A stretch of 64,000 nt of DNA from Flavobacteriaceae bacterium (GTDB lineage: Bacteria; Bacteroidota; Bacteroidia; Flavobacteriales; Flavobacteriaceae): NCBI GenBank assembly GCA_947451525.1, contig CANFZM010000012.1, forward strand, positions 1 to 64,000, in the 5' to 3' direction. Positions 1-64,000 of the stretch are shown in pieces. The notes beneath the pieces were generated by a model. That model searched no databases. It saw nothing but the letters and a program-made list of their open reading frames with translations, and was not told the DNA's origin. Positions within the stretch are counted from its first letter, which is position 1, and each line of letters begins with the position of its first letter. Position numbers and translations under genes: made by a program.

Positions 1-62
1 AAATATTCAACAATGATTTCTGGTAATAATAACTTGAGAAGTTCTACAAATGAATCTTGCAT
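1..62 (-). CDS. ISAon1-like transposase N-region protein (partial, start only)
   Basis: The first codons of a minus-strand gene run off the left edge. The 20 visible residues begin MQDSFVELLKLLLPE and continue IIVEYF. This resembles the N-terminus of the short accessory protein of ISAon1-family insertion sequences in Bacteroidetes, which typically opens with a leucine-rich stretch containing LLLPE followed by an aromatic patch. The identification rests on recall of that pattern over very few residues. The inverted-repeat sequence just upstream fits an IS end. The rest of the gene and any transposase lie outside the window. Confidence 0.55.
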   Translation of the reverse strand, partial: MQDSFVELLKLLLPEIIVEY

Positions 63-135
63 TTCTATTTAATTTTGAAATGCAAATATCCATATTTAAT
101 ATTTCCCCACAACTTTTTGACTTGATCCATTACTT

Positions 136-212
136 ATTTTAAAGGTGTACAATTCGGGGTACTAGAAAATTTCATTTTATTGTGCCCCTATCTAGGATAA
201 CACCTTTAAAAT
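136..212. repeat. Inverted repeat, probable IS terminus
   Basis: A perfect 13-bp inverted repeat (ATTTTAAAGGTGT at 136-148, its complement at 200-212) encloses G4 and C4 runs. A related third copy in direct orientation lies at 273-294 (TTAAAGGTTACCAATTGGGG). The position directly upstream of the transposase-like start suggests the terminal repeats of the insertion sequence, possibly with a remnant second end. The rest of 63-343 contains no gene that I can see. Confidence 0.45.
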
Positions 213-343
213 CAAATTTTTCACTAAATGAACATCTTGATTTATGTTGATAGAATTTTTAAATTTCTTTTAACTTAAAGGTTACCAATTGGGGATGCAA
301 CTTATTTAAAAATATTTAAAGTAAATTTTTGATAAATAAATAA

Positions 344-3145
344 TTAAAACCATTTCCTAGTAAACAAACCTATTAACGATTGCGGAGAAAAGGCAACTAT
401 AAACCTAATTTTTTCAGCATATTTGGTTTGAGTAACTTCAAATCCATTCGTAGATTGTATTGGAAAATACAATTCGAAATAATCGGTAACTAAGTTCAAA
501 CGGATGCCTGTATCGTATACAAATCGTGCATCTTGTTGCTTGTTTTTCATAAAACCAACATCACCATAAACTTCAATCCAATTCCAAATATTAAAACTTC
601 CGTTACCCGTTGTGATCCACTCATTAGCATACGGATTAACTAATTTTGATTTAAATCCACCTTCGGCCTGAATGAATTGTTGGCTGAAAATCCCAGTACT
701 TTCGGATCGTCCTAGGTAGTTATAATCAAATAAATAATCAGTGGCTTTGTCTAATGAAAAACTAAAATAATCGGATTCGGCTTTGTTATATAGGAAAACC
801 CCAGCATACAATCGCAAATTCACTTGGCGATTGTCATCAAAAAGTCTACGGAAACTAATACTTGTAGATGCTTTTCCGAATTTAGAGGCCAATTGAAAAT
901 CAGTAGTATATCCAAAATGTTTCGTGATTTCGGTTTTAGAATTACTATAACGTGCATTAAAAATAGAGTAATTACCTTCTAAAGTAGTTTTTACAAAATC
1001 ACTAGGCTCCCGGTTTACATATACTTGTCGCACCAACAAACTTTTATAATGATTGTCTCGGAAATCGTTTTCTCTAAATCGAAAAAGAACATAAGGATTT
1101 ACTTTTTTATAATAGGCATCTGGCGCGTAATGGTAATTTTCACCACTCAATCCATAGCGAATGTTATACATTTTGCTATCGCGATTGAATTGGTTTACAC
1201 CCAATGAAAACCTACCTGAAAGCGAACTAGTTTTGGTGGAATAGGAGGGAGTAATATCAAAATTAAAAGGCTTATCTAAGATGGTTTTATTGTGAAAACG
1301 CATTCCTGGAATGAATCCATCGTAAAAATTATATTCTAGAGTTGGAACATACAAAATCTGATTGTAATTGGGATCTTCCAAATCTTTCATAAAATTAAAT
1401 TTAATTGGTCTATTACTTAAACTAAAAGGCTTCAAGGATTTCCAATTATTTCTTTGGTTGTATTCGGGAACGATATTTTTGTAATTAATTACAAGTTTAT
1501 CGGCATCGAATCTTTTAAAAGTATAGGTGCTATCTTCTTTTACATTGGTAATCCATTCTTTAAAGACAATTTCCTTGTTTTTAACCCCATAAATTGGAAT
1601 TGGCACAGAAACCCCGGTTTTGTTTTTTAGTTGAAAAGAAACGCTGTCTATCGTCTTATTAACAGTAGTAAACTTGTAATCGATAATTTTTCTGGAATGG
1701 ATAATGGTGTTAAAAAACCAATCGGTATTTTTAGCAGAATTATTTTTAATAATGGATTGAAATGTATTAGAATCCGTTGCATTTTTATTGGAAAACGAAA
1801 CAAATTCGGCAATACTTTTCTTCAAATTTTCTTCTCCAATATAGTCTGCCAAATATCTAAAACTAATACCTGCTCGGTATTTAGAAGCAATTTTTTCATT
1901 AAATTTTATCAAAGTATTTTTAGGATCTCCTAGAGGTTGGTCCAAATTTTTACGGGCCATTAGCATATAAAAATAACTGTATTGCTCATTAAAATCTAGA
2001 GAAACTAAATGATACCCCCTTAAAATTCCGAGTCTTCCAATGCTTCCCATCATTTTAGCATCGGGGTAGTTTTCATCTATATATTTCATCATATAATAGA
2101 TTTGAATAGCATCAAAAATCCAATTGTCTTTTCTTGGATCTAATTGCAAAGTAGTTTTTAAATAATTATTCAAATAGGTCTTTAAAAACTTCATTTCATA
2201 AAGATAATTATCCGAAAACGGATTGATAAACGAAGGCAATTGATTCAATCCATAAAACGGATTTTGCTCATAATCCAATTGCGAAACCGTTATTTTAGAT
2301 TTAGGATATTTACCCAAATTATCGCCTACATAAGTAACTATTTTCTCAATCAGTAATGCCTTTTCAATATCATTTACTTTCTTATCTTCCAAGTTGGTTG
2401 TGACTTCTAAATCGCTGTTTTTAAAACTAAGAAAATCGGTCTTTTTTTGGATATATAAATTTACGGTCAATTGGTTGGTTCCCGAAAATTGGTAGGTAAA
2501 ATTTTCTTTTTTAACCAAAGGTAAATCGGTAATGATTGGATACCCTTGCGGATCAGTAATTTTCAAATCTACATCCGTTAAGGCATTTGGCGTATCGTCA
2601 ATATTAAGGTTGTTGTATTTTAAAAAGGAAGAATCAACATACATCGAAGGGGTTAAAAACCAATTTTTCAATGCCATTTCTCCATTCGAATTGTAGCCAT
2701 AATTGGTGAATTTATCGTCTGGAATTTTTACAAAATAAGATAATATAAAAGTCGCTTTTTGACCTGGTGCCAATTTGTTTTTCAATTGAAATTCTACTAA
2801 ATCAGGAAATCCATCCGGACGACTCCAAGTAAGCAAAGATTTAGAAGCGTCAATAATGGTGATGTTGTTTGTGCTACCTCGTTCTTTATCTGAAGCTAAA
2901 TGAAAACTACGCACATATTCATCCGAAAATCGGGCTCCTAAGGGGGTGTTTTTGTCGGAATAGGCATTATTCCAATCGTTTAAAACGATGCTACTTAAAG
3001 TGTCTTTCGATTGATTGAAATAAGTTAATTCCTGATACACATTCAAGATATTCTTTTCGTGATTTACTTCCACCACTAATTTAGATCGGTGTTGTGCAAA
3101 TGCAAAACAAGTACCTAGAACAAATATGTAGACAAGTTTTTTCAC
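344..3145 (-). CDS. M1-peptidase-like protein with degenerate active site and C-terminal outer-membrane barrel
   Basis: A 933-residue exported protein with a signal peptide (MKKLVYIFVLGTCFAFAQ). Residues to about 570 follow the layout of bacterial M1 aminopeptidases: an N-terminal beta domain, then a helical core. Where family members carry HExxH and a downstream W-x-x-E-G, this protein reads YLNNYLKTTL and NWIFDAI, so the zinc ligands are absent and proteolysis is unlikely. About 330 C-terminal residues alternate polar and aromatic positions and end in phenylalanine (LFTRKWF), typical of an outer-membrane beta-barrel. The start is GTG, sharing one base with the stop of the upstream gene, so it is the third gene of a tight operon with the SGNH and MBOAT genes. 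A role at the cell surface is likely; the specific function is unknown. Confidence 0.7.
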   Translation of the reverse strand: MKKLVYIFVLGTCFAFAQHRSKLVVEVNHEKNILNVYQELTYFNQSKDTLSSIVLNDWNNAYSDKNTPLGARFSDEYVRSFHLASDKERGSTNNITIIDASKSLLTWSRPDGFPDLVEFQLKNKLAPGQKATFILSYFVKIPDDKFTNYGYNSNGEMALKNWFLTPSMYVDSSFLKYNNLNIDDTPNALTDVDLKITDPQGYPIITDLPLVKKENFTYQFSGTNQLTVNLYIQKKTDFLSFKNSDLEVTTNLEDKKVNDIEKALLIEKIVTYVGDNLGKYPKSKITVSQLDYEQNPFYGLNQLPSFINPFSDNYLYEMKFLKTYLNNYLKTTLQLDPRKDNWIFDAIQIYYMMKYIDENYPDAKMMGSIGRLGILRGYHLVSLDFNEQYSYFYMLMARKNLDQPLGDPKNTLIKFNEKIASKYRAGISFRYLADYIGEENLKKSIAEFVSFSNKNATDSNTFQSIIKNNSAKNTDWFFNTIIHSRKIIDYKFTTVNKTIDSVSFQLKNKTGVSVPIPIYGVKNKEIVFKEWITNVKEDSTYTFKRFDADKLVINYKNIVPEYNQRNNWKSLKPFSLSNRPIKFNFMKDLEDPNYNQILYVPTLEYNFYDGFIPGMRFHNKTILDKPFNFDITPSYSTKTSSLSGRFSLGVNQFNRDSKMYNIRYGLSGENYHYAPDAYYKKVNPYVLFRFRENDFRDNHYKSLLVRQVYVNREPSDFVKTTLEGNYSIFNARYSNSKTEITKHFGYTTDFQLASKFGKASTSISFRRLFDDNRQVNLRLYAGVFLYNKAESDYFSFSLDKATDYLFDYNYLGRSESTGIFSQQFIQAEGGFKSKLVNPYANEWITTGNGSFNIWNWIEVYGDVGFMKNKQQDARFVYDTGIRLNLVTDYFELYFPIQSTNGFEVTQTKYAEKIRFIVAFSPQSLIGLFTRKWF

Positions 3146-4029
3146 TATTTTTTTGGTTTGAAAAGTGCTTTAAAAACAACATTGGTAAATTCTTCAGCGC
3201 CATCTTTATTTAGATGTCCGCAAGTAGAAAAATATTTGTCGTCGGTAACAGCATTTTCAAATCTACGAATTTCTGGATAAACCTCTTGCAAATGATTGAA
3301 ATAATCTCGGTTAATAGTTTCCATACACATTGGCGTGGTAAGTGCAATTAATTGTATGTTATTTTTCTTACAAATGGCTTTAATTTCTTCGTATCCTTTA
3401 TTTCTTTTCGGATAATATTTAGATAAATCGGCAGGAATCAAATTTTTATCACTTGTCATTAACGGATGAAATCCCTCATTTTCAAGGGCATTCGTTTTCT
3501 TATGAATTGCCGAATAATACATTTCTCTAAAGCCAACTCGGGCATCGTAGTGCATGTATCTGTAGAAGGGAATGTAAAGTAATTCGTTATATTCTGGAAT
3601 TGTTCGGTAAAAATCCCGAACCGTTTTAGAAGTATGTAAATAGGGCATAAATAACGATCGTATGGCTTCTGAATGGTCATTAGTATTAATATTCAAATCG
3701 ACTTGCAGAATTAAACATTTGATTTTATAATTCCTTTCGACCATCATTTGCAACATCAACGCCGATTCTTCCAATCTGGATCGGGTAATCCCAAAATTGA
3801 AGGTTTTATATCCTTGATCGTTAAATATTTTAGGAACAAAATGGTTGTTAACCCTTGAAGAACCAAGGAAAACCACATCGTAATTTTTATCTTTAGAATT
3901 AAATAAATAATCTATTTTGCTTCGAGAATCCGATTGCATATAAACAGCGGTGTACAAAACGTCTAGCAAAACCAACGTGAGTAGGAGCAAGGCCAAACCT
4001 TTTGCTAAAAAAAGTAGAAACTTTCTCAT
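3145..4029 (-). CDS. SGNH-hydrolase-like membrane-anchored protein
   Basis: A 294-residue protein with one N-terminal membrane anchor (about residues 5-30), followed by an extracytoplasmic domain. It has a GSSR block (VVFLGSSRVNNHF), the usual place of the catalytic serine in SGNH/GDSL esterases, and a late HLNKDGAEEF that can supply the histidine (an acidic-x-x-His variant is not obvious). Such proteins are regularly paired with MBOAT acyltransferases, as in the AlgI/AlgJ, DltB/DltD and PatA/PatB systems. They then pass or remove acyl groups on an extracellular polymer. The ATG overlaps the upstream MBOAT stop as TAATG, so the two are translationally coupled. The substrate cannot be told from the sequence. 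Confidence 0.65.
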   Translation of the reverse strand: MRKFLLFLAKGLALLLLTLVLLDVLYTAVYMQSDSRSKIDYLFNSKDKNYDVVFLGSSRVNNHFVPKIFNDQGYKTFNFGITRSRLEESALMLQMMVERNYKIKCLILQVDLNINTNDHSEAIRSLFMPYLHTSKTVRDFYRTIPEYNELLYIPFYRYMHYDARVGFREMYYSAIHKKTNALENEGFHPLMTSDKNLIPADLSKYYPKRNKGYEEIKAICKKNNIQLIALTTPMCMETINRDYFNHLQEVYPEIRRFENAVTDDKYFSTCGHLNKDGAEEFTNVVFKALFKPKK

Positions 4030-5462
4030 TAGAATTGGAAATAAATAAATTCTTTATAGTCAGAAAACACGCCAAGTGCCACAATTGCTGCCAAACATAA
4101 ACTCAATTTTAACCAACTCAACTTTCCAGATATTGGCTCTATTTTATGTCGGTTATTCCATTCGATAACTACAAAAATAAGTACTAATGCTAGCAACTCA
4201 TTACTGTAGCGTTCTATTCGGAAATATTCGGTAGAAAAATTATGGTTTTCAAACATTCTTTTGATATACAAAACTGCATCCGTAATAGTTTTAGACCTGA
4301 AAAATATCCAAGCAATGCAAGTAATTGTGAACGTGGTTAAGATATTAAAAAGGGTTCGCAAAGAATCCAAATTAAAACCTAAAGTGAAATCGTCTACGTT
4401 TTTTCGGTTCCGATTTAAAAGTAAAAGTGGCAGAAAATACAAGGCATTCAAGAAACCCCAGGCCACATAAGTCAGGTTGGCTCCATGCCAAAATCCGCTG
4501 ACTAAAAAGATGATGAACGTATTTCGAACTTGAAATAGTTTGTTTCCTTTGCTTCCGCCAAGCGGAATGTATAAATAATCGCGAAACCAAGACGAAAGGG
4601 AGATGTGCCATTTGCGCCAAAATTCGGCTATATCTCTTGAAAAATAGGGGTAGTTAAAGTTTCGCAATAAGTCAATTCCGAATAATTTGGAAGTTCCTAA
4701 AGCAATATCCGAATAGCCCGAAAAGTCTCCATAAATTTGAAAAGCAAAATATATCGCTCCTAAAATCAACGATAACGAATTCATGGTAGTGTAATGGTTG
4801 AAGATTTCGTTGGCATAAATCGAACACGAATCGGCAATGACCACTTTCTTTACTAATCCCCAAACAATCTGGTAAATCCCTTCTTGCGCTTTATGGAAAT
4901 TGAATTTTCGTCTTACTTTTATTTGTGGTAATAAGTGTGTGGCTCGTTCAATTGGTCCAGCAACTAAAAGTGGGAAATAACTTACAAATAAGGAATAATC
5001 TATAAAGTTTTTTTCTGATTTTATTCGTTTGTAATAAATATCAATAATGTAGGATAATCCGTGGAAGGTATAAAATGAAATCCCTACCGGAAGAATTAAT
5101 TTTAATAAAATCGGACTTGCGGTAAACCCAAAGGAGTTGACAACTTCTGCAAAAGAAGAGGCAAAGAAATTGTAGTATTTGAAAATTCCAAGAAAACCTA
5201 AATTGATAGTAATGCAAAGCCAAAGCCACATTTTTCGTTCCGATTGTGTTTCGCTTTTTTCAATTTTCATTGCCGAAACATAATCCAATAAAGTAGAAAA
5301 AACCAATAGGAATAAGAACCTCCAATCCCAACAAGAATAGAAATAATAACTCGCTAAAATTAGAATGTAATTTTGATTTATTTTCGATTTATTGCCTACA
5401 AACCAATAGAGTATAAAAACTATGGGAAGGAATATAGCGAAATGTAAGGAGTTGAAAAACAT
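4029..5462 (-). CDS. MBOAT family O-acyltransferase (AlgI-like)
   Basis: A 477-residue polytopic membrane protein with about ten hydrophobic segments. It carries the MBOAT hallmarks: a WRKWHISLSSWFRDYLYIPL block and, further on, FLVSGFWHGAN with the expected catalytic histidine. AlgI-type proteins move acyl groups, usually acetyl, across the inner membrane for O-acylation of a surface polymer. It is the first gene of an operon with the SGNH protein and the barrel protein, which fits a small surface-polymer modification module. No glycosyltransferases or polymer synthase are adjacent, so the target is unknown. Confidence 0.9.
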   Translation of the reverse strand: MFFNSLHFAIFLPIVFILYWFVGNKSKINQNYILILASYYFYSCWDWRFLFLLVFSTLLDYVSAMKIEKSETQSERKMWLWLCITINLGFLGIFKYYNFFASSFAEVVNSFGFTASPILLKLILPVGISFYTFHGLSYIIDIYYKRIKSEKNFIDYSLFVSYFPLLVAGPIERATHLLPQIKVRRKFNFHKAQEGIYQIVWGLVKKVVIADSCSIYANEIFNHYTTMNSLSLILGAIYFAFQIYGDFSGYSDIALGTSKLFGIDLLRNFNYPYFSRDIAEFWRKWHISLSSWFRDYLYIPLGGSKGNKLFQVRNTFIIFLVSGFWHGANLTYVAWGFLNALYFLPLLLLNRNRKNVDDFTLGFNLDSLRTLFNILTTFTITCIAWIFFRSKTITDAVLYIKRMFENHNFSTEYFRIERYSNELLALVLIFVVIEWNNRHKIEPISGKLSWLKLSLCLAAIVALGVFSDYKEFIYFQF

Positions 5463-5490
5463 ACATTAATTCAATTAGACAGAAAAGATT

Positions 5491-5566
5491 TTTTAAAACC
5501 ATTAAGAAATTAAGAAAATTAAGATTTTGAATACCTTAATGAAACTTAATTTCTTAATGGTTTAAA
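5491..5566. repeat. AT-rich long inverted repeat (dispersed family)
   Basis: The arms at 5493-5514 and 5545-5566 are complementary over 22 bases with one mismatch (right arm CTTAATTTCTTAATGGTTTA plus two bases), with a loop of about 30. The same arm sequence recurs at 30978-31033 and three times in 23351-23573. Lying between the LOG and MBOAT genes, it could act as a weak terminator or processing site, but it has no clear T-tract. Confidence 0.75.
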
Positions 5567-5587
5567 TAATATAATAAATTGTAAATT

Positions 5588-6313
5588 TTAGAAATTCGGA
5601 CTTAAATTGTATTTTTTGTAAAAATTATCTAAGGTTTCTACAACTTCTTCCGCGGAATCTACCAATTTAATAAGATTTAAATCTACTATATTGGCATTTT
5701 GATATTTTTCCATCATCACTGTTTTGATCCAATCTAAAAGTCCCGACCAGAATTCGGATCCGACTAATATGATAGGGAATTTTCCTATTTTTTTGGTTTG
5801 GATTAAGGTAACGGCTTCAAATAATTCGTCTAAAGTTCCAAATCCACCGGGCATTACAACAAATCCTTGAGCATATTTTACAAACATTACTTTGCGTACA
5901 AAAAAGTAATCAAAGTTTAAATTTTTATCTTTATCAATAAACGGATTAAAGTGTTGTTCAAATGGCAATTCGATGTTTAAACCAACAGATGGTCCTTCAC
6001 CACGATGTGCACCTTTATTACCAGCCTCCATAATTCCTGGGCCACCACCAGTAATTACTCCATAACCAGCCTTACTGATTTTATAAGCAATTTTCTCAGC
6101 CAATAGGTAGTATTTATCCTCTGGTTTGGTTCTTGCTGATCCAAAAATAGAAACGCAAGGGCCTATTCGTGACATCGATTCGTATCCGTTAACAAACTCC
6201 GACATGATTTTAAAAATCCCCCAAGAGTCGTTACTTCGTATTTCGTTCCACGTTTTTTGTTTTAATTTATCTTTTATTTTATTGTCTTCGTTTTCTAAAT
6301 CGCTAATTCCCAT
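5588..6313 (-). CDS. LOG family protein (TIGR00730, Rossmann-fold nucleotide hydrolase)
   Basis: A 241-residue protein with both LOG-family signatures: GGGPGIMEA at residues 89-97 and PGGFGTLDE at 155-163. The second holds the catalytic glutamate and phosphate-binding loop. Plant and bacterial LOG proteins hydrolyse nucleoside 5'-monophosphates such as cytokinin ribotides to the free base and ribose phosphate; many bacterial members act as general nucleotide 5'-monophosphate nucleosidases. The first 45 residues are a charged extension that is not part of the core. It lies downstream of uvrA on the same strand with a 23-bp gap, so cotranscription is possible. Confidence 0.85.
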   Translation of the reverse strand: MGISDLENEDNKIKDKLKQKTWNEIRSNDSWGIFKIMSEFVNGYESMSRIGPCVSIFGSARTKPEDKYYLLAEKIAYKISKAGYGVITGGGPGIMEAGNKGAHRGEGPSVGLNIELPFEQHFNPFIDKDKNLNFDYFFVRKVMFVKYAQGFVVMPGGFGTLDELFEAVTLIQTKKIGKFPIILVGSEFWSGLLDWIKTVMMEKYQNANIVDLNLIKLVDSAEEVVETLDNFYKKYNLSPNF

Positions 6314-6336
6314 ATTTTCTTGTTTATTCTAACGTG

Positions 6337-9168
6337 CTAAAGTAATTCTTTTTTCAAAAACTGCGCCGTGTAACTTTTTTTGTTTTTAATGATTTCTTCG
6401 GGAGTTCCTTTACAAAGTATTTCACCACCGCCTTTTCCACCTTCTAAACCAACGTCAATGATGTAATCGGCAAGTTTAATCACATCTAAATTATGTTCGA
6501 TAATCAAGACCGTATTTCCTTTGTCAACCAGTTTTGTGATTACTTCCATCAATACCCGAATGTCTTCGAAATGCAAGCCCGTCGTAGGCTCATCCATGAT
6601 GTAAAACGTATTTCCGGTATCTTTTTTAGACAATTCTGCCGATAATTTAATACGTTGCGCTTCACCACCAGAAAGTGTCGTGCTTTGTTGTCCTAGGGTA
6701 ATATATCCCAATCCAACATCTTGAATGGTTTTTACTTTTCGATAAATCTTCGGAATCATTTCAAAGAAAACTACTGCTTCATCTACTGTCATGTTCAACA
6801 CATCGGAAATGGATTTTCCTTTGTAACGAATTTCCAAAGTTTCACGATTAAAACGTTTTCCTTGACAAGTTTCACATTCTACATACACATCGGGCAAGAA
6901 ACTCATTTCGATAGTTCGAACGCCTGATCCTTCGCAAGTTTCACAACGGCCACCTTTTACATTAAAACTAAATCGTCCCGCTTTATAACCACGAATCATG
7001 GCTTCGGGAGTCATGGTAAACAAACTTCTAACTTCCGAAAAAACATCGGTATAAGTAGCAGGATTGGAACGAGGTGTTCTCCCAATCGGACTTTGGTCAA
7101 TATCAATTACTTTATCAATATGCTCAATACCTTCAATTTTTTTATAAGGTTGTGGTTTCTTCACACCATTATAAATATGCGCGTTCAAGATAGGGTAGAG
7201 GGTTTCATTAATCAAGGTCGATTTACCGCTGCCAGAAACTCCGGTAACACAAATCAGTTTTCCTAATGGAAATTCAACCGATACATTTTTAAGATTATTC
7301 CCGCTAGCACCAGATAATTTTATGGATTTTCCGTTGCCTTCTCGTCGTGTTTTCGGTACTTCAATTTTTAATTCTCCGTTAAGATATTGCGCGGTCAAAG
7401 TATGCTCTTTATATAATTCGGCAGGAGTTCCTTTACTGATGATTTCACCACCAAATTTTCCTGCTTTCGGACCAATATCAATCACATAATCGGCGCATTC
7501 AATCATGTCTTTATCGTGTTCTACCACCAAAACCGAGTTGCCAATATCCCTAAGATTTTTCAAGGAATTAATCAATCGCTCATTGTCTCGTTGGTGTAAC
7601 CCAATGCTTGGTTCGTCTAGTATATAAAGTACACCAACCAATTGCGAACCGATTTGTGTTGCCAATCGAATGCGTTGCGCTTCACCACCTGAAAGTGATT
7701 TAGAACTTCTGCTCAAGGATAAATAATTCAAACCAACATCTAACAAAAATTGCAAACGTTCATTAATTTCTTTCAAAATTTCAGTAGCAATTGTTTTTTG
7801 TTTTTCCGATAATTCTTTAGGTAGTATTTTAAACCATGCAGATAATTCGGATACATCCATAGCCGATAATTCGGCAATATTTTGATTGTTAATTTTGAAG
7901 AAAAGGGCTTCTTTTTTCAAACGAGAACCATGACATTCGGGACAATTAATCTCGTCCATGAATTCTTTAGCCCAACGTTTTATAGAAGTTGAATTGCTTT
8001 CATCAAATTGTGTTTTTATGAATTTAGAAATTCCTTCAAAATCAATTTTATAGTCTTTAGTAACTCCAGCAGTTTTTGAAACTACAGAGAATTTTTCGTT
8101 ACCACCATTCAAAATCATTTCCATTGCTTCTTCCGAAATAGTTTCAACGGCATCAGTCAATTTGAAATTATATTTTTCACCAATAATCTCCAATTGCTTG
8201 AACATCCACGAACTTTTATATTCGCCAAGAGGAGCAAGAGCCCCTTTATTGATGGATAATTTAGGGTTTGGAATTATTTTTTTGCGGTTGATTTCGTTTA
8301 CAATTCCCAAGCCATTACAATGTTCGCAAGCACCTTTAGGAGAGTTAAAAGAAAATAAATTCGGCTCCGGATTTTGGTAGGAAATTCCGGTTGTAGGACA
8401 CATTAACGTTCTACTAAAAAAACGTACTTCGTTAGTTTCATTCTCAATTACCATCATCACATCTTCCCCGTGGTACATGGCAGTTTTGATACTTTCCGAC
8501 AAACGTTTATCGGTATCTTCATCATTTTCGACCTGCAATCGATCAATTACAATTTCTATATCGTGGGTTTTGTAACGATCCAATTTCATTCCCGCAGTGA
8601 TGTCGACAATTTTACCATTTACACGAACTTTTACAAATCCTTGTTTGGCAATTTGTTGGAATAACTCTGCATAATGTCCTTTTCTTGCACGGATTACGGG
8701 TGCTAAAACATTAATTCGTTTGCCATTGAAATTTTCTTTTATCAGATTTTTGATTTGTTCATCCGAATAGGAAACCATTTTTTCGCCAGTATTATAACTG
8801 AATGCTTCTCCTGCACGAGCATATAATAAACGCAGAAAATCATAAATTTCGGTGATGGTTCCAACGGTAGAACGTGGTGATTTGCTAGTAGTTTTTTGCT
8901 CGATAGCAATCACAGGAGATAGTCCGTCAATTTTATCTACATCAGGACGCTCCAATCCGCCAAGGAATTGACGGGCATAAGCAGAAAATGTTTCTATATA
9001 TCGGCGTTGTCCTTCGGCATAAATGGTATCGAAAGCCAAAGATGATTTTCCCGAACCCGAAAGTCCTGTAATCACCACTAGTTGCTCCCTGGGAATGGAA
9101 ATATCGATGTTTTTCAAGTTGTGCACTCGAGCACCAATTACTTCAATAATATTATCGTTTTCTTGCAT
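6337..9168 (-). CDS. uvrA: Excinuclease ABC subunit A
   Basis: A 943-residue protein with the full UvrA layout. A first ATPase Walker A (GLSGSGKSS, residues 35-43) is followed by a zinc-binding insertion (CEHCNGLG), a second CPECHGSRL cluster and an ABC signature [16 protein letters not shown]. The second ATPase half has its own Walker A (GVSGSGKST), the CETCEGSG...CETCQGKR zinc module and a second [15 protein letters not shown]. UvrA scans DNA for bulky lesions with UvrB in nucleotide-excision repair. The length matches typical family members and nothing is missing. Only a short gap separates it from the divergent 173-residue gene. Confidence 0.98.
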
Positions 9169-9247
9169 ATTTTTTGTAAAAAAGCAAAAGTACGATTTTA
9201 GGAATAAAATTCAGTTAGTCAGTTTAGAAGAATTTGTTAAAGATTAT

Positions 9248-9255
9248 TATATTTG
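9248..9255 (+). promoter_or_regulatory. Putative -7 box TATATTTG
   Basis: The octamer matches the Bacteroidetes -7 consensus TAnnTTTG. It sits 23 bp before the start of the next gene, so the leader would be short. I do not see a well-spaced -33 TTG. Confidence 0.35.
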
Positions 9256-9278
9256 AAAAATTAAAAAATCTTTGAACT

Positions 9279-9800
9279 ATGAATATTTTAGGAATTGGCT
9301 CCCGAATTAAACATCCCGAATTTGGGCTTGGAGTAGTAACAAACGTAACCTCTAAATTCTATTGGGTTACTTTTATGGAAACTGGATTAGAAACGATTGC
9401 TATTGACAGCACATTTGAAATTATTGAAGCAGTTGAAGACGAAGTAGACTCAGTAAGTTTTTATGAAGTAGAGCGGACTTTGAAAAATCTTTTGCAAAAA
9501 TGGAGTGATGTTTCGCAAGTAGTTCCAATGGCCGACAAATGGAAAGGCGGCAAATTAATTATGGAACCCAGCACTCCAACTACCAATAAAGAAGTGCCAA
9601 TTGATACCTTCTTTCATAAAATAGTAATGGTTCGCGATAGATTAAGAGTGATGGAACAAAAAATTAATTCAAGTAAACTAGAAGAAATAGATAAAATTGA
9701 ATTGCAACAATACATTACTAGATGTTATGGAAGTTTGACCACTTTTAATGTTTTGTTTAAAAGTACCAACGATTATTTTGTTGGAGAGAAAACGAAGTAG
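9279..9800 (+). CDS. Conserved hypothetical protein (flavobacterial type)
   Basis: A 173-residue soluble protein with no signal peptide or membrane segment. Residues 1-50 (IGSRIKHPEFGLGVVTNV, then WVTFMETGLETI) resemble a small beta-barrel of the kind that starts DUF3553/UvrD-tail-like domains, which often read G-x-x-V-x-H-x-x-F-G-x-G. The rest is mostly helical and charged. I do not recognise the family. It is divergent from uvrA, so a DNA-related role is conceivable but is guesswork. Confidence 0.7.
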   Translation: MNILGIGSRIKHPEFGLGVVTNVTSKFYWVTFMETGLETIAIDSTFEIIEAVEDEVDSVSFYEVERTLKNLLQKWSDVSQVVPMADKWKGGKLIMEPSTPTTNKEVPIDTFFHKIVMVRDRLRVMEQKINSSKLEEIDKIELQQYITRCYGSLTTFNVLFKSTNDYFVGEKTK

Positions 9801-9827
9801 TAACAAACAACTCTGTCAGAGTTTATA

Positions 9828-10808
9828 TTATTCTGGAGAAATATGGTTTTTCTTCAATATTTCGTTAAAAATTGCTTCTTTACCTTGTTTTTTCATTTCC
9901 TTATTTACCCTGTTAATTAATGTTTCGGCATCACTTCTATACGGTGATTTTTGCTCCACATAAAGATTATAGGCTTGGCATAAATTATCTAATGCTTTTT
10001 CATAATCCAATAAATATTGAGCATAAATATTCCCAATTCCATAATATACTTCAGGATTTTTAGGGTCTACTTTTGCTAGGTTTTCATAGGCTTTTACTCC
10101 CTTTTTATAATCTTTTTTACTAATGTATGCAATTGCAATATTTTGTAACGGAGTAAGTCCTTTTGGATCTATTTTAAGCGATTTTTCATAAGCCTCAATT
10201 GCATCATCATAGTTTCCTAATTTTCTTGAACAAATTCCAATATTATCAAAGGCAAAAGCAAAATTTGAATCAAAAACAACTGCTTTTTTGTAATATTCTA
10301 TTGCTTTAGTAAAGTTATCTTTTCTAAATTCGTCTTGTCCTAAATTATAGTATTTTATTGCTTCATGATTTTTTGTTTCTGATCTTTCGCCTACAACATC
10401 ATTGGATGCTATTTTAGTTTTTATAGATTGACAGTTTTGCATTAAATAGGATTCTATTTCATAATAGTATTTTTTGTACTCATTAGAATCCGAATTGGAA
10501 TTAATAGAAATGTTGATTTCTTTTTTACCATTCACTTCTTTGGCTAATTTTTCAAGATCCTTAATATTAGTTAATTTAATACCCATTTGATAAGCAACTG
10601 CCTGTTTGTCAATACAAGAATGAATTTCTGAGGAAATCGAATCTACAACTTTATTATAAGTATTTACGGAATCGATGCATTTGCAAGCATTATCGGAAAC
10701 TTCTTTTAGATATTCTTTTTTGTCAAATTTAATATCCTCTTTTTTTATTTGAGAAAAGGAAAAGCAAATTGCAAATAAAATAAATAGTAATGATAGTGAT
10801 TTTTTCAT
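9828..10808 (-). CDS. Exported tetratricopeptide-repeat protein
   Basis: A 326-residue protein with an N-terminal signal peptide (MKKSLSLLFILFAICFSFSQ). A charged domain with two N-terminal cysteines (NACKCIDSV) is followed by three to four TPR units from about residue 150 to 285 with the usual A-x-x-x-Y...DP spacing (for example AIEAYEKSLKIDPKG). TPR proteins act as protein-binding scaffolds. This one is probably periplasmic. The partner is unknown, and the flanking genes give no hint. Confidence 0.8.
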   Translation of the reverse strand: MKKSLSLLFILFAICFSFSQIKKEDIKFDKKEYLKEVSDNACKCIDSVNTYNKVVDSISSEIHSCIDKQAVAYQMGIKLTNIKDLEKLAKEVNGKKEINISINSNSDSNEYKKYYYEIESYLMQNCQSIKTKIASNDVVGERSETKNHEAIKYYNLGQDEFRKDNFTKAIEYYKKAVVFDSNFAFAFDNIGICSRKLGNYDDAIEAYEKSLKIDPKGLTPLQNIAIAYISKKDYKKGVKAYENLAKVDPKNPEVYYGIGNIYAQYLLDYEKALDNLCQAYNLYVEQKSPYRSDAETLINRVNKEMKKQGKEAIFNEILKKNHISPE

Positions 10809-11013
10809 AAAAAAGTAATTTACATTAAATATATAAATAATAATTAAAACTCCAAAACATACTTAATAAATTGGTTTAGTTCAATGTTAAATAATACTCA
10901 AAATAAAAGCATTAAATTTTTCATAAGTTTCCAAAATTATTTTTTTATTGTTAATATTCAGATCTATCTGAACTGAATGCTGAACACTGAACACTGAGCA
11001 CTAAAATTTCCAA

Positions 11014-11967
11014 CTATCTTTTTCTTTGTCTATTCTCTATATAATCTTCAATGGCTTTCTTGGTAGTAAACCAATTTCTTCCTTCTTTATGGGCGTCAAT
11101 TTTTCCTTGCCGTGCCAATAAACTGATGTATTCTTGACCATAATGAGAATTGGGTTCACTAACAATAGTGGATATCTCTTGAAAATCATAATCGTTATCG
11201 GGCAACGAACTTAAATAAATATTTAAAGTTCTTTCTAAAGCCTGACACATCAATAGTATTAATTTTTGGTAATTGCCATTATTAGCCTGATTTAATGCTT
11301 CGTAGTATTTTTTTCTATCATTTTTAAGGATTATAGCCGGTGGAAAACCTTGTTGCATTAATAATAAATTCATTGCCAATCGCACAGTTCTTCCATTTCC
11401 ATCAAAGAATGGATGAATCCAAACAAACTTATGATGAAAAATGGTAGCCAATTCTATAGCATTCATCTGTAAAGGATTGGTGGTTACAAAATGGATCAAT
11501 TCATCTAATAAATCAGAAACTTTATTTGCATTAGGCGGAATAAAATTGGCTCCGGTAATACGAACGCCAACATTTCTAATTCTTCCTGCAAAATCCTCTT
11601 CTATCATATTGAGCACCAAACTGTGAAGCGACAAAATATCAATGCTTCTTATTTGATAATCATCATTTATAATTGAAAATAAATAATTAATTGCTTTTTC
11701 GTGATTTTTGGCTTCAAAATGTTCTCTTAATGATTTTCCTTTTACGGTTATTCCTTCTTGAAGCACCATTTGAGTTTCCCTGAGGGTTAAGGTATTTCCT
11801 TCGATACTATTGGAGTTATAGGTCCATTCGATAGATAATTGTTCTCTTATTTTAGATAAAGCAATACTAGGCAAGGGCCTGCTTTTTTTTAAAACTGCCA
11901 TTTTATCATACAATCTCTCGAATGTTGATTTAAATTCTTCTCTATAATTGGTATCTATTTTCCACAT
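11014..11967 (-). CDS. Fic family protein (class II, self-inhibited type)
   Basis: A 317-residue protein with the full Fic active site HPFFDGNGR (residues 185-193); its histidine performs AMP transfer to target hydroxyls. Residues 52-57 (SNSIEG) fit the inhibitory motif S/T-xxx-E-G/N. That motif lies N-terminal to the Fic core in class II proteins and blocks ATP binding. The C-terminal 60 residues look like a winged-helix domain (ISLLARQGKIDAHKEGRNW), a frequent DNA-binding tail in this group. No separate antitoxin gene is adjacent, consistent with built-in inhibition. The target protein is unknown. Confidence 0.92.
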   Translation of the reverse strand: MWKIDTNYREEFKSTFERLYDKMAVLKKSRPLPSIALSKIREQLSIEWTYNSNSIEGNTLTLRETQMVLQEGITVKGKSLREHFEAKNHEKAINYLFSIINDDYQIRSIDILSLHSLVLNMIEEDFAGRIRNVGVRITGANFIPPNANKVSDLLDELIHFVTTNPLQMNAIELATIFHHKFVWIHPFFDGNGRTVRLAMNLLLMQQGFPPAIILKNDRKKYYEALNQANNGNYQKLILLMCQALERTLNIYLSSLPDNDYDFQEISTIVSEPNSHYGQEYISLLARQGKIDAHKEGRNWFTTKKAIEDYIENRQRKR

Positions 11968-12052
11968 ATCACCACAAAGATATTAATATCGTTTGGAATT
12001 AAAAAATATTCTATCCGATATTAAGAATTTTTAATAAATTTTGAATAATTAG

Positions 12053-13873
12053 TTATTCAATAGTCATTTCTTTTAATTTTTCTCGGTAGGCTTCTAGAAT
12101 TTCAACTTTAGAAATTAATCCGAAGAATTTTCCATTTTTAGTAACTGGAAGTATTAATTCGTTGGAATTTTCAAATTTTTCTATAATAGTTTCCATGCCG
12201 TCATCGTGGAGTATTATTTCTTTGGGTTGCGAAAGAATTTCACTTACAATAGTGAACTTAATTCTATAGGCATTAAATATAATTGAACGGATTTCTTCAA
12301 AATCTACGATGCCTAAAAGTTTGTTTTTATCATCCAATACCGGAATTATTGGTTGGTTATTTTTTGATAAATATTCAACTATGTTTTCTAATGATTTGTC
12401 AAGGGTAGTAGTTTTTACATTGGTATCCACCAATTTTAAAAAGTCAATGCTTTGCAAAATATTTTTATCTTTATCACTAGTAAAAACTTCCCCACGATCG
12501 GCTAAAACTTTCACATCCATAGAATAATTGTCAAATTGTTTAGAAACTGCATAACTTATAGAGGATACAATCATTAACGGAACCATTAGTTCGTATCCTC
12601 CAGTAATCTCTCCAATCAAGAAAATTGCCGTTAGTGGTGCATGAAACAAGCCACTAAGAATTCCAGCCATTCCTACAATGGTGAAATTGGCAATAGGCAA
12701 GGTATTGGATAAACCCAATAAATGGATGGCTTTTGCTACAAAAAAACCTAGATAAGAACCTACAAATAGAGCAGGAGCAAAGTTTCCTCCGTTTCCTCCA
12801 GATCCTAAAGTTAGTCCGGTTGCGAAAGATTTTAGAAGAACAATAATTCCTACAAATGCTAATAAAACCCATTGTTTACTTTCGTAATTTTCTAGTAAAG
12901 TATTATTTAAAAGTGTTTCCGGATGTCCAGTAGATAAAGTTTTGATGCTTTCATAACCTTCACCAAAAAGTGTTGGAAAAAAGAAAATTAATACCGCCAA
13001 AATACTAGCTCCGAATAGTGCTTTTTTATACGTATTATTTTTAAATCGGCTGAAAAAATGTTCTACTTTTCTGAAATTTCTGGCATGGTACACAGATACA
13101 AATCCTGCTAAAATTCCTAGTAGAATATAATAAGGGGTATTGTGAAAATTAAAAGTAAGTTCTTGTTTGAAACTCAATAGTACATCTTGACTTAAAAGGA
13201 TTTCGGAAACCAAAGCACCCGTTGCAGCAGATATTATAATTGGAATAAATGCCGAAATACTAACATCGGTAAGCACCACTTCAATAGCAAAAAGAACCCC
13301 TGCAATTGGAGCATTAAAGGCAGCACCAATTCCGGCAGCAACCCCACAAGCCAAAAGCAAAATTCGGTCTTTTTGAGATAATTTATATTTTTGAGCAAAA
13401 TTAGATCCAAATGCTGCTCCAGTAATTACAATTGGACTTTCTAATCCTGCAGAACCACCGAGTCCAACGGTTAAGGAACTTGTAATTATTTGGGCATACA
13501 TTTGTTTTTTAGGAACGATTCCTCCGTTTTTTGCAACAGCAAATAATATTTTAGAACTTCCTTTTTCTATTGATCCATCTAGAAATTTTTTAACCACAAA
13601 AACGGTTAATAAAATTCCGATTACAGGAAAAATACTATTCGCATAAGGTAATTTTAAATACCCATTAGCATAGTTAGCAAATTGGAAAACATTGTGCGCA
13701 AAACTCTTTAAAATAATTACTGCCAATGCACAAGATATTGCCACAGCAACACTTGCTAAATAGATAAAGTTTCTTTCCGATAAAATGGTTTTGGCTAAAA
13801 AGAATACCGCCTCTAACCGTCGAGTAATTCGTCGGAAAAATAATTGTACAGAAACAGATTTACGATTAGGCAT
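12053..13873 (-). CDS. ClC family chloride channel/transporter with CBS domains
   Basis: A 606-residue protein with about 430 residues of membrane helices and two C-terminal CBS domains (about 470-600). The ClC selectivity motifs are visible: GGSAGLESP, where the glutamate corresponds to the gating glutamate of the GxEGP motif, and GSGGNGGNFAP for the GxFxP motif. ClC proteins move Cl- either passively or in exchange for H+. The gating glutamate would allow an antiporter, but an inner proton glutamate cannot be assigned by eye. The CBS pair may bind adenine nucleotides. The gene appears to be a single unit, 33 bp from the AlkD-like gene upstream. Confidence 0.9.
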   Translation of the reverse strand: MPNRKSVSVQLFFRRITRRLEAVFFLAKTILSERNFIYLASVAVAISCALAVIILKSFAHNVFQFANYANGYLKLPYANSIFPVIGILLTVFVVKKFLDGSIEKGSSKILFAVAKNGGIVPKKQMYAQIITSSLTVGLGGSAGLESPIVITGAAFGSNFAQKYKLSQKDRILLLACGVAAGIGAAFNAPIAGVLFAIEVVLTDVSISAFIPIIISAATGALVSEILLSQDVLLSFKQELTFNFHNTPYYILLGILAGFVSVYHARNFRKVEHFFSRFKNNTYKKALFGASILAVLIFFFPTLFGEGYESIKTLSTGHPETLLNNTLLENYESKQWVLLAFVGIIVLLKSFATGLTLGSGGNGGNFAPALFVGSYLGFFVAKAIHLLGLSNTLPIANFTIVGMAGILSGLFHAPLTAIFLIGEITGGYELMVPLMIVSSISYAVSKQFDNYSMDVKVLADRGEVFTSDKDKNILQSIDFLKLVDTNVKTTTLDKSLENIVEYLSKNNQPIIPVLDDKNKLLGIVDFEEIRSIIFNAYRIKFTIVSEILSQPKEIILHDDGMETIIEKFENSNELILPVTKNGKFFGLISKVEILEAYREKLKEMTIE

Positions 13874-13906
13874 TAGGGAATATTTTCTAAAGAAAACAAA
13901 TATAGG

Positions 13907-14575
13907 TTATTTTATATTTCGCAAAGCCTCTCGTTGACTCAAAGGTTTTAAATTAGTACAATTTACATAATTTGAAACACCTATTGGATTGAATCTACTA
14001 TAATCCCGCAACGACCATCCTATGGCTTTTTGAATAAAAAACTCTTTAGATTCTTTATGCTTTTCACATTCTGCTTTAAGCAAATCAAAATTGGTTTTTT
14101 CTTTATAACTCAATTGAAAAAGAATAGCCGATCGATTTAGCCACATGTTTTCGGAGTTAGAAAAATGTTCAACAACTTTCTCAGTTTCCTTTGGAAATTG
14201 TTGCAAATAACCACCTAAAATAAATTTAGCAATAGTATCTACAGAATCCCACCAAGAATTGGTTATTAACATTTTTTCAATAAGTTGTATGTCCTCTAAA
14301 ACATACTTTTTCTTGATTTCTTTAACTAAAATATCAATGGCGCATTGGTGAAATTCGCGTTCTTTTTTATTGAAAAGTTCCCAACAAATACTTCTGAAAT
14401 TAGTTTGAACTTCCTCTTTATGCTTGTGCCAATTGGTTTTTAAAATAGCTCTTCGGTTATCGGTTTTAATTCCTAAAAAAGAAAAGTTGTTTTTCATGTA
14501 ATTTCCCATCGGAATCGCTAATTCGGCATTGGAATTTTGACGCAGTTCCGTTTCTAAATCGGTAATAAATGTCAT
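13907..14575 (-). CDS. DNA alkylation repair protein (AlkD-like HEAT-repeat glycosylase)
   Basis: A 222-residue all-helical protein matching AlkC/AlkD-type DNA glycosylases. It has KTDNRRAILK near the N-terminus, the WWDSVDTIA block with the aspartate and tryptophans that line the AlkD groove, and the late AIGWSLRDYSRFNP. AlkD removes bulky or cationic alkylated purines. I chose the ATG at 14575 rather than the upstream in-frame ATG because it overlaps the stop of the ACP phosphodiesterase gene as ATGA, the usual sign of translational coupling. Confidence 0.88.
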   Translation of the reverse strand: MTFITDLETELRQNSNAELAIPMGNYMKNNFSFLGIKTDNRRAILKTNWHKHKEEVQTNFRSICWELFNKKEREFHQCAIDILVKEIKKKYVLEDIQLIEKMLITNSWWDSVDTIAKFILGGYLQQFPKETEKVVEHFSNSENMWLNRSAILFQLSYKEKTNFDLLKAECEKHKESKEFFIQKAIGWSLRDYSRFNPIGVSNYVNCTNLKPLSQREALRNIK

Positions 14576-15159
14576 GCTAATTCTATTAATTTTTCTTTGC
14601 AATGTAGTTGTAATTCTTCAAAAAACAGCGTAAATTCTGCTTCTAATTCGGTGTAATAAAGTTGAACTTCTACAATGGCTTCCTGCATATTTACTCGATG
14701 TTTGGTTCGGTAATCCATTTGAAATAAAATTAACTCCAAGCCTTCTAAACTAGCATATTGTACCAACCAATTTTGATCGATCATATAGGGTAAAAGGTTT
14801 TGGGTTTTCTCGGTTAGAATTTCATTATTATCTTGTAAAAGGGTGTAAAATTTCTCCGCATAAACTTCTAGATTTTCATTAAAATAAGAGTTCCAATTCT
14901 TTGCCAAAAAATGATCGTAAACAATATCCATAATCACTCCGGCATAATGCCCGTATTTTTCATGAAGACGGTGTTTGCTTTTTCTGTAGATAGGATGCGC
15001 ATCGGTGAAAGTATCAATATAGCGGTGTAATAAAATTCCTCTTTGTAAGTCACCGGGGTATTCTAAATAGCGTTTGCCATGAATACTATCGGCCATAAAA
15101 TTTCCAATTTTAAGCAAATCGTTATCACCAGAAAGATATATATGGGCTAGGAAATTCAT
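14572..15159 (-). CDS. ACP phosphodiesterase (AcpH-like)
   Basis: A 195-residue protein matching the DUF479/AcpH family, with an N-terminal MNFLAHIYLS, IGNFMADSIHG, an LLHRYIDTFTDAHP metal-binding segment and YAGVIMDIVYDHFLA. AcpH removes the 4'-phosphopantetheine arm from acyl-carrier protein. The HD-like histidine and aspartate ligands are present. It is the first gene of a two-gene unit with the AlkD-like protein and is divergent from glmM. Confidence 0.88.
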   Translation of the reverse strand: MNFLAHIYLSGDNDLLKIGNFMADSIHGKRYLEYPGDLQRGILLHRYIDTFTDAHPIYRKSKHRLHEKYGHYAGVIMDIVYDHFLAKNWNSYFNENLEVYAEKFYTLLQDNNEILTEKTQNLLPYMIDQNWLVQYASLEGLELILFQMDYRTKHRVNMQEAIVEVQLYYTELEAEFTLFFEELQLHCKEKLIELA

Positions 15160-15234
15160 TTATTGGTTTAAAGTTTCGAGTTTAAGGTTTTGTAAATATA
15201 GAAAATTTACTTTTTAATAAATTAGAAGAATAAC

Positions 15235-15242
15235 TATATTTG
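15235..15242 (+). promoter_or_regulatory. Putative -7 box TATATTTG for glmM
   Basis: Exact TAnnTTTG match, 50 bp before the glmM start, in the divergent gap with the ACP phosphodiesterase gene. A -33 TTG at normal spacing is not evident. Confidence 0.45.
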
Positions 15243-15292
15243 CCAATATTATTCAGGAGTTACTAAACTCCCTAAACTTCTAAACTAAAAAA

Positions 15293-16693
15293 ATGACTTT
15301 AATAAAATCAATATCTGGAATTCGTGGAACTATTGGCGGTAAAGTTGGCGATAATTTAACTCCTGTAGATGCTGTAAAATTTGCTTCGGCCTATGGAACG
15401 TTTCTAAAAAAAGGAAGCGGGAAGTTGGAAGATGGAAGAAAACTAAAAGTAGTAATTGGTCGTGATGCCCGAATTTCAGGCCCAATGATTCACAACTTAG
15501 TGATGAATACCTTACTCGGATTAGGAATTGATGTAATTGATTTAGGTCTTTCTACTACACCAACGGTTGAAATTGCAGTACCAATGGAGCAAGCCGATGG
15601 TGGAATTATATTAACCGCTTCCCACAATCCGAAACAATGGAATGCCTTGAAATTATTGAATGCCAAAGGCGAATTTCTTAGCGGAAAAGAAGGAGAATTA
15701 ATTTTAGAAATTGCCGAATCCGAAGCTTTTGATTTTGTTGATGTGGATTCTTTAGGAGAAATTACCATTAACGATGCCTATATGGACATTCATATTGATG
15801 AAGTTTTAGATTTACCTTTGGTAGATGCAGAGGCAGTTGCCAAAAGAAAATTCAAAGTTGTAGTGGATGGTGTGAATTCTTCGGGTGGAATAATTATACC
15901 TAAGTTGTTGGAACTGATGGGAGTAGAGTGCGTAAAATTATATTGCGAACCTAATGGGCAATTTCCGCACAATCCGGAGCCTTTAAAAGAGCATTTGGGA
16001 GATATTTGTAAATTAGTTTTGGAAGAAAAAGCCGATTTCGGAATTGTAGTAGATCCAGATGTAGATCGTTTGGCTTTTATTTCTAACGATGGTGAAATGT
16101 TTGGAGAAGAATATACTTTGGTTGCTTGTGCCGATTATGTGTTGAGTAAAACTCCAGGAAATACCGTTTCTAATATGTCGTCTTCTCGTGCTTTAAGAGA
16201 TATTACTAATAAGCATAACGGAAATTACAAAGCAAGTGCTGTGGGAGAAGTAAACGTAGTTGAATTAATGAAGTCTACTAATGCTATAATTGGTGGTGAA
16301 GGAAATGGCGGAATTATTTACCCAGAATCGCATTACGGTAGAGATAGTTTGGTAGGAGTAGCCTTATTCTTAACCCATTTAGCAAGTTTAGATTGCACTG
16401 TTGCCGAATTAAGAGCAAGTTATCCACAATATTACATGAGCAAAAACAAAATAGAATTAACGCCTCAAATTGATGTGGATGCTATTTTAGTTGCCATGAC
16501 TGAAAAATACAAAAATGAGGATATTACTACTATTGATGGAGTAAAAATTGATTTTGCTACCGAATGGGTGCATTTAAGAAAATCCAATACCGAACCAATT
16601 ATTCGAATTTACACCGAAGCACCAACACAAGAGGCTGCCGATATTTTGGCGATTCGAATTATTGAAGAAATAAAAACTATTGCTGGAATATAG
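15293..16693 (+). CDS. glmM: Phosphoglucosamine mutase
   Basis: A 466-residue alpha-D-phosphohexomutase. The active-site loop ILTASHNPKQW holds the phosphoserine (about residue 110). The metal loop DPDVDRLAF, the substrate loop GEGNGGIIYPE and the C-terminal phosphate-binding RKSNTEPIIRIYTEA are all intact. The GlmM group converts glucosamine-6-phosphate to glucosamine-1-phosphate on the way to UDP-GlcNAc for peptidoglycan. A close phosphomannomutase/phosphoglucomutase specificity cannot be excluded by eye, but in Bacteroidetes this length and motif set is normally GlmM. Confidence 0.9.
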   Translation: MTLIKSISGIRGTIGGKVGDNLTPVDAVKFASAYGTFLKKGSGKLEDGRKLKVVIGRDARISGPMIHNLVMNTLLGLGIDVIDLGLSTTPTVEIAVPMEQADGGIILTASHNPKQWNALKLLNAKGEFLSGKEGELILEIAESEAFDFVDVDSLGEITINDAYMDIHIDEVLDLPLVDAEAVAKRKFKVVVDGVNSSGGIIIPKLLELMGVECVKLYCEPNGQFPHNPEPLKEHLGDICKLVLEEKADFGIVVDPDVDRLAFISNDGEMFGEEYTLVACADYVLSKTPGNTVSNMSSSRALRDITNKHNGNYKASAVGEVNVVELMKSTNAIIGGEGNGGIIYPESHYGRDSLVGVALFLTHLASLDCTVAELRASYPQYYMSKNKIELTPQIDVDAILVAMTEKYKNEDITTIDGVKIDFATEWVHLRKSNTEPIIRIYTEAPTQEAADILAIRIIEEIKTIAGI

Positions 16694-16940
16694 TTTGTAA
16701 ATTACAATCAATACTATTTTATTAATGTTTTGAAGATAGTGTTGTTTGTAATTAATTTAAAAATACTATCTTTATTATTCGAAAAGATATTTTTTGAAAA
16801 CTAGTATTTTTATAATGAATCTCTTTTCTGTTTTAATCATTTTTTAAATCTACTTTTCCAATTTTAAAGAGAAGATATAATTAGATAATAAAGCCATTTT
16901 TTTATTTAAATGATTAATATAATTTTTTAAATGATTTAAA

Positions 16941-19313
16941 ATGCAAAATAAAAACTATCTATTTTTTTTTATATTAGTATTGTTTGTAAAGACTTCTATT
17001 TTTTCACAACAATCTTCTTGCCCTAATTCCGATTTTGAAATGGGAAATTTTTCTGGTTGGCAGGGAGAAACAGGAAATTGTTGTCCAATAAACACTTCTG
17101 GCTCTGCAATTATTTCGGGTAGACATACAATAATGTCAGGAACTGGAACAGATCCAAATACTTGTGGAAATGTAACAGTTGTTGCGCCTGGCGGACTATA
17201 TTCGGCTAGATTAGGAAATGATAATACAAACGCAGAAGCAGAAAAACTTACGTATTCATTAAATGTAAGCGCATCTAATTCTTTGTTTATTTACAAATAT
17301 GCAGTTGTTTTGGAAGATCCAGGACACGACCCAGCAGACCAACCCAGATTTCAAATTAGAGTTCTTAATTCATCAGGCACTTTAATTGATCCAGTTTGTG
17401 GCGCCTATACAGTAGTTTCTGGAAGTAGTATTCCTGGATTTCAAACTTGCAATGACGTTATTCGATATAAAAATTGGACTACAGTAGGTTTAAATCTTAG
17501 TTCTTATATAGGGCAAACTATTACTATTGAATTTGCCACGGGAGATTGCTCTTTAGGTGCTCATTTTGGATATGCTTATGTTGACGCTTATTGTTCTCCA
17601 TTACAAATTAGTTCCACCTATTGTACAGGCTCTTTTGCAGCAGTACTAACTGCCCCAATTGGTTTTACTTATTTATGGAATACCGGAGAAACTACACAAT
17701 CAATTAATGTAAATAACCCTAACGCTGGGCTTACTTATAATTGTTTATTAACTTCAGTTACTGGCTGTACAGTAAATATTTCTACGGCTTTAACTCTTTT
17801 TGATCCTGTTGCCGATTTCAGTATTACCAATACCTGTTACGATAATGCTATTTTTTCTAATACTACTTCACTTCCATCGGGAACTGTTTTAGATAATTTT
17901 TTATGGGATTTTGGAGATGGAACTACTTCTACTTTGGAAAATCCATCCCATAATTATGCTAACCCAGGTACCTATAATGTAACTTTTACTATATCAAATG
18001 CTTTAGGATGTTCAGATTATGTCACACAATCTATAACAGTTATTAAATCTCCAACAGCACAAATTAATTATAGTCAGTCAGCCTATTGTACCTCTATTAC
18101 TTCCCCTCAAATGGTTGTTTTAACAGGAACCAATTCCTATATAGGAGGAACTTTTGCTGCTCCTGTTGGATTGAGTTTAGATACCAACACAGGAAGTATA
18201 GTGCCAAGTACAAGTACATCCGGAAATTATTCGATTTCTTATACTATTCCTACGGTTAATGGTTGTACCGTTCCTCCAGTTACTACAACTGTTGTAATTA
18301 CTCAATTACCATCGGCTACAATTTCTTATAACTCACCTTATTGTAAAGATATTTTGGTATCTCAATCAGTTGCTATAAATGGAACTTCTGCTTATTTAGG
18401 AGGTACATTTACATCTTCTGCAGGGTTGATTATTAATAGTTCTTCAGGAGCTATTAATCCAAGTTCAAGTAATTCAGGAACTTATTTAGTTACCTATACC
18501 ATTCCTTCTACAGGAGGTTGTCCTGCTATTCCTGTAACCGATAGTGTAGTAATAAATCCATTACCAAATCCAATTCTCACCAACGGAGATATTTGTTATG
18601 ATTCTCATGGAAATTTAGCAAGAAATTATATTTTTAATACTGGATTGAGTAGTTCTTTGTATACTTTTAAATGGTATTACAACGGAAGTATAATTACTGG
18701 TGCAACCAATAATTCTTATACAGCAACGGCAATCGGAAATTATGCTGTAATAGTAACTACGATTGCTACTGGTTGTGCTTCTAGTCAGGTATATGCTACA
18801 GTTGTTTCTGCTCAAATGGCAAGTGATTTTATCGTAAATATAGAAGATAATTTTACAGAAAATAATATAATAACAGTATTAGTTCAAGGAGGAACGGGAC
18901 CGTTTTATTTTCAAATGGATAACGGAACCTTTCAAACTTCTAATGTTTTTAACCAAATTCCCTATGGAGTTCACACTGTTACCATAACTGATGAAACTAA
19001 TTGTACTATCATTAGTAAAGAAATTATAGTGATGGGATATCCAAAGTTTTTTACTCCTAACGGAGATGGATTAAATGAATTTTGGAATATATATTATTTT
19101 AATAATTTGCCAGAATCTCAAATTTATATCTACGACAGATATGGAAAGTTTTTAAAACAAATAAGTTCTATTGGTATTGGTTGGGATGGTACTTATGAAG
19201 GTGCAATAATGCCAGCAACAGACTATTGGTTTGTTGTGAAATATTTAAACTACAATCTTAACGGAGGACCAGAATTAAAAGAATTTAAAGCACATTTCAC
19301 TTTAAAAAGATAA
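16941..19313 (+). CDS. PKD-domain surface protein with T9SS type B sorting domain
   Basis: A 790-residue secreted protein. The signal peptide ends near SIFSQQ. Residues to about 220 form a cysteine-rich beta domain. A PKD domain (about 285-370) contains FLWDFGDGTTST and SHNYANPGTYNVTF. It is followed by two related cysteine-containing beta repeats of about 90 residues (each with YC...S...GT..Y.GGTF..P.GL and NPSSS..GTY..TYTIP). The last 90 residues are the gliding-motility-associated CHU_C/type B domain (FFTPNGDGLNEFWN, YDRYGKFLKQIS, WDGTYEG, ATDYWFVV), which targets export through the type IX system. The PKD and Ig-like repeats suggest adhesion or a surface-display role. It stands alone, convergent with mgtC. 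Confidence 0.93.
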   Translation: MQNKNYLFFFILVLFVKTSIFSQQSSCPNSDFEMGNFSGWQGETGNCCPINTSGSAIISGRHTIMSGTGTDPNTCGNVTVVAPGGLYSARLGNDNTNAEAEKLTYSLNVSASNSLFIYKYAVVLEDPGHDPADQPRFQIRVLNSSGTLIDPVCGAYTVVSGSSIPGFQTCNDVIRYKNWTTVGLNLSSYIGQTITIEFATGDCSLGAHFGYAYVDAYCSPLQISSTYCTGSFAAVLTAPIGFTYLWNTGETTQSINVNNPNAGLTYNCLLTSVTGCTVNISTALTLFDPVADFSITNTCYDNAIFSNTTSLPSGTVLDNFLWDFGDGTTSTLENPSHNYANPGTYNVTFTISNALGCSDYVTQSITVIKSPTAQINYSQSAYCTSITSPQMVVLTGTNSYIGGTFAAPVGLSLDTNTGSIVPSTSTSGNYSISYTIPTVNGCTVPPVTTTVVITQLPSATISYNSPYCKDILVSQSVAINGTSAYLGGTFTSSAGLIINSSSGAINPSSSNSGTYLVTYTIPSTGGCPAIPVTDSVVINPLPNPILTNGDICYDSHGNLARNYIFNTGLSSSLYTFKWYYNGSIITGATNNSYTATAIGNYAVIVTTIATGCASSQVYATVVSAQMASDFIVNIEDNFTENNIITVLVQGGTGPFYFQMDNGTFQTSNVFNQIPYGVHTVTITDETNCTIISKEIIVMGYPKFFTPNGDGLNEFWNIYYFNNLPESQIYIYDRYGKFLKQISSIGIGWDGTYEGAIMPATDYWFVVKYLNYNLNGGPELKEFKAHFTLKR

Positions 19314-19344
19314 GCAAAAAAGAATTTGTTTAAATACAGCATTA

Positions 19345-19989
19345 TTATAAGAAACTATTAAACGACTTCACTCCATCTTGTTCCAATAAAAAGTGATTGA
19401 ATTCGTCAATTTTTTCTTTACTACCAAAAACATTGATAGAAAGATGAATTCTATCATCATCTTTAGTTACTATCTTTTTTTGACATTTTAAACCAAGTTC
19501 GGCAACCTTGTTGTAAATACTTTGCGAAATATTTTCCTTTTTGAAATAAACCGAATAACTCCTGTGCTCTCTTTGTCTAGTTATTAAATTTAGTAAATTA
19601 TCAAAAAGAAATAATACGATTAAAGTCAGAATCATTCCTAATGTTGCTAATAAATAGTTATCGCAACCAATACACATTCCTAAAGCAGCAGTTACCCATA
19701 TTGTTGCTGCAGTGGTAATACCTGTAACGTTTAACCCATCTTTAAATACTACACCAGCACCTATAAAACCTATTCCTGTAAGGATATTAGCAGCAATTCT
19801 GTCTTTGCTAGTTTCACCACCAATTTGAATAGAAATAATAGTTAATATGGTGGAACCAACGCATATTAATGCCATGGTTCTAAAACCTGCAACTTTGCCG
19901 TTAATTTCTCTTTCAAGACCAATTAAAGCACCAACTACTAGTGCTAGAAGTAATTGTATAGAATAATTGTAAATCATGTTTTTTATCAA
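19345..19989 (-). CDS. MgtC/SapB family membrane protein
   Basis: A 214-residue protein with four to five membrane helices and the family signature from residue 18 (GALIGLEREINGKVAGFRTM) followed by a glycine-rich helix (ILTGIGFIGAGVVFKDG). The C-terminal 70 residues form an ACT-like cytoplasmic domain. MgtC homologues influence Mg2+ homeostasis and F-type ATPase activity, and many are simply membrane proteins of unclear role. The gene is 15 bp downstream of selO on the same strand, so the two may be cotranscribed. Confidence 0.9.
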   Translation of the reverse strand: MIKNMIYNYSIQLLLALVVGALIGLEREINGKVAGFRTMALICVGSTILTIISIQIGGETSKDRIAANILTGIGFIGAGVVFKDGLNVTGITTAATIWVTAALGMCIGCDNYLLATLGMILTLIVLFLFDNLLNLITRQREHRSYSVYFKKENISQSIYNKVAELGLKCQKKIVTKDDDRIHLSINVFGSKEKIDEFNHFLLEQDGVKSFNSFL

Positions 19990-20004
19990 AAATAATAGTT
20001 TAAT

Positions 20005-21570
20005 TTAGGAACTACAGGACAACATTGAACAACCAATTTTGTCTCTCGCCCAATCGGGTCTTTTAGCAAACCAATTATTAAATTCGGCTTGATCATTATA
20101 AGGCTTTTTTAGTAACTCATGTAATTCTTTCAAAATAGAATAATCTTCTTTTTCGGCAGCATCTATTGCTAACTGCGCCATATAATTGCGAAGCACATAT
20201 TTTGGATTAACTAAATCCATGGCAGATTTCCTTTCTTCGTCCGATACTTCTTCAATGCTCAGTCGGTTTAAGTACTTTTCAAACCATCTTCCCCAAGATT
20301 TTAATATTTCTTTTTTTATTTCTTCGGGTTTATAAAAAGCCTCATTTATAGTAGCAATTGCACTTCCGGGTGATGCATTTTTCTTTACAGAACTCAATTC
20401 TCTAAAAAATATGGTCATATCGGTTTCCGAAAGTTGTAAGTTTTTTTCCAATCTAGAAATTAGTTTGGAATCGTTTATATCTAATTTTCTCAAGCCTAAT
20501 TTCGATCGCATCATTTCTAAATAATCCGAATGGTACAATTGTTGGAATTCTTTTAATAGTAATTCCAATGGTTTTGCTTCTTCAATTAAGGGGTACAAAG
20601 AATTCGCCAACTGGTATAAATTCCATTGGGCTACATTGGGTTGGTTTTCAAATCGGTATCTTCGGTGTTCACTATCGGTAGTATTGGGAGTCCAATTATA
20701 ATTATAGCCTTCTAGCCACCCATAAGGCCCATAATCTATAGTTAATCCTAATATCGACATATTATCGGTATTCATAACTCCGTGAACAAAGCCCACTCGT
20801 TGCCAATGCACTATCATTTCCCGAGTTTTATTAGAAACCGATTTAAAAAAATCTAAATATTTCTCTTTTCCAGTAGAGGTAATTTCTGGAAAATATTGTT
20901 GGATTGTAAAATCGGTAAGAAGTTTTAAGTTTTTAATATCATTTTGGGAAGAAAATAATTCAAAACTCCCAAATCGGATAAACGATGGAGCCACTCTACA
21001 AACAATAGCACCTTTTTCATAATTGGGATTTCCATCGTACATAACATCGCGCAAAACAGAATCTCCAGTAAGAATTAAAGATAACGAACGCGTAGTTGGT
21101 ACTCCTAGATGAAACATTGCTTCACTACATAAATGTTCTCGTATGGAGGAACGTAATACTGCCAAACCATCTGCTCTACGAGAATAAGGAGTGTTTCCAG
21201 CACCCTTAAGTTGCAATGCAAAAACTTGGTCTTTATATTTTATTTCTGCTAATACAATCGCTCTGCCATCTCCCAATTGACCGGCCCAATTACCAAATTG
21301 GTGTCCGGCATAATTCATTGCATAAGGTCTGGAATTAGGAATTACTTTTTTACCAGAAAAATAATTTACAAAATCCTCACTTTCTAAATCTTCTTTAGAA
21401 ATTCCAATCAATTCTGACACTTCTTCTGAAGCATGAATTAATTTTGGATTGGATGGAATTCTAGGAAAAACATAGGAAAAACAAGCATTTAGTACTTGAC
21501 GGGTTTCATTTGTTTCAATAATATCAGCAGGTAATTGGCTGGTAAATTTATTTTCTAACTGTAATTGCAT
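20005..21570 (-). CDS. selO: Protein adenylyltransferase SelO (YdiU)
   Basis: A 521-residue pseudokinase-fold protein. Motifs include YAGHQFGNWAGQLGDGRAI, LQLKGAGNTPYSRRADG, the ATP/metal loop VMNTDNMSI and LTIDYGPYGW. SelO transfers AMP from ATP to Ser/Thr/Tyr of target proteins and takes part in the oxidative stress response. The C-terminus ends CSS. In selenoprotein members the corresponding residue is selenocysteine followed by two residues, so this is the cysteine version, with an additional nearby cysteine (GCSMLSCSS). A -7 box candidate lies just upstream on the minus strand (CAAATATA at 21596-21603). Confidence 0.95.
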   Translation of the reverse strand: MQLQLENKFTSQLPADIIETNETRQVLNACFSYVFPRIPSNPKLIHASEEVSELIGISKEDLESEDFVNYFSGKKVIPNSRPYAMNYAGHQFGNWAGQLGDGRAIVLAEIKYKDQVFALQLKGAGNTPYSRRADGLAVLRSSIREHLCSEAMFHLGVPTTRSLSLILTGDSVLRDVMYDGNPNYEKGAIVCRVAPSFIRFGSFELFSSQNDIKNLKLLTDFTIQQYFPEITSTGKEKYLDFFKSVSNKTREMIVHWQRVGFVHGVMNTDNMSILGLTIDYGPYGWLEGYNYNWTPNTTDSEHRRYRFENQPNVAQWNLYQLANSLYPLIEEAKPLELLLKEFQQLYHSDYLEMMRSKLGLRKLDINDSKLISRLEKNLQLSETDMTIFFRELSSVKKNASPGSAIATINEAFYKPEEIKKEILKSWGRWFEKYLNRLSIEEVSDEERKSAMDLVNPKYVLRNYMAQLAIDAAEKEDYSILKELHELLKKPYNDQAEFNNWFAKRPDWARDKIGCSMLSCSS

Positions 21571-21652
21571 TGTGTTATTTAAAGAAGATCAAAACCAAAT
21601 ATACGAAATTAATTTCACAATATAATATCAGAATGTTAATATAATCTTATAG

Positions 21653-21686
21653 TTTGATTGTAAATTTCGATTAAATGCTATATTTG
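21653..21686 (+). promoter_or_regulatory. Bacteroidetes promoter for the S41 peptidase gene
   Basis: TTTG at 21653-21656 and TTG at 21658-21660 are followed, with 18 bp between the latter and the -7 box, by TATATTTG (21679-21686). Both spacing and sequence fit the Flavobacterium -33/-7 consensus (TTG, 17-23 bp, TAnnTTTG). The -7 box overlaps the apparent upstream ATG (21675), which argues that translation starts further downstream. Confidence 0.6.
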
Positions 21687-21713
21687 AAATTCAAGAAAAA
21701 ACATACCAAACAT

Positions 21714-23303
21714 TTGAAAATAACACCAATAAAAACGGTTCTAAAGTTTGTCTTTATTTTACCTTTTGTAGCATTACTCCTAGTGGGGTGTACCTCGGTA
21801 GCAGAATACAATCAAAAGTTAGACAAAACCATATCCAAAGAAAAATTACTTGCCGATGTAGATTATGTGCAACATAAACTAGAAAAACTGCACCCAAGTT
21901 TGTATACTTATATTTCCAAAGAAGCCTTTAATCAAAAGTTGGATAGCGTTCGAATGGCAATCGACAAACCCTTAACTAGCAAAGAATTTTTCTTTTTACT
22001 AAGTCCTGTAGTGGCATCCGTTCGCCAAGGACACATGGTTTTATCTCCACCTTTTAAAAAGACAGAAAAGACAGAACTATCCCGACTTACAAAACTAGGT
22101 GCCGGACCATTATCGCAATTTGATTTGGAATGGATAAATTACAAATTGTATGTAGTCAAAAATAAATCCAATCTAAAAAGAATTACTGCTGGTGCCGAAG
22201 TCATAAGCATCAACCTAGTTCCACCCCAAAATATTTATAACAAATACCGAAACACCTATTCCTCGGATGGGTATAATTCTACTTATATACCGCGAGGATT
22301 TTCTAAAAGATTCTCCACTTACTTTACCAACGAAATGGGAATTAACGATAGTTTAGCCTATGTTTTCAAACAAAATGATTCGATAATAAGTTGCGTAATT
22401 CACCGTCAAGTTCTTGAGAAAAAGGCAAAAGTAAAAAGTCCAGTTACTGATGTGGCTAAACCAAAACCTTTTGTAGAAGACAAAAAGAAACAACGTATTT
22501 ATGGCTACGATGCCACTACCAAAACCTTCAGCAAAAACTTAACTCTTGTTGCCAAAGACAGCAGTATTGCCGTTTTGAAAGTCAAAGATTTTTCTAAAGG
22601 AAATTTCCGAAAAGGCTACAAAGAAATTTTTGCTAATTTGCAACAAAAAGAAGTTAAAACCTTAATATTGGATTTAAGAAACAACCCAGGAGGCCGAGTT
22701 GCAGAATCCGTAGAATTGTATTCCTACTTGACCGATAAAGATTTTGTAATGCTACAAAGTGCTATTGTAACCTCCAAAACCAGCCTCTGGAAATTAGGTT
22801 TATTCAATAAAATCCCGATGGTTGCTTTCCCATTTGCAGCAGCATTTTATCCTTTTTACATTGGATTTTCTACCTTAAGAACAAAGAAAAATCAACAAGG
22901 CGTATATACTTATTCCTTAGTTGGTTCCAAAAAAAGAAAATTCCAACCCAACCATTTTTCTGGTAAAGTCTATGTGCTTTTCAATGGTGGTAGTTTTTCG
23001 GCATCCTGCTTGTTGGCTTCTAGTTTAAAATCGAATGCAAACATTACTTTTGTAGGAGAAGAAACAGGTGGCGGATTCAACACTACCGTAGCAGGATTAT
23101 TGCCAGTACTTACACTACCAAATTCCAAATTACCTTTGCGTATTGGTTTAATGGATGTACGAACCACCAACCAAACCGAAGTAGTTGGCCACGGAATTTA
23201 CCCCGACAAAGAAATCATCCCAACCCTTTCTGATCGATTGGAAAACAAAGACCCCGAAATGGATTGGATTCTAAAAGAGTGCACTTCTAAAAATACACAA
23301 TAA
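21714..23303 (+). CDS. S41 family peptidase, lipoprotein
   Basis: A 529-residue protein that, read from the TTG at 21714, starts MKITPIKTVLKF and runs into the lipobox LLLVGC. I prefer this start because the ATG 39 bases upstream lies on the predicted -7 box and would put a charged extension before the signal peptide. The catalytic half has the S41 features: a TLILDLRNNPGGRVAESV strand-loop and the serine segment FNGGSFSASCLLAS followed by GEETGGGFN. These peptidases cleave C-terminal regions of exported proteins in the periplasm. The middle part lacks an obvious PDZ domain. It sits alone after divergent selO. Confidence 0.85.
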   Translation: MKITPIKTVLKFVFILPFVALLLVGCTSVAEYNQKLDKTISKEKLLADVDYVQHKLEKLHPSLYTYISKEAFNQKLDSVRMAIDKPLTSKEFFFLLSPVVASVRQGHMVLSPPFKKTEKTELSRLTKLGAGPLSQFDLEWINYKLYVVKNKSNLKRITAGAEVISINLVPPQNIYNKYRNTYSSDGYNSTYIPRGFSKRFSTYFTNEMGINDSLAYVFKQNDSIISCVIHRQVLEKKAKVKSPVTDVAKPKPFVEDKKKQRIYGYDATTKTFSKNLTLVAKDSSIAVLKVKDFSKGNFRKGYKEIFANLQQKEVKTLILDLRNNPGGRVAESVELYSYLTDKDFVMLQSAIVTSKTSLWKLGLFNKIPMVAFPFAAAFYPFYIGFSTLRTKKNQQGVYTYSLVGSKKRKFQPNHFSGKVYVLFNGGSFSASCLLASSLKSNANITFVGEETGGGFNTTVAGLLPVLTLPNSKLPLRIGLMDVRTTNQTEVVGHGIYPDKEIIPTLSDRLENKDPEMDWILKECTSKNTQ

Positions 23304-23350
23304 AATAAATTGGATATAAGTGTATTTTTTATAAAAATTAATTAAGCACT

Positions 23351-23573
23351 TTACTCTTAATCTAACTTAATTTATTAATGGTTTAAACTCTTAAAAAAAA
23401 TAACTATTAATTACTTTTCTCCAAAACTAATTAATCATTGTACTCTTAATGAAACTTAATTCCTTAATGGTTTAAACTCTTAAAAAAAATAACTATTAAT
23501 TATTTTTCTCCAAAACTAATTAAGCATTGTACTCTTAATGAAACTTAATTTCTTAATGGTTTAAACCTTTACA
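23351..23573. repeat. 89-bp tandem repeat, about 2.5 copies
   Basis: The segment repeats with a period of exactly 89 bp; the marker TAATGGTTTAAAC begins at 23376, 23465 and 23554. Each unit contains the ACTTAATTnnTTAATGG arm of the dispersed inverted-repeat family seen at 5491 and 30978. The copies differ at a few bases, so this is not a very recent expansion. The rest of the 330-bp gap between the S41 and aminotransferase genes holds no gene. Confidence 0.85.
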
Positions 23574-23608
23574 ATTTTTTTTTTTTCACATACTATCTTT
23601 AATATTCT

Positions 23609-23616
23609 TATATTTG
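23609..23616 (+). promoter_or_regulatory. Putative -7 box TATATTTG
   Basis: Exact consensus match 17 bp before the ATG of the aminotransferase gene, giving a very short leader. It follows a T-run. A -33 element is not clear. Confidence 0.45.
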
Positions 23617-23633
23617 AACACAAATACGAAGCA

Positions 23634-25121
23634 ATGAATACCACCCAAACTACCACCGAATTAGAACTTTATTTCCAACAATTCCGAAAGAACATTATCG
23701 GAATTGACCAAGAATTTGAATCTCCTTTCGGAAAGAAGAAAATCATCTATACCGATTGGACTGCTAGTGGTCGTTTGTACCGTCCGATTGAAGAAAAAAT
23801 GATTAATCAATTCGGGCCCTTTGTTGCCAACACTCATACCGAAACTACCGTTTCTGGAACTGCCATGACCATGGCCTACCACGAAGCGAAACACATTATA
23901 AAAAAACACGTAAACGCTACCGAAGAGGATATTTTAATCAACACCGGAACCGGAATGACAGGCGTTGTCAATAAATTCCAGCGTATTTTAGGACTAAAAA
24001 TCCCTGAAAATCTAAAACAATACACCAACATTCCCAAAGAATTAAAACCTATTGTTTTTATTTCCCATATGGAGCACCATTCCAATCAAACCTCTTGGCT
24101 AGAAACCATGGCCGATGTAGTGGTAATTCCTGCCGATAAAAACGGCTTGTTCTCTATAGAAAATCTGAAAATTTTATTAGAAAAATACCAAGATCGAAGT
24201 TTCAAGATTGCCTCCATCACCTCGTGCTCCAACGTAACCGGAATTAAAACCCCTTACCACGAAGTAGCCAAATTAATGCACCAAAACAACGGCGTTTGCT
24301 TTGTAGATTTTGCCTGTTCAGGGCCTTATGTGCCAATAAACATGCACCCTCAAGATCCCGAAAGTTATCTAGATGCCATTTTCTTTTCGCCACATAAATT
24401 TCTTGGTGGCCCAGGAACTTCTGGCGTATTAATTTTCAATAAAAACCTATACAAAAATAGCATTCCCGATTGCCCAGGTGGCGGCACCGTAAGTTGGACC
24501 AACCCTTGGGGAGAGCACAAATACATTGATAATATTGAAGATAGAGAAGATGGCGGAACCCCTGGTTTTCTTCAAGTTATTAAAACTGCATTGGCAATTC
24601 AGTTGAAAGAAAAAATGGGCGTAGCCAATATTTTAAAACGCGAACACGAGTTGGTAGAATACGTTTTCGAAGCCCTAAATCCCAACCCAAATGTGGTGAT
24701 TTTGGCACAAGAACACCAAGACCGATTGGGCGTAATTTCTTTTTATGTTAAAGACCTCCACTTTAATTTGGGTGTTAAAATGCTGAACGACAAATTCGGA
24801 ATACAAACCCGCGGAGGATGCAGTTGTGCCGGCACCTACGGCCATTATTTACTCCATGTAGACCAAGAAGCCTCCAACGATTTGGTGTGCCAAATTACCT
24901 CTGGCGATTTAATGAAAAAACCAGGCTGGATCCGAATGTCCATCCACCCAACCACCACCACCCAAGAGATAGCCTTTGTTTGCCAAAGCATTAACGACCT
25001 AGCAAACCACCATCAAGATTGGGAAGACGACTACCAATACAACAACAAAACCAACGAATTCAAACATAATAACGCCACCAATCCAGAAAAAGAAATGGTA
25101 GCCAACTGGTTTTCAGTTTAA
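23634..25121 (+). CDS. Aminotransferase class V-fold PLP-dependent enzyme (cysteine desulfurase-like)
   Basis: A 495-residue enzyme of the NifS/CsdA fold. It shows the PLP-lysine region FFSPHKFLGGPGTSG (lysine in HK), an aspartate-histidine pair upstream (FVDFACSGPY) and, near the C-terminus, TRGGCSCAGTYGHYLL, which places a cysteine where desulfurases have their sulfur-carrying cysteine loop. The exact reaction is uncertain: such long family members may be cysteine desulfurases or selenocysteine lyases acting on other substrates. No Fe-S assembly genes are adjacent. A hairpin terminator follows. Confidence 0.85.
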   Translation: MNTTQTTTELELYFQQFRKNIIGIDQEFESPFGKKKIIYTDWTASGRLYRPIEEKMINQFGPFVANTHTETTVSGTAMTMAYHEAKHIIKKHVNATEEDILINTGTGMTGVVNKFQRILGLKIPENLKQYTNIPKELKPIVFISHMEHHSNQTSWLETMADVVVIPADKNGLFSIENLKILLEKYQDRSFKIASITSCSNVTGIKTPYHEVAKLMHQNNGVCFVDFACSGPYVPINMHPQDPESYLDAIFFSPHKFLGGPGTSGVLIFNKNLYKNSIPDCPGGGTVSWTNPWGEHKYIDNIEDREDGGTPGFLQVIKTALAIQLKEKMGVANILKREHELVEYVFEALNPNPNVVILAQEHQDRLGVISFYVKDLHFNLGVKMLNDKFGIQTRGGCSCAGTYGHYLLHVDQEASNDLVCQITSGDLMKKPGWIRMSIHPTTTTQEIAFVCQSINDLANHHQDWEDDYQYNNKTNEFKHNNATNPEKEMVANWFSV

Positions 25122-25138
25122 AAAAAATAATATCCTCA

Positions 25139-25178
25139 AGTAAAAAGCAATGTTCCAACAGAATGTTGCTTTTTTTTA
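25139..25178 (+). terminator. Intrinsic terminator
   Basis: The stem AAAAAGCAATGTTC pairs with GAATGTTGCTTTTT through two G-U pairs around a 5-base loop and is followed by a T-run. It lies 20 bp after the aminotransferase stop. Confidence 0.75.
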
Positions 25179-25179
25179 G

Positions 25180-25409
25180 GAGCGAAACAGTTGGCATTTT
25201 TGTAAAGGTCTTTCCCGCTTTTCGTTACAATCTGTCAAGCGAGGCATGAAGCAGTCCAATAACACGAATTGGATTCGCAATGCCAGGATTTCCTCTGCAA
25301 TCAGGGCTAGATTGGTTATGTCTTTTGTAAAAATAGGATTAACCACCACCTTGTCATTCCGACGCAGGAGGACACGAGCGTTAGCGAACTGGCGAAGCAA
25401 TCTCATCAT
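25180..25409. repeat. Decayed dispersed repeat region
   Basis: This stretch has higher GC than its surroundings and includes a copy of the GTCATTCCGACGCAGGAGG family at 25352-25371. A 77-codon minus-strand reading frame spans it (ends KRERPLQKCQLFRS), but its composition and repeat content suggest a chance frame over a repetitive element. From 25122 to 25620 I see only the terminator, this repeat and a promoter. Confidence 0.6.
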
Positions 25410-25492
25410 TTAATAATATTTCAAAAGAAACTGCAATTAAAATATCAATACATACTTTTCTTAATAAATAAAAGATAATGTATATATTTGGT

Positions 25493-25500
25493 AAAAATAT
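25493..25500 (+). promoter_or_regulatory. Putative -7 box TATATTTG
   Basis: Consensus match about 120 bp before the 180-residue membrane protein gene, leaving a long leader that contains GTTAGTGGCAAG. Confidence 0.35.
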
Positions 25501-25620
25501 GCTACACAATTGCGGCAATCAACACTAAAATGGGTTTATTTAAGAAGTTGATTTGCGTATATATACAAGTTAGTGGCAAGTTCTCGAGAACCGCAAGTAA
25601 ATCAATAAAGCAAAATATTA

Positions 25621-26163
25621 ATGAAATTCGAAATTCCTTTTAATGCAGACATATTAAAAAAACAAACCGACATAAATTTTGGTTTGACATGGAATAAATT
25701 ATTAAAAAGACATAAGAGAGATTTAGTTATTTGTCTTTGTGCTATTTTTCTTGGCATACTTACAATCTACGGGAAAAATAATATTGGTTTTATATTTCTT
25801 GTGATTGGTATATACGGCATTTTAGAATTTTGCAAATTCAATTTCGCACATAAAAAAGCTAAACAGAATTATTCAAAGATTGTTCTTGATGAGATAAGTC
25901 TACAAACAGAAGCAAATGAAAATTCAATTTGGGAATTTAATGACGAATATTTCAGATATAAAGATTGTAAGTATGATGCTAAGATTAAATGGATTGCATT
26001 TAAGTCTTTTAGAATAATTGAGGATAATTTATTTCTAGATTTAAACGTAGGTAATCGTTCTTCTTACATAATCGCTAAAGAAGAAGTTGGAGAAAATTAT
26101 TTTCAAAGCATAATAAATTTGGTAGAAGAAAAGATAAAAGAACCCGCTGCGCGAATTCTCTGA
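25621..26163 (+). CDS. YcxB-like small membrane protein
   Basis: A 180-residue protein with two adjacent hydrophobic segments (about residues 38-55 and 58-72), followed by a 100-residue soluble beta-rich domain. The layout and the late WIAFKSFRIIEDNLFLDLN pattern match the YcxB-like family, whose function is unknown. The last residues (EPAARIL) come from a GC-rich bit of sequence unlike the rest of the gene, which may be a repeat insertion that replaced the native end. It stands alone in a repeat-rich accessory patch. Confidence 0.6.
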   Translation: MKFEIPFNADILKKQTDINFGLTWNKLLKRHKRDLVICLCAIFLGILTIYGKNNIGFIFLVIGIYGILEFCKFNFAHKKAKQNYSKIVLDEISLQTEANENSIWEFNDEYFRYKDCKYDAKIKWIAFKSFRIIEDNLFLDLNVGNRSSYIIAKEEVGENYFQSIINLVEEKIKEPAARIL

Positions 26164-26190
26164 CTTCGTGCCCACAAAGAAATTAAAACT

Positions 26191-26220
26191 AAAGCCACAT
26201 TTTAACAATGTGGTTTTTTT
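26191..26220 (+). terminator. Intrinsic terminator
   Basis: An 11-bp stem (AAAGCCACATT with AATGTGGTTTT, one G-U) with a 5-base loop and a run of seven T. It directly follows the YcxB-like gene. Confidence 0.8.
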
Positions 26221-26282
26221 GGTAATGCCTTATAATTAAATCTCCCCTGAGCAGTGCTAGCCTCACGCTTATACCCACAATC

Positions 26283-26341
26283 AAACCCTCAATTTTGAAC
26301 ATATAGTTCCCACCATATTGTCATTCCGACGCAGTAGGAAT
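26283..26341 (+). repeat. 59-bp direct repeat, copy 1
   Basis: This copy matches 27165-27223 at 57 of 59 positions in the same orientation, and the pair brackets the 206-residue gene. Its right part contains the dispersed GTCATTCCGACGCAG motif. The remaining sequence from 26164 to 26503 holds only the terminator and a -7 box. Confidence 0.9.
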
Positions 26342-26416
26342 ATTATTAGTAATTATTTTGTAATTCATCTTATAAAATAATTTATGCCCTAACTTTTTAT
26401 CCTTGTTAAAAAATGG

Positions 26417-26424
26417 TATATTTG
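26417..26424 (+). promoter_or_regulatory. Putative -7 box TATATTTG
   Basis: Consensus match about 80 bp before the 206-residue gene, inside the segment bracketed by the 59-bp repeats. Confidence 0.4.
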
Positions 26425-26503
26425 ATTTGAAAACAAAGTTAATTTGGTATAAGAATTTAGGTTTTTAGTCGAACTGACGTTAGCAGAAACACTACAAAAA
26501 AAG

Positions 26504-27124
26504 GTGAAAATGAATTTAAAAATAAGAATAAAATATATTTTTTATTATTTACTTTTCAATATATCAGGTTGCTTAATTGCAATTAAATATAGAACTTGTG
26601 ATGATTTAATTAATTCTGCTGAAAATAAATACACTTTACTGGGTTTCTTATCAATCGGGATTTCTTACATTGGGATTTCAATAATTAGTCTGATGATAAG
26701 TAGAGATTTAATAATAAAACCTGATAATTTTCCTTTTTTTTCTCCTTATGATTTTAGTATAAATAATAATTTTTTGAGTTCTATAATTGGAGTAGATAAT
26801 GAAAAGAAATTTAAGAAAGCATATGGAGTAATTTCATCTCTATTATTGGTATTAACTGTTACTAGTTATATAATTCTAATAAACAAATATGAACAACAAC
26901 AACTAACTGAATACGGAATTATTGAAAATGTTAAAGTAAAAGAAATAAATTATGACATTAAACATAATCCATACGCTTTTTTTGAATATAAAAAGAAAAA
27001 ATATGAAATAAATTTTCTTGCTAATTCATTAAAAGTAAATGATAGTGTCAAAATTATTTATTCAAATAAAAATCCATGTATTGTAGAATATCTTAAAGAA
27101 TATGATGGAAAACAGAAAAATTAA
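26504..27124 (+). CDS. Orphan membrane protein of unknown function
   Basis: A 206-residue protein with four predicted membrane segments (about 10-28, 44-64, 105-125 and a weaker one) and a soluble C-terminal tail of 70 residues with a beta pattern (VKVKEINYDIKHNPYAFFEYKKKKYEI), as in proteins with a DUF3592-like tail. I do not recognise the family. It is very AT-rich and lies between two near-identical 59-bp direct repeats, with no same-strand partner, which suggests an acquired or mobile cassette. Confidence 0.6.
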   Translation: MKMNLKIRIKYIFYYLLFNISGCLIAIKYRTCDDLINSAENKYTLLGFLSIGISYIGISIISLMISRDLIIKPDNFPFFSPYDFSINNNFLSSIIGVDNEKKFKKAYGVISSLLLVLTVTSYIILINKYEQQQLTEYGIIENVKVKEINYDIKHNPYAFFEYKKKKYEINFLANSLKVNDSVKIIYSNKNPCIVEYLKEYDGKQKN

Positions 27125-27164
27125 ACCGCCAATAGGTAGGGTTTTTTAAGTATACAAGACAATA

Positions 27165-27223
27165 AAACCCTCAATTTTGAACATATAGTTCCCACTATAT
27201 TGTCATTCCGACGCAGGAGGAAT
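27165..27223 (+). repeat. 59-bp direct repeat, copy 2
   Basis: Second copy of the repeat at 26283; the two differences are C/T and T/G. It includes GTCATTCCGACGCAGGAGGAAT. Confidence 0.9.
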
Positions 27224-27415
27224 CTCATAACAATCCTTATTATTTAATTGAAGCAACCTAATTTGTAATTATCTTATGATGTTTTGTAATTGAAGCATGA
27301 TGATTTGTAATTCTTCCATGATAACTTATGATTCTGCAGTAAAGCAAATCTGCATCAAACTTTCTATATTAAAAAAAATAGTTTTAAATTTGGTTCAACT
27401 ATTAAATTGAATATT

Positions 27416-27850
27416 ATGGCTAAAATAAATCCTCACATCCTTTTTAAAGGAAATACCGAAGAAGCATTTAATTTTTACAAATCTGTTTTTGGTGGCGAAT
27501 TTTCTATGCTTATGCGCATGAAAGATTTACCCAAAGACCCAGAGAATCCAATTTCCGAAGCGGTAGGCAACAAAATAATAAATATTTCTTTGCCAATTGG
27601 TAAAGACAATTTATTAATGGGAAGTGATGTTGCAGAACATTTTATGGACCAAGAATTAGTAACTGGCAACAGATACACTATTTCTTTAAGTGCAGAAAGT
27701 AAAGACGAAGCAGATAAATTATTTAACGGTCTTTCAGAAGGTGGAGAAATTGAATTCCCTATATCCGATAGTCATTGGGGTTCCTATTTTGGAATGTTTG
27801 CCGACAAATACGGCATACAATGGATGGTAGATTATACTCCAAATAAATAA
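27416..27850 (+). CDS. VOC family protein (PhnB/glyoxalase-like)
   Basis: A 144-residue protein of the vicinal-oxygen-chelate fold, starting MAKINPHILFKGNTEEAFNFY and ending WGSYFGMFADKYGIQWMVDY, the standard start and end of the PhnB-like subgroup. An upstream in-frame TTG adds three residues; the ATG is more plausible. Members are small homodimers of largely unassigned activity, some metal-dependent. Nothing nearby indicates a substrate. Confidence 0.9.
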   Translation: MAKINPHILFKGNTEEAFNFYKSVFGGEFSMLMRMKDLPKDPENPISEAVGNKIINISLPIGKDNLLMGSDVAEHFMDQELVTGNRYTISLSAESKDEADKLFNGLSEGGEIEFPISDSHWGSYFGMFADKYGIQWMVDYTPNK

Positions 27851-27928
27851 AAAAACTAATACCTAAAGTTAGGTTTTTATTAGACTCGATAAGCCAACTT
27901 ATCAAAATAACCAATGTCTATCACCAAT

Positions 27929-27966
27929 AAAAAAGCGATTTTCAATCAATGAAAATCGCTTTTTTT
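27929..27966. terminator. Bidirectional intrinsic terminator
   Basis: A 16-bp stem (AAAAAAGCGATTTTCA and complement) with a 5-base loop, flanked by A and T runs. It serves the VOC gene on the plus strand and ilvE on the minus strand. Confidence 0.9.
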
Positions 27967-28001
27967 ATTTTTTATTTCTGAAATTACCAGAACCCAGAAC
28001 C

Positions 28002-29069
28002 CTATACCTTAACCGTCCACCCAAAAGTATCTTCGGCTAATTTATATTGAATGTTAGTCAGTTTTTCTTTTAATTGAAGAGCAAAAGAGTCTTCCATTTT
28101 TGGTAAAGCATATTCTACATCTTGGTAAGAAAAAGCACTAATCGGACTAACAACAGCGGCAGTTCCTGCGCCAAAAATTTCTTTTAAACTTCCATCTTTA
28201 GCAGCATTTACTATTTCCTCAACGAGTACCGAACGTATTTGTACGTCCATTCCTTCGCGTTTAGCGATATCTAATAAACTTTTTCTAGTAACTCCGTCTA
28301 GAATTCGTTCGCTAGTTGGTGCAGTATATAAAGTATTGTTAATTCTAAAGAAAACATTCATAGTACCCGCTTCTTCCAATTTAGTGTGGGTAGCATCATC
28401 GGTCCAAATAATTTGTTGGAATCCTTTTTCGTTAGCCAATTTCGTTGGATAAAATTGTGCCGAATAATTTCCGGCAGCTTTTGCAGCGCCAATTCCACCA
28501 TTAGCAGCACGACTGTAATGCTCGGCAATAATTACTTTCACTTCTCCAGAATAGTAGGATTTTGCTGGCGAAAGAATAATCATAAATCGGTATTGAGTTG
28601 AAGGCTGAGCAATCACTCCAGAACCAATAGCAATCATAAAAGGTCTAATGTACAAGGTGTTTCCCAAACCAGTTTTCACCCAATTACGTTCTAGATCTAG
28701 AATGGTTTTCAATCCATCCATAAAAATAGTTTCAGGAACTTCTGGCATTGCCATTCGCACCGCCGATTTATTAAATCTGTGAAAATTTTCTTCTGGACGA
28801 AACATCCATACATCCGCATTGGCATCTTTGTAGGCTTTCATACCTTCAAAAATCGCTTGACCATAATGAAAAACTTTAGCAGACGGATCTATAAGAAAAG
28901 GCTCATAAGGTTTAATTGTAGGTTTTTGCCAAGCGCCATCTTTAAAATCACAAATTAGCATATGATCAGTAAAAACATTTCCAAAAGTTAGATTTTCAAA
29001 ATCTACGCTGTCTATTTTAGAGGAAGAGGCTTTTATAATGTCTATTTCTAGAGAATTTTTCAAACTCAT
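28002..29069 (-). CDS. ilvE: Branched-chain amino acid aminotransferase
   Basis: A 355-residue class IV aminotransferase. It has KVFHYGQAIFEGMKAY, FRPEENFHRFNKSAVRMAMP, LYIRPFMIAIG, the PLP-lysine region AAKAAGNYSAQFYPTKLA, the LEEAGTMNVFFRIN loop and FGAGTAAVVSPI. These are the signature of the eukaryote-like BCAT type used by Bacteroidetes. It interconverts leucine, isoleucine and valine with their keto acids using glutamate. It is alone here, not in an ilv cluster. Confidence 0.95.
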   Translation of the reverse strand: MSLKNSLEIDIIKASSSKIDSVDFENLTFGNVFTDHMLICDFKDGAWQKPTIKPYEPFLIDPSAKVFHYGQAIFEGMKAYKDANADVWMFRPEENFHRFNKSAVRMAMPEVPETIFMDGLKTILDLERNWVKTGLGNTLYIRPFMIAIGSGVIAQPSTQYRFMIILSPAKSYYSGEVKVIIAEHYSRAANGGIGAAKAAGNYSAQFYPTKLANEKGFQQIIWTDDATHTKLEEAGTMNVFFRINNTLYTAPTSERILDGVTRKSLLDIAKREGMDVQIRSVLVEEIVNAAKDGSLKEIFGAGTAAVVSPISAFSYQDVEYALPKMEDSFALQLKEKLTNIQYKLAEDTFGWTVKV

Positions 29070-29321
29070 TAGGTAGTAAGTTAAGGGGTTAAAATTTATT
29101 TAACAATTTGTTTTTCAATTAGTTGAATAAATTTTATAAATTAATTGTTGTTGTGTTCTAATAATGCGCTAAACTAATAAAAAAATGAATATTTAATTAA
29201 AAAAACATAAAATAATTACTTCATTTTACTAATATTTTATAGATTTTTCATAATAGATACAGAATTCATAAAGAAATTAAAAAAAAGATACATTAATAAC
29301 CGTTTGTTTTTATAATCTGAT

Positions 29322-29329
29322 TATTTTTG
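29322..29329 (+). promoter_or_regulatory. Putative promoter of the DUF4920 cluster
   Basis: TATTTTTG matches TAnnTTTG. A TTTG at 29303-29306 lies 15 bp upstream, slightly short for the usual spacing. The box is 24 bp before the ATG. Confidence 0.4.
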
Positions 29330-29352
29330 TAGATAATTAAAATATACCTAAA

Positions 29353-29844
29353 ATGAAAAAAGTTATTTATGCTGTAGTTGCAGTTTTATTAGTAGTAAGT
29401 TGCAATAAAAAAGAAGAAGTAAAAATTTCAGAAACTCCTGTTGATTACGCAAAATTTGGAGATAGTATTTCACCAGCCGATGCTATCAGTAAAGAAGCAT
29501 TGCTTACAAAATATTTATCTTTAAAAACTGCAGATACTCTTGAAGTAAAAGTCGCTTCTACTATAGTTGATGTTTGTCAGAAAAAAGGTTGTTGGATGAA
29601 TCTAGATCTTGGTTCAGGAAAAACTGCTTTAGTTCGATTTAAAGATTACGGTTTTTTTGTACCTAAAAACGCTGCTAAAAGTGAGGTAATTATTCACGGA
29701 AAGGCTTTTGTAGAAGTAACTCCAATTAGTGATTTAAAAGAATATGCTAAAGATGCTGGTAAATCAAAAGCAGCAATTGACAGTATTATTGCTCCCGAAA
29801 CTAATTATTCTTTTTTAGCAGACGGTGTTTTAATAAAAAAATAA
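29353..29844 (+). CDS. DUF4920 lipoprotein
   Basis: A 163-residue lipoprotein (VLLVVSC lipobox at residue 17) with the DUF4920 core: VASTIVDVCQKKGCWMNLDLGSGKTALVRFKDYGFFVPKN. The CxxxxCW motif followed by a small beta fold suggests metal or haem-related redox binding, but the domain is uncharacterised. It is the first of three tightly packed genes; the next begins immediately after its stop codon. Confidence 0.88.
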   Translation: MKKVIYAVVAVLLVVSCNKKEEVKISETPVDYAKFGDSISPADAISKEALLTKYLSLKTADTLEVKVASTIVDVCQKKGCWMNLDLGSGKTALVRFKDYGFFVPKNAAKSEVIIHGKAFVEVTPISDLKEYAKDAGKSKAAIDSIIAPETNYSFLADGVLIKK

Positions 29845-30285
29845 ATGAAAAAACTACTCGTTTTATTGATGGTTTTAGGTATTTTTTCTTGTCAAAAGAA
29901 AGAGCAAAAAACACCAAAAACCGAAAGTTCTTGTTCTAAAGAAAAGAAGTTTGATGTTTATCAATTGTCAGAAATGGCATCCCTTATGGAACAAATGTAT
30001 GCCTACAATTTGCAAATTAAAGATCGAATTGTAAAAGGCGATACTGTTGGTAAATTTCCAGAATTCTTCAATAAAATTTATACTGCTAAATTTACAGATG
30101 CAACTGATAAAGATCCTTTTTTTGATGAAAAAGCAATGGCTTATATCGCTGCTCAGAAACTCATTTATTCGGATTCTAAAAATGTCAAACAACATTTTAA
30201 TGAAGGAGTAACGGCTTGTATTACTTGCCACGAAGGAAAATGCGGAGGACCAATTCCGAAGATTAAAAAATTATTTATAAAGTAA
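29845..30285 (+). CDS. Small cytochrome c-like lipoprotein
   Basis: A 146-residue lipoprotein (VLGIFSC lipobox) with a single haem-binding CITCHEGKC near the C-terminus and GPIPKIKKL after it. The body is helical. The lone CxxCH and preceding H-F-N-E-G-V-T-A layout indicate one covalently bound haem c. The ATG directly follows the DUF4920 stop, so the two proteins are probably produced together and may share an envelope redox role. Confidence 0.8.
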   Translation: MKKLLVLLMVLGIFSCQKKEQKTPKTESSCSKEKKFDVYQLSEMASLMEQMYAYNLQIKDRIVKGDTVGKFPEFFNKIYTAKFTDATDKDPFFDEKAMAYIAAQKLIYSDSKNVKQHFNEGVTACITCHEGKCGGPIPKIKKLFIK

Positions 30286-30288
30286 ATT

Positions 30289-30951
30289 TTGAAGAGAGAA
30301 ATAATTCAAACTCAAGATGGTTCCACTACCATTCATTTGCCTGAGTGGGAAGAAAGTTACCATTCTAAACATGGTGCCATTCAAGAAGCCTATCATGTAT
30401 TTATAAAATCCGGATTGGAGTTATTTCCTAATAACCCAATTTCGATTTTAGAGATTGGTTTTGGCACCGGCTTGAATGCTTTTATTACTTATTTGGAAGC
30501 AAATAAAACACAGCAAACTATTGATTATGTTGGGGTAGAAGCCTATCCTGTTCTAGAGGAAGAAGCACTTCAAATGAATTACGTTGTAGAGTTACATGCC
30601 CAAGAAGAGCAGGAAATTTTTACTGATATGCACCAATCTACTTGGGAAGAGAAACGTGCTATAGCCACTAATTTTAATTTTACCAAACGCCAACAATTCT
30701 TTCAAGATATTACTGATGTAAATCAATTTGATTTAATCTACTTTGATGCCTTTGGGTTTAGAGTACAACCCGAATTATGGTCGTTAGAAATCTTCCAAAA
30801 AATGTATTCAGCTTTAAAAATAGGAGGGGTATTAGTAACCTATGCTTGCCGTTCTTCCATTAAAAAAGCAATGATAGAAAGTGGTTTCACAGTAGAAAAA
30901 TTGCCTGGAGCACCTGGAAAAAGAGAGATGCTGCGAGCAACAAAAAACTAA
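30289..30951 (+). CDS. mnmD: tRNA 5-methylaminomethyl-2-thiouridine methyltransferase (MnmD)
   Basis: A 220-residue SAM-dependent methyltransferase with PEWEESYHSKHGAIQEA, the SAM-binding ILEIGFGTGLNAFITYLEA and the catalytic-site segment YFDAFGFRVQPELWS. It is the stand-alone MnmD form, without the MnmC oxidase half, which makes the last methylation of mnm5s2U at the wobble position of tRNAs. The start is TTG, three bases after the cytochrome stop; starting there gives the standard N-terminus (MKREIIQTQDGSTTIHL). Confidence 0.9.
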   Translation: MKREIIQTQDGSTTIHLPEWEESYHSKHGAIQEAYHVFIKSGLELFPNNPISILEIGFGTGLNAFITYLEANKTQQTIDYVGVEAYPVLEEEALQMNYVVELHAQEEQEIFTDMHQSTWEEKRAIATNFNFTKRQQFFQDITDVNQFDLIYFDAFGFRVQPELWSLEIFQKMYSALKIGGVLVTYACRSSIKKAMIESGFTVEKLPGAPGKREMLRATKN

Positions 30952-30977
30952 ATACCACAGCGAAAACAATAAAAACT

Positions 30978-31033
30978 CATTAAGAAATTAAGGTTCATTA
31001 AGCAAACACTTAATGAACCTTAATTTCTTAATG
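30978..31033. repeat. Perfect 25-bp inverted repeat (dispersed family)
   Basis: Arms at 30978-31002 and 31009-31033 are perfectly complementary with a 6-base loop (left arm begins CATTAAGAAATTAAGG). It shares its arm with 5491 and 23351. It follows mnmD by 26 bp and may stop or process transcripts, although no T-tract follows. Confidence 0.9.
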
Positions 31034-31095
31034 GGTTAAATAATACTATGTTAACCCGTTGAGTGCAATTGTTTAAAAATGTAAAAAAATGTTGT

Positions 31096-31170
31096 TTTGT
31101 CATTCCGACGAAGGAGGAATCACATAATAAATACAGAGAATGCGATTTCTCGTTCCTCGAAATGACAAAA
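31096..31170. repeat. GTCATTCCGACG-family imperfect palindrome
   Basis: The segment opens TTGTCATTCCGACGAAGGAGG and closes CGTTCCTCGAAATGACAA, so the ends are imperfect inverted repeats. Right-end-less copies occur at 25352, 26320 and 27201. Outside this and the 30978 palindrome, 30952-31263 holds no gene. Confidence 0.85.
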
Positions 31171-31263
31171 TAGACCTATTAATTGATCTGTATTTGTAGT
31201 TTTTATATAGTTAAATATAATTACACCCAACGGGTTATGTTAATCAAAATCAACTAATCATAT

Positions 31264-32205
31264 TTATTTAGTAGCCTTAGGGCTAATAATTTGTACGTTT
31301 TGAAATACTATTGCACCTTTAATAACACCTGCAATTGTTGTACGTAGGGCATCAATAATATGAATTTTTAATTCATTTTTCGGATAAATTAAACTCACTT
31401 CTCTAGCAGGTTTAGGCTCCACAAAATGACGCAATTTTACTTGGTCTTTTTCTTTTAAATCCAAAGTGTGTAAATACGGAAGCAATGTAGTTCCGAGACC
31501 TTCATCGGCTAATTTTATTAAGGTTTCAAAACTTCCGCTTTCTATTTTAAAGTGATTGTTATCAGGGTTATTGTCTCTTTTGCAAAGGTTTAAAATACTA
31601 TCTCTAAAGCAATGACCATCTTGTAAAAGCAATATTTCATCTAAATTTAAATCGCTTATTTCAATTTCTTTTTTATTGAAAACTCCATGATTTTCTGGAA
31701 TGTAAGCAACAAAAGGTTCAAAATATAAAACGATTTCTTTTATTTTTTCTTCATTTAACGGAGTTGCAGCAATGGCGGCATCCAAATGACCATTATTCAA
31801 TTTGAAAATAATGTCTTCTGTATGTAATTCTTCAATTATCAGTTTTACTTTTGGGTATTTTTTGATAAAATTACTTAAAAACATAGGCAACAGCGTAGGC
31901 ATAATCGTTGGAATTATTCCTAATCTAAATTCTCCACCAATAAACCCTTTTTGTTGGTGTACAATGTCTTGAATTCTATCGGCTTCATTGACAATATTTT
32001 TGGCTTGATTAACAATCTTCTGACCAATTTCAGTCATTTGAATTGGCTTTTTTGTTCGGTCAAATATTTGAATCCCCAATTCTTCTTCTACCTTTTGAAT
32101 TTGCATACTCAATGTAGGTTGGGTAACGAAACATTTCTCGGCTGCTAAAGTAAAGTTTTTGTATTCTGCTACTGCTAGAACATATTGTAGTTGTGTAATT
32201 GTCAT
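31264..32205 (-). CDS. oxyR: Hydrogen peroxide-sensing LysR regulator
   Basis: A 313-residue LysR protein: winged helix-turn-helix in residues 1-60, then the effector domain. The peroxide-sensing cysteines are C199 and C208 in the context DGHCFRDSILNLC, the same spacing and numbering as in E. coli OxyR. The start at 32205 is preferred to an upstream in-frame ATG because the probable -7 box (32226-32233) lies between them. It is divergent from a dps gene, a classic OxyR target. Confidence 0.93.
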   Translation of the reverse strand: MTITQLQYVLAVAEYKNFTLAAEKCFVTQPTLSMQIQKVEEELGIQIFDRTKKPIQMTEIGQKIVNQAKNIVNEADRIQDIVHQQKGFIGGEFRLGIIPTIMPTLLPMFLSNFIKKYPKVKLIIEELHTEDIIFKLNNGHLDAAIAATPLNEEKIKEIVLYFEPFVAYIPENHGVFNKKEIEISDLNLDEILLLQDGHCFRDSILNLCKRDNNPDNNHFKIESGSFETLIKLADEGLGTTLLPYLHTLDLKEKDQVKLRHFVEPKPAREVSLIYPKNELKIHIIDALRTTIAGVIKGAIVFQNVQIISPKATK

Positions 32206-32225
32206 TGGTATAGTAATATTTGATG

Positions 32226-32256
32226 CAAATATAAAAACTATCAATTAAATTTATAG
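32226..32256. promoter_or_regulatory. oxyR -7 box and LysR-type dyad
   Basis: CAAATATA at 32226-32233 is TATATTTG on the minus strand, placed 20 bp before oxyR. At 32238-32256 the dyad CTATCAATTAAATTTATAG has 9-base arms (8 of 9 complementary), a T-N11-A-like LysR box. It sits between the two divergent starts. It does not match the four-part E. coli OxyR consensus exactly. Autoregulation and control of dps are inferences. Confidence 0.5.
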
Positions 32257-32299
32257 TATTACGGTTGATTTAATTTGTAAATTCGTAAAAATAAAAGTT

Positions 32300-32779
32300 A
32301 TGAAACTTAATAGTATTGGATTACCCGAAAAAGATGTAGAAGTTTTAGCTGCAGAATTAAATATATTATTAGCTAATTTTCAAATGTATTATCAGAATTT
32401 GCGTGGCTTACATTGGAATATCCGTGGAAAACGGTTCTTTGATTTGCATATAAAATTTGAAGAATTATACAACGACAGTCAATTGAAAATTGATTTAATT
32501 GCCGAACGGGTATTAACATTAGAGGCCACTCCGCTGCATACTTTTGAAGATTATATTAAATATAATAAATTAGAAGTTGGAAAAGACATCCATAAGGATG
32601 AAAAAGCAATTGAATTGATTTTAGATTCGTTAGTGAAACTTCTTACAATAGAAAGAGTTATACTGAAAAAAGCTTCTGAAATTAGTGATGAAGGCACTTC
32701 TTCTATGATGAGTGACTTTATTGTAGAACAAGAAAAAACGATTTGGATGCTAAAAGCTTGGTTGGAACAAGATGTTTAA
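32300..32779 (+). CDS. dps: Dps family ferritin-like protein
   Basis: A 159-residue four-helix protein with the interface ferroxidase ligands in NLRGLHWNIRGKRFFDLH and FEELYND. Dps dodecamers oxidise Fe2+ with hydrogen peroxide, store iron and protect DNA. The divergent oxyR and the shared dyad suggest peroxide induction. It is distinct from the second Dps at 60715: the helices differ substantially. Confidence 0.93.
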   Translation: MKLNSIGLPEKDVEVLAAELNILLANFQMYYQNLRGLHWNIRGKRFFDLHIKFEELYNDSQLKIDLIAERVLTLEATPLHTFEDYIKYNKLEVGKDIHKDEKAIELILDSLVKLLTIERVILKKASEISDEGTSSMMSDFIVEQEKTIWMLKAWLEQDV

Positions 32780-32804
32780 AAATTAGATTTGTTAAATGTT
32801 TAAT

Positions 32805-32840
32805 AATAGCTTTTCTTTTTTAGACTGAAAAGCTATTTTT
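32805..32840 (+). terminator. Intrinsic terminator of dps
   Basis: A 10-bp stem (AATAGCTTTT and complement) with a 13-base loop, then T5. The next gene's ATG follows six bases after the T-run. Confidence 0.75.
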
Positions 32841-32845
32841 GCTGT

Positions 32846-33133
32846 ATGAAATATCTAGCAACATTTTTATTGGTATTTTTTGTATCTTTTCTAGCAACAC
32901 CAACAATTGTATCGGTGATAAAGAAAAATACCGATATTTCTTTGTTTTATAGTTTCAATGAAGAAGAACTTCATAAAGATTTTAAAGAACTCAAGGCCGA
33001 TTTGAGTCATAATTATGAATTTACTTTTGTGAATTTATCTTCTACAACTTCCTCTAAAATTATTTCGGAAAATTTATCAAGACATGATAATGTTTCCGAA
33101 CAAATAATTTCTCCTCCGCCAGATTTATCTTAA
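32846..33133 (+). CDS. Small exported hypothetical protein
   Basis: A 95-residue protein with an N-terminal hydrophobic stretch (YLATFLLVFFVSFLATPTIVSVI) and a short polar remainder ending PPPDLS. I do not recognise it. The start codon lies right after the dps terminator, 60 bp before the SulP gene, so it may head the SulP/carbonic anhydrase transcript. Codon use and composition are like the neighbours. Confidence 0.6.
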   Translation: MKYLATFLLVFFVSFLATPTIVSVIKKNTDISLFYSFNEEELHKDFKELKADLSHNYEFTFVNLSSTTSSKIISENLSRHDNVSEQIISPPPDLS

Positions 33134-33193
33134 TACATTTTTACGGTTTCCTATGTTTTGGAACCAATTTACGTATTAACATAAATTTCAGGT

Positions 33194-34849
33194 ATGACAA
33201 AAAAAATCAATCTTTTTGCAAACCTTAAATCTGATTTTGCTTCAGGTTTAGTGGTTTTTTTAGTGGCATTGCCACTGTGTCTCGGTATTGCATTAGCAAG
33301 CGGAGCACCCTTATTTTCAGGTATTATTTCAGGTGTTGTAGGCGGAATTATTGTTGGTTTTTTAAGCCAATCTCACATTAGTGTTTCTGGACCTGCTGCA
33401 GGATTAACCGCAATCCTTTTAACCGCTATTACGGATCTAGGTTCCTTCAATGCCTTATTGTTGGCTGTTATAATTGCAGGCGTAATTCAATTAACATTAG
33501 GTTTTATTAAAGCCGGTTCTATTTCTAATTTCTTTCCTACAAATGTTATCGAAGGGATGTTAGCAGGTATTGGGGTTATTATTTTTCTAAAACAAATTCC
33601 GCATGCCTTTGGGTACGATCCCGATTTTGAAGGGGATTTATCCTTTTTACAAATTGACGGACAGAATACTTTTTCTGAATTGTTCTCGGTATTGAATCAT
33701 ATTCAATTTGGTTCAATTTTGATTACCCTTATCTCATTAGCGATTTTAATATTTTGGACCAAACTAGAATTATTAAATAAATTAAAAGTTGTACCAGCAG
33801 CATTGGTTGCTGTAATTGTAAGTGTTATTTTAAACGAAATTTTCTTACAATCGGGAAGCAGTTTAGCGATAGATAAAAGTCACTTGGTGAATTTACCTGT
33901 GCCAACCTCTTTAGATGAATTTAAAGCAATTTTAATTACTCCAGATTTTTCTGCAATAACCAATTCTAAAGTATGGATAGTTGCAGTTACCATTGCTGTG
34001 GTGGCTTCTATAGAAACACTATTATGTATTGAAGCGGCTGATAGAATGGATGTACAAAAACGATATACTGATACTAATGTTGAATTAAAAGCACAAGGAA
34101 TTGGTAATATTGTAAGTGCACTTTTAGGAGGTTTACCAATGACTTCGGTTGTTGTAAGATCATCTGCCAATAATAATGCGGGAGCCAAATCTAAAATGTC
34201 GGCTATAATTCACGGACTTTTATTATTGGTAAGTGTGTTGTTGATTCCTACAATTCTAAATAAAATTCCTTTAGCAACTTTGGCTGCAGTCTTGCTATTA
34301 GTAGGTTTTAAATTGGCTAATCCTAAAATGATAAAGCATTTTTGGGACAGAGGAAAATACCAATTTATTCCTTTTATTGCCACATTTGCAGCGGTAGTTT
34401 TTACCGATTTATTAAAAGGTGTTGCTTTGGGTATGATAATCAGTGTTATTTTTGTACTGAAAGGCAATATGAAACGGGCTTATAATTTTAGAAAAGAAGA
34501 ATTTCAAGATGGTGATATTATTCATATTGATTTAGCACAAGAGGTTTCTTTTCTAAATAAATCGGCTATTAAAAATACCCTTATTGAAATTCCAAAGAAT
34601 TCTAAAGTTGTTATTAATGCTGCCGATACAGTTTATATCGCCCATGATGTATTAGATTTGATTAAGGAGTTTAAAAGGAATAGGGCTAAAAATGATAATA
34701 TTAAAGTTAAATTAGTAGGTTTTAAAAAAGCCTACGATTTAGAAAATAGTGAAGGTTTTAAAAATACGGTAACGGTCGAACATAAGTACGATGCCATGAA
34801 AAGGCAAACCATTAAAGTAGAAAACCAAAAAACAGAATTTATTGATTAA
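33194..34849 (+). CDS. SulP family inorganic anion transporter
   Basis: A 551-residue protein with 10 to 12 membrane helices, the SulP opening FLVALPLCLGIALASGAPLFSGIISG and the HISVSGPAAGLTAIL signature. About 100 C-terminal residues form a STAS domain. SulP proteins carry sulfate, bicarbonate or other anions, usually with Na+ or H+. The gene just downstream encodes carbonic anhydrase, so bicarbonate is the most likely substrate here, as for BicA-type carriers. Confidence 0.9.
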   Translation: MTKKINLFANLKSDFASGLVVFLVALPLCLGIALASGAPLFSGIISGVVGGIIVGFLSQSHISVSGPAAGLTAILLTAITDLGSFNALLLAVIIAGVIQLTLGFIKAGSISNFFPTNVIEGMLAGIGVIIFLKQIPHAFGYDPDFEGDLSFLQIDGQNTFSELFSVLNHIQFGSILITLISLAILIFWTKLELLNKLKVVPAALVAVIVSVILNEIFLQSGSSLAIDKSHLVNLPVPTSLDEFKAILITPDFSAITNSKVWIVAVTIAVVASIETLLCIEAADRMDVQKRYTDTNVELKAQGIGNIVSALLGGLPMTSVVVRSSANNNAGAKSKMSAIIHGLLLLVSVLLIPTILNKIPLATLAAVLLLVGFKLANPKMIKHFWDRGKYQFIPFIATFAAVVFTDLLKGVALGMIISVIFVLKGNMKRAYNFRKEEFQDGDIIHIDLAQEVSFLNKSAIKNTLIEIPKNSKVVINAADTVYIAHDVLDLIKEFKRNRAKNDNIKVKLVGFKKAYDLENSEGFKNTVTVEHKYDAMKRQTIKVENQKTEFID

Positions 34850-34940
34850 AAAAACATAAAAAAGAATGAATTTACCTATTTTTATAAAATATTTAGTATA
34901 TTTAGATTAGGTAAATATTTAAATTATAAATCGAATAATT

Positions 34941-35579
34941 ATGAGTGATTTTTATAAAAAAATATTAGATAACAATAAGCAATGGGTTGAAAATCAACTG
35001 GCTATTGATGCGGATTATTTTAAGGATTTATCTAAAGGACAAAATCCACCGTTGTTGTGGATTGGTTGTTCGGATAGTAGAGTTCCTGCAAATGAAATAA
35101 TTGGGGCGAAACCTGGAGAAGTATTTGTACATAGAAATATTGCCAATATGGTTATCCACAGTGATATGAACATGTTGAGTGTATTAGATTATGCCGTAAA
35201 TGTATTAAAAGTAAAACATGTAATTGTATGCGGGCATTATGGTTGTGGAGGTATTAAAGCCGCTATGGGTAATGATTCTATTGGAATTATCGATAACTGG
35301 ATTAGGCACATTAAAGACGTTTATCGTTTGCACAACACCTATTTAGATTCTATTGTAGATGAAAATGAACGATTTAATGCTTTTGTAGAATTAAATGTAA
35401 AAGAACAAGTATTCGATTTGGCTAAAACTTCAATTGTTCAAGCCGCTTGGAGAAGTGGACAAGATGTAACTTTACACGGATGGGCTTACGGATTAAATTC
35501 TGGTTTTGTAACCGATTTAAATGTGAATTTTAGTTCAAATAAAGATTTGGATGCTGTTTATCAATTGTTATTTAAATAG
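34941..35579 (+). CDS. Beta-class carbonic anhydrase
   Basis: A 212-residue protein with zinc ligands C43 (CSDSRVPANE), H99 and C102 (CGHYGCGG), plus the D45-R47 dyad. It interconverts CO2 and bicarbonate in the cytoplasm. Its place 91 bp behind a SulP transporter in the same orientation suggests that the two supply or retain inorganic carbon for biosynthetic carboxylations. Confidence 0.95.
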   Translation: MSDFYKKILDNNKQWVENQLAIDADYFKDLSKGQNPPLLWIGCSDSRVPANEIIGAKPGEVFVHRNIANMVIHSDMNMLSVLDYAVNVLKVKHVIVCGHYGCGGIKAAMGNDSIGIIDNWIRHIKDVYRLHNTYLDSIVDENERFNAFVELNVKEQVFDLAKTSIVQAAWRSGQDVTLHGWAYGLNSGFVTDLNVNFSSNKDLDAVYQLLFK

Positions 35580-35601
35580 TATTCTGTGTTAATGTTAAAG
35601 T

Positions 35602-35636
35602 AAAACGCTTCAATAATTAATTTATTGAAGCGTTTT
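35602..35636. terminator. Bidirectional intrinsic terminator
   Basis: A perfect 15-bp stem (AAAACGCTTCAATAA and complement) with a 5-base loop and T-run. It separates the carbonic anhydrase gene from the convergent minus-strand cluster. Confidence 0.92.
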
Positions 35637-35660
35637 TTTAATGGAATTAACTTTAAATTT

Positions 35661-35906
35661 TCACTCACAGGCCTTTTCTACAGTTTCTTCAAATGAGTCT
35701 CCTCTTGAAACAGCAGGGTTGGAAAGTACTTTTATAACTCCATTTGTAAATTCTTTGGCAAGACTTGTTTCACTACTTGGTTCTTTAGGAGCAGGAGGAG
35801 GTGGTGGTGGAGTTGAATTAGTTGGTGTACTACTAGCAATGTTTGCCGTAGTGCTTGCAAGATCTTGTGTTCCACTTGCATTTTCTGGTTTGTCATTAGT
35901 ATCCAT
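35661..35906 (-). CDS. Proline-rich small protein
   Basis: An 81-residue frame that begins MDTNDKPENASGTQDL, has a run of seven prolines interrupted once by alanine, and ends EETVEKACE. It runs in the same direction as the two large uncharacterised genes, 88 bp behind them, and stops just before a strong terminator, which supports reality. A longer plus-strand frame (35641-36015) overlaps it but starts inside the terminator. The Ser/Thr/Pro-rich tract looks like a flexible linker; the function is unknown. Confidence 0.5.
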   Translation of the reverse strand: MDTNDKPENASGTQDLASTTANIASSTPTNSTPPPPPPAPKEPSSETSLAKEFTNGVIKVLSNPAVSRGDSFEETVEKACE

Positions 35907-35994
35907 GATTTCGAAAATTAGTTTCCCTACTCGTTTGGCTTTTCGGTTACGCCCCGTTTATAATTGGTTTCTGGACTCCACATTTTATATTTAT

Positions 35995-37431
35995 TTAAAC
36001 AATAGGCGATGCTGAAGGTGCTAATGCAGGAGTTAATTTAGATAAACACCCAATTATTTGCATTCCTTTTATTTCTAAAGTGTTCTGATTAAAACTTCCG
36101 TTTCTTACATCAAAGGGGCCAAAAGAAACCGCATTAGAAAGGTTGTCTTTATCTGTTGCCGACCAATTGGCAGTGATTGCTACGTTACTTATCAAAATAA
36201 AGGATGTTGGTAATAGCGGAAAAATACCAGTATTATTTTCGGCTGTACCTGAAGAATATTCACCTACATTGGTCCCGTAGATATTCCAGTTTTTGGTACT
36301 AAGCAAAGCCAAATTCAACCAAGGACGATCTATATTTACTCTGCAAAATTTAAACGAAATACTAAACCCATCAGATCCAACTGATTTTTGGGTAGGAAGG
36401 TCTTTAATTAATAAATCATTCAATATAATAGTTTGTTTTGCCGAGTATATATTTGGCTTAACCATTAAATTTTCAGTATTAATATTTTGTATTTTAATAG
36501 AACTTAATACTTTGTTGTTTTTTTCAAAAGCAGTAACTGGCATTGGTCGTAATACTGGATTTTTTATATTAGTTGCTACTAATTTATTTCGAAAAGCAGT
36601 ATTTAATACTGCGGATGGTCTTGCAGCAGTAGCCGTTTTCATTTTATTAAACACAATTTGAGAGGAGGTATTTAGAATATTTGGACTTAAAGTAAAAGTG
36701 TTGGTTTTAAAATTTTTGTTGGATATAATTTTTTGTTTGGAGATAGTCTGTGTTAAGGCAGCACTAAATAAAGCAGCTGTAGGAGGGGTGTTTTTAATTT
36801 TTATTACTCCAGCTTCTAGTAATTTAGCGCCGTTATATTTTACAAATAACGGATTGCTCTCGGCTGGTTTTACTTGACTAGATTGTATGTTTATTGATGT
36901 CCAATAAGCAGTTGCGGCTTCATCATACCAGTTAGAAGGCGTAGCGATGCTTTTATGATACGTATCCATTGGGTCTTTGCTGCTTCCTTTTTCACTTAAT
37001 ACAAATTCATATTGGGCATCTGCAAATAATTTATATAAAGGATTGGTTTCTAAACTTGCATCAGGTACCCCATTAGGCCTTGCACTAGAAATGATGATTT
37101 CATAAATATCATCTATCGTGTAGGCTGAATTTTCATATTTTGATTTATTCATTACCGGTACAATATTGGCTAAAGAGGAGAATAATTCTTCTGCTAAATT
37201 TGCATTGTATTTTCCTGTGGCATCTTTACAATCTTCTGGACTTATTGAAATTCCAGGCCAGGCCATTTGTAAAAATAAACTATCGGGTGCAGCATTCATA
37301 TTAAAGGATGTTGCCAAAGTGTCATAAACACTCGCTATAAAGTCGGTTGCATTTGCCATATTAATTTCACTTAAGGGATTAGAAAAAGTATCCTTAGGCT
37401 CTTTTATACCTAAGGATATTTCATCATTCAT
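35995..37431 (-). CDS. Uncharacterised RPW-motif protein, paralogue B
   Basis: A 478-residue protein without signal peptide or membrane segment. Its C-terminal 130 residues (RPWLNLALLSTKNWNIYG, then PLLPTSFILISNVAITANW and MQIIG) are homologous to the same region of the upstream 468-residue protein. The N-terminal halves also correspond (PGISISPEDC against PGMAINPADY). The middle is different: it lacks the serine/glycine-rich tract of the other copy and instead has about 100 polar residues. I recall similar RPW/PTSF/QIIGW proteins as uncharacterised entries in bacteria and fungi, but can name no family. It follows paralogue A by 14 bp. Confidence 0.75.
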   Translation of the reverse strand: MNDEISLGIKEPKDTFSNPLSEINMANATDFIASVYDTLATSFNMNAAPDSLFLQMAWPGISISPEDCKDATGKYNANLAEELFSSLANIVPVMNKSKYENSAYTIDDIYEIIISSARPNGVPDASLETNPLYKLFADAQYEFVLSEKGSSKDPMDTYHKSIATPSNWYDEAATAYWTSINIQSSQVKPAESNPLFVKYNGAKLLEAGVIKIKNTPPTAALFSAALTQTISKQKIISNKNFKTNTFTLSPNILNTSSQIVFNKMKTATAARPSAVLNTAFRNKLVATNIKNPVLRPMPVTAFEKNNKVLSSIKIQNINTENLMVKPNIYSAKQTIILNDLLIKDLPTQKSVGSDGFSISFKFCRVNIDRPWLNLALLSTKNWNIYGTNVGEYSSGTAENNTGIFPLLPTSFILISNVAITANWSATDKDNLSNAVSFGPFDVRNGSFNQNTLEIKGMQIIGCLSKLTPALAPSASPIV

Positions 37432-37445
37432 TGTTTATATAAACT

Positions 37446-38852
37446 TTATTTTGGCATATTTTCTGGTGCACAAAACGGAACAACTGTATTCATCCAACCT
37501 ATAATTTGAACTCCAGGAACCGTGATTTCACCATTTGCAAAAGCAGATGACCAGTGCTCTTCCGAATGAGAACTAGAATAGCCACCACCAATGCTAAACG
37601 GACCGATACCAACGCTACCTCCGGCACTAAGGGTTGATTTCATCATATCCCAATCGGCTTTAGCCCAACTTGCTTTAATTTTGATTCCTTTTGCAACAAC
37701 AAATGAAGTTGGCATTAATGGCCACATGGTGTTTGGTTGTACTTTACTACCATTGGATATCCCTCCTTTAAGTGGAGAAAAATTACCAAGATTCCAAGTT
37801 TTAGTGTTTAATAAATGAAAACTCATCCATGGTCTTCGGATACCAACTAATTTATATGAAAATTCAAAACTTAAATTACTAGTTTCTGAACTGAAGGATC
37901 TAGATTCTTTGCTACCTCCTGCAGAAGCGCCAATACTCCATATACCTAAGCTAAATCCTGCAGAACCTCCATACGATTTATAATCGGAGGTACTGCTAGA
38001 GGTTGCTGTTCCTGCAGCAATTTTGGTAGTTGCCCATCCTGTATTATCTACAGAACTATACCAATTGGAAGGAATAAGGCTAACGCGTTGAATTTTTGGG
38101 GACATACCACCAGTTTCTTCTAACACAGCACCATAACCTTCAAATAAATCTTGTGCTTTTTTAAATGCTTTTTGAAGTGTGTTTTGAGAACTTGTGGTCA
38201 TTATAGCCAAATTTTGCTCTATCAAATCCGCCTTATTGGAGCGCCATTTATCCCATGCTTGTTTTACCGGAATTTGTAAAGTTGGTGCAACAAGAGGCCA
38301 AGTGTTTCTGCTTTGTGGCGTTTCTTGAGCTGTTAAATAAGCTTGAAGATAGGCCAATCTTGCATTTTGATACCCAATTTCATTGTCTTTATAATCTCGG
38401 TATAACTGGGTTTCTATAGTGTTTTTCGTTACTTCTCCAGTATCTGGATCGGTAATATCAACAACTCGGTATAACGCTTTATAAGCCGCTTCAATTTGCG
38501 CATCCAAAGCTGGATTAGCAGGTTGTTTAGGTATTGAAACCGAAGAAAGCAAATCGCTATAAACTTGTGAAATCGTTTTGCCACTATCTGAATAGAGCGA
38601 ATTTGCTTTCGGAATTGCATCAACCAATCTAGAAGTATTAATTGCTGCATCCAATCCTGCTGCATTGTTGTTCCCCGGAGTCCACGGATTTCGATAATCT
38701 GCCGGATTTATTGCCATTCCAGGTTTCATTAAAGTTAACATTGTAGTTGATGAAGGAAGTAATGGTTTTCCTCCGGGTTCTGCTTTGGTTGCAGAATTAA
38801 AAATGTTGTCGAATACGCCTTGAATAAGGGCGTCCATTTCTTGTGCTGTCAT
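37446..38852 (-). CDS. Uncharacterised RPW-motif protein, paralogue A
   Basis: A 468-residue cytoplasmic-looking protein. Residues 1-270 are mostly helical. A Ser/Gly-rich alternating stretch follows (about 280-340, GGSAGFSLGIWSIGASAGG) that could form amphipathic strands. The end carries RPWMSFHLLNTKTWNLG, FVVAKGIKIKASW, another Ser/Gly block and VPGVQIIGWMNTVVPF. An alternating serine/glycine region next to a beta fold is a look seen in some pore-forming proteins, but this is a resemblance only. It is the first gene of the minus-strand cluster. Confidence 0.75.
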   Translation of the reverse strand: MTAQEMDALIQGVFDNIFNSATKAEPGGKPLLPSSTTMLTLMKPGMAINPADYRNPWTPGNNNAAGLDAAINTSRLVDAIPKANSLYSDSGKTISQVYSDLLSSVSIPKQPANPALDAQIEAAYKALYRVVDITDPDTGEVTKNTIETQLYRDYKDNEIGYQNARLAYLQAYLTAQETPQSRNTWPLVAPTLQIPVKQAWDKWRSNKADLIEQNLAIMTTSSQNTLQKAFKKAQDLFEGYGAVLEETGGMSPKIQRVSLIPSNWYSSVDNTGWATTKIAAGTATSSSTSDYKSYGGSAGFSLGIWSIGASAGGSKESRSFSSETSNLSFEFSYKLVGIRRPWMSFHLLNTKTWNLGNFSPLKGGISNGSKVQPNTMWPLMPTSFVVAKGIKIKASWAKADWDMMKSTLSAGGSVGIGPFSIGGGYSSSHSEEHWSSAFANGEITVPGVQIIGWMNTVVPFCAPENMPK

Positions 38853-39201
38853 AATTTTTGTTTTATAATTTTGCCTACTCTAAACGGTTTTCGGCTTCCC
38901 CGTTAGTTGTATTTAGTAGTTTATATTTTCTTTTTGTAATGCAAAATCAATAGTTGTACATTTTTACTTTCCAATAATAAAATTAATTGTTGGATGATTT
39001 TGCTTACATAAAGTTCTGAAAATAAGTGCTATTACTGTTATAAAAAAGTATAGTGTAATTTATATAATTTACATTTTAAAGAAATGGGGGAATTAATTTA
39101 TTGCACTAATTGAAAACAGATATTTTTCTAAAAATTAGGCATGAGGAAGTATATCCTAAAATATAAAAGGAATACAGTCAAAGAAAAAAACTAAAAGTGA
39201 T
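38853..39201. other. Intergenic region upstream of the RPW cluster
   Basis: No gene is visible. A TGTAA/TTACA inverted pair sits at 39054-39073. The rest is AT-rich without repeats I can link to the dispersed families. Confidence 0.5.
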
Positions 39202-40398
39202 TTATTTATCTTCTAGATTTTCGTTAAAAGCAGAAGGCAATAATTGTGGTATGAATTTTATAAATAGTGGTAAAAGAATGCTACCACCCGGAAGCAAGAA
39301 TATAGTTAATGATGGTATGCTTTTGCAAATGTCTAACAATTGTTTTTTAACCTTCTTTTTTTCTGTAGAGTCCAAATCTCTCTTGGTAGATTGCAAGAGC
39401 AATTGCATGAGTTCTTTACTCTCTAGGATTTCTTTTGTTAATCGTTTTTTATTTCGTTTAATCAATAATTGAACTCCGGAGGTAGTTTGATCGTAAAAAT
39501 GCTTTACTGGATTGGAATAGTTAAAATATTGAATTTCAGACTTATATTTTGTAATGAAATTAGTAGTGTCTTGAATGCTATCGGAAACAAATGCATCTGA
39601 AAGGCCTAGTTCTTTTGCAATTTTATATAAAAAATAAGACTCTTCATTTTCTATTTTTCCATCATTCCATAGGGTTAATCCTGCTAAATCCAATAAATAG
39701 AATTTTTCAAAATCATCTTTAAAATAATCTAAAGGAAGTTGCTCTAAAGTTTGAATGTTAACTTTAGAAAATTTAGTATATCGCAACGAACTTTCAAAAA
39801 GTTTGATTAGTAAATCATCATTGCTAGATTTTACGGTTTTTACTTGCAAGGCTAAAGAAACCAAACTAATAATAGATTCTTCCATTTTTTTTAAATACTT
39901 GTCCGGAATTTCGCCTTCTAGTAAATAATGTTGAAAAGCCAAAACATCTACATACAAAAGTGCATTAGTAACTATATGCGAAAAGTTTTTGCTAATTATA
40001 TCCTTATTGGTTTGAACCCGTTCTTCAATTAAGGTTTCTAATTTGGAACTAGCAGAAGATGGTATTATTTTATCCCAAAAACCAAAACCTTTAGGAGTCA
40101 TTTTTTGATAAAAATCAACTGTTTTTTTTATAAAATCTACCGAATTGGATTCTTTTGTAGTATAAAAGTAAGTATCGAATAACGAGGTTACTAAAGCAAT
40201 TTTAGAAATTTCCTCAGATTTCCATTGTTCTATAGTTAATTCTGGATTATTGTTTATGCTAACGATATGTCCATAGATGAATCCGGTTTGGCGAATGTTT
40301 TTATAGAAGGATAAATTATCTAAATCCAAATTAGTAAAATTACTACTTTGTTCTAGAAAATACTTGTCTATCCAACCATTTGCTGATGGGTTTATCAT
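39202..40398 (-). CDS. LETM1-related (biofilm-associated type) protein
   Basis: A 398-residue protein, mainly helical. The last 80 residues resemble the LETM1 ribosome-binding-like domain (LLLQSTKRDLDSTEKKKVKKQ, then IPSLTIFLLPGGSILLPLF with a hydrophobic hairpin). Residues 215-275 look like a TerB-type helical bundle (LAGLTLWNDGKIENEESYFL). Bacteroidetes proteins of this architecture are annotated as LETM1-related biofilm-associated proteins, with biochemical role unknown. It is transcribed in the same direction as the RPW genes but 350 bp away. Confidence 0.75.
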   Translation of the reverse strand: MINPSANGWIDKYFLEQSSNFTNLDLDNLSFYKNIRQTGFIYGHIVSINNNPELTIEQWKSEEISKIALVTSLFDTYFYTTKESNSVDFIKKTVDFYQKMTPKGFGFWDKIIPSSASSKLETLIEERVQTNKDIISKNFSHIVTNALLYVDVLAFQHYLLEGEIPDKYLKKMEESIISLVSLALQVKTVKSSNDDLLIKLFESSLRYTKFSKVNIQTLEQLPLDYFKDDFEKFYLLDLAGLTLWNDGKIENEESYFLYKIAKELGLSDAFVSDSIQDTTNFITKYKSEIQYFNYSNPVKHFYDQTTSGVQLLIKRNKKRLTKEILESKELMQLLLQSTKRDLDSTEKKKVKKQLLDICKSIPSLTIFLLPGGSILLPLFIKFIPQLLPSAFNENLEDK

Positions 40399-40447
40399 TG
40401 CTGTAATTTGAATTACAAATTTAGTATTTTTTACAGAGTTATTTCAA

Positions 40448-40481
40448 AAAAAATCGCTCTGTAAATAAATACAGAACGATT
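40448..40481 (-). terminator. Intrinsic terminator of the SOD gene
   Basis: A 12-bp imperfect stem (AATCGCTCTGTA with TACAGAACGATT) lies 20 bp after the SOD stop and is followed on the minus strand by a T-run. Confidence 0.7.
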
Positions 40482-40500
40482 CAAATTTAGATTTTATTTC

Positions 40501-41025
40501 TTATTTTATTATACCAGCACAAGCAACTCTAGCGCCTGCATTTCCAGTTGGTTGGGTAACATAGTCATCGGCTTTATCATGAACAATTAAACCTTTTCCA
40601 AGGATGTCTTTGTTTTCATCGCCACAACCTATACACCATTCAGTAGTTTTTAAAGTGATAGTCCCGTTGCCATTTTCATCGGCAGTAAAATTTCCAATAT
40701 CACCTTTATGGCGTTCGGTATCGGTCCATTTACCATGTTTTACATGAGTAGGATTCCAATGACCACCTGCAGAAGTTGCATCTCCAGCCGAACAATCTGC
40801 TTTTTCATGAATATGAATGGCATGAACTCCAGGCTTAAGTCCGGATAGTTTTGCTTCAAACGAAACTACACCGTTTTTCTCTTTAAAAGTAGCAGTACCA
40901 GAAACGGTGCTCCCACTTTTTGGTTCTAAAGTTATGGTTAAAGCATTTGCTTTAGAAGAATTACCTGATTTACAAGCAACAATTATTGCAAAAACAACTA
41001 AGGATAAAAGAAATATTTTTTTCAT
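40501..41025 (-). CDS. sodC: Cu/Zn superoxide dismutase lipoprotein
   Basis: A 174-residue lipoprotein (VFAIIVAC lipobox at about residue 18). The metal ligands are visible in order: HAIHIHEKADC, SAGGHWNP, THVKHG, a GDIGNF segment and LIVHDKADDY. The late GNAGARVACAG completes the active-site arginine and disulfide region. It converts superoxide to peroxide outside the cytoplasm. The ATG at 41025 gives a clean signal peptide; the in-frame ATG 18 bases upstream adds an unlikely MIKILL prefix. Confidence 0.93.
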   Translation of the reverse strand: MKKIFLLSLVVFAIIVACKSGNSSKANALTITLEPKSGSTVSGTATFKEKNGVVSFEAKLSGLKPGVHAIHIHEKADCSAGDATSAGGHWNPTHVKHGKWTDTERHKGDIGNFTADENGNGTITLKTTEWCIGCGDENKDILGKGLIVHDKADDYVTQPTGNAGARVACAGIIK

Positions 41026-41088
41026 AAGTAAAATTTTTATCAAAGTTAAACATTTAAAAGCAAAGGATATTTAAAATTAACTTAAAAA

Positions 41089-41114
41089 AAATCACTCCAT
41101 TTCTGAAGTGATTT
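41089..41114 (-). terminator. Intrinsic terminator of the beta-oxidation operon
   Basis: An 8-bp stem (AAATCACT and complement) with a T-run on the minus strand, 25 bp past the acyl-CoA dehydrogenase stop. Confidence 0.65.
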
Positions 41115-41138
41115 CTTATTAAATGATCTAATAATATT

Positions 41139-42929
41139 TTAAAAACAATAACTATTTTCTGCAACTAATTTAGAAGTTATAGTTTCTCTTAAACCAACAA
41201 TATTAGGCATGTTGGTGTATTTGGTAAATCTTCTTAATCCCATTAACATCATTCGTTGTTCATCACCATCTGCAAAAGAAATTATACTTTCTTTACCTCT
41301 TAAAGCAACAATATCTACTGCTTTATATAGGTATAATTTTGCCATTGCAATTTGTTCTACAACTTTGGCTTCTCCTTCTTTTTTTGCTAATTTTTCGGTT
41401 CGAAGAATAGTGCTTTCTGCCATATAAATTTCAATTAACATATCGGCTGCAGCCATAAGTAATTGTTGGTGCGCATCTAAATCCATTCCGAATTTTTGAA
41501 CCGCAGCACCTGCAACCATTAGGAATGCTTTTTTCAACTTTCCTACCATTTCTTTTTCTTCCGAAAATAATTCGGAATAATCAGGAGCATCAAAGGATGG
41601 AATTCCCATTAATTCTTCTTGTACTTTCATTGCTGGTCCTAATAAATCTACATGACCTTTCATTGCTTTTTTAATCAACATTCCTACAGATAGCATTCGG
41701 TTGATTTCATTGGTTCCTTCATAAATTCTGGCAATTCGAGCATCACGCCAGGCACTTTCCATAGGAGTATCTTCTGAGAATCCCATTCCGCCATATATTT
41801 GAATGCCTTCATCGGCACAATTTTGCACATCTTCCGAAACTGCCACTTTCAAAATGGAACATTCAATAGCAAATTCTTCTACTCCTTTCAATTCGGCTTC
41901 TTGGTGTGAAACACCTTCTGCAACACGAGCATTTATTCTGTCTTCTATAGATTTTGCAGCACGATAAGTAGCACTTTCTCCAGCATAAGCAGAAGTTGCC
42001 ATTTCTGCAAGTTTATATCGAATAGCACCAAATTGTGAAATTGGAGTGTTGAATTGTACTCTTTCATTGGCATAAATCACTGCATTTGTTGTAACCCTAC
42101 GTTGGGCATCCAAGCAAGCGGCTGCTAATTTTATACGACCTACGTTCAAGGCATTCATGGCTATTTTAAAACCATTTCCTCTTTCAGATAACATATTTTC
42201 AACAGGAACTTTAGTTTCGTTAAAGAAAACTTGTCTAGTAGAAGAGGCGCGAATTCCTAGTTTGTGCTCTTCTTCTCCAAGAGTAATTCCGTTAGTTGCA
42301 TCATTTTCAACGATGAATCCAGTAATGTTTTTATCGTCTTCAATTCGGGCAAAAACTATAAAAAGAGAACAAAATCCTGCATTGGAAATCCACATTTTTT
42401 GTCCGGTGATTTTATAATGAGTTCCATCATCGGATAAAACTGCTTTAGTTTTTCCGGAATTGGCGTCACTTCCTGCACCCGGTTCGGTTAAGCAATAAGC
42501 ACCAAACCATTCACCTGAGGCTAATTTCGGAACGTATTTTTGTTTTTGTTCTTCAGTTCCGTAAAGGGTTATTGGCATAGTACCAATTCCGGTATGTGCA
42601 CCAAAAGCAGTAGAAAACGATCCAGTTGCTCCCGAAATATAGTCGCAAACCAAGCAAGTATCTACAAATCCCATTCCCATTCCGCCATAATTTTCGGGAA
42701 CGGCAACACTTAAAAAGCCCATTTCACCGGCTTTTTTCATTACCTCTTCGGTAAATTTAAAATCTTTGCTTTCGAAACGGCTTTTGTTAGGCCAAATTTC
42801 TTTTTCTACAAATTCTTTCACCGATTCTCGCATCATGATTTGCTCTTCCGAGAAATCTTCTGGTGTAAAAATGTCATCACATTTGGTTTCTTTTACCAAA
42901 AACTGTCCACCTCTTGTTATATCGCTCAT
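41139..42929 (-). CDS. Acyl-CoA dehydrogenase
   Basis: A 596-residue flavoenzyme with the ACAD blocks AYCLTEPGAGSDANSGKTKA, GQKMWISNAGF, FNTPISQFGAIRYKLAEMA, DEGIQIYGGMGFSEDTPME and RIYEGTNEINRML. The extra C-terminal helical domain of about 170 residues is typical of the long ACAD forms of Bacteroidetes. It makes trans-2-enoyl-CoA from acyl-CoA in fatty acid degradation. It is the last gene of the operon after the thiolase, separated by a palindromic element. Confidence 0.93.
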   Translation of the reverse strand: MSDITRGGQFLVKETKCDDIFTPEDFSEEQIMMRESVKEFVEKEIWPNKSRFESKDFKFTEEVMKKAGEMGFLSVAVPENYGGMGMGFVDTCLVCDYISGATGSFSTAFGAHTGIGTMPITLYGTEEQKQKYVPKLASGEWFGAYCLTEPGAGSDANSGKTKAVLSDDGTHYKITGQKMWISNAGFCSLFIVFARIEDDKNITGFIVENDATNGITLGEEEHKLGIRASSTRQVFFNETKVPVENMLSERGNGFKIAMNALNVGRIKLAAACLDAQRRVTTNAVIYANERVQFNTPISQFGAIRYKLAEMATSAYAGESATYRAAKSIEDRINARVAEGVSHQEAELKGVEEFAIECSILKVAVSEDVQNCADEGIQIYGGMGFSEDTPMESAWRDARIARIYEGTNEINRMLSVGMLIKKAMKGHVDLLGPAMKVQEELMGIPSFDAPDYSELFSEEKEMVGKLKKAFLMVAGAAVQKFGMDLDAHQQLLMAAADMLIEIYMAESTILRTEKLAKKEGEAKVVEQIAMAKLYLYKAVDIVALRGKESIISFADGDEQRMMLMGLRRFTKYTNMPNIVGLRETITSKLVAENSYCF

Positions 42930-42932
42930 AGT

Positions 42933-43076
42933 AGCCCCCTAACCCCCGAAGGGGGAATTCCTACTAGGGGTAAGTAGGGTTTTAAGTCCTCTAATTCCAA
43001 AAGGGAAATCATTAGAGGGTAGTTATATATTTGTTTTACTATTTGTTTTTATTCCCCCTTCGGGGGTTAGGGGGCT
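42933..43076. repeat. GC-rich palindromic element, copy 1
   Basis: A perfect 26-bp terminal inverted repeat (left arm starting AGCCCCCTAACCCCCGAAG, right arm at 43051-43076) encloses 92 bp. Each arm also folds on itself (CCCCCGAAGGGGG). It fills almost the whole gap between the thiolase stop and the acyl-CoA dehydrogenase start and is strikingly GC-rich against the AT-rich surroundings. The inner CCTACTAGGGGTAAGTAGGG resembles copy 2. Confidence 0.92.
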
Positions 43077-44257
43077 TACAACAATTCATAAATCCCAGCG
43101 CTTCCTTGTCCGGTGCCTACACACATGCTTACAATTCCGTATTTGCTTTTACGCAAACGCATTTCTTCAAATAATTGTACCGATAATTTTGCACCAGTAC
43201 AACCAAGTGGATGTCCTAAAGCAATAGCACCACCATTTACGTTTACTATATCTGGATTTAATCCTAATTCTCTAATAACGGCTAACGATTGCGATGCAAA
43301 GGCTTCGTTTAATTCGATTAAATCAATATCATTTAAAGTTAGGCCTGCTTGTTTTAAGGCTTTCGGAATGGCTTTTACTGGCCCTATTCCCATTACTCTT
43401 GGTTCCACTCCTGCAGATGCAAAGTTTACCAATCGGGCAATAGGAGTGACCCCCAATTCTTTTACCATTTCTTCGCTCATTATTAAAACAAATGCAGCGC
43501 CATCACTCATTTGAGAGGAATTACCTGCAGTTACACTTCCATCGGCAGCAAAAACTGGTTTAAGATTCCCTAAAGCCGTAACAGTAGTATCTGCTCTTGG
43601 GCCTTCATCTTTAGAAACAACGTAGGATTTGCTTTCTTTTTTGCCCAATTCATTGATAAACGTTTGTTCTACTGTAATCGGAACAATTTGTTTGTCAAAT
43701 TTACCTTCTGCTTGCGCTTTCAACGCTTTTTGATGGGAATTGAACGAAAAAATATCCTGATCCTCTCGAGTTACATTGTATTGTTTTGCAACGGCTTCTG
43801 CGGTTAACCCCATTCCCCAGTAATAATCCTCGTGGCCCTCTTTTGCTACAGCATAATCGGGCGTTGGTTTATAACCGCCCATTGGGATAAAACTCATACT
43901 TTCGGCACCACCTGCAATGATACAATCGGCCATTCCGCTTTGGATTTTTGCCGTTGCCATTCCGATAGTTTCCAATCCAGAAGCGCAATATCTATTTACG
44001 GTTACCCCAGGAACATCGGTTACTTTTAATCCCATTAAGGAAATTAAACGGCCAACATTTAAACCTTGTTCGGCTTCGGGCATGGCATTTCCTACCATGA
44101 CATCGTCAATTCTTTTTTTATCGAAATCGGGTAATTCGTTCATCATGAATTGAATAGTCTCTGCCGCCAATTCGTCAGGACGTTTAAAACGGAATACTCC
44201 TTTTGGTGCTTTTCCAACGGCTGTTCGGTATGCTTTTACTATATAGGCTGTTTTCAT
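43076..44257 (-). CDS. fadA: Acetyl-CoA C-acyltransferase (thiolase)
   Basis: A 393-residue thiolase. The acyl-accepting cysteine is C91 in NRYCASGLETIG; the base histidine is in NGGAIALGHPLGCTGAK and the second cysteine in SMCVGTGQGSAG. It cleaves 3-ketoacyl-CoA with CoA in beta-oxidation. It is flanked on both sides by palindromic elements, with MarR, the FadB-like protein and the dehydrogenase in the same orientation. A role in synthesis of acetoacetyl-CoA cannot be excluded by motif, but the operon argues for degradation. Confidence 0.94.
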   Translation of the reverse strand: MKTAYIVKAYRTAVGKAPKGVFRFKRPDELAAETIQFMMNELPDFDKKRIDDVMVGNAMPEAEQGLNVGRLISLMGLKVTDVPGVTVNRYCASGLETIGMATAKIQSGMADCIIAGGAESMSFIPMGGYKPTPDYAVAKEGHEDYYWGMGLTAEAVAKQYNVTREDQDIFSFNSHQKALKAQAEGKFDKQIVPITVEQTFINELGKKESKSYVVSKDEGPRADTTVTALGNLKPVFAADGSVTAGNSSQMSDGAAFVLIMSEEMVKELGVTPIARLVNFASAGVEPRVMGIGPVKAIPKALKQAGLTLNDIDLIELNEAFASQSLAVIRELGLNPDIVNVNGGAIALGHPLGCTGAKLSVQLFEEMRLRKSKYGIVSMCVGTGQGSAGIYELL

Positions 44258-44260
44258 ATT

Positions 44261-44368
44261 AGCCCCCTAGCCCCCGAAGGGGGAATACCTATTAGGGGTC
44301 AATAGGGTTTTATTTTTAAATATATTTTACACAAAATCAACAACTCCCCCTTTGGGGGTTGGGGGGCT
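44261..44368. repeat. GC-rich palindromic element, copy 2
   Basis: Terminal inverted repeats of 26 bp (22 of 26 complementary), left AGCCCCCTAGCCCCCGAAG, enclosing about 56 bp. The inner CCTATTAGGGGTCAATAGGG is closely related to copy 1 in the same orientation, so both derive from one element. It occupies the gap between the FadB-like and thiolase genes. Confidence 0.9.
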
Positions 44369-46758
44369 TAATTTCTCAACGGTTTCCCCTTAGTAAGCAT
44401 GAATTGAATTCTTTCTAATGTTTTTCTTTCGGTACACAATGACAAGAAGGCCTCACGTTCAATATCTAATAAATATTGTTCACTAACTAAAGTCGGTTCC
44501 GATAAATCACCACCAGCCATTACGTATGCTAGTTTGTTGGCAATTTTTAAATCGTGTTCCGAGATGTATTTTCCGGCTGCCATTTGGTTGGTTCCAACTA
44601 AGAACATTCCTAATGCTTGTTTACCTAATACTTTGATGTCGGTTCTACGAATCGGTTGGGTGTATCCTTGTTCTGCCATTTGCAAAGCCACTTGTTTGGC
44701 AACAGCAATTTGACGGTCTTTATTTACCACAACGATATCTTTTCCTTTTTGTAAAATTCCTAAATCGAATGCTTCATAAGCCGAAGTTGCAACTTTTGCC
44801 ATACCGATAGTTAGGAAGTATTCTTGAAGTACATTTAATTCTACATCGTTTTTACGGAAAAGATCGGAGGCTCTTAAAGTCATTTCTTTAGATCCACCAC
44901 CGCCTGGGATTACTCCAACACCAAATTCGACTAATCCGATATAGGTTTCTGCAGTAGCAACCACACGGTCGGCATGCATGCTCATTTCGCAACCACCACC
45001 TAAAGTCATTCCGTGAGGTGCAACAATTACTGGAATAGAAGAATAGCGCACGCGCATCATAGTGTCTTGAAACATTTTGATTGCCATGTTCAACTCGTCG
45101 TATTCTTGTTCGACAGCCATCATGAAAATCATTCCGATATTTGCACCCACCGAGAAATTAGTTCCTTGATTTCCAATAACCAATCCGCAGTATTCTTTTT
45201 CCGCCATATCAATTGCTTTGTTGATGGCCGTTAAAACGCCACCACCAATAGTATTCATTTTAGAATGGAATTCTAAGTTCAAAATTCCGTCTCCTAAATC
45301 GAAAACAGTAGCATCCGAATTACCCCAAACTTTATGGCTTTCGCGGATGTTATCTAAAATAATAAAGGCATCTTGACCCGGAATTTTCTCTTGCGATTTG
45401 GTTGCAATATTATAATAATTAGTCGCTCCATTTTTTACAGTATAAAAAGAGGAACTTCCAGAAGCAAGCATGTCATTAACCCAAGCAGCAGGAGTATAGC
45501 CCTCGGCTTTCATTAACTCAATTGCTTTTTCAACACCAATGGCATCCCAAATTTCAAAAGGACCGTTTTCCCAACCAAAACCCGCTTTCATAGCATCGTC
45601 AATTTTGTAAAGGTCATCCGATATTTCAGGAATTCTGTTAGAACAATATGCAAACATTGCAGCAAAGTTTTTTCTGTAAAAATCACCTGCTTTGTCTTTT
45701 CCTTTTACTAAAACTTTAAAACGATCAATAGGTTTATCAATGGTTTTAGTAAGTTCTAAAGTTGCAAAAGATGCTTTTTTAGCGGCTCGATATTCTAAAG
45801 TATTTAAATCTAAAGATAAAATTTCTTTGCCTTCTTTTTTGTAGAATCCTTGCCCAGTTTTACTTCCTAGCCATTTATTTTCCATCATTGTATTAACAAA
45901 ATCCGGAAGTTTAAATAAGTCGTGTGCCTCGTCATTCGGGCAACCTTCATATAAACCATTGGCAACGTGTACTAAAGTATCTAAACCAACTACATCTACA
46001 GTTCGGAACGTAGCCGATTTTGGGCGACCAATAACAGGGCCAGTTAATTTATCTACTTCTTCTATGGTTAATCCCATTTCTTTTACCAAATGGAAAAGAC
46101 TTTGAATTCCGAAGATACCAATACGGTTTCCTATAAACGCTGGCGTATCTTTGGCCACGACCGAAGTTTTTCCTAAATATTGCGAACCATAATTGGTAAG
46201 AAAATCTAGTACATCCGCAGAAGTTTTAGGACCTGGAATAATTTCGAATAATTTTAAATAACGCGCAGGATTGAAGAAATGCGTTCCACAAAAATTTGCT
46301 TGAAAGTCCTCGCTTCTGCCTTCACTCATGAACTTAATCGGAATTCCAGAAGTATTAGAAGTTATTAGTGTTCCTGGTTTACGGAATTTTTCAATTTGTT
46401 CGAATACTAATTTCTTGATATCCAATCGTTCAACCACAACTTCAATAATCCAATCGCAGGTTGCGATTTTAGCCATATCGTCGGTAGTATTTCCGGTTGT
46501 GATTCTATTAGCAAACTTCTGACTATAAATAGGAGAGGGGTTCGATTTTAAAGCGTGTGCCAAATGGTCGTTTACCATTCTATTGCGAACGACTTTACTC
46601 TCTAAAGTTAGCCCTTTCTTTTCTTCGGCTTCCGTTAAGGCATTCGGAACAATGTCCAAAAGTACTACTTCTACACCAATGTTAGCAAAATGGCATGCAA
46701 TTCCAGAACCCATAATTCCAGATCCTACCACCGCCACTTTTTTAATTATTCGTTTCAT
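44368..46758 (-). CDS. fadB: 3-hydroxyacyl-CoA dehydrogenase/enoyl-CoA hydratase fusion (FadB/FadN type)
   Basis: A 796-residue bifunctional enzyme. The N-terminal half is the NAD-binding 3-hydroxyacyl-CoA dehydrogenase (VAVVGSGIMGSGIACHFANIG, the SNTSGIP loop and the catalytic HFFNPARYL histidine). The C-terminal part is a crotonase-fold hydratase (NFSVGANIGMIFMMA, GGGCEMSMHADRVVA, GVIPGGGG). This order is the reverse of enteric FadB and matches the FadN-like group. It handles two middle steps of beta-oxidation. It is preceded by marR in the same direction. Confidence 0.93.
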   Translation of the reverse strand: MKRIIKKVAVVGSGIMGSGIACHFANIGVEVVLLDIVPNALTEAEEKKGLTLESKVVRNRMVNDHLAHALKSNPSPIYSQKFANRITTGNTTDDMAKIATCDWIIEVVVERLDIKKLVFEQIEKFRKPGTLITSNTSGIPIKFMSEGRSEDFQANFCGTHFFNPARYLKLFEIIPGPKTSADVLDFLTNYGSQYLGKTSVVAKDTPAFIGNRIGIFGIQSLFHLVKEMGLTIEEVDKLTGPVIGRPKSATFRTVDVVGLDTLVHVANGLYEGCPNDEAHDLFKLPDFVNTMMENKWLGSKTGQGFYKKEGKEILSLDLNTLEYRAAKKASFATLELTKTIDKPIDRFKVLVKGKDKAGDFYRKNFAAMFAYCSNRIPEISDDLYKIDDAMKAGFGWENGPFEIWDAIGVEKAIELMKAEGYTPAAWVNDMLASGSSSFYTVKNGATNYYNIATKSQEKIPGQDAFIILDNIRESHKVWGNSDATVFDLGDGILNLEFHSKMNTIGGGVLTAINKAIDMAEKEYCGLVIGNQGTNFSVGANIGMIFMMAVEQEYDELNMAIKMFQDTMMRVRYSSIPVIVAPHGMTLGGGCEMSMHADRVVATAETYIGLVEFGVGVIPGGGGSKEMTLRASDLFRKNDVELNVLQEYFLTIGMAKVATSAYEAFDLGILQKGKDIVVVNKDRQIAVAKQVALQMAEQGYTQPIRRTDIKVLGKQALGMFLVGTNQMAAGKYISEHDLKIANKLAYVMAGGDLSEPTLVSEQYLLDIEREAFLSLCTERKTLERIQFMLTKGKPLRN

Positions 46759-46832
46759 AACTTATAGTTTATGAGTTTAGTTGTTTGTGAGTTTATTAGT
46801 TTTTAATACTTCGTACCTCGTATTTTGTAATT

Positions 46833-47264
46833 CTAAAAAATCTTTTTTTCAGTTATCAAATCGTTTATCACTTCTGCTACTTCAATAAAGTGATTAATTT
46901 TTTCTTCTGATATATTTACCTTAATTTTTTCATTAAATTTTAATACAGTTTCTTTAGATAGTGCTCGTTTTTCTTTTCCTAATTCTGTCAAATAAATTAA
47001 AACCCCTCTGCCATCCTCTGGGTTTTTCTTCCTTATTATTAATCCTTTTTCTTCTAATGTCTTTAATGTTCTAGTTAATGAGGTTGCTTCCATCCCCATT
47101 CTATTACTAATAAAGGTTGAAGGTGTGCCATTTTCTCTATCTATACTTAACAATGCAAAGCCAATAGCCATTGAACCTTCATATTTAGATGCTTCTTCAT
47201 TGTACATTCTAGAAACTGCTTGCCAAGTTGAGCGTAAAATATAATCTATAGTTTTATCTTTCAT
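46833..47264 (-). CDS. MarR family transcriptional regulator
   Basis: A 143-residue winged-helix protein with GMEATSLTRTLKTLEEKGLI, the MarR DNA-reading helix, and the wing ending DGRGVLIYLTELG. It precedes fadB by 74 bp in the same orientation, so it is probably the regulator of the beta-oxidation operon and responds to an acyl-CoA or fatty acid, by analogy with other MarR proteins next to fad genes. Confidence 0.9.
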   Translation of the reverse strand: MKDKTIDYILRSTWQAVSRMYNEEASKYEGSMAIGFALLSIDRENGTPSTFISNRMGMEATSLTRTLKTLEEKGLIIRKKNPEDGRGVLIYLTELGKEKRALSKETVLKFNEKIKVNISEEKINHFIEVAEVINDLITEKKIF

Positions 47265-47766
47265 TTAGTTGTTCATAAAAAACAAATATATAAATATTTT
47301 ATTATGCACGCATACTATTTGTGTTAAATTTTATGTGTTTATAAAACTATGGTTGTTTTTTATATTGTTTTAATAACGTTTACTTTTATGAATATTATAA
47401 CATAAAATTAAAATCAACTTTCCGTTTTTCGGGTATATTTTTATGTAGTAAGAAGTAAAGTTAATGATGAATTTTGTAGGAGAAAAGTTACATTAATGTA
47501 AAATAAATTTCAATTAAGAATAATCTAATTAAAATAGGTTTTTGGTAAAATAACGTTTCTTTTTGGTTATATTTTTTAATTTTCGTTTATTTTTTTAACA
47601 AATTTATGATGTTGTCACATTTATATAAAAGATTACAATTTGAAGTATATTAATATTATAGTATGAATTTTGATTTAAATTTCGATTCAAAGTAAAATTA
47701 TCTTATTATTGCAGAATTCTGAAAATTAAACGAAAATCATGTAATTAAGTAATTAAATTAATTACC
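47265..47766. promoter_or_regulatory. 500-bp AT-rich intergenic region with TTACATTAATGTAA palindrome
   Basis: No gene is visible. At 47488-47501 there is a perfect 14-bp palindrome, TTACATTAATGTAA, whose half equals the ATGTAA half-site used by the stress-island promoters. It lies about 220 bp from marR and 265 bp from the 91-residue gene, so the target is unclear. Nothing else repeats the dispersed families. Confidence 0.4.
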
Positions 47767-48042
47767 ATGGATTATTTAAAAAATAATCATAACGAAAACC
47801 TACAAAGTTATATTTACGAATTTAATAATTCTCAGAATTTTATTTTTATTCGTGAACTTTATAAAATCAACTTCGATTTAATAGTTCTATTAATAAAGAA
47901 ATATGGTTATGCCCTAGCCTTAGAAGATATTTCAGAATTGGATTTTAATAGAAAGAAAGATATTGATGATAATTATGTATTCCTTAAAAAAATAAATAGA
48001 GCAATTTATAAGAGGGAACTTAAGTTGGAAGATTTGAAATAA
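47767..48042 (+). CDS. Small hypothetical protein
   Basis: A 91-residue charged, helical protein with no cysteine, signal or membrane segment (MDYLKNNHNENLQSYIYEF at the start, ELKLEDLK at the end). It is not recognised. The frame is preceded by a long leader and followed by 137 bp before the REC/AraC gene in the same orientation. The composition is like other local genes, and it is likely real though function is unknown. Confidence 0.5.
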   Translation: MDYLKNNHNENLQSYIYEFNNSQNFIFIRELYKINFDLIVLLIKKYGYALALEDISELDFNRKKDIDDNYVFLKKINRAIYKRELKLEDLK

Positions 48043-48179
48043 AAATATTTTTTTTTAAAATTTTAAATTACGGACTTGATAAATAAAAAAAAACGATAAT
48101 TACCTTTAAATTTATATAATAACTTTTATTAAAGTTTAAATAAAATCTTTTTTAAGATACTATAAAGTAAAAATTTTTT

Positions 48180-48977
48180 ATGGAAAAAATAAAAATTTTA
48201 GTTATTGGTGTACAAATTCATTTGTATCAAGAAATTCAAGAAATTCTTGAGAAAGAAGGGTATGAATTGATTTTTTTATCCATGATTAAAGAAAATATTA
48301 TTCAACAAATAGAAAATATTAATCCACAATTAGTGATAATTGATATTGATGATGACCAATTTAAAAATGGAATTCTTTTAGGACAGCATTTATTAAATGA
48401 AGATGTTATTCCATTTATGTACTTGTCATCACAGGCAGATAATTTGATTATTGAACAAATAAAACGAACTAGACCTTATGGGTTTTTAGTAAAACCATTA
48501 CGTGATTTAGATGTTAAGGCTAGTGTGAAACTAATACTCTATAACTATTCACATAAAAATATTGATTTATTAAAGTCAGATAAAAAAGTAATTGAAGATG
48601 TACCTTTTAGAATAAGACACGTAATTAATTATATTAATGAAAATATTTATGAAAAAATAGATATTGATGAATTAGCAAATTTAACTAAATGGAAAAAACA
48701 TCATTTTATTAGAATTTTTTCTAGCATTATTGGTATTACACCTTATCAATACATTTTAATTAATAAAATAGAAATAGCAAAGGCGTTGATTGAAGAAACT
48801 AATCAACCAATTAATGAAATAGCGTATGATTTAGGATTTGTGAATTATAGTAATTTTGGACATGTTTTTAAAAAAATGTGTTTTACTTCTCCTGAAAATT
48901 ATAGGAAAACTAAGAAATCAAATCCCTCAATTCACTTAGTACAAGATAATGAACAGTTTACACCAAATGAAAAATAG
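48180..48977 (+). CDS. Receiver-like/AraC-type transcriptional regulator
   Basis: A 265-residue protein. Residues 1-125 look like a response-regulator receiver: LVIIDIDDD carries the likely phosphoacceptor, and PYGFLVKPL the conserved lysine-proline. The usual acidic pair near the N-terminus is missing (ILVIGVQ instead), so phosphorylation may be altered. Residues about 150-250 form an AraC helix-turn-helix pair (NLTKWKKHHFIRIFSSIIG and EIAYDLGFVNYSNFGHVFK). No sensor kinase is adjacent. It is followed by the ompA gene. Confidence 0.85.
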   Translation: MEKIKILVIGVQIHLYQEIQEILEKEGYELIFLSMIKENIIQQIENINPQLVIIDIDDDQFKNGILLGQHLLNEDVIPFMYLSSQADNLIIEQIKRTRPYGFLVKPLRDLDVKASVKLILYNYSHKNIDLLKSDKKVIEDVPFRIRHVINYINENIYEKIDIDELANLTKWKKHHFIRIFSSIIGITPYQYILINKIEIAKALIEETNQPINEIAYDLGFVNYSNFGHVFKKMCFTSPENYRKTKKSNPSIHLVQDNEQFTPNEK

Positions 48978-49123
48978 TAAAAAGTTCAGTACTAAATAAA
49001 TATTCCCCAAATATTTTTTACCTACAGCGAATTAAACAGTAAAAATACATTTAAGAATTTGTTCCTTCTTTTTTTTATTGTTGGATTTTATAATAATATT
49101 CTGTAATTAATTAATATTTTAAA

Positions 49124-50416
49124 ATGAAAAAAGTAATTTTTATTCCGCTCGTATCTCTGTTTACGTTGTTTTCTTATTCCCAAAATGAGAGTAAAGAAAA
49201 AAAAGAAAAAGATCCATTCAATCATTGGTCCGTTGAATTAAATGTTGGTCAAAATAAACCACTCAGACCCTTTTCTACAGGTTATTTCACATCTAAACCT
49301 AATACTTATTTTTACTTTAATGGTATTGAGCATTATGACCTTGGGGCAAGGTATATGTTTTCAAATTTATTTGGTTTGAAAGTTGATTTAGCCTATGATG
49401 AAATAAAAAACCAATCCGGAAGTGGTTCTTTAGATTTTTATTTAAAACAATATCGTTTAGGTTTTCAAGGAGTAATTAATATGTCTCGATTATTAAGATT
49501 CGAATCCTTTACCAATCGATTCGGGATTTTGGCTCATGGTGGGTTTCAATTTTCAAAATTAAAGCCTCAGATTGGTGTTAACCAAAACTTATCTGAAGAT
49601 AATGGAGGTATAATTTTAGGATTAACTCCCCAATACCGTTTGACTAATTGGTTAGCAATAACTGGAGATTTCACTTATATTAATAATTTGAGACAACATT
49701 TTAATTGGGATGGGACTTATTCGCCCGATACCAATAATCTTACTGGTTCTATTTACAATACTTCGCTTGGACTTACTTTTTATTTAGGAGATAAAAATAA
49801 AACTCACGCCGATTGGTATGTATCTCCTGCCTCTACTACAGATAAGGAAGCAAGAAAAAAAATTGAAGAAATTGAAACCTTAATGAAGGACAATGATAAA
49901 GATGGGGTTCCAGATTATTTAGATTTGCAAAACAATACTCCATCAGGTGTTGTAGTAGACACCAAAGGTAGATTTATTGATACTAATTCAAATGGAGTTC
50001 CTGACGAATTAGAAAAGAAAGAGCCTAAAAAAGTAGAGCCTATAGTTGAAAATAAGGATCCATTAAAACCTACTTTAGAACCTAATAATCTAAACTTAAA
50101 TGTATTTTATGATGTAAACAACGATATGCCAAATAAAGGTTCTGAAAATAATATTTATTTATTAACCCAATATATGAAAAAATATCCAGAAGCATTAATT
50201 ATATTAACTGGTTTTGCAGATGTTCGAGGGGATGCGCAACACAATTTGGAATTGTCTAAACGTAGAGCAATGAAACTTAAAAACTTCCTTGTTTCTTCAG
50301 GTGTTAGCGAAGATAGAATTACTATCAGTGCTGAAGGAGTAGATACCACTTATCCTAGTTTTAATAAAACTGGTCTTGATTTAGCAAGAAGAGTTTCGGT
50401 AGGATTAATGAAATAG
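49124..50416 (+). CDS. OmpA family outer-membrane protein
   Basis: A 430-residue protein with a signal peptide (to about SYSQ), an N-terminal beta-barrel of about 230 residues (repeating aromatic-ended strands), thrombospondin type 3-like calcium repeats (DNDKDGVPDYLDLQNN, DTNSNGVPDELE) and a C-terminal OmpA peptidoglycan-binding domain (LTGFADVRGDAQHNLELSKRR). It tethers the outer membrane to the cell wall. A strong terminator follows, convergent with the acyl-CoA synthetase. Confidence 0.93.
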   Translation: MKKVIFIPLVSLFTLFSYSQNESKEKKEKDPFNHWSVELNVGQNKPLRPFSTGYFTSKPNTYFYFNGIEHYDLGARYMFSNLFGLKVDLAYDEIKNQSGSGSLDFYLKQYRLGFQGVINMSRLLRFESFTNRFGILAHGGFQFSKLKPQIGVNQNLSEDNGGIILGLTPQYRLTNWLAITGDFTYINNLRQHFNWDGTYSPDTNNLTGSIYNTSLGLTFYLGDKNKTHADWYVSPASTTDKEARKKIEEIETLMKDNDKDGVPDYLDLQNNTPSGVVVDTKGRFIDTNSNGVPDELEKKEPKKVEPIVENKDPLKPTLEPNNLNLNVFYDVNNDMPNKGSENNIYLLTQYMKKYPEALIILTGFADVRGDAQHNLELSKRRAMKLKNFLVSSGVSEDRITISAEGVDTTYPSFNKTGLDLARRVSVGLMK

Positions 50417-50444
50417 AACATTATTTCGTGGAGATTTTAAAAGC

Positions 50445-50480
50445 AAAACACCCTTAAAGAAATTTCTTTAAGGGTGTTTT
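50445..50480. terminator. Bidirectional intrinsic terminator
   Basis: A perfect 36-bp palindrome (AAAACACCCTTAAAGAAA and complement) with T-runs on both sides, lying between the convergent ompA and acyl-CoA synthetase genes. Confidence 0.93.
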
Positions 50481-50501
50481 TATTAAATTACTTCATATTA
50501 A

Positions 50502-52277
50502 TTAAGGATTGTAAATCTTATTATAAAGTTTAATATACTTTTCTTTTACCACCTTACGTTTTAGTTTTAAAGTAGGTGTAAGTTCGCCACCATCTATACT
50601 CCAAACATTGGGTGTTAATTCAAAGCGTTTTATTTTTTCCCAATTACCAAATTTTTCATTATACAAGTTAACTTCTTCCTGTATTTTCTGAATAACTTTT
50701 GAATTGGATATAATTTCTTCATTTAAATCGCCAATATCAAATCCTTCCTTGGCAGCCCAACTTTTTATATAAGTAAAATTAGGTTGAATAAATGCTGCGG
50801 GCATTTTCTCGCCATCCCCAATAACCATAATCTGTTCAATGAACAAAGATTGTTTCATGGTGTTTTCAATGATTTGTGGGGCAATATATTTTCCGCCAGA
50901 GGTCTTAAACATTTCTTTTTTCCGGTCGGTAATTTTTAAAAAGCCTTCTCTATCCACCTCGCCAATATCACCAGTATGAAAATAGCCATCATAAATAGTT
51001 TCATTAGTTAGTTTCTCGTCTTTATAATATCCCATCATAACATTTGGTCCTTTGCAAAGTATTTCACCATCTGAAGCAATTTTAACTTCTACATTTTGAA
51101 TTACTTTCCCAACGGTACCTACTTTAAAGCCATGATTTCTCATGTCATTAACGGTTATTACAGGAGAAGTTTCGGTTAAACCATAACCTTCCATTACGGG
51201 CATTCCTGCTGCTGCAAATACTCGAGTTAGACGTTGTTGTAAAGCGGCACTGCCTGAAACCAAAACGGTTAAATTACCGCCTAAGCCTTCTTTCCATTTG
51301 CTAAAAACTAATTTTCGCGCTATTTTTAATTGCAGTTCATACCAAATACCATTTGCTCCATAAGGTTCGTAGCGCAATCCTAAATTGACTGCCCAAAAGA
51401 ACAATTTTCTTTTGATTCCAGTTAGGGTAGAACCTTTTTCAATTATTTTGTCGTACACTTTCTCTAATAGTCGCGGAACTACTGAAAAAACCGTTGGTTT
51501 TACTTCGTTGATATTATCGGAAAGTTTGTCTATGCTTTCGGCAAAATAAATAGAAACCGAATAATATTGGTAGATATATAAAATTACTCTTTCAAAAATG
51601 TGACAAATTGGCAAGAAACTTAAAGCCTTACTAGTACCTTCTTCAAATGGGATTCTAGGAGAACTATCCAAAACATTGGAAACAATATTATTGTGTGAAA
51701 GCATTACTCCCTTTGGTTTTCCTGTGGTTCCAGAGGTGTAAATTATAGTCGCTAATTCTCCAGGCTTTACATTTTCTTTTCGTTCTTCTACCAAATTTTG
51801 GTTAGAAATATCTTCGCCTAAAACTAAAAGTTCTGCCCAGTTTTTGCAACCAACTATTTCATTAAATGAATAAACTTCTTTTAATTTAGAAACATTTTTT
51901 TTAATAAGGTTTACTTTACGGAGAACTTCTTCATCCGACACAAAGCAGTATTGGGCTTCACTATGGTTTAAAATATATTCATAATCCTCTTCCGAAATGG
52001 TTGGATAAATAGGTACCGTTTGTGCACCTGTTTGTAATGCACCAATATCCATAATATTCCATTCGGTTCTATTAGAAGATGATATAATTGCAATTTTGTC
52101 GTTTTTTTCTATCCCAAGACGCAGTAATGCTCTAGATATAGCATTTGCTTTATCAATGTATTCTTGTGTAGAAGTTTCTATCCATTTACCATTATATTTA
52201 GTTACAAGGCAGGCGGATAGGTTATTTTTTTCTAATTGATAGTATGGAAAATCGAAAAGACGGGTAATAGAAATCAT
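50502..52277 (-). CDS. Long-chain acyl-CoA synthetase (AMP-binding)
   Basis: A 591-residue ANL-superfamily enzyme. It has the P-loop-like TIIYTSGTTGKPKGVMLSH, the YGLTETSP adenylation motif, GYFHTGDIGEVD and DRKKEMFKTSGGKYIAPQ near the C-terminus. It activates fatty acids to acyl-CoA through an acyl-adenylate, feeding the beta-oxidation operon or lipid synthesis. It is on the opposite strand to its neighbours and is divergent from the sulfatase gene. The exact chain-length preference cannot be read. Confidence 0.93.
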   Translation of the reverse strand: MISITRLFDFPYYQLEKNNLSACLVTKYNGKWIETSTQEYIDKANAISRALLRLGIEKNDKIAIISSSNRTEWNIMDIGALQTGAQTVPIYPTISEEDYEYILNHSEAQYCFVSDEEVLRKVNLIKKNVSKLKEVYSFNEIVGCKNWAELLVLGEDISNQNLVEERKENVKPGELATIIYTSGTTGKPKGVMLSHNNIVSNVLDSSPRIPFEEGTSKALSFLPICHIFERVILYIYQYYSVSIYFAESIDKLSDNINEVKPTVFSVVPRLLEKVYDKIIEKGSTLTGIKRKLFFWAVNLGLRYEPYGANGIWYELQLKIARKLVFSKWKEGLGGNLTVLVSGSAALQQRLTRVFAAAGMPVMEGYGLTETSPVITVNDMRNHGFKVGTVGKVIQNVEVKIASDGEILCKGPNVMMGYYKDEKLTNETIYDGYFHTGDIGEVDREGFLKITDRKKEMFKTSGGKYIAPQIIENTMKQSLFIEQIMVIGDGEKMPAAFIQPNFTYIKSWAAKEGFDIGDLNEEIISNSKVIQKIQEEVNLYNEKFGNWEKIKRFELTPNVWSIDGGELTPTLKLKRKVVKEKYIKLYNKIYNP

Positions 52278-52361
52278 TTATAGGTTGGTTCTAATTTTAT
52301 GCAAATTAATCAATAAATTATATATTAACAATATATTTTCAATTATACTTGTACTATTTAG

Positions 52362-52369
52362 TAATTTTG
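52362..52369 (+). promoter_or_regulatory. Putative -7 box TAATTTTG
   Basis: Matches TAnnTTTG and lies 19 bp before the LTA-synthase-like gene. A -33 element is not clear. Confidence 0.4.
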
Positions 52370-52388
52370 CAAAAATTATTATTTCTCC

Positions 52389-54320
52389 TTGATGAAACGA
52401 TTTCCAAGATATAACGAATATAAAGTTTTGTTTTACAGGATAATTTTGGCCTATTTGTTTTATATGGTAGCCCGAATTTTGTTCTTTGTTTACAATGTAA
52501 ATTTAGTAAAAATAGATTCGGTAAAAGATTTCTTAACTTTATCCTATCATGGGCTTGCTTTTGATACCACTACAATACTGTATATCAATTCATTATTTAT
52601 TATATTGTCTGTTTTTCCATTAGTTGTTAATGCTAAAAAAGGCTTTCAAAAGTTTTTGTTTTATCTTTATTTTTCTACAAATTTACTAGCATTTACAACT
52701 AATTTTATTGATTTTATATATTACAAATATACTTTCAACAGAAGCACAAGAGCCTCTTTGGATACTTTAGAAAATGAAAGTAATAAAACTCGTTTGTTTT
52801 TTAACTTTTTGATAGAATATTGGCACGTTTTCTTGTTGTTTTTCTTCTGTGCTTATATTTGGATTTATTTGTATAAAAAGGTTAAGATACAACACCACAT
52901 TCCTGATGCATCTGTAAAGTATTTTGCAGCTTCAACCCTAAGTTTTTTATTTCTAACTACTATGTGTATTGGTGGAATTAGAGGTGATTTTAGTAAAAGC
53001 ACTCGACCTATAAATTTATTAGATGCTAGTAGATATGTTACTGATGCTTCCCAAGCCGATTATGTATTAAATACTCCATTTGCTATTATTAGAACCTGGA
53101 ATACCAATACGTTTCAGAAAGTGAATTTGGTATCTAAAGCTACAATCGATTCTTTAATTGTTCCAATAAAACAGTACCATAACAATCCTAAAACAAAGCC
53201 CAATGTGGTGATACTTATTTTAGAAAGTTATGCCAAAGAATACATCAGTGCGTTTAATAAGGATAATAAAATACCTAACTATAAAGGCTATTCTCCTTTT
53301 GTAGATTCGTTAGCACAGCACAGTTTGATTTTTACTAATGGCTATGCCAATGGGTATAAATCTATTCACGGAATGTCGTCTGTAATTGCTGGAATTCCAT
53401 CTTTTAAAGATGCCTTTACTTCGTCACCATTTCCAAAACAAAAAATTGAATCGTTGGTTTCCATTTTGAAAAGTGAAGGTTATGACACCTCCTTTTTTCA
53501 TGGTGCGCCTAATGGTTCTATGGGATTTCTTGGTTTCGGAAATATCTTAGGTTACGACCATTATTATGGTAAAAATGAATATAATAATGATGCCGATTTT
53601 GATGGTTCTTGGGGTATTTGGGACGAACCTTTTATGCAATATTTTAATAAAACGCTTTCGCAAAAGAAGGCGCCTTTCATGGCTACTTTATTTTCAGTTT
53701 CTTCGCACGAACCCTATGTAATTCCTGAAAAATATGAAGGTAAATTCCCAAAAGGGGACAACCCAATCCACCAATGTATTGGTTATACTGATTATTCATT
53801 AAAGCAATTTTTTAAAGCTGCCAAAAAAGAAGCGTGGTACCAAAACACTATTTTTGTTTTGGTTGCCGATCATGATAATTTAATTTATTATCCGGAATAT
53901 GGAAAAGATCAGAACTTCCATACCGTTCCGATTTTGTTTTTTACACCTAATGAAAAATACAAAGGAATCAATAAAGAATGGGCACAGCAAATAGATATTT
54001 ATCCTACCTTATTAGATATGATGGGATATGATAAGCCTTTTAGAAGTTGGGGTAGGAGTTTAATAAGTAACGATAAAGTGAAACCGTTTGTTATGCGCTA
54101 TTCTTCGGATAAATACCAGATGATGAGCGGAAATTATATTTGTACCTTTGATGGCGAGAAAGCAGTGGGTTTTTATAAAAAAGAAGATAAGGAGCTGAAA
54201 AATAATTTAATAAGCCATAGAACTACTGAAATGAACTTGTTAGAACTTCGCTGTAAAGCTTTCTTGCAAGATTATATGGAACGAATTATTGATAAAAAAT
54301 TGACTTCAAAAGATAAATAA
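52389..54320 (+). CDS. LTA synthase family sulfatase (membrane phosphoglycerol/phosphoethanolamine transferase-like)
   Basis: A 643-residue protein with five N-terminal membrane helices and a large extracytoplasmic alkaline-phosphatase/sulfatase domain. It has VVILILESYAKEYISAF for the first metal glutamate, ANGYKSIHGMSSVIAGIP for the nucleophile (Ser or Thr region), FSVSSHEPY and VLVADHDNL. In Gram-positives such proteins make lipoteichoic acid. In Gram-negative Bacteroidetes the relatives are thought to modify surface glycans with phosphate-linked groups. A dual-specificity phosphatase starts two bases after its stop, suggesting shared function. Confidence 0.87.
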   Translation: MMKRFPRYNEYKVLFYRIILAYLFYMVARILFFVYNVNLVKIDSVKDFLTLSYHGLAFDTTTILYINSLFIILSVFPLVVNAKKGFQKFLFYLYFSTNLLAFTTNFIDFIYYKYTFNRSTRASLDTLENESNKTRLFFNFLIEYWHVFLLFFFCAYIWIYLYKKVKIQHHIPDASVKYFAASTLSFLFLTTMCIGGIRGDFSKSTRPINLLDASRYVTDASQADYVLNTPFAIIRTWNTNTFQKVNLVSKATIDSLIVPIKQYHNNPKTKPNVVILILESYAKEYISAFNKDNKIPNYKGYSPFVDSLAQHSLIFTNGYANGYKSIHGMSSVIAGIPSFKDAFTSSPFPKQKIESLVSILKSEGYDTSFFHGAPNGSMGFLGFGNILGYDHYYGKNEYNNDADFDGSWGIWDEPFMQYFNKTLSQKKAPFMATLFSVSSHEPYVIPEKYEGKFPKGDNPIHQCIGYTDYSLKQFFKAAKKEAWYQNTIFVLVADHDNLIYYPEYGKDQNFHTVPILFFTPNEKYKGINKEWAQQIDIYPTLLDMMGYDKPFRSWGRSLISNDKVKPFVMRYSSDKYQMMSGNYICTFDGEKAVGFYKKEDKELKNNLISHRTTEMNLLELRCKAFLQDYMERIIDKKLTSKDK

Positions 54321-54322
54321 AG

Positions 54323-54910
54323 ATGAGTATTAAAAAGAAAATAGTAGCTGCACTTGTATTAGTAGTTTTAGTTGTTGCCGGGAAATATGTTTATGATCGT
54401 CATATTAATCATAATTTTATGACTATTACTGAAGGAAAGGTATATAAAAGTGGCACTATTCCTCCGGATGAAATTGAAAGTTATGTAAAGAAATACCATA
54501 TTAAATCGATAGTTGATTTACGTTTTCCGGGTACTGGAGATGATGTAAATAATCCAGAAATTCCTGCAGAGTTAACTGCCGAGAAACAAGCAATTGCCAA
54601 CATTCCGGGTGTAAACTATTATAATGATGGCTCGGATCAAGTTCCAAATCAAAAGAATTTAGATATTTTCTTCCAAATTATGGATAACCCAAGTAATTAT
54701 CCAGTTCTAATTCATTGTTACCACGGGATTGGTAGAGCCCAAATGTATTCGGCAATTTACCGAATTGAATACGAAGGTTTCTCCAATGAAGATGCCCGAC
54801 ATAAAGCAGCATTTCCTTTTACCTTCAGTTCTTTTGACGATGGAAAACCTAAAGGAGAATATTTAAAAGCCTACAAAAGCAGAAAAGAATTAGCTGCATC
54901 TAAAAAATAA
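54323..54910 (+). CDS. Membrane-anchored dual-specificity (tyrosine-type) phosphatase
   Basis: A 195-residue protein with an N-terminal membrane anchor (IVAALVLVVLVVAG) and a phosphatase domain. The P-loop is HCYHGIGRA, i.e. C-x5-R with the catalytic cysteine and arginine, and an aspartate-containing IVDLRFPGTGDD loop lies upstream. The anchor places the domain on the periplasmic side. Being coupled to the LTA-synthase-like gene, it may act on the phospho-product or on proteins; the substrate is unknown. Confidence 0.88.
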   Translation: MSIKKKIVAALVLVVLVVAGKYVYDRHINHNFMTITEGKVYKSGTIPPDEIESYVKKYHIKSIVDLRFPGTGDDVNNPEIPAELTAEKQAIANIPGVNYYNDGSDQVPNQKNLDIFFQIMDNPSNYPVLIHCYHGIGRAQMYSAIYRIEYEGFSNEDARHKAAFPFTFSSFDDGKPKGEYLKAYKSRKELAASKK

Positions 54911-54980
54911 CGATACTTTATTTTTTTAAATTATATAAAATTTTCTAAAGATTTTATACACTATTCTATTTCGTTTTATC

Positions 54981-54988
54981 TATATTTG
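54981..54988 (+). promoter_or_regulatory. Putative -7 box TATATTTG
   Basis: Consensus match about 110 bp before the cupin start, at the end of the gap after the phosphatase gene. Confidence 0.45.
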
Positions 54989-55097
54989 TGTGTCTTTTGT
55001 CTACAAATTTTTTTTTGTTGACCGATAGATAAGAGGAATTAGTCTTTCCTTTGTCGAACGAGATATATAAGGAATGATAAAATATTTATTTGAAAAA

Positions 55098-55454
55098 ATG
55101 AAAAAACCTATAGAAAATTCGGAATTAGAAAAAGGCAAAATCCATATTATTGTTGAGATTATTGAATATATGGCCAATGCTGTGGTTAGTAAAACTATAA
55201 TAAAAAAAACCACTGGAAATATTACTGCAACTTCATTTGATGCTGGAGAAGAATTAGATGAGAAAATCACTCCTTTTGATACCTATATTCAAATTATTGA
55301 TGGTGTTGCCGAGCTCACTATTAATGATGAAAAATACAAATTAAAACTTGGTGAAGGAATAGTAATTCCGGCACATTCTAAATATCATTTTAATGCTACC
55401 GAACAATTTAAAATGATTTCTACAGTTATAAAAAGTGGTTATGAAGATTTATAG
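55098..55454 (+). CDS. Cupin domain protein
   Basis: A 118-residue single-cupin protein. Strand pattern and the segment VIPAHSKYHFNATEQ supply the second cupin motif histidines; the first motif lacks the usual H-x-H. It may bind a metal weakly or a small ligand. The in-frame ATG 24 bases upstream (55074) is also possible, but the chosen start follows a T/A-rich leader and gives a normal cupin N-terminus. Such proteins are often redox or stress related. A terminator follows. Confidence 0.75.
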   Translation: MKKPIENSELEKGKIHIIVEIIEYMANAVVSKTIIKKTTGNITATSFDAGEELDEKITPFDTYIQIIDGVAELTINDEKYKLKLGEGIVIPAHSKYHFNATEQFKMISTVIKSGYEDL

Positions 55455-55511
55455 AAACTAATTGTTTTTTATTAATTAAAGTAATTCTTTATTGTTGTAT
55501 TAATACTTTCT

Positions 55512-55535
55512 AAAAACACTATTTATAGTGTTTTT
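55512..55535 (+). terminator. Intrinsic terminator
   Basis: A 10-bp stem (AAAAACACTA and complement) with a 4-base loop and a T-run, 60 bp after the cupin stop. Confidence 0.75.
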
Positions 55536-55559
55536 TTGTGCTTAAACGGAAATTGAAAT

Positions 55560-55645
55560 ATGTAATTTATATAAATTTTTATTAAAATCTTATAATATTT
55601 TTTACCCTAAAACGTTGCAACTTTGTATCAAGGAATTCAAGTTAT
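55560..55645 (+). promoter_or_regulatory. Possible promoter of ncRNA 1
   Basis: GCAACTTTGTATCAAGGAATTCAA at 55616-55639 resembles the csbD promoter GCATCTTTGTGGTATAGGAATTCAA. Weak ATATAA and TTATAA at 55569 and 55590 again show 21-bp spacing, while a better ATGTAA is at 55560. This is weaker than the four clear promoters, and AT-rich sequence makes chance matches likely. Confidence 0.35.
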
Positions 55646-55696
55646 TTGCTTACTAATTAAGGATTACCATCAAGTAATAAAATATAGTTTACAATA

Positions 55697-55796
55697 AATT
55701 GACTTGGTTATATGGGCAACGTAGAGTTTACGGAAGACTACGAATACACGTAAGAGTCAATTACATGCACAGGAAGTTATCTTCCTGTGCTTTTTT
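55697..55796 (+). ncRNA. Candidate small RNA 1
   Basis: A core of 50 nt (55704-55753) matches 60320-60369 at 42 positions. AATTGACT at 55697 pairs with AGTCAATT at 55755 to close the core, and the segment ends in a 10-bp terminator hairpin (GCACAGGAAG, loop TTAT, CTTCCTGTGC) plus T6 at 55767-55796. No ORF is present. The surrounding 55455-56124 gap has only this, the terminator and two promoter segments. The family is not identified; comparison with the Flavo-1 RNA of Flavobacteria would be a first test. Confidence 0.65.
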
Positions 55797-56010
55797 ATTT
55801 TAATTACAGATAACCTAGCTACTTTCTTAATTTGTTTTAGATATCTCTTAATTTCTTGATTTTGTAATTTCACCTTTCTTTTAGACTACCTTTAAAAAAA
55901 ATACTTATCAATTAGTACTTTTAAATTTCTGTTATTTTTATTAGAGTCTTTCCATTTAAAATAAAGCAGGAACTATCTTACCTATTTAAAAATAAAAAAG
56001 CTTCAATAAA

Positions 56011-56076
56011 CGTGGGATTTATGTAACTTTTTTATGGATTTATGCAATTACTATCGCGTTACTAGTTACAACTTTG
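56011..56076 (+). promoter_or_regulatory. Stress-island promoter A (AraC regulator)
   Basis: ATGTAA at 56021 and ATGCAA at 56042 are in direct orientation, 21 bp apart, and each is preceded by GGATTT. TTTG follows at 56073, 31 bp after the second half-site start. It lies 49 bp before the AraC-type gene, so autoregulation is plausible. Confidence 0.7.
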
Positions 56077-56124
56077 TCTATTGTAATTTTAAAGTTTCAA
56101 GAATTGACTTAAATCAATATTTAT

Positions 56125-56691
56125 ATGAAGTTATTTATCAAATATATGGTAAGCACTCGTTGCAAAATGGTTGTAAAAGAGGAGCTTAAGAAAATAGGAC
56201 TTCATTTTGTTTTTGTCGATTTGGGAGAGATAGAAATCATGGAAAACATTACTGACGAAAAAAGAGCGCTATTAAAAAAGGGCTTACTTAATTCTGGTTT
56301 GGAATTGATGGAGGACAAAAAAGCAATTTTAATTGAGAAAATTAAAAATGTAATTATTGAAATGGTTCATTATTCAGAGGAAATCCCTAAGGTGAACTAT
56401 TCCGATTACATCAGTGAAAAACTGAACCATGACTATACTTATCTATCCAATATTTTTTCGGAAGTAAAAGGGATGACCATTCAGCAATTTATTATTAATC
56501 ATAAAATTGAGCGAGCTAAAGAATTACTGCTTTATGATGAATATAATTTGACAGAAATTTCTTACAAATTAAACTACAGTAGTGTGGCTCATTTATCCAA
56601 TCAATTTAAAAAAATAACTGGATTAACGCCATCTCATTTCAAAAAATTAAAAGAAAAAAGAAGAAATCCAATAGAAGAAATAGGAGACTAA
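56125..56691 (+). CDS. AraC-type regulator with HMA-like N-terminal domain
   Basis: A 188-residue protein. The last 100 residues are an AraC DNA-binding domain (LNHDYTYLSNIFSEVKGMT and LTEISYKLNYSSVAHLSNQFKKITGLTPS). The first 80 (MKLFIKYMVSTRCKMVVKEELKK and DLGEIEIME) have a beta-alpha-beta-beta-alpha pattern like small metal-binding ferredoxin folds, with one cysteine. The architecture is common in Bacteroidetes, but its signal is unknown. It is four bases ahead of a hybrid kinase gene and behind a direct-repeat promoter. I infer that it binds those repeats. Confidence 0.85.
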   Translation: MKLFIKYMVSTRCKMVVKEELKKIGLHFVFVDLGEIEIMENITDEKRALLKKGLLNSGLELMEDKKAILIEKIKNVIIEMVHYSEEIPKVNYSDYISEKLNHDYTYLSNIFSEVKGMTIQQFIINHKIERAKELLLYDEYNLTEISYKLNYSSVAHLSNQFKKITGLTPSHFKKLKEKRRNPIEEIGD

Positions 56692-56695
56692 ATTT

Positions 56696-59455
56696 ATGAG
56701 AAATACAGAAAATCAATATGCTAGAAGTTTAATAGAAGCAAGTTCCGATCCTTTGGTAACCTTAGATTTTGATGGTAAAATCACCGATTTAAATCAAGGC
56801 ACTGTGACGATTACGGGATTGACCCGAGAAGCTCTTATTGATTCTAACTACATTGATTACTTTAATGAACCACAAAAGGCTCGTGAGGTTTACCAAGAGA
56901 TTTTTGCCAAAGGAGTTATAGAAGATTGCCATTTAACAATGAAGCATGTTGGTGGAAAATTAACCAATGTATTAATAAACGGTTTTGCATTAAAAAATAA
57001 TATTGGCGACATTCTAGGAGTAGTAATTGTTGCTAGAGATATTGAAAAACAAAAATGGGCATTAGATTTACGAATTGCAAATAAAGAACTTGCTTTTCAA
57101 AATGACGAAAAAGAAAAACGCGCCAATGAGCTTACTATAGCTAATAAAGAGTTAGCTTTTCAGAACAAAGAAAAAGAAAAACGAGCCAATGAATTATTGA
57201 TTGCTAATGAAGAATTGGCCTACCAAAATTTAGTAAAAGAAAAACGTGCATCAGAATTAATCATTGCAAATGATGAGTTAGCTTTTCAGAATAAAGAAAA
57301 AGCTAAACGTGCAGATGAATTATTAATTGCCAATAAAGAGCTAGAATTTCAAACAGGAGAAAAAAAGCATCGTGCCGATGAGCTAAAAATTGCCGATAAA
57401 GAGCTTAATTTTCAGAATAAAGAAAAGGCAAAACGAATAGTTGAAAGCAATGAATTACAAGCTTATAACTCTTCTTTGAAATTAGCTTCTCAATATTCTT
57501 TAAGTTTAATTGAAGCAAGTCGTGACCCACTTTTTACTATTAGTTTAGATGGTAAAATTATGGATACCAATCAAGCTTCTGTTAGAGTTACAGATGTTTC
57601 TAAAGAAGATTTAATTGGTTCCGATTTCATTCAATATTTTACAGATCCAGAATTGGCTAAAAAAGGATATGAAGAAGTTTTTTCTAAAGAATTTGTAGTA
57701 GATTTCCCTTTAGTGTTAATTGATGGTGCTCTCACCAATGTAATATTTAATGGGTCTGTTTTTAAAGATATTGATGGAAATGTAATTGGAGCCGTTATGG
57801 TTGCCAGGGATATTACCGAACTTAAAAAAGCTGAAAACGAGTTGATTGAAGCAAAAGCCTTTGCAGAGTTAGCAACTGAAATTGCCGAAAAAGCTTTAAT
57901 AAAAGCTGAGGAAGCTACAAGATTAGCTATAGATTCGGTAAAAGCTAAACAGCAGTTTTTATCTAATATGAGCCATGAAATAAGAACTCCAATGAATGCC
58001 ATTATTGGATTTACTAAAGTGATTTTAAAAACCGACTTAACAGCAAAGCAACAAGAATACCTACAAGCAATAAAAACCAGTGGAGATGCATTAATTGTAT
58101 TAATAAACGATATATTAGATTTGGCCAAAGTAGATTCGGGTAAGATGTCATTTGAAAAAGTATCCTTTAAAATGGCAAAATCTATTGCAGCTATGTTGCA
58201 TTTATTTGATATAAAAAGTCAAGAAAAAAATGTACAGCTAATTAAAGAATACGATTCTTCAATTCCCGAAATAGTAATTGGAGACCCAGTTCGATTAAAC
58301 CAAATAATTTTAAATCTAGTTAGCAATGCCGTTAAATTTACCATGCATGGGAAAATAATTGTTAGTGTTAAATTGGTAGAAGAAACAGCAGAAGATGTTG
58401 TAATTGAATTTGCAGTTTCGGATACAGGTATTGGTATTAAAGAATCTAAAATTGAAAGTATTTTCGAGAATTTCCAACAAGCTTCTAGCGGAACCTCCCG
58501 TATATATGGAGGGACTGGTTTAGGACTTGCCATTGTGAAACAATTAGTAGAAGCACAAGGAGGTACAATTAATGTGCAGAGCGTTCCCGATGAAGGTTCT
58601 ACATTTAGTTTCAGATTGTCTTTTCAAAAAACCAATTCTAGTGTAGAAATTGTTGAAGAGTTTTTCTCTTTAGATTCGGATTTAAAGAATATAAATGTTT
58701 TGGTTGTAGAGGATATTGCTTTGAATCAGTTGCTAATGCGGACGCTTTTGGATGATTTTGGGTTTAATTGTGAAATTGCTTCCAATGGAAAAATTGCAGT
58801 TGAAAAATTTCAATTGAAACATTTCGATATTGTTTTAATGGATTTGCAAATGCCAGTTATGAATGGATTTGAAACTACAGAATACATTAGAAAAATTTTA
58901 AAATCTAATGTTCCCATAATTGCACTTACGGCAGATGTTACTACAGTTGATTTACAAAAATGCAAAGCAGTTGGCATGAACGATTATGTTTCTAAACCAG
59001 TAGATGAACGTTTATTGTATAGTAAAATTATTGGAATTTTAAAGAAAGCAAATCCAACCACACCTGAAATTGTTACTGAAAAATTAGAAACAAAAGTAAA
59101 GTGTATTGATTTGAATTATCTAATGCAACGTACTAAATCCAACCCTAAATTGATGTCGGAAATGATTGCGTTGTATCTAGAACAAACCCCACCATTAATA
59201 GCCAGTATGCGACAGAGTTTTGATACTAAAGATTGGGCTACTTTGCAAGCAACGGTTCACAAAATGATTCCATCGTTTTCTATAGTTGGAATTAATAATA
59301 ATTTTGAACTTATGGCAAAGAAAATACAAGAATTTGCCAATGAACAGTCGGAGGAAGAATCTATTCCCGACATGGTGTTACAACTTGAAAATATTTGTTT
59401 TCAAGCATGTAGAGAATTAGAAGAAGAACTGAATATCATAAAAAATTTAAGCTAA
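56696..59455 (+). CDS. Hybrid sensor histidine kinase with PAS domains, receiver and HPt
   Basis: A 919-residue cytoplasmic protein with no membrane helix. PAS 1 spans about 8-125. A coiled-coil of six 21-residue repeats (unit like ANKELAFQNKEKEKRANEL) spans about 125-262, and PAS 2 about 263-385. The HisKA histidine is H427 (SHEIRTPMN) and is followed by the ATPase domain (VSDTGIGIKESK, GGTGLGLAIVKQL). The receiver aspartate is D716 (VLMDLQMPVMNG) and the HPt histidine H855 (ATVHKMIPSFSIVG). All relay residues are present, so a full phosphorelay in one chain is likely. It overlaps the next receiver gene by one base (TAATG). Confidence 0.95.
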   Translation: MRNTENQYARSLIEASSDPLVTLDFDGKITDLNQGTVTITGLTREALIDSNYIDYFNEPQKAREVYQEIFAKGVIEDCHLTMKHVGGKLTNVLINGFALKNNIGDILGVVIVARDIEKQKWALDLRIANKELAFQNDEKEKRANELTIANKELAFQNKEKEKRANELLIANEELAYQNLVKEKRASELIIANDELAFQNKEKAKRADELLIANKELEFQTGEKKHRADELKIADKELNFQNKEKAKRIVESNELQAYNSSLKLASQYSLSLIEASRDPLFTISLDGKIMDTNQASVRVTDVSKEDLIGSDFIQYFTDPELAKKGYEEVFSKEFVVDFPLVLIDGALTNVIFNGSVFKDIDGNVIGAVMVARDITELKKAENELIEAKAFAELATEIAEKALIKAEEATRLAIDSVKAKQQFLSNMSHEIRTPMNAIIGFTKVILKTDLTAKQQEYLQAIKTSGDALIVLINDILDLAKVDSGKMSFEKVSFKMAKSIAAMLHLFDIKSQEKNVQLIKEYDSSIPEIVIGDPVRLNQIILNLVSNAVKFTMHGKIIVSVKLVEETAEDVVIEFAVSDTGIGIKESKIESIFENFQQASSGTSRIYGGTGLGLAIVKQLVEAQGGTINVQSVPDEGSTFSFRLSFQKTNSSVEIVEEFFSLDSDLKNINVLVVEDIALNQLLMRTLLDDFGFNCEIASNGKIAVEKFQLKHFDIVLMDLQMPVMNGFETTEYIRKILKSNVPIIALTADVTTVDLQKCKAVGMNDYVSKPVDERLLYSKIIGILKKANPTTPEIVTEKLETKVKCIDLNYLMQRTKSNPKLMSEMIALYLEQTPPLIASMRQSFDTKDWATLQATVHKMIPSFSIVGINNNFELMAKKIQEFANEQSEEESIPDMVLQLENICFQACRELEEELNIIKNLS

Positions 59456-59889
59456 TGCAAACTGAAAATAAAATAAAACTGTTCCTTGTAGATGATGATG
59501 CCTTGTTTCTAAAATCATTAGAAATAGAATTTTTAGATCATGCAGATTTTACTATCCATACTTTTGCTACTGGTGAATTATGTATGGAAAGTATTAATGA
59601 AAATCCAGATATAGTTATTTTAGATTTTCATCTGGATGGTATTAATAAAGGAGCTATGAATGGTTTAGATACTTTAGATAAGATTAAAATTTTTAATCCT
59701 GAAATACCAGTTATTATGTTGTCTTCACAAGACAAAATTGAAGTAGCTATTAAATGCATGCACCACAAAGCATCCGATTATGTTGTGAAAAGTGAAACTG
59801 CTTTTTTTAGATTAAAACAAATAATTACTAATCTACTTCATTCTCAAAAGGTTGAAAAAACCCTCCATTGGTACATGAATAAAATGTAA
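59455..59889 (+). CDS. Stand-alone response regulator receiver
   Basis: A 144-residue single-domain receiver. FLVDDDAL gives the acidic pocket, D57 (IVILDFHLDG) the phosphoacceptor, VIMLSSQD the serine/threonine position and YVVKSE the lysine. There is no output domain. It is probably the terminal acceptor from the kinase HPt H855 and may act by binding another protein, possibly the AraC regulator. A terminator follows. Confidence 0.93.
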   Translation: MQTENKIKLFLVDDDALFLKSLEIEFLDHADFTIHTFATGELCMESINENPDIVILDFHLDGINKGAMNGLDTLDKIKIFNPEIPVIMLSSQDKIEVAIKCMHHKASDYVVKSETAFFRLKQIITNLLHSQKVEKTLHWYMNKM

Positions 59890-59937
59890 ATAAAAAAGGA
59901 AAGAATTTTTTCTTATTAAACATAAAATATTTTTTAT

Positions 59938-59968
59938 AAAAGCACTATTTAATTATGGTGCTTTTTTT
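59938..59968 (+). terminator. Intrinsic terminator
   Basis: An 8-bp stem (AAAAGCAC and complement) with a 12-base loop followed by T-run, ending the AraC-kinase-receiver transcript. Confidence 0.75.
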
Positions 59969-59986
59969 ATGTTAAATAATTGACAA

Positions 59987-60053
59987 TGTGGGATATGTGT
60001 AATATTAAACATTTTGCTTGTAATAATTTAAGTGTTATTTGAACGCATCTTTG
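59987..60053 (+). promoter_or_regulatory. Stress-island promoter B (csbD)
   Basis: GTGTAA at 59997 and TTGTAA at 60018 are 21 bp apart. TGTGGGATAT precedes the first, and TTTG follows at 60050, 32 bp after the second. An ATTTGAACGCAT stretch before TTTG matches promoter D. Confidence 0.7.
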
Positions 60054-60088
60054 TGGTATAGGAATTCAATATATAAACACAAAAAAAG

Positions 60089-60265
60089 ATGGAAGCTAAG
60101 CACGACAAAATTAAGGAAGAAATTAAAATTTCTGGAGATTGGAATAAAAAAGCAGCTGCATTAAAAGAGAAATTTTCTCATTTAACAGAACCTGATTTGA
60201 AATTGGAAAAAGATAAAGAAGACGAATGGAATAAACGAAAAGATTCATTTGTTCCAAAAAAATAG
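60089..60265 (+). CDS. CsbD family stress protein
   Basis: A 58-residue charged helical protein too short for standard ORF tracks. It resembles CsbD: KIKEEIKISGDWNKKAAALK followed by KFSHLTEPDLKLEKDKEDEW, the usual small helix-loop layout with a conserved G-x-W. CsbD is induced by general stress in many bacteria; its molecular role is unknown. The start follows promoter B by about 36 bp. A candidate RNA lies 46 bp downstream. Confidence 0.75.
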   Translation: MEAKHDKIKEEIKISGDWNKKAAALKEKFSHLTEPDLKLEKDKEDEWNKRKDSFVPKK

Positions 60266-60311
60266 CAGTAAGTTAATAATAACAATAATAAGTTAAATCA
60301 ATAACAATAAA

Positions 60312-60410
60312 TTTTCGGCTTGATTATGTGGGCAACCTAGAATTTACGTAATACTATGAATACATGTAATGGCCAATAAAAACGCAGGAATTTATTACCC
60401 TGCGTTTTTT
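60312..60410 (+). ncRNA. Candidate small RNA 2
   Basis: Its core (60320-60369) matches 55704-55753 at 42 of 50 positions. A terminator hairpin (ACGCAGG with CCTGCGT at 60382-60405) and T6 follow. The closing stem is weaker than in copy 1 (GGCT with GGCC, four pairs). One inner pair changes from G-C to G-U. It may be the 3' part of the csbD transcript or a processed RNA. No gene is visible in 60266-60714 apart from this and promoter C. Confidence 0.65.
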
Positions 60411-60560
60411 AATTTAATTAAAGTTAGATAAAAATATAAGTTAGAATAGTTCCTTAAAAAATCGAATTAGCATTTGAAAATCGAAAGAGTCTTAAATCTT
60501 GATTGTTGAAGTTTAAACTATTAAACATTAGCCATGCAAACTTTTTTTGAATAAAGGATA

Positions 60561-60631
60561 TGGGATTTATGTAATTCATTTACAATATGATGTAACATTT
60601 TTTTTATAATAATAAAGACCTTTATGCTTTG
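60561..60631 (+). promoter_or_regulatory. Stress-island promoter C (dps 2)
   Basis: ATGTAA at 60569 and 60590 are 21 bp apart, with TGGGATTT before the first. TTTA follows at 60621, 31 bp after the second, and CTTTG at 60627. The dps start is about 90 bp beyond. Confidence 0.7.
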
Positions 60632-60714
60632 TTAGAGATACTCAAATTCAAAATAAGCGTAAGTGATTTTTGGTTTGCAGATAACATTTAGAATAATATT
60701 TAAAAACAACGATT

Positions 60715-61185
60715 ATGAAAACAAATATCGGAATTTCAGAAAAAAACTCCCAGTTAGTAGTAGACCAATTGGCAAGGATTTTAGCAGACGAATATGTATT
60801 ATATACAAAAACCAGAAATGCGCATTGGAATGTAGAAGGCGCTGATTTTTATGAGAAACATAAATTTTTTGAAATGCAATACATGCAATTAGAGGAGTTT
60901 ATTGACAAAATTGCCGAACGAATTCGTACCCTAGGATTTTATACCCCAGCAACTTTAGCTTCTTTTTTGAGTTTAACACAACTAACAGAATTTAGCAGAG
61001 AAAAAAACGATAGTAATGGATTTATTAAAGAATTACTAATGGATCATGAAAGCATTATTTTCAAATTGAGAGAAAACATAAATAGTTTCGCAACAGATTT
61101 ACACGATTTAGGATCAAGTGACTTCATTACAGGACTAATGGAAGATCACGAAAAAATGGCTTGGTTACTACGTTCACACCTTTAA
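60715..61185 (+). CDS. dps: Dps family ferritin-like protein 2
   Basis: A 156-residue four-helix protein with the ferroxidase ligands in TRNAHWNVEGADFYEKHKFFE and MEDHEKMAWLLRSHL at the end. It differs strongly from the OxyR-linked Dps at 32300 and is more like the Dps of general stress islands. It protects DNA and stores iron. It is 10 bp upstream of the universal stress protein gene, so the two form one transcript from promoter C. Confidence 0.92.
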   Translation: MKTNIGISEKNSQLVVDQLARILADEYVLYTKTRNAHWNVEGADFYEKHKFFEMQYMQLEEFIDKIAERIRTLGFYTPATLASFLSLTQLTEFSREKNDSNGFIKELLMDHESIIFKLRENINSFATDLHDLGSSDFITGLMEDHEKMAWLLRSHL

Positions 61186-61195
61186 AAAATTAAAA

Positions 61196-61675
61196 ATGGA
61201 AACACAAAAAAAAGTCTTAATAGCAATAGACTATAATACCAATGCTACTAAAATTGTAGATATAGCTTATTCATTTGCAAAAGCTATGAAAGCGGAAATC
61301 ACTTTGATACACGTTGTGGAAAATGAAGTGTATTACACCTCATTTATCACTTCCCCAATTACGGGAATCGTTGATTTTGATAGCGCCACATTTTACCAAT
61401 ATATGAATAGCGAAAGTTTGATTTCTGCCGCTAACTACTATTTGGATAAAATAAAAAAACATTTAAAAGATTCCAAAGTTCATACTATTGTTGAAAGAGG
61501 AAACTTTGCAGATGTAATTTTAAGTACTGCAAAAGATCTTAAGGTAGACCTAATTATTATGGGGTCCCATAGTCAAAAATGGTTAGAACAAGTTTTGATT
61601 GGCAGTACCACAGAAAAAGTATTAAACCATACCCAAATTCCATTACTAATTATTCCAACTAAGAGGAAAAAGTAA
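61196..61675 (+). CDS. Universal stress protein
   Basis: A 159-residue single-domain Usp. It starts KKVLIAIDYNTNATKI and ends with IIMGSHSQKWLEQVLIGSTTEKVL, the nucleotide-binding G-x2-G-x9-G-S/T pattern. It would bind ATP or a nucleotide and act under starvation or stress. It is cotranscribed with dps 2. Confidence 0.92.
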   Translation: METQKKVLIAIDYNTNATKIVDIAYSFAKAMKAEITLIHVVENEVYYTSFITSPITGIVDFDSATFYQYMNSESLISAANYYLDKIKKHLKDSKVHTIVERGNFADVILSTAKDLKVDLIIMGSHSQKWLEQVLIGSTTEKVLNHTQIPLLIIPTKRKK

Positions 61676-61682
61676 ACTAATA

Positions 61683-61748
61683 GTGGCATTTGTGTAATTT
61701 ATACTTCGTAATGTGTAACACAACTCGCTTCATTTGATGTCACCTTTG
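61683..61748 (+). promoter_or_regulatory. Stress-island promoter D (Lmo0937-type gene)
   Basis: GTGTAA at 61692 and 61713 are 21 bp apart, preceded by TAGTGGCATT. TTTG follows at 61745, 32 bp after the second. The bases around it (CATTTGATGTCACCTTTGTA) resemble promoter B. Confidence 0.7.
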
Positions 61749-61793
61749 TAGTATAATAATACCACATAAATACTAACTTAAAAATAAAACATC

Positions 61794-61952
61794 ATGAACA
61801 ATTTACTTTATTTAATAGCAGTACTTCTTGTTATTTTTTGGGCTTTAGGATTCTTAGTTTATAACACTGGTGGAATTATTCACATCCTCCTTGTAATTGC
61901 TGTAATAGCAATACTTTTAAGAATAATAAGCGGAAAAGGCATAACGAAATAA
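61794..61952 (+). CDS. Lmo0937-type small membrane protein
   Basis: A 52-residue protein of two membrane helices joined by a short turn (MNNLLYLIAVLLVIFWALG, then NTGGIIHILLVIAVIAILLR). It fits the small Lmo0937/DUF5670 family, often found near stress genes and induced under stress; function unknown. The ATG follows promoter D by 46 bp. It precedes the barrel gene by 41 bp. Confidence 0.8.
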   Translation: MNNLLYLIAVLLVIFWALGFLVYNTGGIIHILLVIAVIAILLRIISGKGITK

Positions 61953-61993
61953 CAACCCCAATAATACGCATATAACTTAACAAATCTAATAAA

Positions 61994-62638
61994 ATGAAAA
62001 ATGTAATTTTAATGTTCGCAATGGTAACTCTAGCAGTAACCAATTCTTACGCACAAACGGTGTCTTTAGTAACGGATAATAGAGAAAAACTACTTTTTGG
62101 TTTAAAAGTAGGTACTAATTTATCCAATGTTTATGACACTCAAGGTGAAAATTTTGTAGCAGATTCTAAATTCGGTTTAGCTGCCGGTGGTTTCGTTTCT
62201 ATTCCAATTGGAACTTATTTTGGAATCCAACCCGAAGTATTGTTTTCTCAAAAAGGATACAAATCATCCGGAATGTTTTTAGGAAGTTCATATAGTATGA
62301 CTAGAACTACCGATTATTTAGATATTCCTATTTTAGTTGCTTTAAAACCAATTGAAAATTTAACCATGTTGTTCGGACCGCAATATTCTTATTTGTTAAA
62401 ACAAAAAGATGACTTTACAGGTGGTTCTTTAACAACTACGCAAGAGCAAATCTATACTAATGATAACATTCGTAAAAACACCTTTGGTTTTACAGGTGGT
62501 GCTGACTTAAATGTAGTTCATTTAGTAATTGGATTAAGAGCCGGATGGGATGTTCAAAACAACAATGGAGACGGTACTTCAACAACTCCAAGATATAAAA
62601 ACATGTGGTATCAAGCTACAATAGGATATAGATTTTAG
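61994..62638 (+). CDS. Outer-membrane beta-barrel protein (PorT/OMP_b-brl_2 type)
   Basis: A 214-residue exported protein. The signal peptide ends near NSYAQT, and the rest consists of eight to ten aromatic-alternating strands ending in a C-terminal phenylalanine (ATIGYRF). The FGLKVGTNLSNVYDT and GIQPEVLFSQKGY segments are typical of the family. Role unclear; it is probably cotranscribed with the small membrane protein and YtxH gene. Confidence 0.85.
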   Translation: MKNVILMFAMVTLAVTNSYAQTVSLVTDNREKLLFGLKVGTNLSNVYDTQGENFVADSKFGLAAGGFVSIPIGTYFGIQPEVLFSQKGYKSSGMFLGSSYSMTRTTDYLDIPILVALKPIENLTMLFGPQYSYLLKQKDDFTGGSLTTTQEQIYTNDNIRKNTFGFTGGADLNVVHLVIGLRAGWDVQNNNGDGTSTTPRYKNMWYQATIGYRF

Positions 62639-62663
62639 TGATAAATTTTAAACAAATAGTAAA

Positions 62664-62948
62664 ATGGACAATTCAAAAACCACCTCAAAAATAATAGGAT
62701 CTTTAGTAATAGGTGCATTGGCAGGAGCAACCCTTGGAGTATTATTTGCACCAAGTAAAGGATCTAAAACTAGAAGTAAAATTGCAGGTAGAGCTGAAAA
62801 TTTATCTAAAGATTTAAAGAAAAAAATAAAAAATGAAGCTAATGATTATAAAAAAAGCTTCTCTAATGAAACAAAATCTTTAAAAAAAAATTCTGCAAAA
62901 CTTGAAAAAATGGTAGAAGAAAAAATGGAAACATTTCCTTCTACCTAA
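62664..62948 (+). CDS. YtxH domain protein
   Basis: A 94-residue protein with one glycine-rich membrane helix (LVIGALAGATLGVLFAPSKGSKTR) followed by a charged helical tail. YtxH proteins are stress induced in Firmicutes; function unknown. It sits 25 bp after the barrel gene and 62 bp before the lipoprotein, consistent with one stress transcript. Confidence 0.88.
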   Translation: MDNSKTTSKIIGSLVIGALAGATLGVLFAPSKGSKTRSKIAGRAENLSKDLKKKIKNEANDYKKSFSNETKSLKKNSAKLEKMVEEKMETFPST

Positions 62949-63010
62949 AAGAAAAAGCAATGCACTTTTGCAAATGAATTCAGATAATGAATCTTATAAA
63001 AAACAAAAAA

Positions 63011-63442
63011 ATGAAAGCCTTTAAAAGTTCTTTAAATATTAATAAATTAGCATTACTATTCTCTTCTCTTTTTCTATTAGTAACCCTTGTGTCCTGTGGC
63101 AAAAAAATCACATTCATGACATCGGAAATTGCCCCAGCAGCTAGAGGAAATGTTGATGTAAAAAAAGACAAAAATAACAACTATCGTGTTGAATTAAAAA
63201 TTTCCTATTTGGCAGAACCAGATCGATTATCTCCAGCCAAAAACACCTATGTAGTGTGGATGGTTACCGACGAGAATGACACACCAATTAATTTGGGTCA
63301 AATAGTTAGTAGTTCAAAACTAAATGTAAAATTTGAAACAGTTACATCTTCTAAACCCAAAAGAATTTTTGTAACAGCAGAGAACGATGCAAGTATTCAA
63401 TACCCAGGAAATATGCTGGTTTTGGAAACAGATAATTTTTAA
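63011..63442 (+). CDS. Hypothetical lipoprotein
   Basis: A 143-residue lipoprotein with a signal peptide ending LLVTLVSCGKK. The mature part is a beta-rich domain containing VELKISYLAEPDRLSPAKN and YVVWMVTDENDTPINLGQI. I do not recognise a characterised family. An upstream in-frame ATG (62987) would add eight residues; the chosen ATG gives a cleaner signal peptide. It ends the stress-island gene row and is followed by a terminator. Confidence 0.7.
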   Translation: MKAFKSSLNINKLALLFSSLFLLVTLVSCGKKITFMTSEIAPAARGNVDVKKDKNNNYRVELKISYLAEPDRLSPAKNTYVVWMVTDENDTPINLGQIVSSSKLNVKFETVTSSKPKRIFVTAENDASIQYPGNMLVLETDNF

Positions 63443-63462
63443 ATTTGGTTTTTGGTTTGGTT

Positions 63463-63497
63463 GGAAGAACTGCTCTCGGGCAGTTCTTCCTGTTTTT
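63463..63497 (+). terminator. GC-rich intrinsic terminator
   Basis: A perfect 11-bp stem (GGAAGAACTGC, loop TCTCGG, GCAGTTCTTCC) followed by TGTTTTT, 20 bp after the lipoprotein stop. Confidence 0.85.
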
Positions 63498-63499
63498 AG

Positions 63500-63713
63500 C
63501 AAGTTCCAATGCAAACTTAAATCCTCTCTTTGGATTAGGATTTTTTTCAGAAGCCAATCCAGCTATCCATTCCAAGTTTGCTCGTAAAAACCTTTTTTTC
63601 TAAGCCTAAAAACGTGCTCCTGACGTCGCAGTTTTTAGGCAAGAAAAAATAGCTTTTTCCTTCACAAAGCTTTCCATTACTATCTGGGCTAGGGCAGTAG
63701 AATTAAATTCAAC
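63500..63713. other. Intergenic region with palindrome, no gene
   Basis: Overlapping frames on both strands are of the same GC-rich look and share repetitive features, so I treat them as chance. An inverted repeat GCCTAAAAAC (63604-63613) with GTTTTTAGGC (63631-63640) is clear. The segment may be another dispersed repeat of the genome. Confidence 0.5.
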
Positions 63714-63746
63714 CAAAAAAAAAGCACTTCATTACAAAGTGCTTTA
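63714..63746 (-). terminator. Intrinsic terminator of the purL gene
   Basis: A 9-bp stem (AAAGCACTT with AAGTGCTTT), with the T-run on the minus strand, lies just past the purL stop. Confidence 0.85.
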
Positions 63747-63755
63747 CAATTTTAT

Positions 63756-64000
63756 TTAGTGTTTCTCCACCCAAAGCCTTGCGTTTACAAACGCTTCAAT
63801 CCAAGGCGAAACTTCGTCTTTCTTATCACTAGGATAATAAGCCCAGTTCCAAGGGAAGGTAGAACGCTCAATGTGTGGCATCATTACCAAATGGCGACCT
63901 GTTGCATCACACATCATAGCTGTATTGTAATCCGATCCATTAGGATTTGCCGGATAGCCTTCATAACCATATTTGGCTACAATATTATAGTTACTTTCTT
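63756..64000 (-). CDS. purL: Phosphoribosylformylglycinamidine synthase, C-terminal end (partial)
   Basis: The last 80 residues of a minus-strand gene whose start is beyond the window. IVAKYGYEGYPANPNGS, YNTAMMCDATGRHLVMMPHIERSTF and WAYYPSDKKDEVSPWIEAF are the end of the glutamine amidotransferase domain. PHIE supplies the histidine and glutamate of the Cys-His-Glu triad. The enzyme makes FGAM from FGAR in purine synthesis. It is the large single-chain form. Confidence 0.93.
   Translation of the reverse strand, partial: ESNYNIVAKYGYEGYPANPNGSDYNTAMMCDATGRHLVMMPHIERSTFPWNWAYYPSDKKDEVSPWIEAFVNARLWVEKH

What the first reader, a model, noticed from the sequence alone, without database searches (positions are those of the whole stretch)
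56011..61748. Four promoters of a stress island share a direct repeat with exact 21-bp spacing
Before the AraC-type gene, csbD, dps 2 and the Lmo0937-type gene, two (A/G/T)TG(T/C)AA half-sites occur in the same orientation with start-to-start spacing of 21 bp each time (56021/56042, 59997/60018, 60569/60590, 61692/61713). Each is preceded by TGGGAT/TGGCAT-like sequence, and each pair lies 31 or 32 bp before a TTTG/TTTA core-promoter element. Two tandem half-sites on one face of the helix are the geometry used by AraC-family dimers (as at the E. coli ara I1/I2 sites), and such a protein is encoded in the island. This points to a local regulon, with the AraC protein as the likely binder. The regulator-to-site link is inference.
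Basis: partly seen in the sequence, partly recalled or inferred. Interest (0 to 1): 0.85.

Follow-up and report, generated by a model that had tools for sequence, protein, structure and literature searches.

The report
Phylum-wide AraC stress-gene switch
The same pair of DNA boxes, 21 bases apart, stands before stress-protection genes in many Bacteroidota, and is likely read by one small AraC-type protein, which would make that protein a predicted general stress switch for this phylum.

Summary
Confirmed. All four promoters carry the pair at the stated places; a fifth site at 55570 was missed. A profile trained without the window scores the five sites 30.0, 28.7, 23.6, 19.2 and 13.9; the next best place in the window scores 6.2. 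The element is not local: in the window and 80 ortholog loci it gives 186 matches against 1 in reversed sequence. Of 189 sites, 187 lie outside long reading frames and 171 have TTTG/TTTA 30 or 31 bp downstream. Targets include csbD, ytxH, lmo0937-type, dps, usp, hsp20 and ompA-type genes. The likely binder is the island's 188-aa protein, a predicted HMA-like domain fused to an AraC DNA-binding domain. Of 247 genomes, 44 have strong sites and 42 of these encode the family, against 117 of 247 overall. In 11 of 23 single-site genomes the site lies within 700 bp of such a gene. In 33 of 89 regulator genes with an adjacent site the operator contains the regulator's stop codon. Binding and activation are untested; 75 of the 117 genomes show no site at this cut-off, and several genomes have sites but no detectable ortholog.

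The parts
55561..55596 (+). fifth operator (TGTAATTTATATAAA ... TATAAT, 21 bp), TTTG at 55622, before a putative small RNA
   Evidence: profile score 24.6, 23.6 held out; model E 4.9e-6 in the host genome
55622..55800 (+). putative small RNA with terminator-like hairpin; related to the csbD 3' region at 60275-60418
   Evidence: nhmmer match between the two; alignment and consensus fold of 4 copies, almost no covariation; no Rfam match
56013..56048 (+). operator before the AraC-type gene; TTTG at 56073
   Evidence: profile score 31.1, 28.7 held out
56125..56691 (+). 188-aa HMA-like/AraC regulator, likely binder
   Evidence: Pfam HTH_18; AlphaFold2 pLDDT 90.5; Foldseek
56696..59455 (+). PAS-PAS-HisKA-HATPase-REC hybrid kinase directly after the regulator; possible signal input (guess)
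   Evidence: Pfam
59455..59889 (+). receiver-only response regulator, no DNA-binding domain found
   Evidence: Pfam: Response_reg only, residues 10-114 of 144
59989..60024 (+). operator before the csbD-like gene; TTTG at 60050
   Evidence: profile score 17.9, 13.9 held out, inside the Markov null
60089..60265 (+). 58-aa CsbD-like protein
   Evidence: grouped with CsbD-like downstream proteins of other loci (cluster 0); no Pfam match on its own
60561..60596 (+). operator before dps; TTTA at 60621
   Evidence: profile score 32.2, 30.0 held out
60715..61185 (+). Dps-like ferritin
   Evidence: Pfam Ferritin; NCBIfam Dps model, below its cut-off
61196..61675 (+). universal stress protein, 10 bp after dps, likely same transcript
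   Evidence: Pfam Usp
61684..61719 (+). operator before the Lmo0937-family gene; TTTG at 61745
   Evidence: profile score 23.0, 19.2 held out
61794..61952 (+). Lmo0937-family membrane protein (DUF5670)
   Evidence: NCBIfam NF033488 and Pfam PF18919, both above cut-off

Best explanation
A conserved operator, TGTGAATnATGTAAC followed 21 bp later by RTTRTGTAAC (TGGGATTTATGTAAY-like in this genome), lies 30-31 bp before the TTTG of stress-gene promoters in many Bacteroidota and is likely bound by the HMA-AraC protein encoded in the island, which is predicted to activate these genes and its own. Inferred mechanism: two protein molecules sit head to tail, one per repeat, each placing its two helix-turn-helix units on box A and box B. 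The downstream molecule covers the -35 region and would recruit the housekeeping RNA polymerase to a promoter whose -7 box mostly lacks the usual TA. The signal would arrive through the HMA-like domain, which in most orthologs has lost the first Cys of the CxxC but keeps one invariant Cys, or through the kinase encoded next to the regulator; this step is a guess. The output is a general-stress-like set: CsbD, Dps, Usp, Hsp20, YtxH, Lmo0937, gly-zipper and OmpA-type proteins.
For: 186 matches against 1 in reversed sequence, 1.1 Mb. 171 of 189 sites have TTTG/TTTA at exactly 30 or 31 bp, none at 22-29. 42 of 44 genomes with sites at E <= 1e-4 have the family, against 117 of 247 overall; Fisher 9e-14, kinship not corrected. 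15 of 18 genomes with a close ortholog (E < 1e-81) have sites. 11 of 23 single-site genomes have the site within 700 bp of a family gene. 77 of 80 ortholog loci have a site, 41 of them directly before (15) or after (26) the regulator. In 33 of 89 regulator genes with an adjacent site, TGTAA starts exactly 7 nt after the first base of the stop codon, so the stop codon lies in box A. CsbD is found in 26 of 34 genomes with the regulator or a near paralog against 4 of 41 without. Predicted AraC domain with two HTH units. Stress-type target genes.
Against: No binding or expression data. At the same cut-off 75 of 117 genomes with the family have no site, and three genomes with close orthologs (G106, G160, G199) have none. 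G001, G002, G021, G026, G034, G035, G190 and G248 have matches (strong in G001, G021, G034 and G248) but no family member at E <= 1e-9; G070 has eight strong sites and only a diverged member. 65 of 135 sites are over 30 kb from, or on another contig than, a listed family gene. Only 15 of 30 CsbD loci in regulator-bearing genomes have a site directly upstream; 0 of 4 in the others is too few to compare. Covariation of residue 120 with base -4 rests on only 3 changes on the tree. The sites' position suggests activation but does not prove it.
Confidence: 0.78

Rival explanations
1. Another, unidentified DNA-binding protein reads the element, and the HMA-AraC gene is only its most conserved target.
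For: Genomes with sites and no detectable family member: G001, G021, G034, G035, G190, G248; the regulator is itself among the targets.
Against: Single-site genomes keep the site next to a family gene in 11 of 23; often the site serves the gene after the regulator, not the regulator (26 of 80 loci); direct-repeat geometry and box size suit an AraC domain. G001, G021, G034 and G035 are incomplete drafts (93, 86, 60 and 88%) and both G248 sites lie near contig ends, though this does not prove a missed gene.
Confidence: 0.14
2. The HMA-AraC protein binds but represses these genes, with derepression under stress.
For: Binding at the -35 region could also block polymerase; direction of effect was not testable.
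Against: Fixed 30-31 bp distance to the -7 box in 171 of 189 sites and a -7 box with TA in only 28 of 171 fit an activator at a weak promoter.
Confidence: 0.05
3. The element is a core-promoter or alternative sigma-factor motif, not an operator.
For: Fixed distance to TTTG.
Against: About 70 bp long in all with a 21-bp direct repeat upstream of a sigma-A-type -7 box; the sigma motifs reported for F. psychrophilum in the passages seen sit in the core promoter. No conserved GC element 12 bp from TGG as sigma-54 needs (profile).
Confidence: 0.02
4. Chance: short AT-rich half-sites that happen to be 21 bp apart.
For: The csbD site scores within the Markov null.
Against: 186 against 1 in reversed sequence; 68 pairs at 21 bp against 0-13 at other spacings; four window sites above all 60 null sequences.
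Confidence: 0.005

Closest known systems
E. coli AraC at araI1/I2 (recalled)
   Same: AraC-type domain; tandem sites 21 bp apart in one orientation, the downstream one at the -35 region
   Different: Predicted HMA-like domain in place of the arabinose-binding/dimerization domain; many targets rather than one operon; different box sequences
MarA/SoxS/Rob (structures matched; biology recalled)
   Same: AraC-type domain fold; stress regulon; class II placement overlapping the -35 region
   Different: MarA and SoxS bind one site as monomers and have no N-terminal domain; here a tandem pair and a second domain
General stress regulons of sigma-B and RpoS (recalled; CsbD in sigma-B regulon papers seen as search listings)
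   Same: Target types CsbD, Dps, Usp, YtxH, Lmo0937-like, Hsp20
   Different: A sigma factor there, a predicted AraC activator on sigma-A promoters here
F. psychrophilum promoter map, PMC9723704 (passages seen)
   Same: TAnnTTTG -7 box at -12 to -5
   Different: The passages shown describe sigma-factor motifs SM1-6; 'AraC' and 'Dps' occur 0 times in the main text; supplements not seen
Copper chaperone Atx1/CopZ-type HMA domains (Foldseek)
   Same: N-terminal beta-alpha-beta-beta-alpha-beta fold (probability 0.98-1.00, E 0.13-0.26)
   Different: First Cys of CxxC is Ser in 33 of 35 aligned orthologs, so metal binding is doubtful

Membership tests
AraC/XylS family regulator | AraC-type DNA-binding domain with two HTH motifs | tested here: met
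   Pfam HTH_18 2.3e-18; model helices 92-180 and Foldseek to AraC/MarA/SoxS domains
AraC/XylS family regulator | Direct-repeat operator at the promoter of its targets | tested here: met
   21-bp direct repeat at fixed distance from TTTG; binding by this protein not tested
AraC itself (sugar-responsive subgroup) | N-terminal cupin arabinose-binding and dimerization domain | tested here: not met
   N-terminus is a predicted ferredoxin-like/HMA-like fold; no AraC_binding Pfam match
HMA metal-binding domain | CxxC metal site | tested here: not met
   Ser at position 10 in 33 of 35 rows; Cys13 invariant; no HMA Pfam match at 0.001
General stress regulon (functional class) | Targets of general stress type | tested here: met
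   Of 138 of 165 distinct downstream proteins scanned: 10 OmpA, 8 YtxH, 8 CsbD, 4 DUF5670, 2 Usp, 2 Hsp20 among others
General stress regulon (functional class) | Induction by several unrelated stresses | not testable with these tools
   No expression data at hand
Sigma-54 promoter | TGGCAC-N5-TTGC (-24/-12) | tested here: not met
   Profile has TGTGAAT then ATGTAAC, no conserved TTGC; a sigma-A-type TTTG follows; consensus recalled
Crp/Fnr site | Inverted repeat TGTGA-N6-TCACA | tested here: not met
   Repeat is direct, not inverted; consensus recalled

The most novel reading that the evidence does not exclude
The HMA-AraC protein is the general stress regulator of Bacteroidota, a functional counterpart of sigma-B and RpoS. 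It works as a class II activator on 21-bp tandem operators, with a degenerate metallochaperone domain as its stress sensor, and in many genomes the operator is built into the regulator gene's own stop codon.
Probability: 0.5. Interest if true: 0.88.

Novelty: new variant of a known kind. Interest (0 to 1): 0.74.

Why it matters
I know of no described master regulator of the general stress response in Bacteroidota (recalled, not a finding of a call). Seven searches of an open-access library listed no paper whose title or shown abstract describes this operator or such a regulon; subscription papers were not searched. A defined operator, a named regulator gene and a target list turn that gap into a direct experiment, and the profile can be run on other Bacteroidota genomes to list candidate stress genes.

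Tried and rejected
Sigma-54 and Crp readings were rejected on the profile. The neighbouring receiver-only response regulator was rejected as binder because only a receiver domain was found. Residue-base covariation looked striking (residue 120 with base -4: T at 18 of 26 genes with Gln, 0 of 63 others, p 5e-13; 4 of 7 against 0 of 31 among representatives below 70% identity), but the residue changed only 3 times on the tree and the independent-pairs test cannot reach significance, so it is not used as proof. Residues of the first recognition helix covary with box A more than other columns do (p 0.006 over 38 representatives, kinship not corrected). A link of residue 113 with base -8 was weak (p 0.009 over 89, 0.047 over 38). 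The small RNA gave no Rfam match and has too few relatives for a covariation test.

Rows dropped and limits: L001-L004 (own copies of the island) were left out of the pair counts. The 59 seed sites of the profile were required to have TTTR about 29-36 bp downstream and a box-A-like start, so the TTTR statistic is independent only for the sites found later. For the Pfam tally 138 of 165 distinct downstream proteins were scanned: 14 regulator proteins and 13 of the 15 longest were left out. Model R1 was built from 70 sites, chosen from a printed list of 90 of the 131 non-redundant ones; 55570 was left out and the csbD site added by hand. The distance table used the 135 sites printed and only those regulator matches that one search printed, so distances are upper bounds. 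Searches over more than 40 genomes used stricter filters that lose weak matches.
Full report
What was checked. TGYAAY half-sites in one orientation, 21 bp start to start, stand before the AraC-type gene, a csbD-like gene, dps and the Lmo0937-family gene. Each pair is preceded by TGGGAT or TGGCAT and followed by TTTG/TTTA 30 or 31 bp after the second TGYAA. In the window, spacing 21 has 7 such pairs and no other spacing from 8 to 59 has more than 3. Three of the seven (22745, 27264, 27285) lack the upstream box.

The element is real and much wider than the island. The regulator's sequence brought in 80 loci from other genomes, titled as Bacteroidetes or as genera of that phylum (the best 80 of 116 matches). 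In the loci other than the island's own copies, spacing 21 has 68 pairs against 0 to 13 at any other. An iterated 42-column profile gives 186 matches at threshold 18 in 1.1 Mb (window and 80 loci) against 1 in the reversed sequence. The consensus is TGTGAATnATGTAAC, then RTTRTGTAAC 21 bp on. Of 189 sites above 17 (window, two own-genome loci and the 80 loci), 187 lie outside long reading frames, and 171 have TTTG or TTTA at exactly 30 (38) or 31 (133) bp; 2 have it at 32-33 and 16 have none near, and no site has TTTR at 22-29. The TA of TAnnTTTG is present in only 28 of these 171, although an A at that place is nearly invariant in the alignment of 70 sites. That is a weak -7 box, as expected where an activator is needed (inference).

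Held-out test. A profile trained on L018-L093 only (168 sites) scores the window's five sites 30.0 (60570), 28.7 (56022), 23.6 (55570), 19.2 (61693) and 13.9 (59998); the next best place on either strand is 6.2. In 60 Markov sequences the maximum averaged 6.8 and reached 15.8, so the csbD site is convincing only because of where it lies.

The regulon. In the host genome a sequence-only model finds 11 sites at E <= 1e-4 and 16 at E <= 0.05; six of the 11 lie outside the island. After sites outside the island stand genes for a 95-aa and a 105-aa small protein, a DUF326 Cys-rich protein weakly like Csp1, a 133-aa protein without Pfam match, Hsp20, and at weaker sites a second CsbD, a beta-barrel-like protein and unnamed proteins. 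One site (C22:42172) has no gene of that strand close by. Across the 80 loci and the window, 138 of 165 distinct downstream proteins were scanned with Pfam: 11 cupin, 10 OmpA, 8 YtxH, 8 CsbD, 7 beta-barrel, 5 gly-zipper, 4 DUF5670, 4 ice-binding-like, 3 MlaE, and 2 each of BON, YceI, fatty acid desaturase, Usp, Hsp20 and histidine kinase, among 66 families. Regulator-type proteins make up 15 of the 168 downstream proteins found. A few of these families (for example ice-binding-like, MlaE) are not typical stress genes.

Who reads it. The island's 188-aa protein has an AraC domain. AlphaFold2 (pLDDT 90.5, 35 sequences) gives an N-terminal beta-alpha-beta-beta-alpha-beta fold, a long helix and a helical AraC domain. 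Foldseek matches the C-terminal part to AraC, MarA and SoxS domains and the N-terminal part, with poor E-values (0.13-0.26) but probability 0.98-1.00, to copper chaperones. In 33 of 35 orthologs the first Cys of CxxC is Ser, while Cys13 is invariant.

Four lines tie this family to the site. First, in 247 Bacteroidota genomes (at least 95% complete, save the window's own at 93.7%), 44 have sites at E <= 1e-4 and 117 have the family at E <= 1e-30; 42 of the 44 have both (Fisher 9e-14, kinship not corrected). The converse is weaker: 75 of the 117 show no site at this cut-off. Of 18 genomes with a close ortholog (E < 1e-81), 15 have sites; G106, G160 and G199 do not. Second, 23 of 135 sites lie within 500 bp of a listed family gene, and among 23 genomes with a single site it is within 700 bp in 11 and within 5 kb in 14; 65 of the 135 are farther than 30 kb or on another contig. 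Third, of 80 ortholog loci 77 have a site; in 15 it is upstream of the regulator and in 26 immediately after it. Of 144 full-length family genes examined, 89 have a site within the set distances; in 33 of the 89, TGTAA starts exactly 7 nt after the first base of the stop codon, so that the stop codon is the TGA or TAA of box A. This includes paralogs only about half identical to the window's protein (identities). Fourth, CsbD is present in 26 of 34 genomes with a close ortholog or near paralog and in 4 of 41 without. Of 30 CsbD loci fetched in the first group 15 have a site directly upstream; of 4 in the second, none.

Against it. G001, G021, G034, G035, G190 and G248 have sites but no family member at E <= 1e-9, and G070 has eight strong sites with only a diverged member. 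G001, G021, G034 and G035 are 93, 86, 60 and 88% complete and both G248 sites lie near contig ends; that may explain them but was not shown. G070 (98% complete) is not explained. At the looser E <= 0.05, 50 of 60 relatives have matches, including genomes without the family, so that cut-off is not discriminating. Residue 120 of the protein and base -4 of the operator go together (Glu: 95 of 96 sites have A; Gln: 36 of 81 have T; own genome, Gln: 7 of 7 T), but the residue changed only 3 times on the tree.

Mechanism. From the -12 to -5 position of the -7 box in F. psychrophilum (PMC9723704, passages), the second half-site would begin near -39, the first near -60 and box A near -69. That is the arrangement of ara I1/I2 (recalled): two monomers head to tail, the downstream one touching the -35 region. 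Activation, the signal, and the role of the kinase and receiver encoded next to the regulator are inferred. The receiver protein has no DNA-binding domain that Pfam recognises, so it is an unlikely binder.

Literature. Seven searches of the open-access library listed no title or shown abstract that describes this operator or an HMA-AraC regulon. Two papers were opened for passages only; no supplement was read.

Noticed in passing
window 55660-55805 and 60275-60418: Two related copies of a putative structured RNA ending in a terminator-like hairpin: one behind the fifth operator, one in the 3' region of csbD. Related copies were found only in L015 and L016 among the loci searched, and there too they follow a csbD-like gene.
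   Followed up: partly
L041-L093, 3' end of the regulator gene (for example L058:8555-8629): The operator of the next gene contains the regulator's own stop codon in 33 of 89 regulator genes with an adjacent site.
   Followed up: yes
window 55074-55454: A 126-aa cupin-like protein resembles, by eye, the cupin group that follows the operator after the regulator in other loci (cluster 1), but here it lies upstream of the regulator and has no operator of its own.
   Followed up: no
window 57039-57436: Five head-to-tail copies spaced 63 bp (21 residues) in the linker between the two PAS domains of the hybrid kinase, coding KEKRANEL-type repeats.
   Followed up: no
window 25207-25312 (-), 63552-63694 (-), 35919-35986 (-), 38872-38904 (-): Rfam matches: two Flavo-1 RNAs, one DUF805 RNA and one DUF805b RNA.
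   Followed up: no
G000:C11:27784-28341 (L166): A second HMA-AraC paralog (59% identical) in the host genome with no site near it above the profile threshold.
   Followed up: partly
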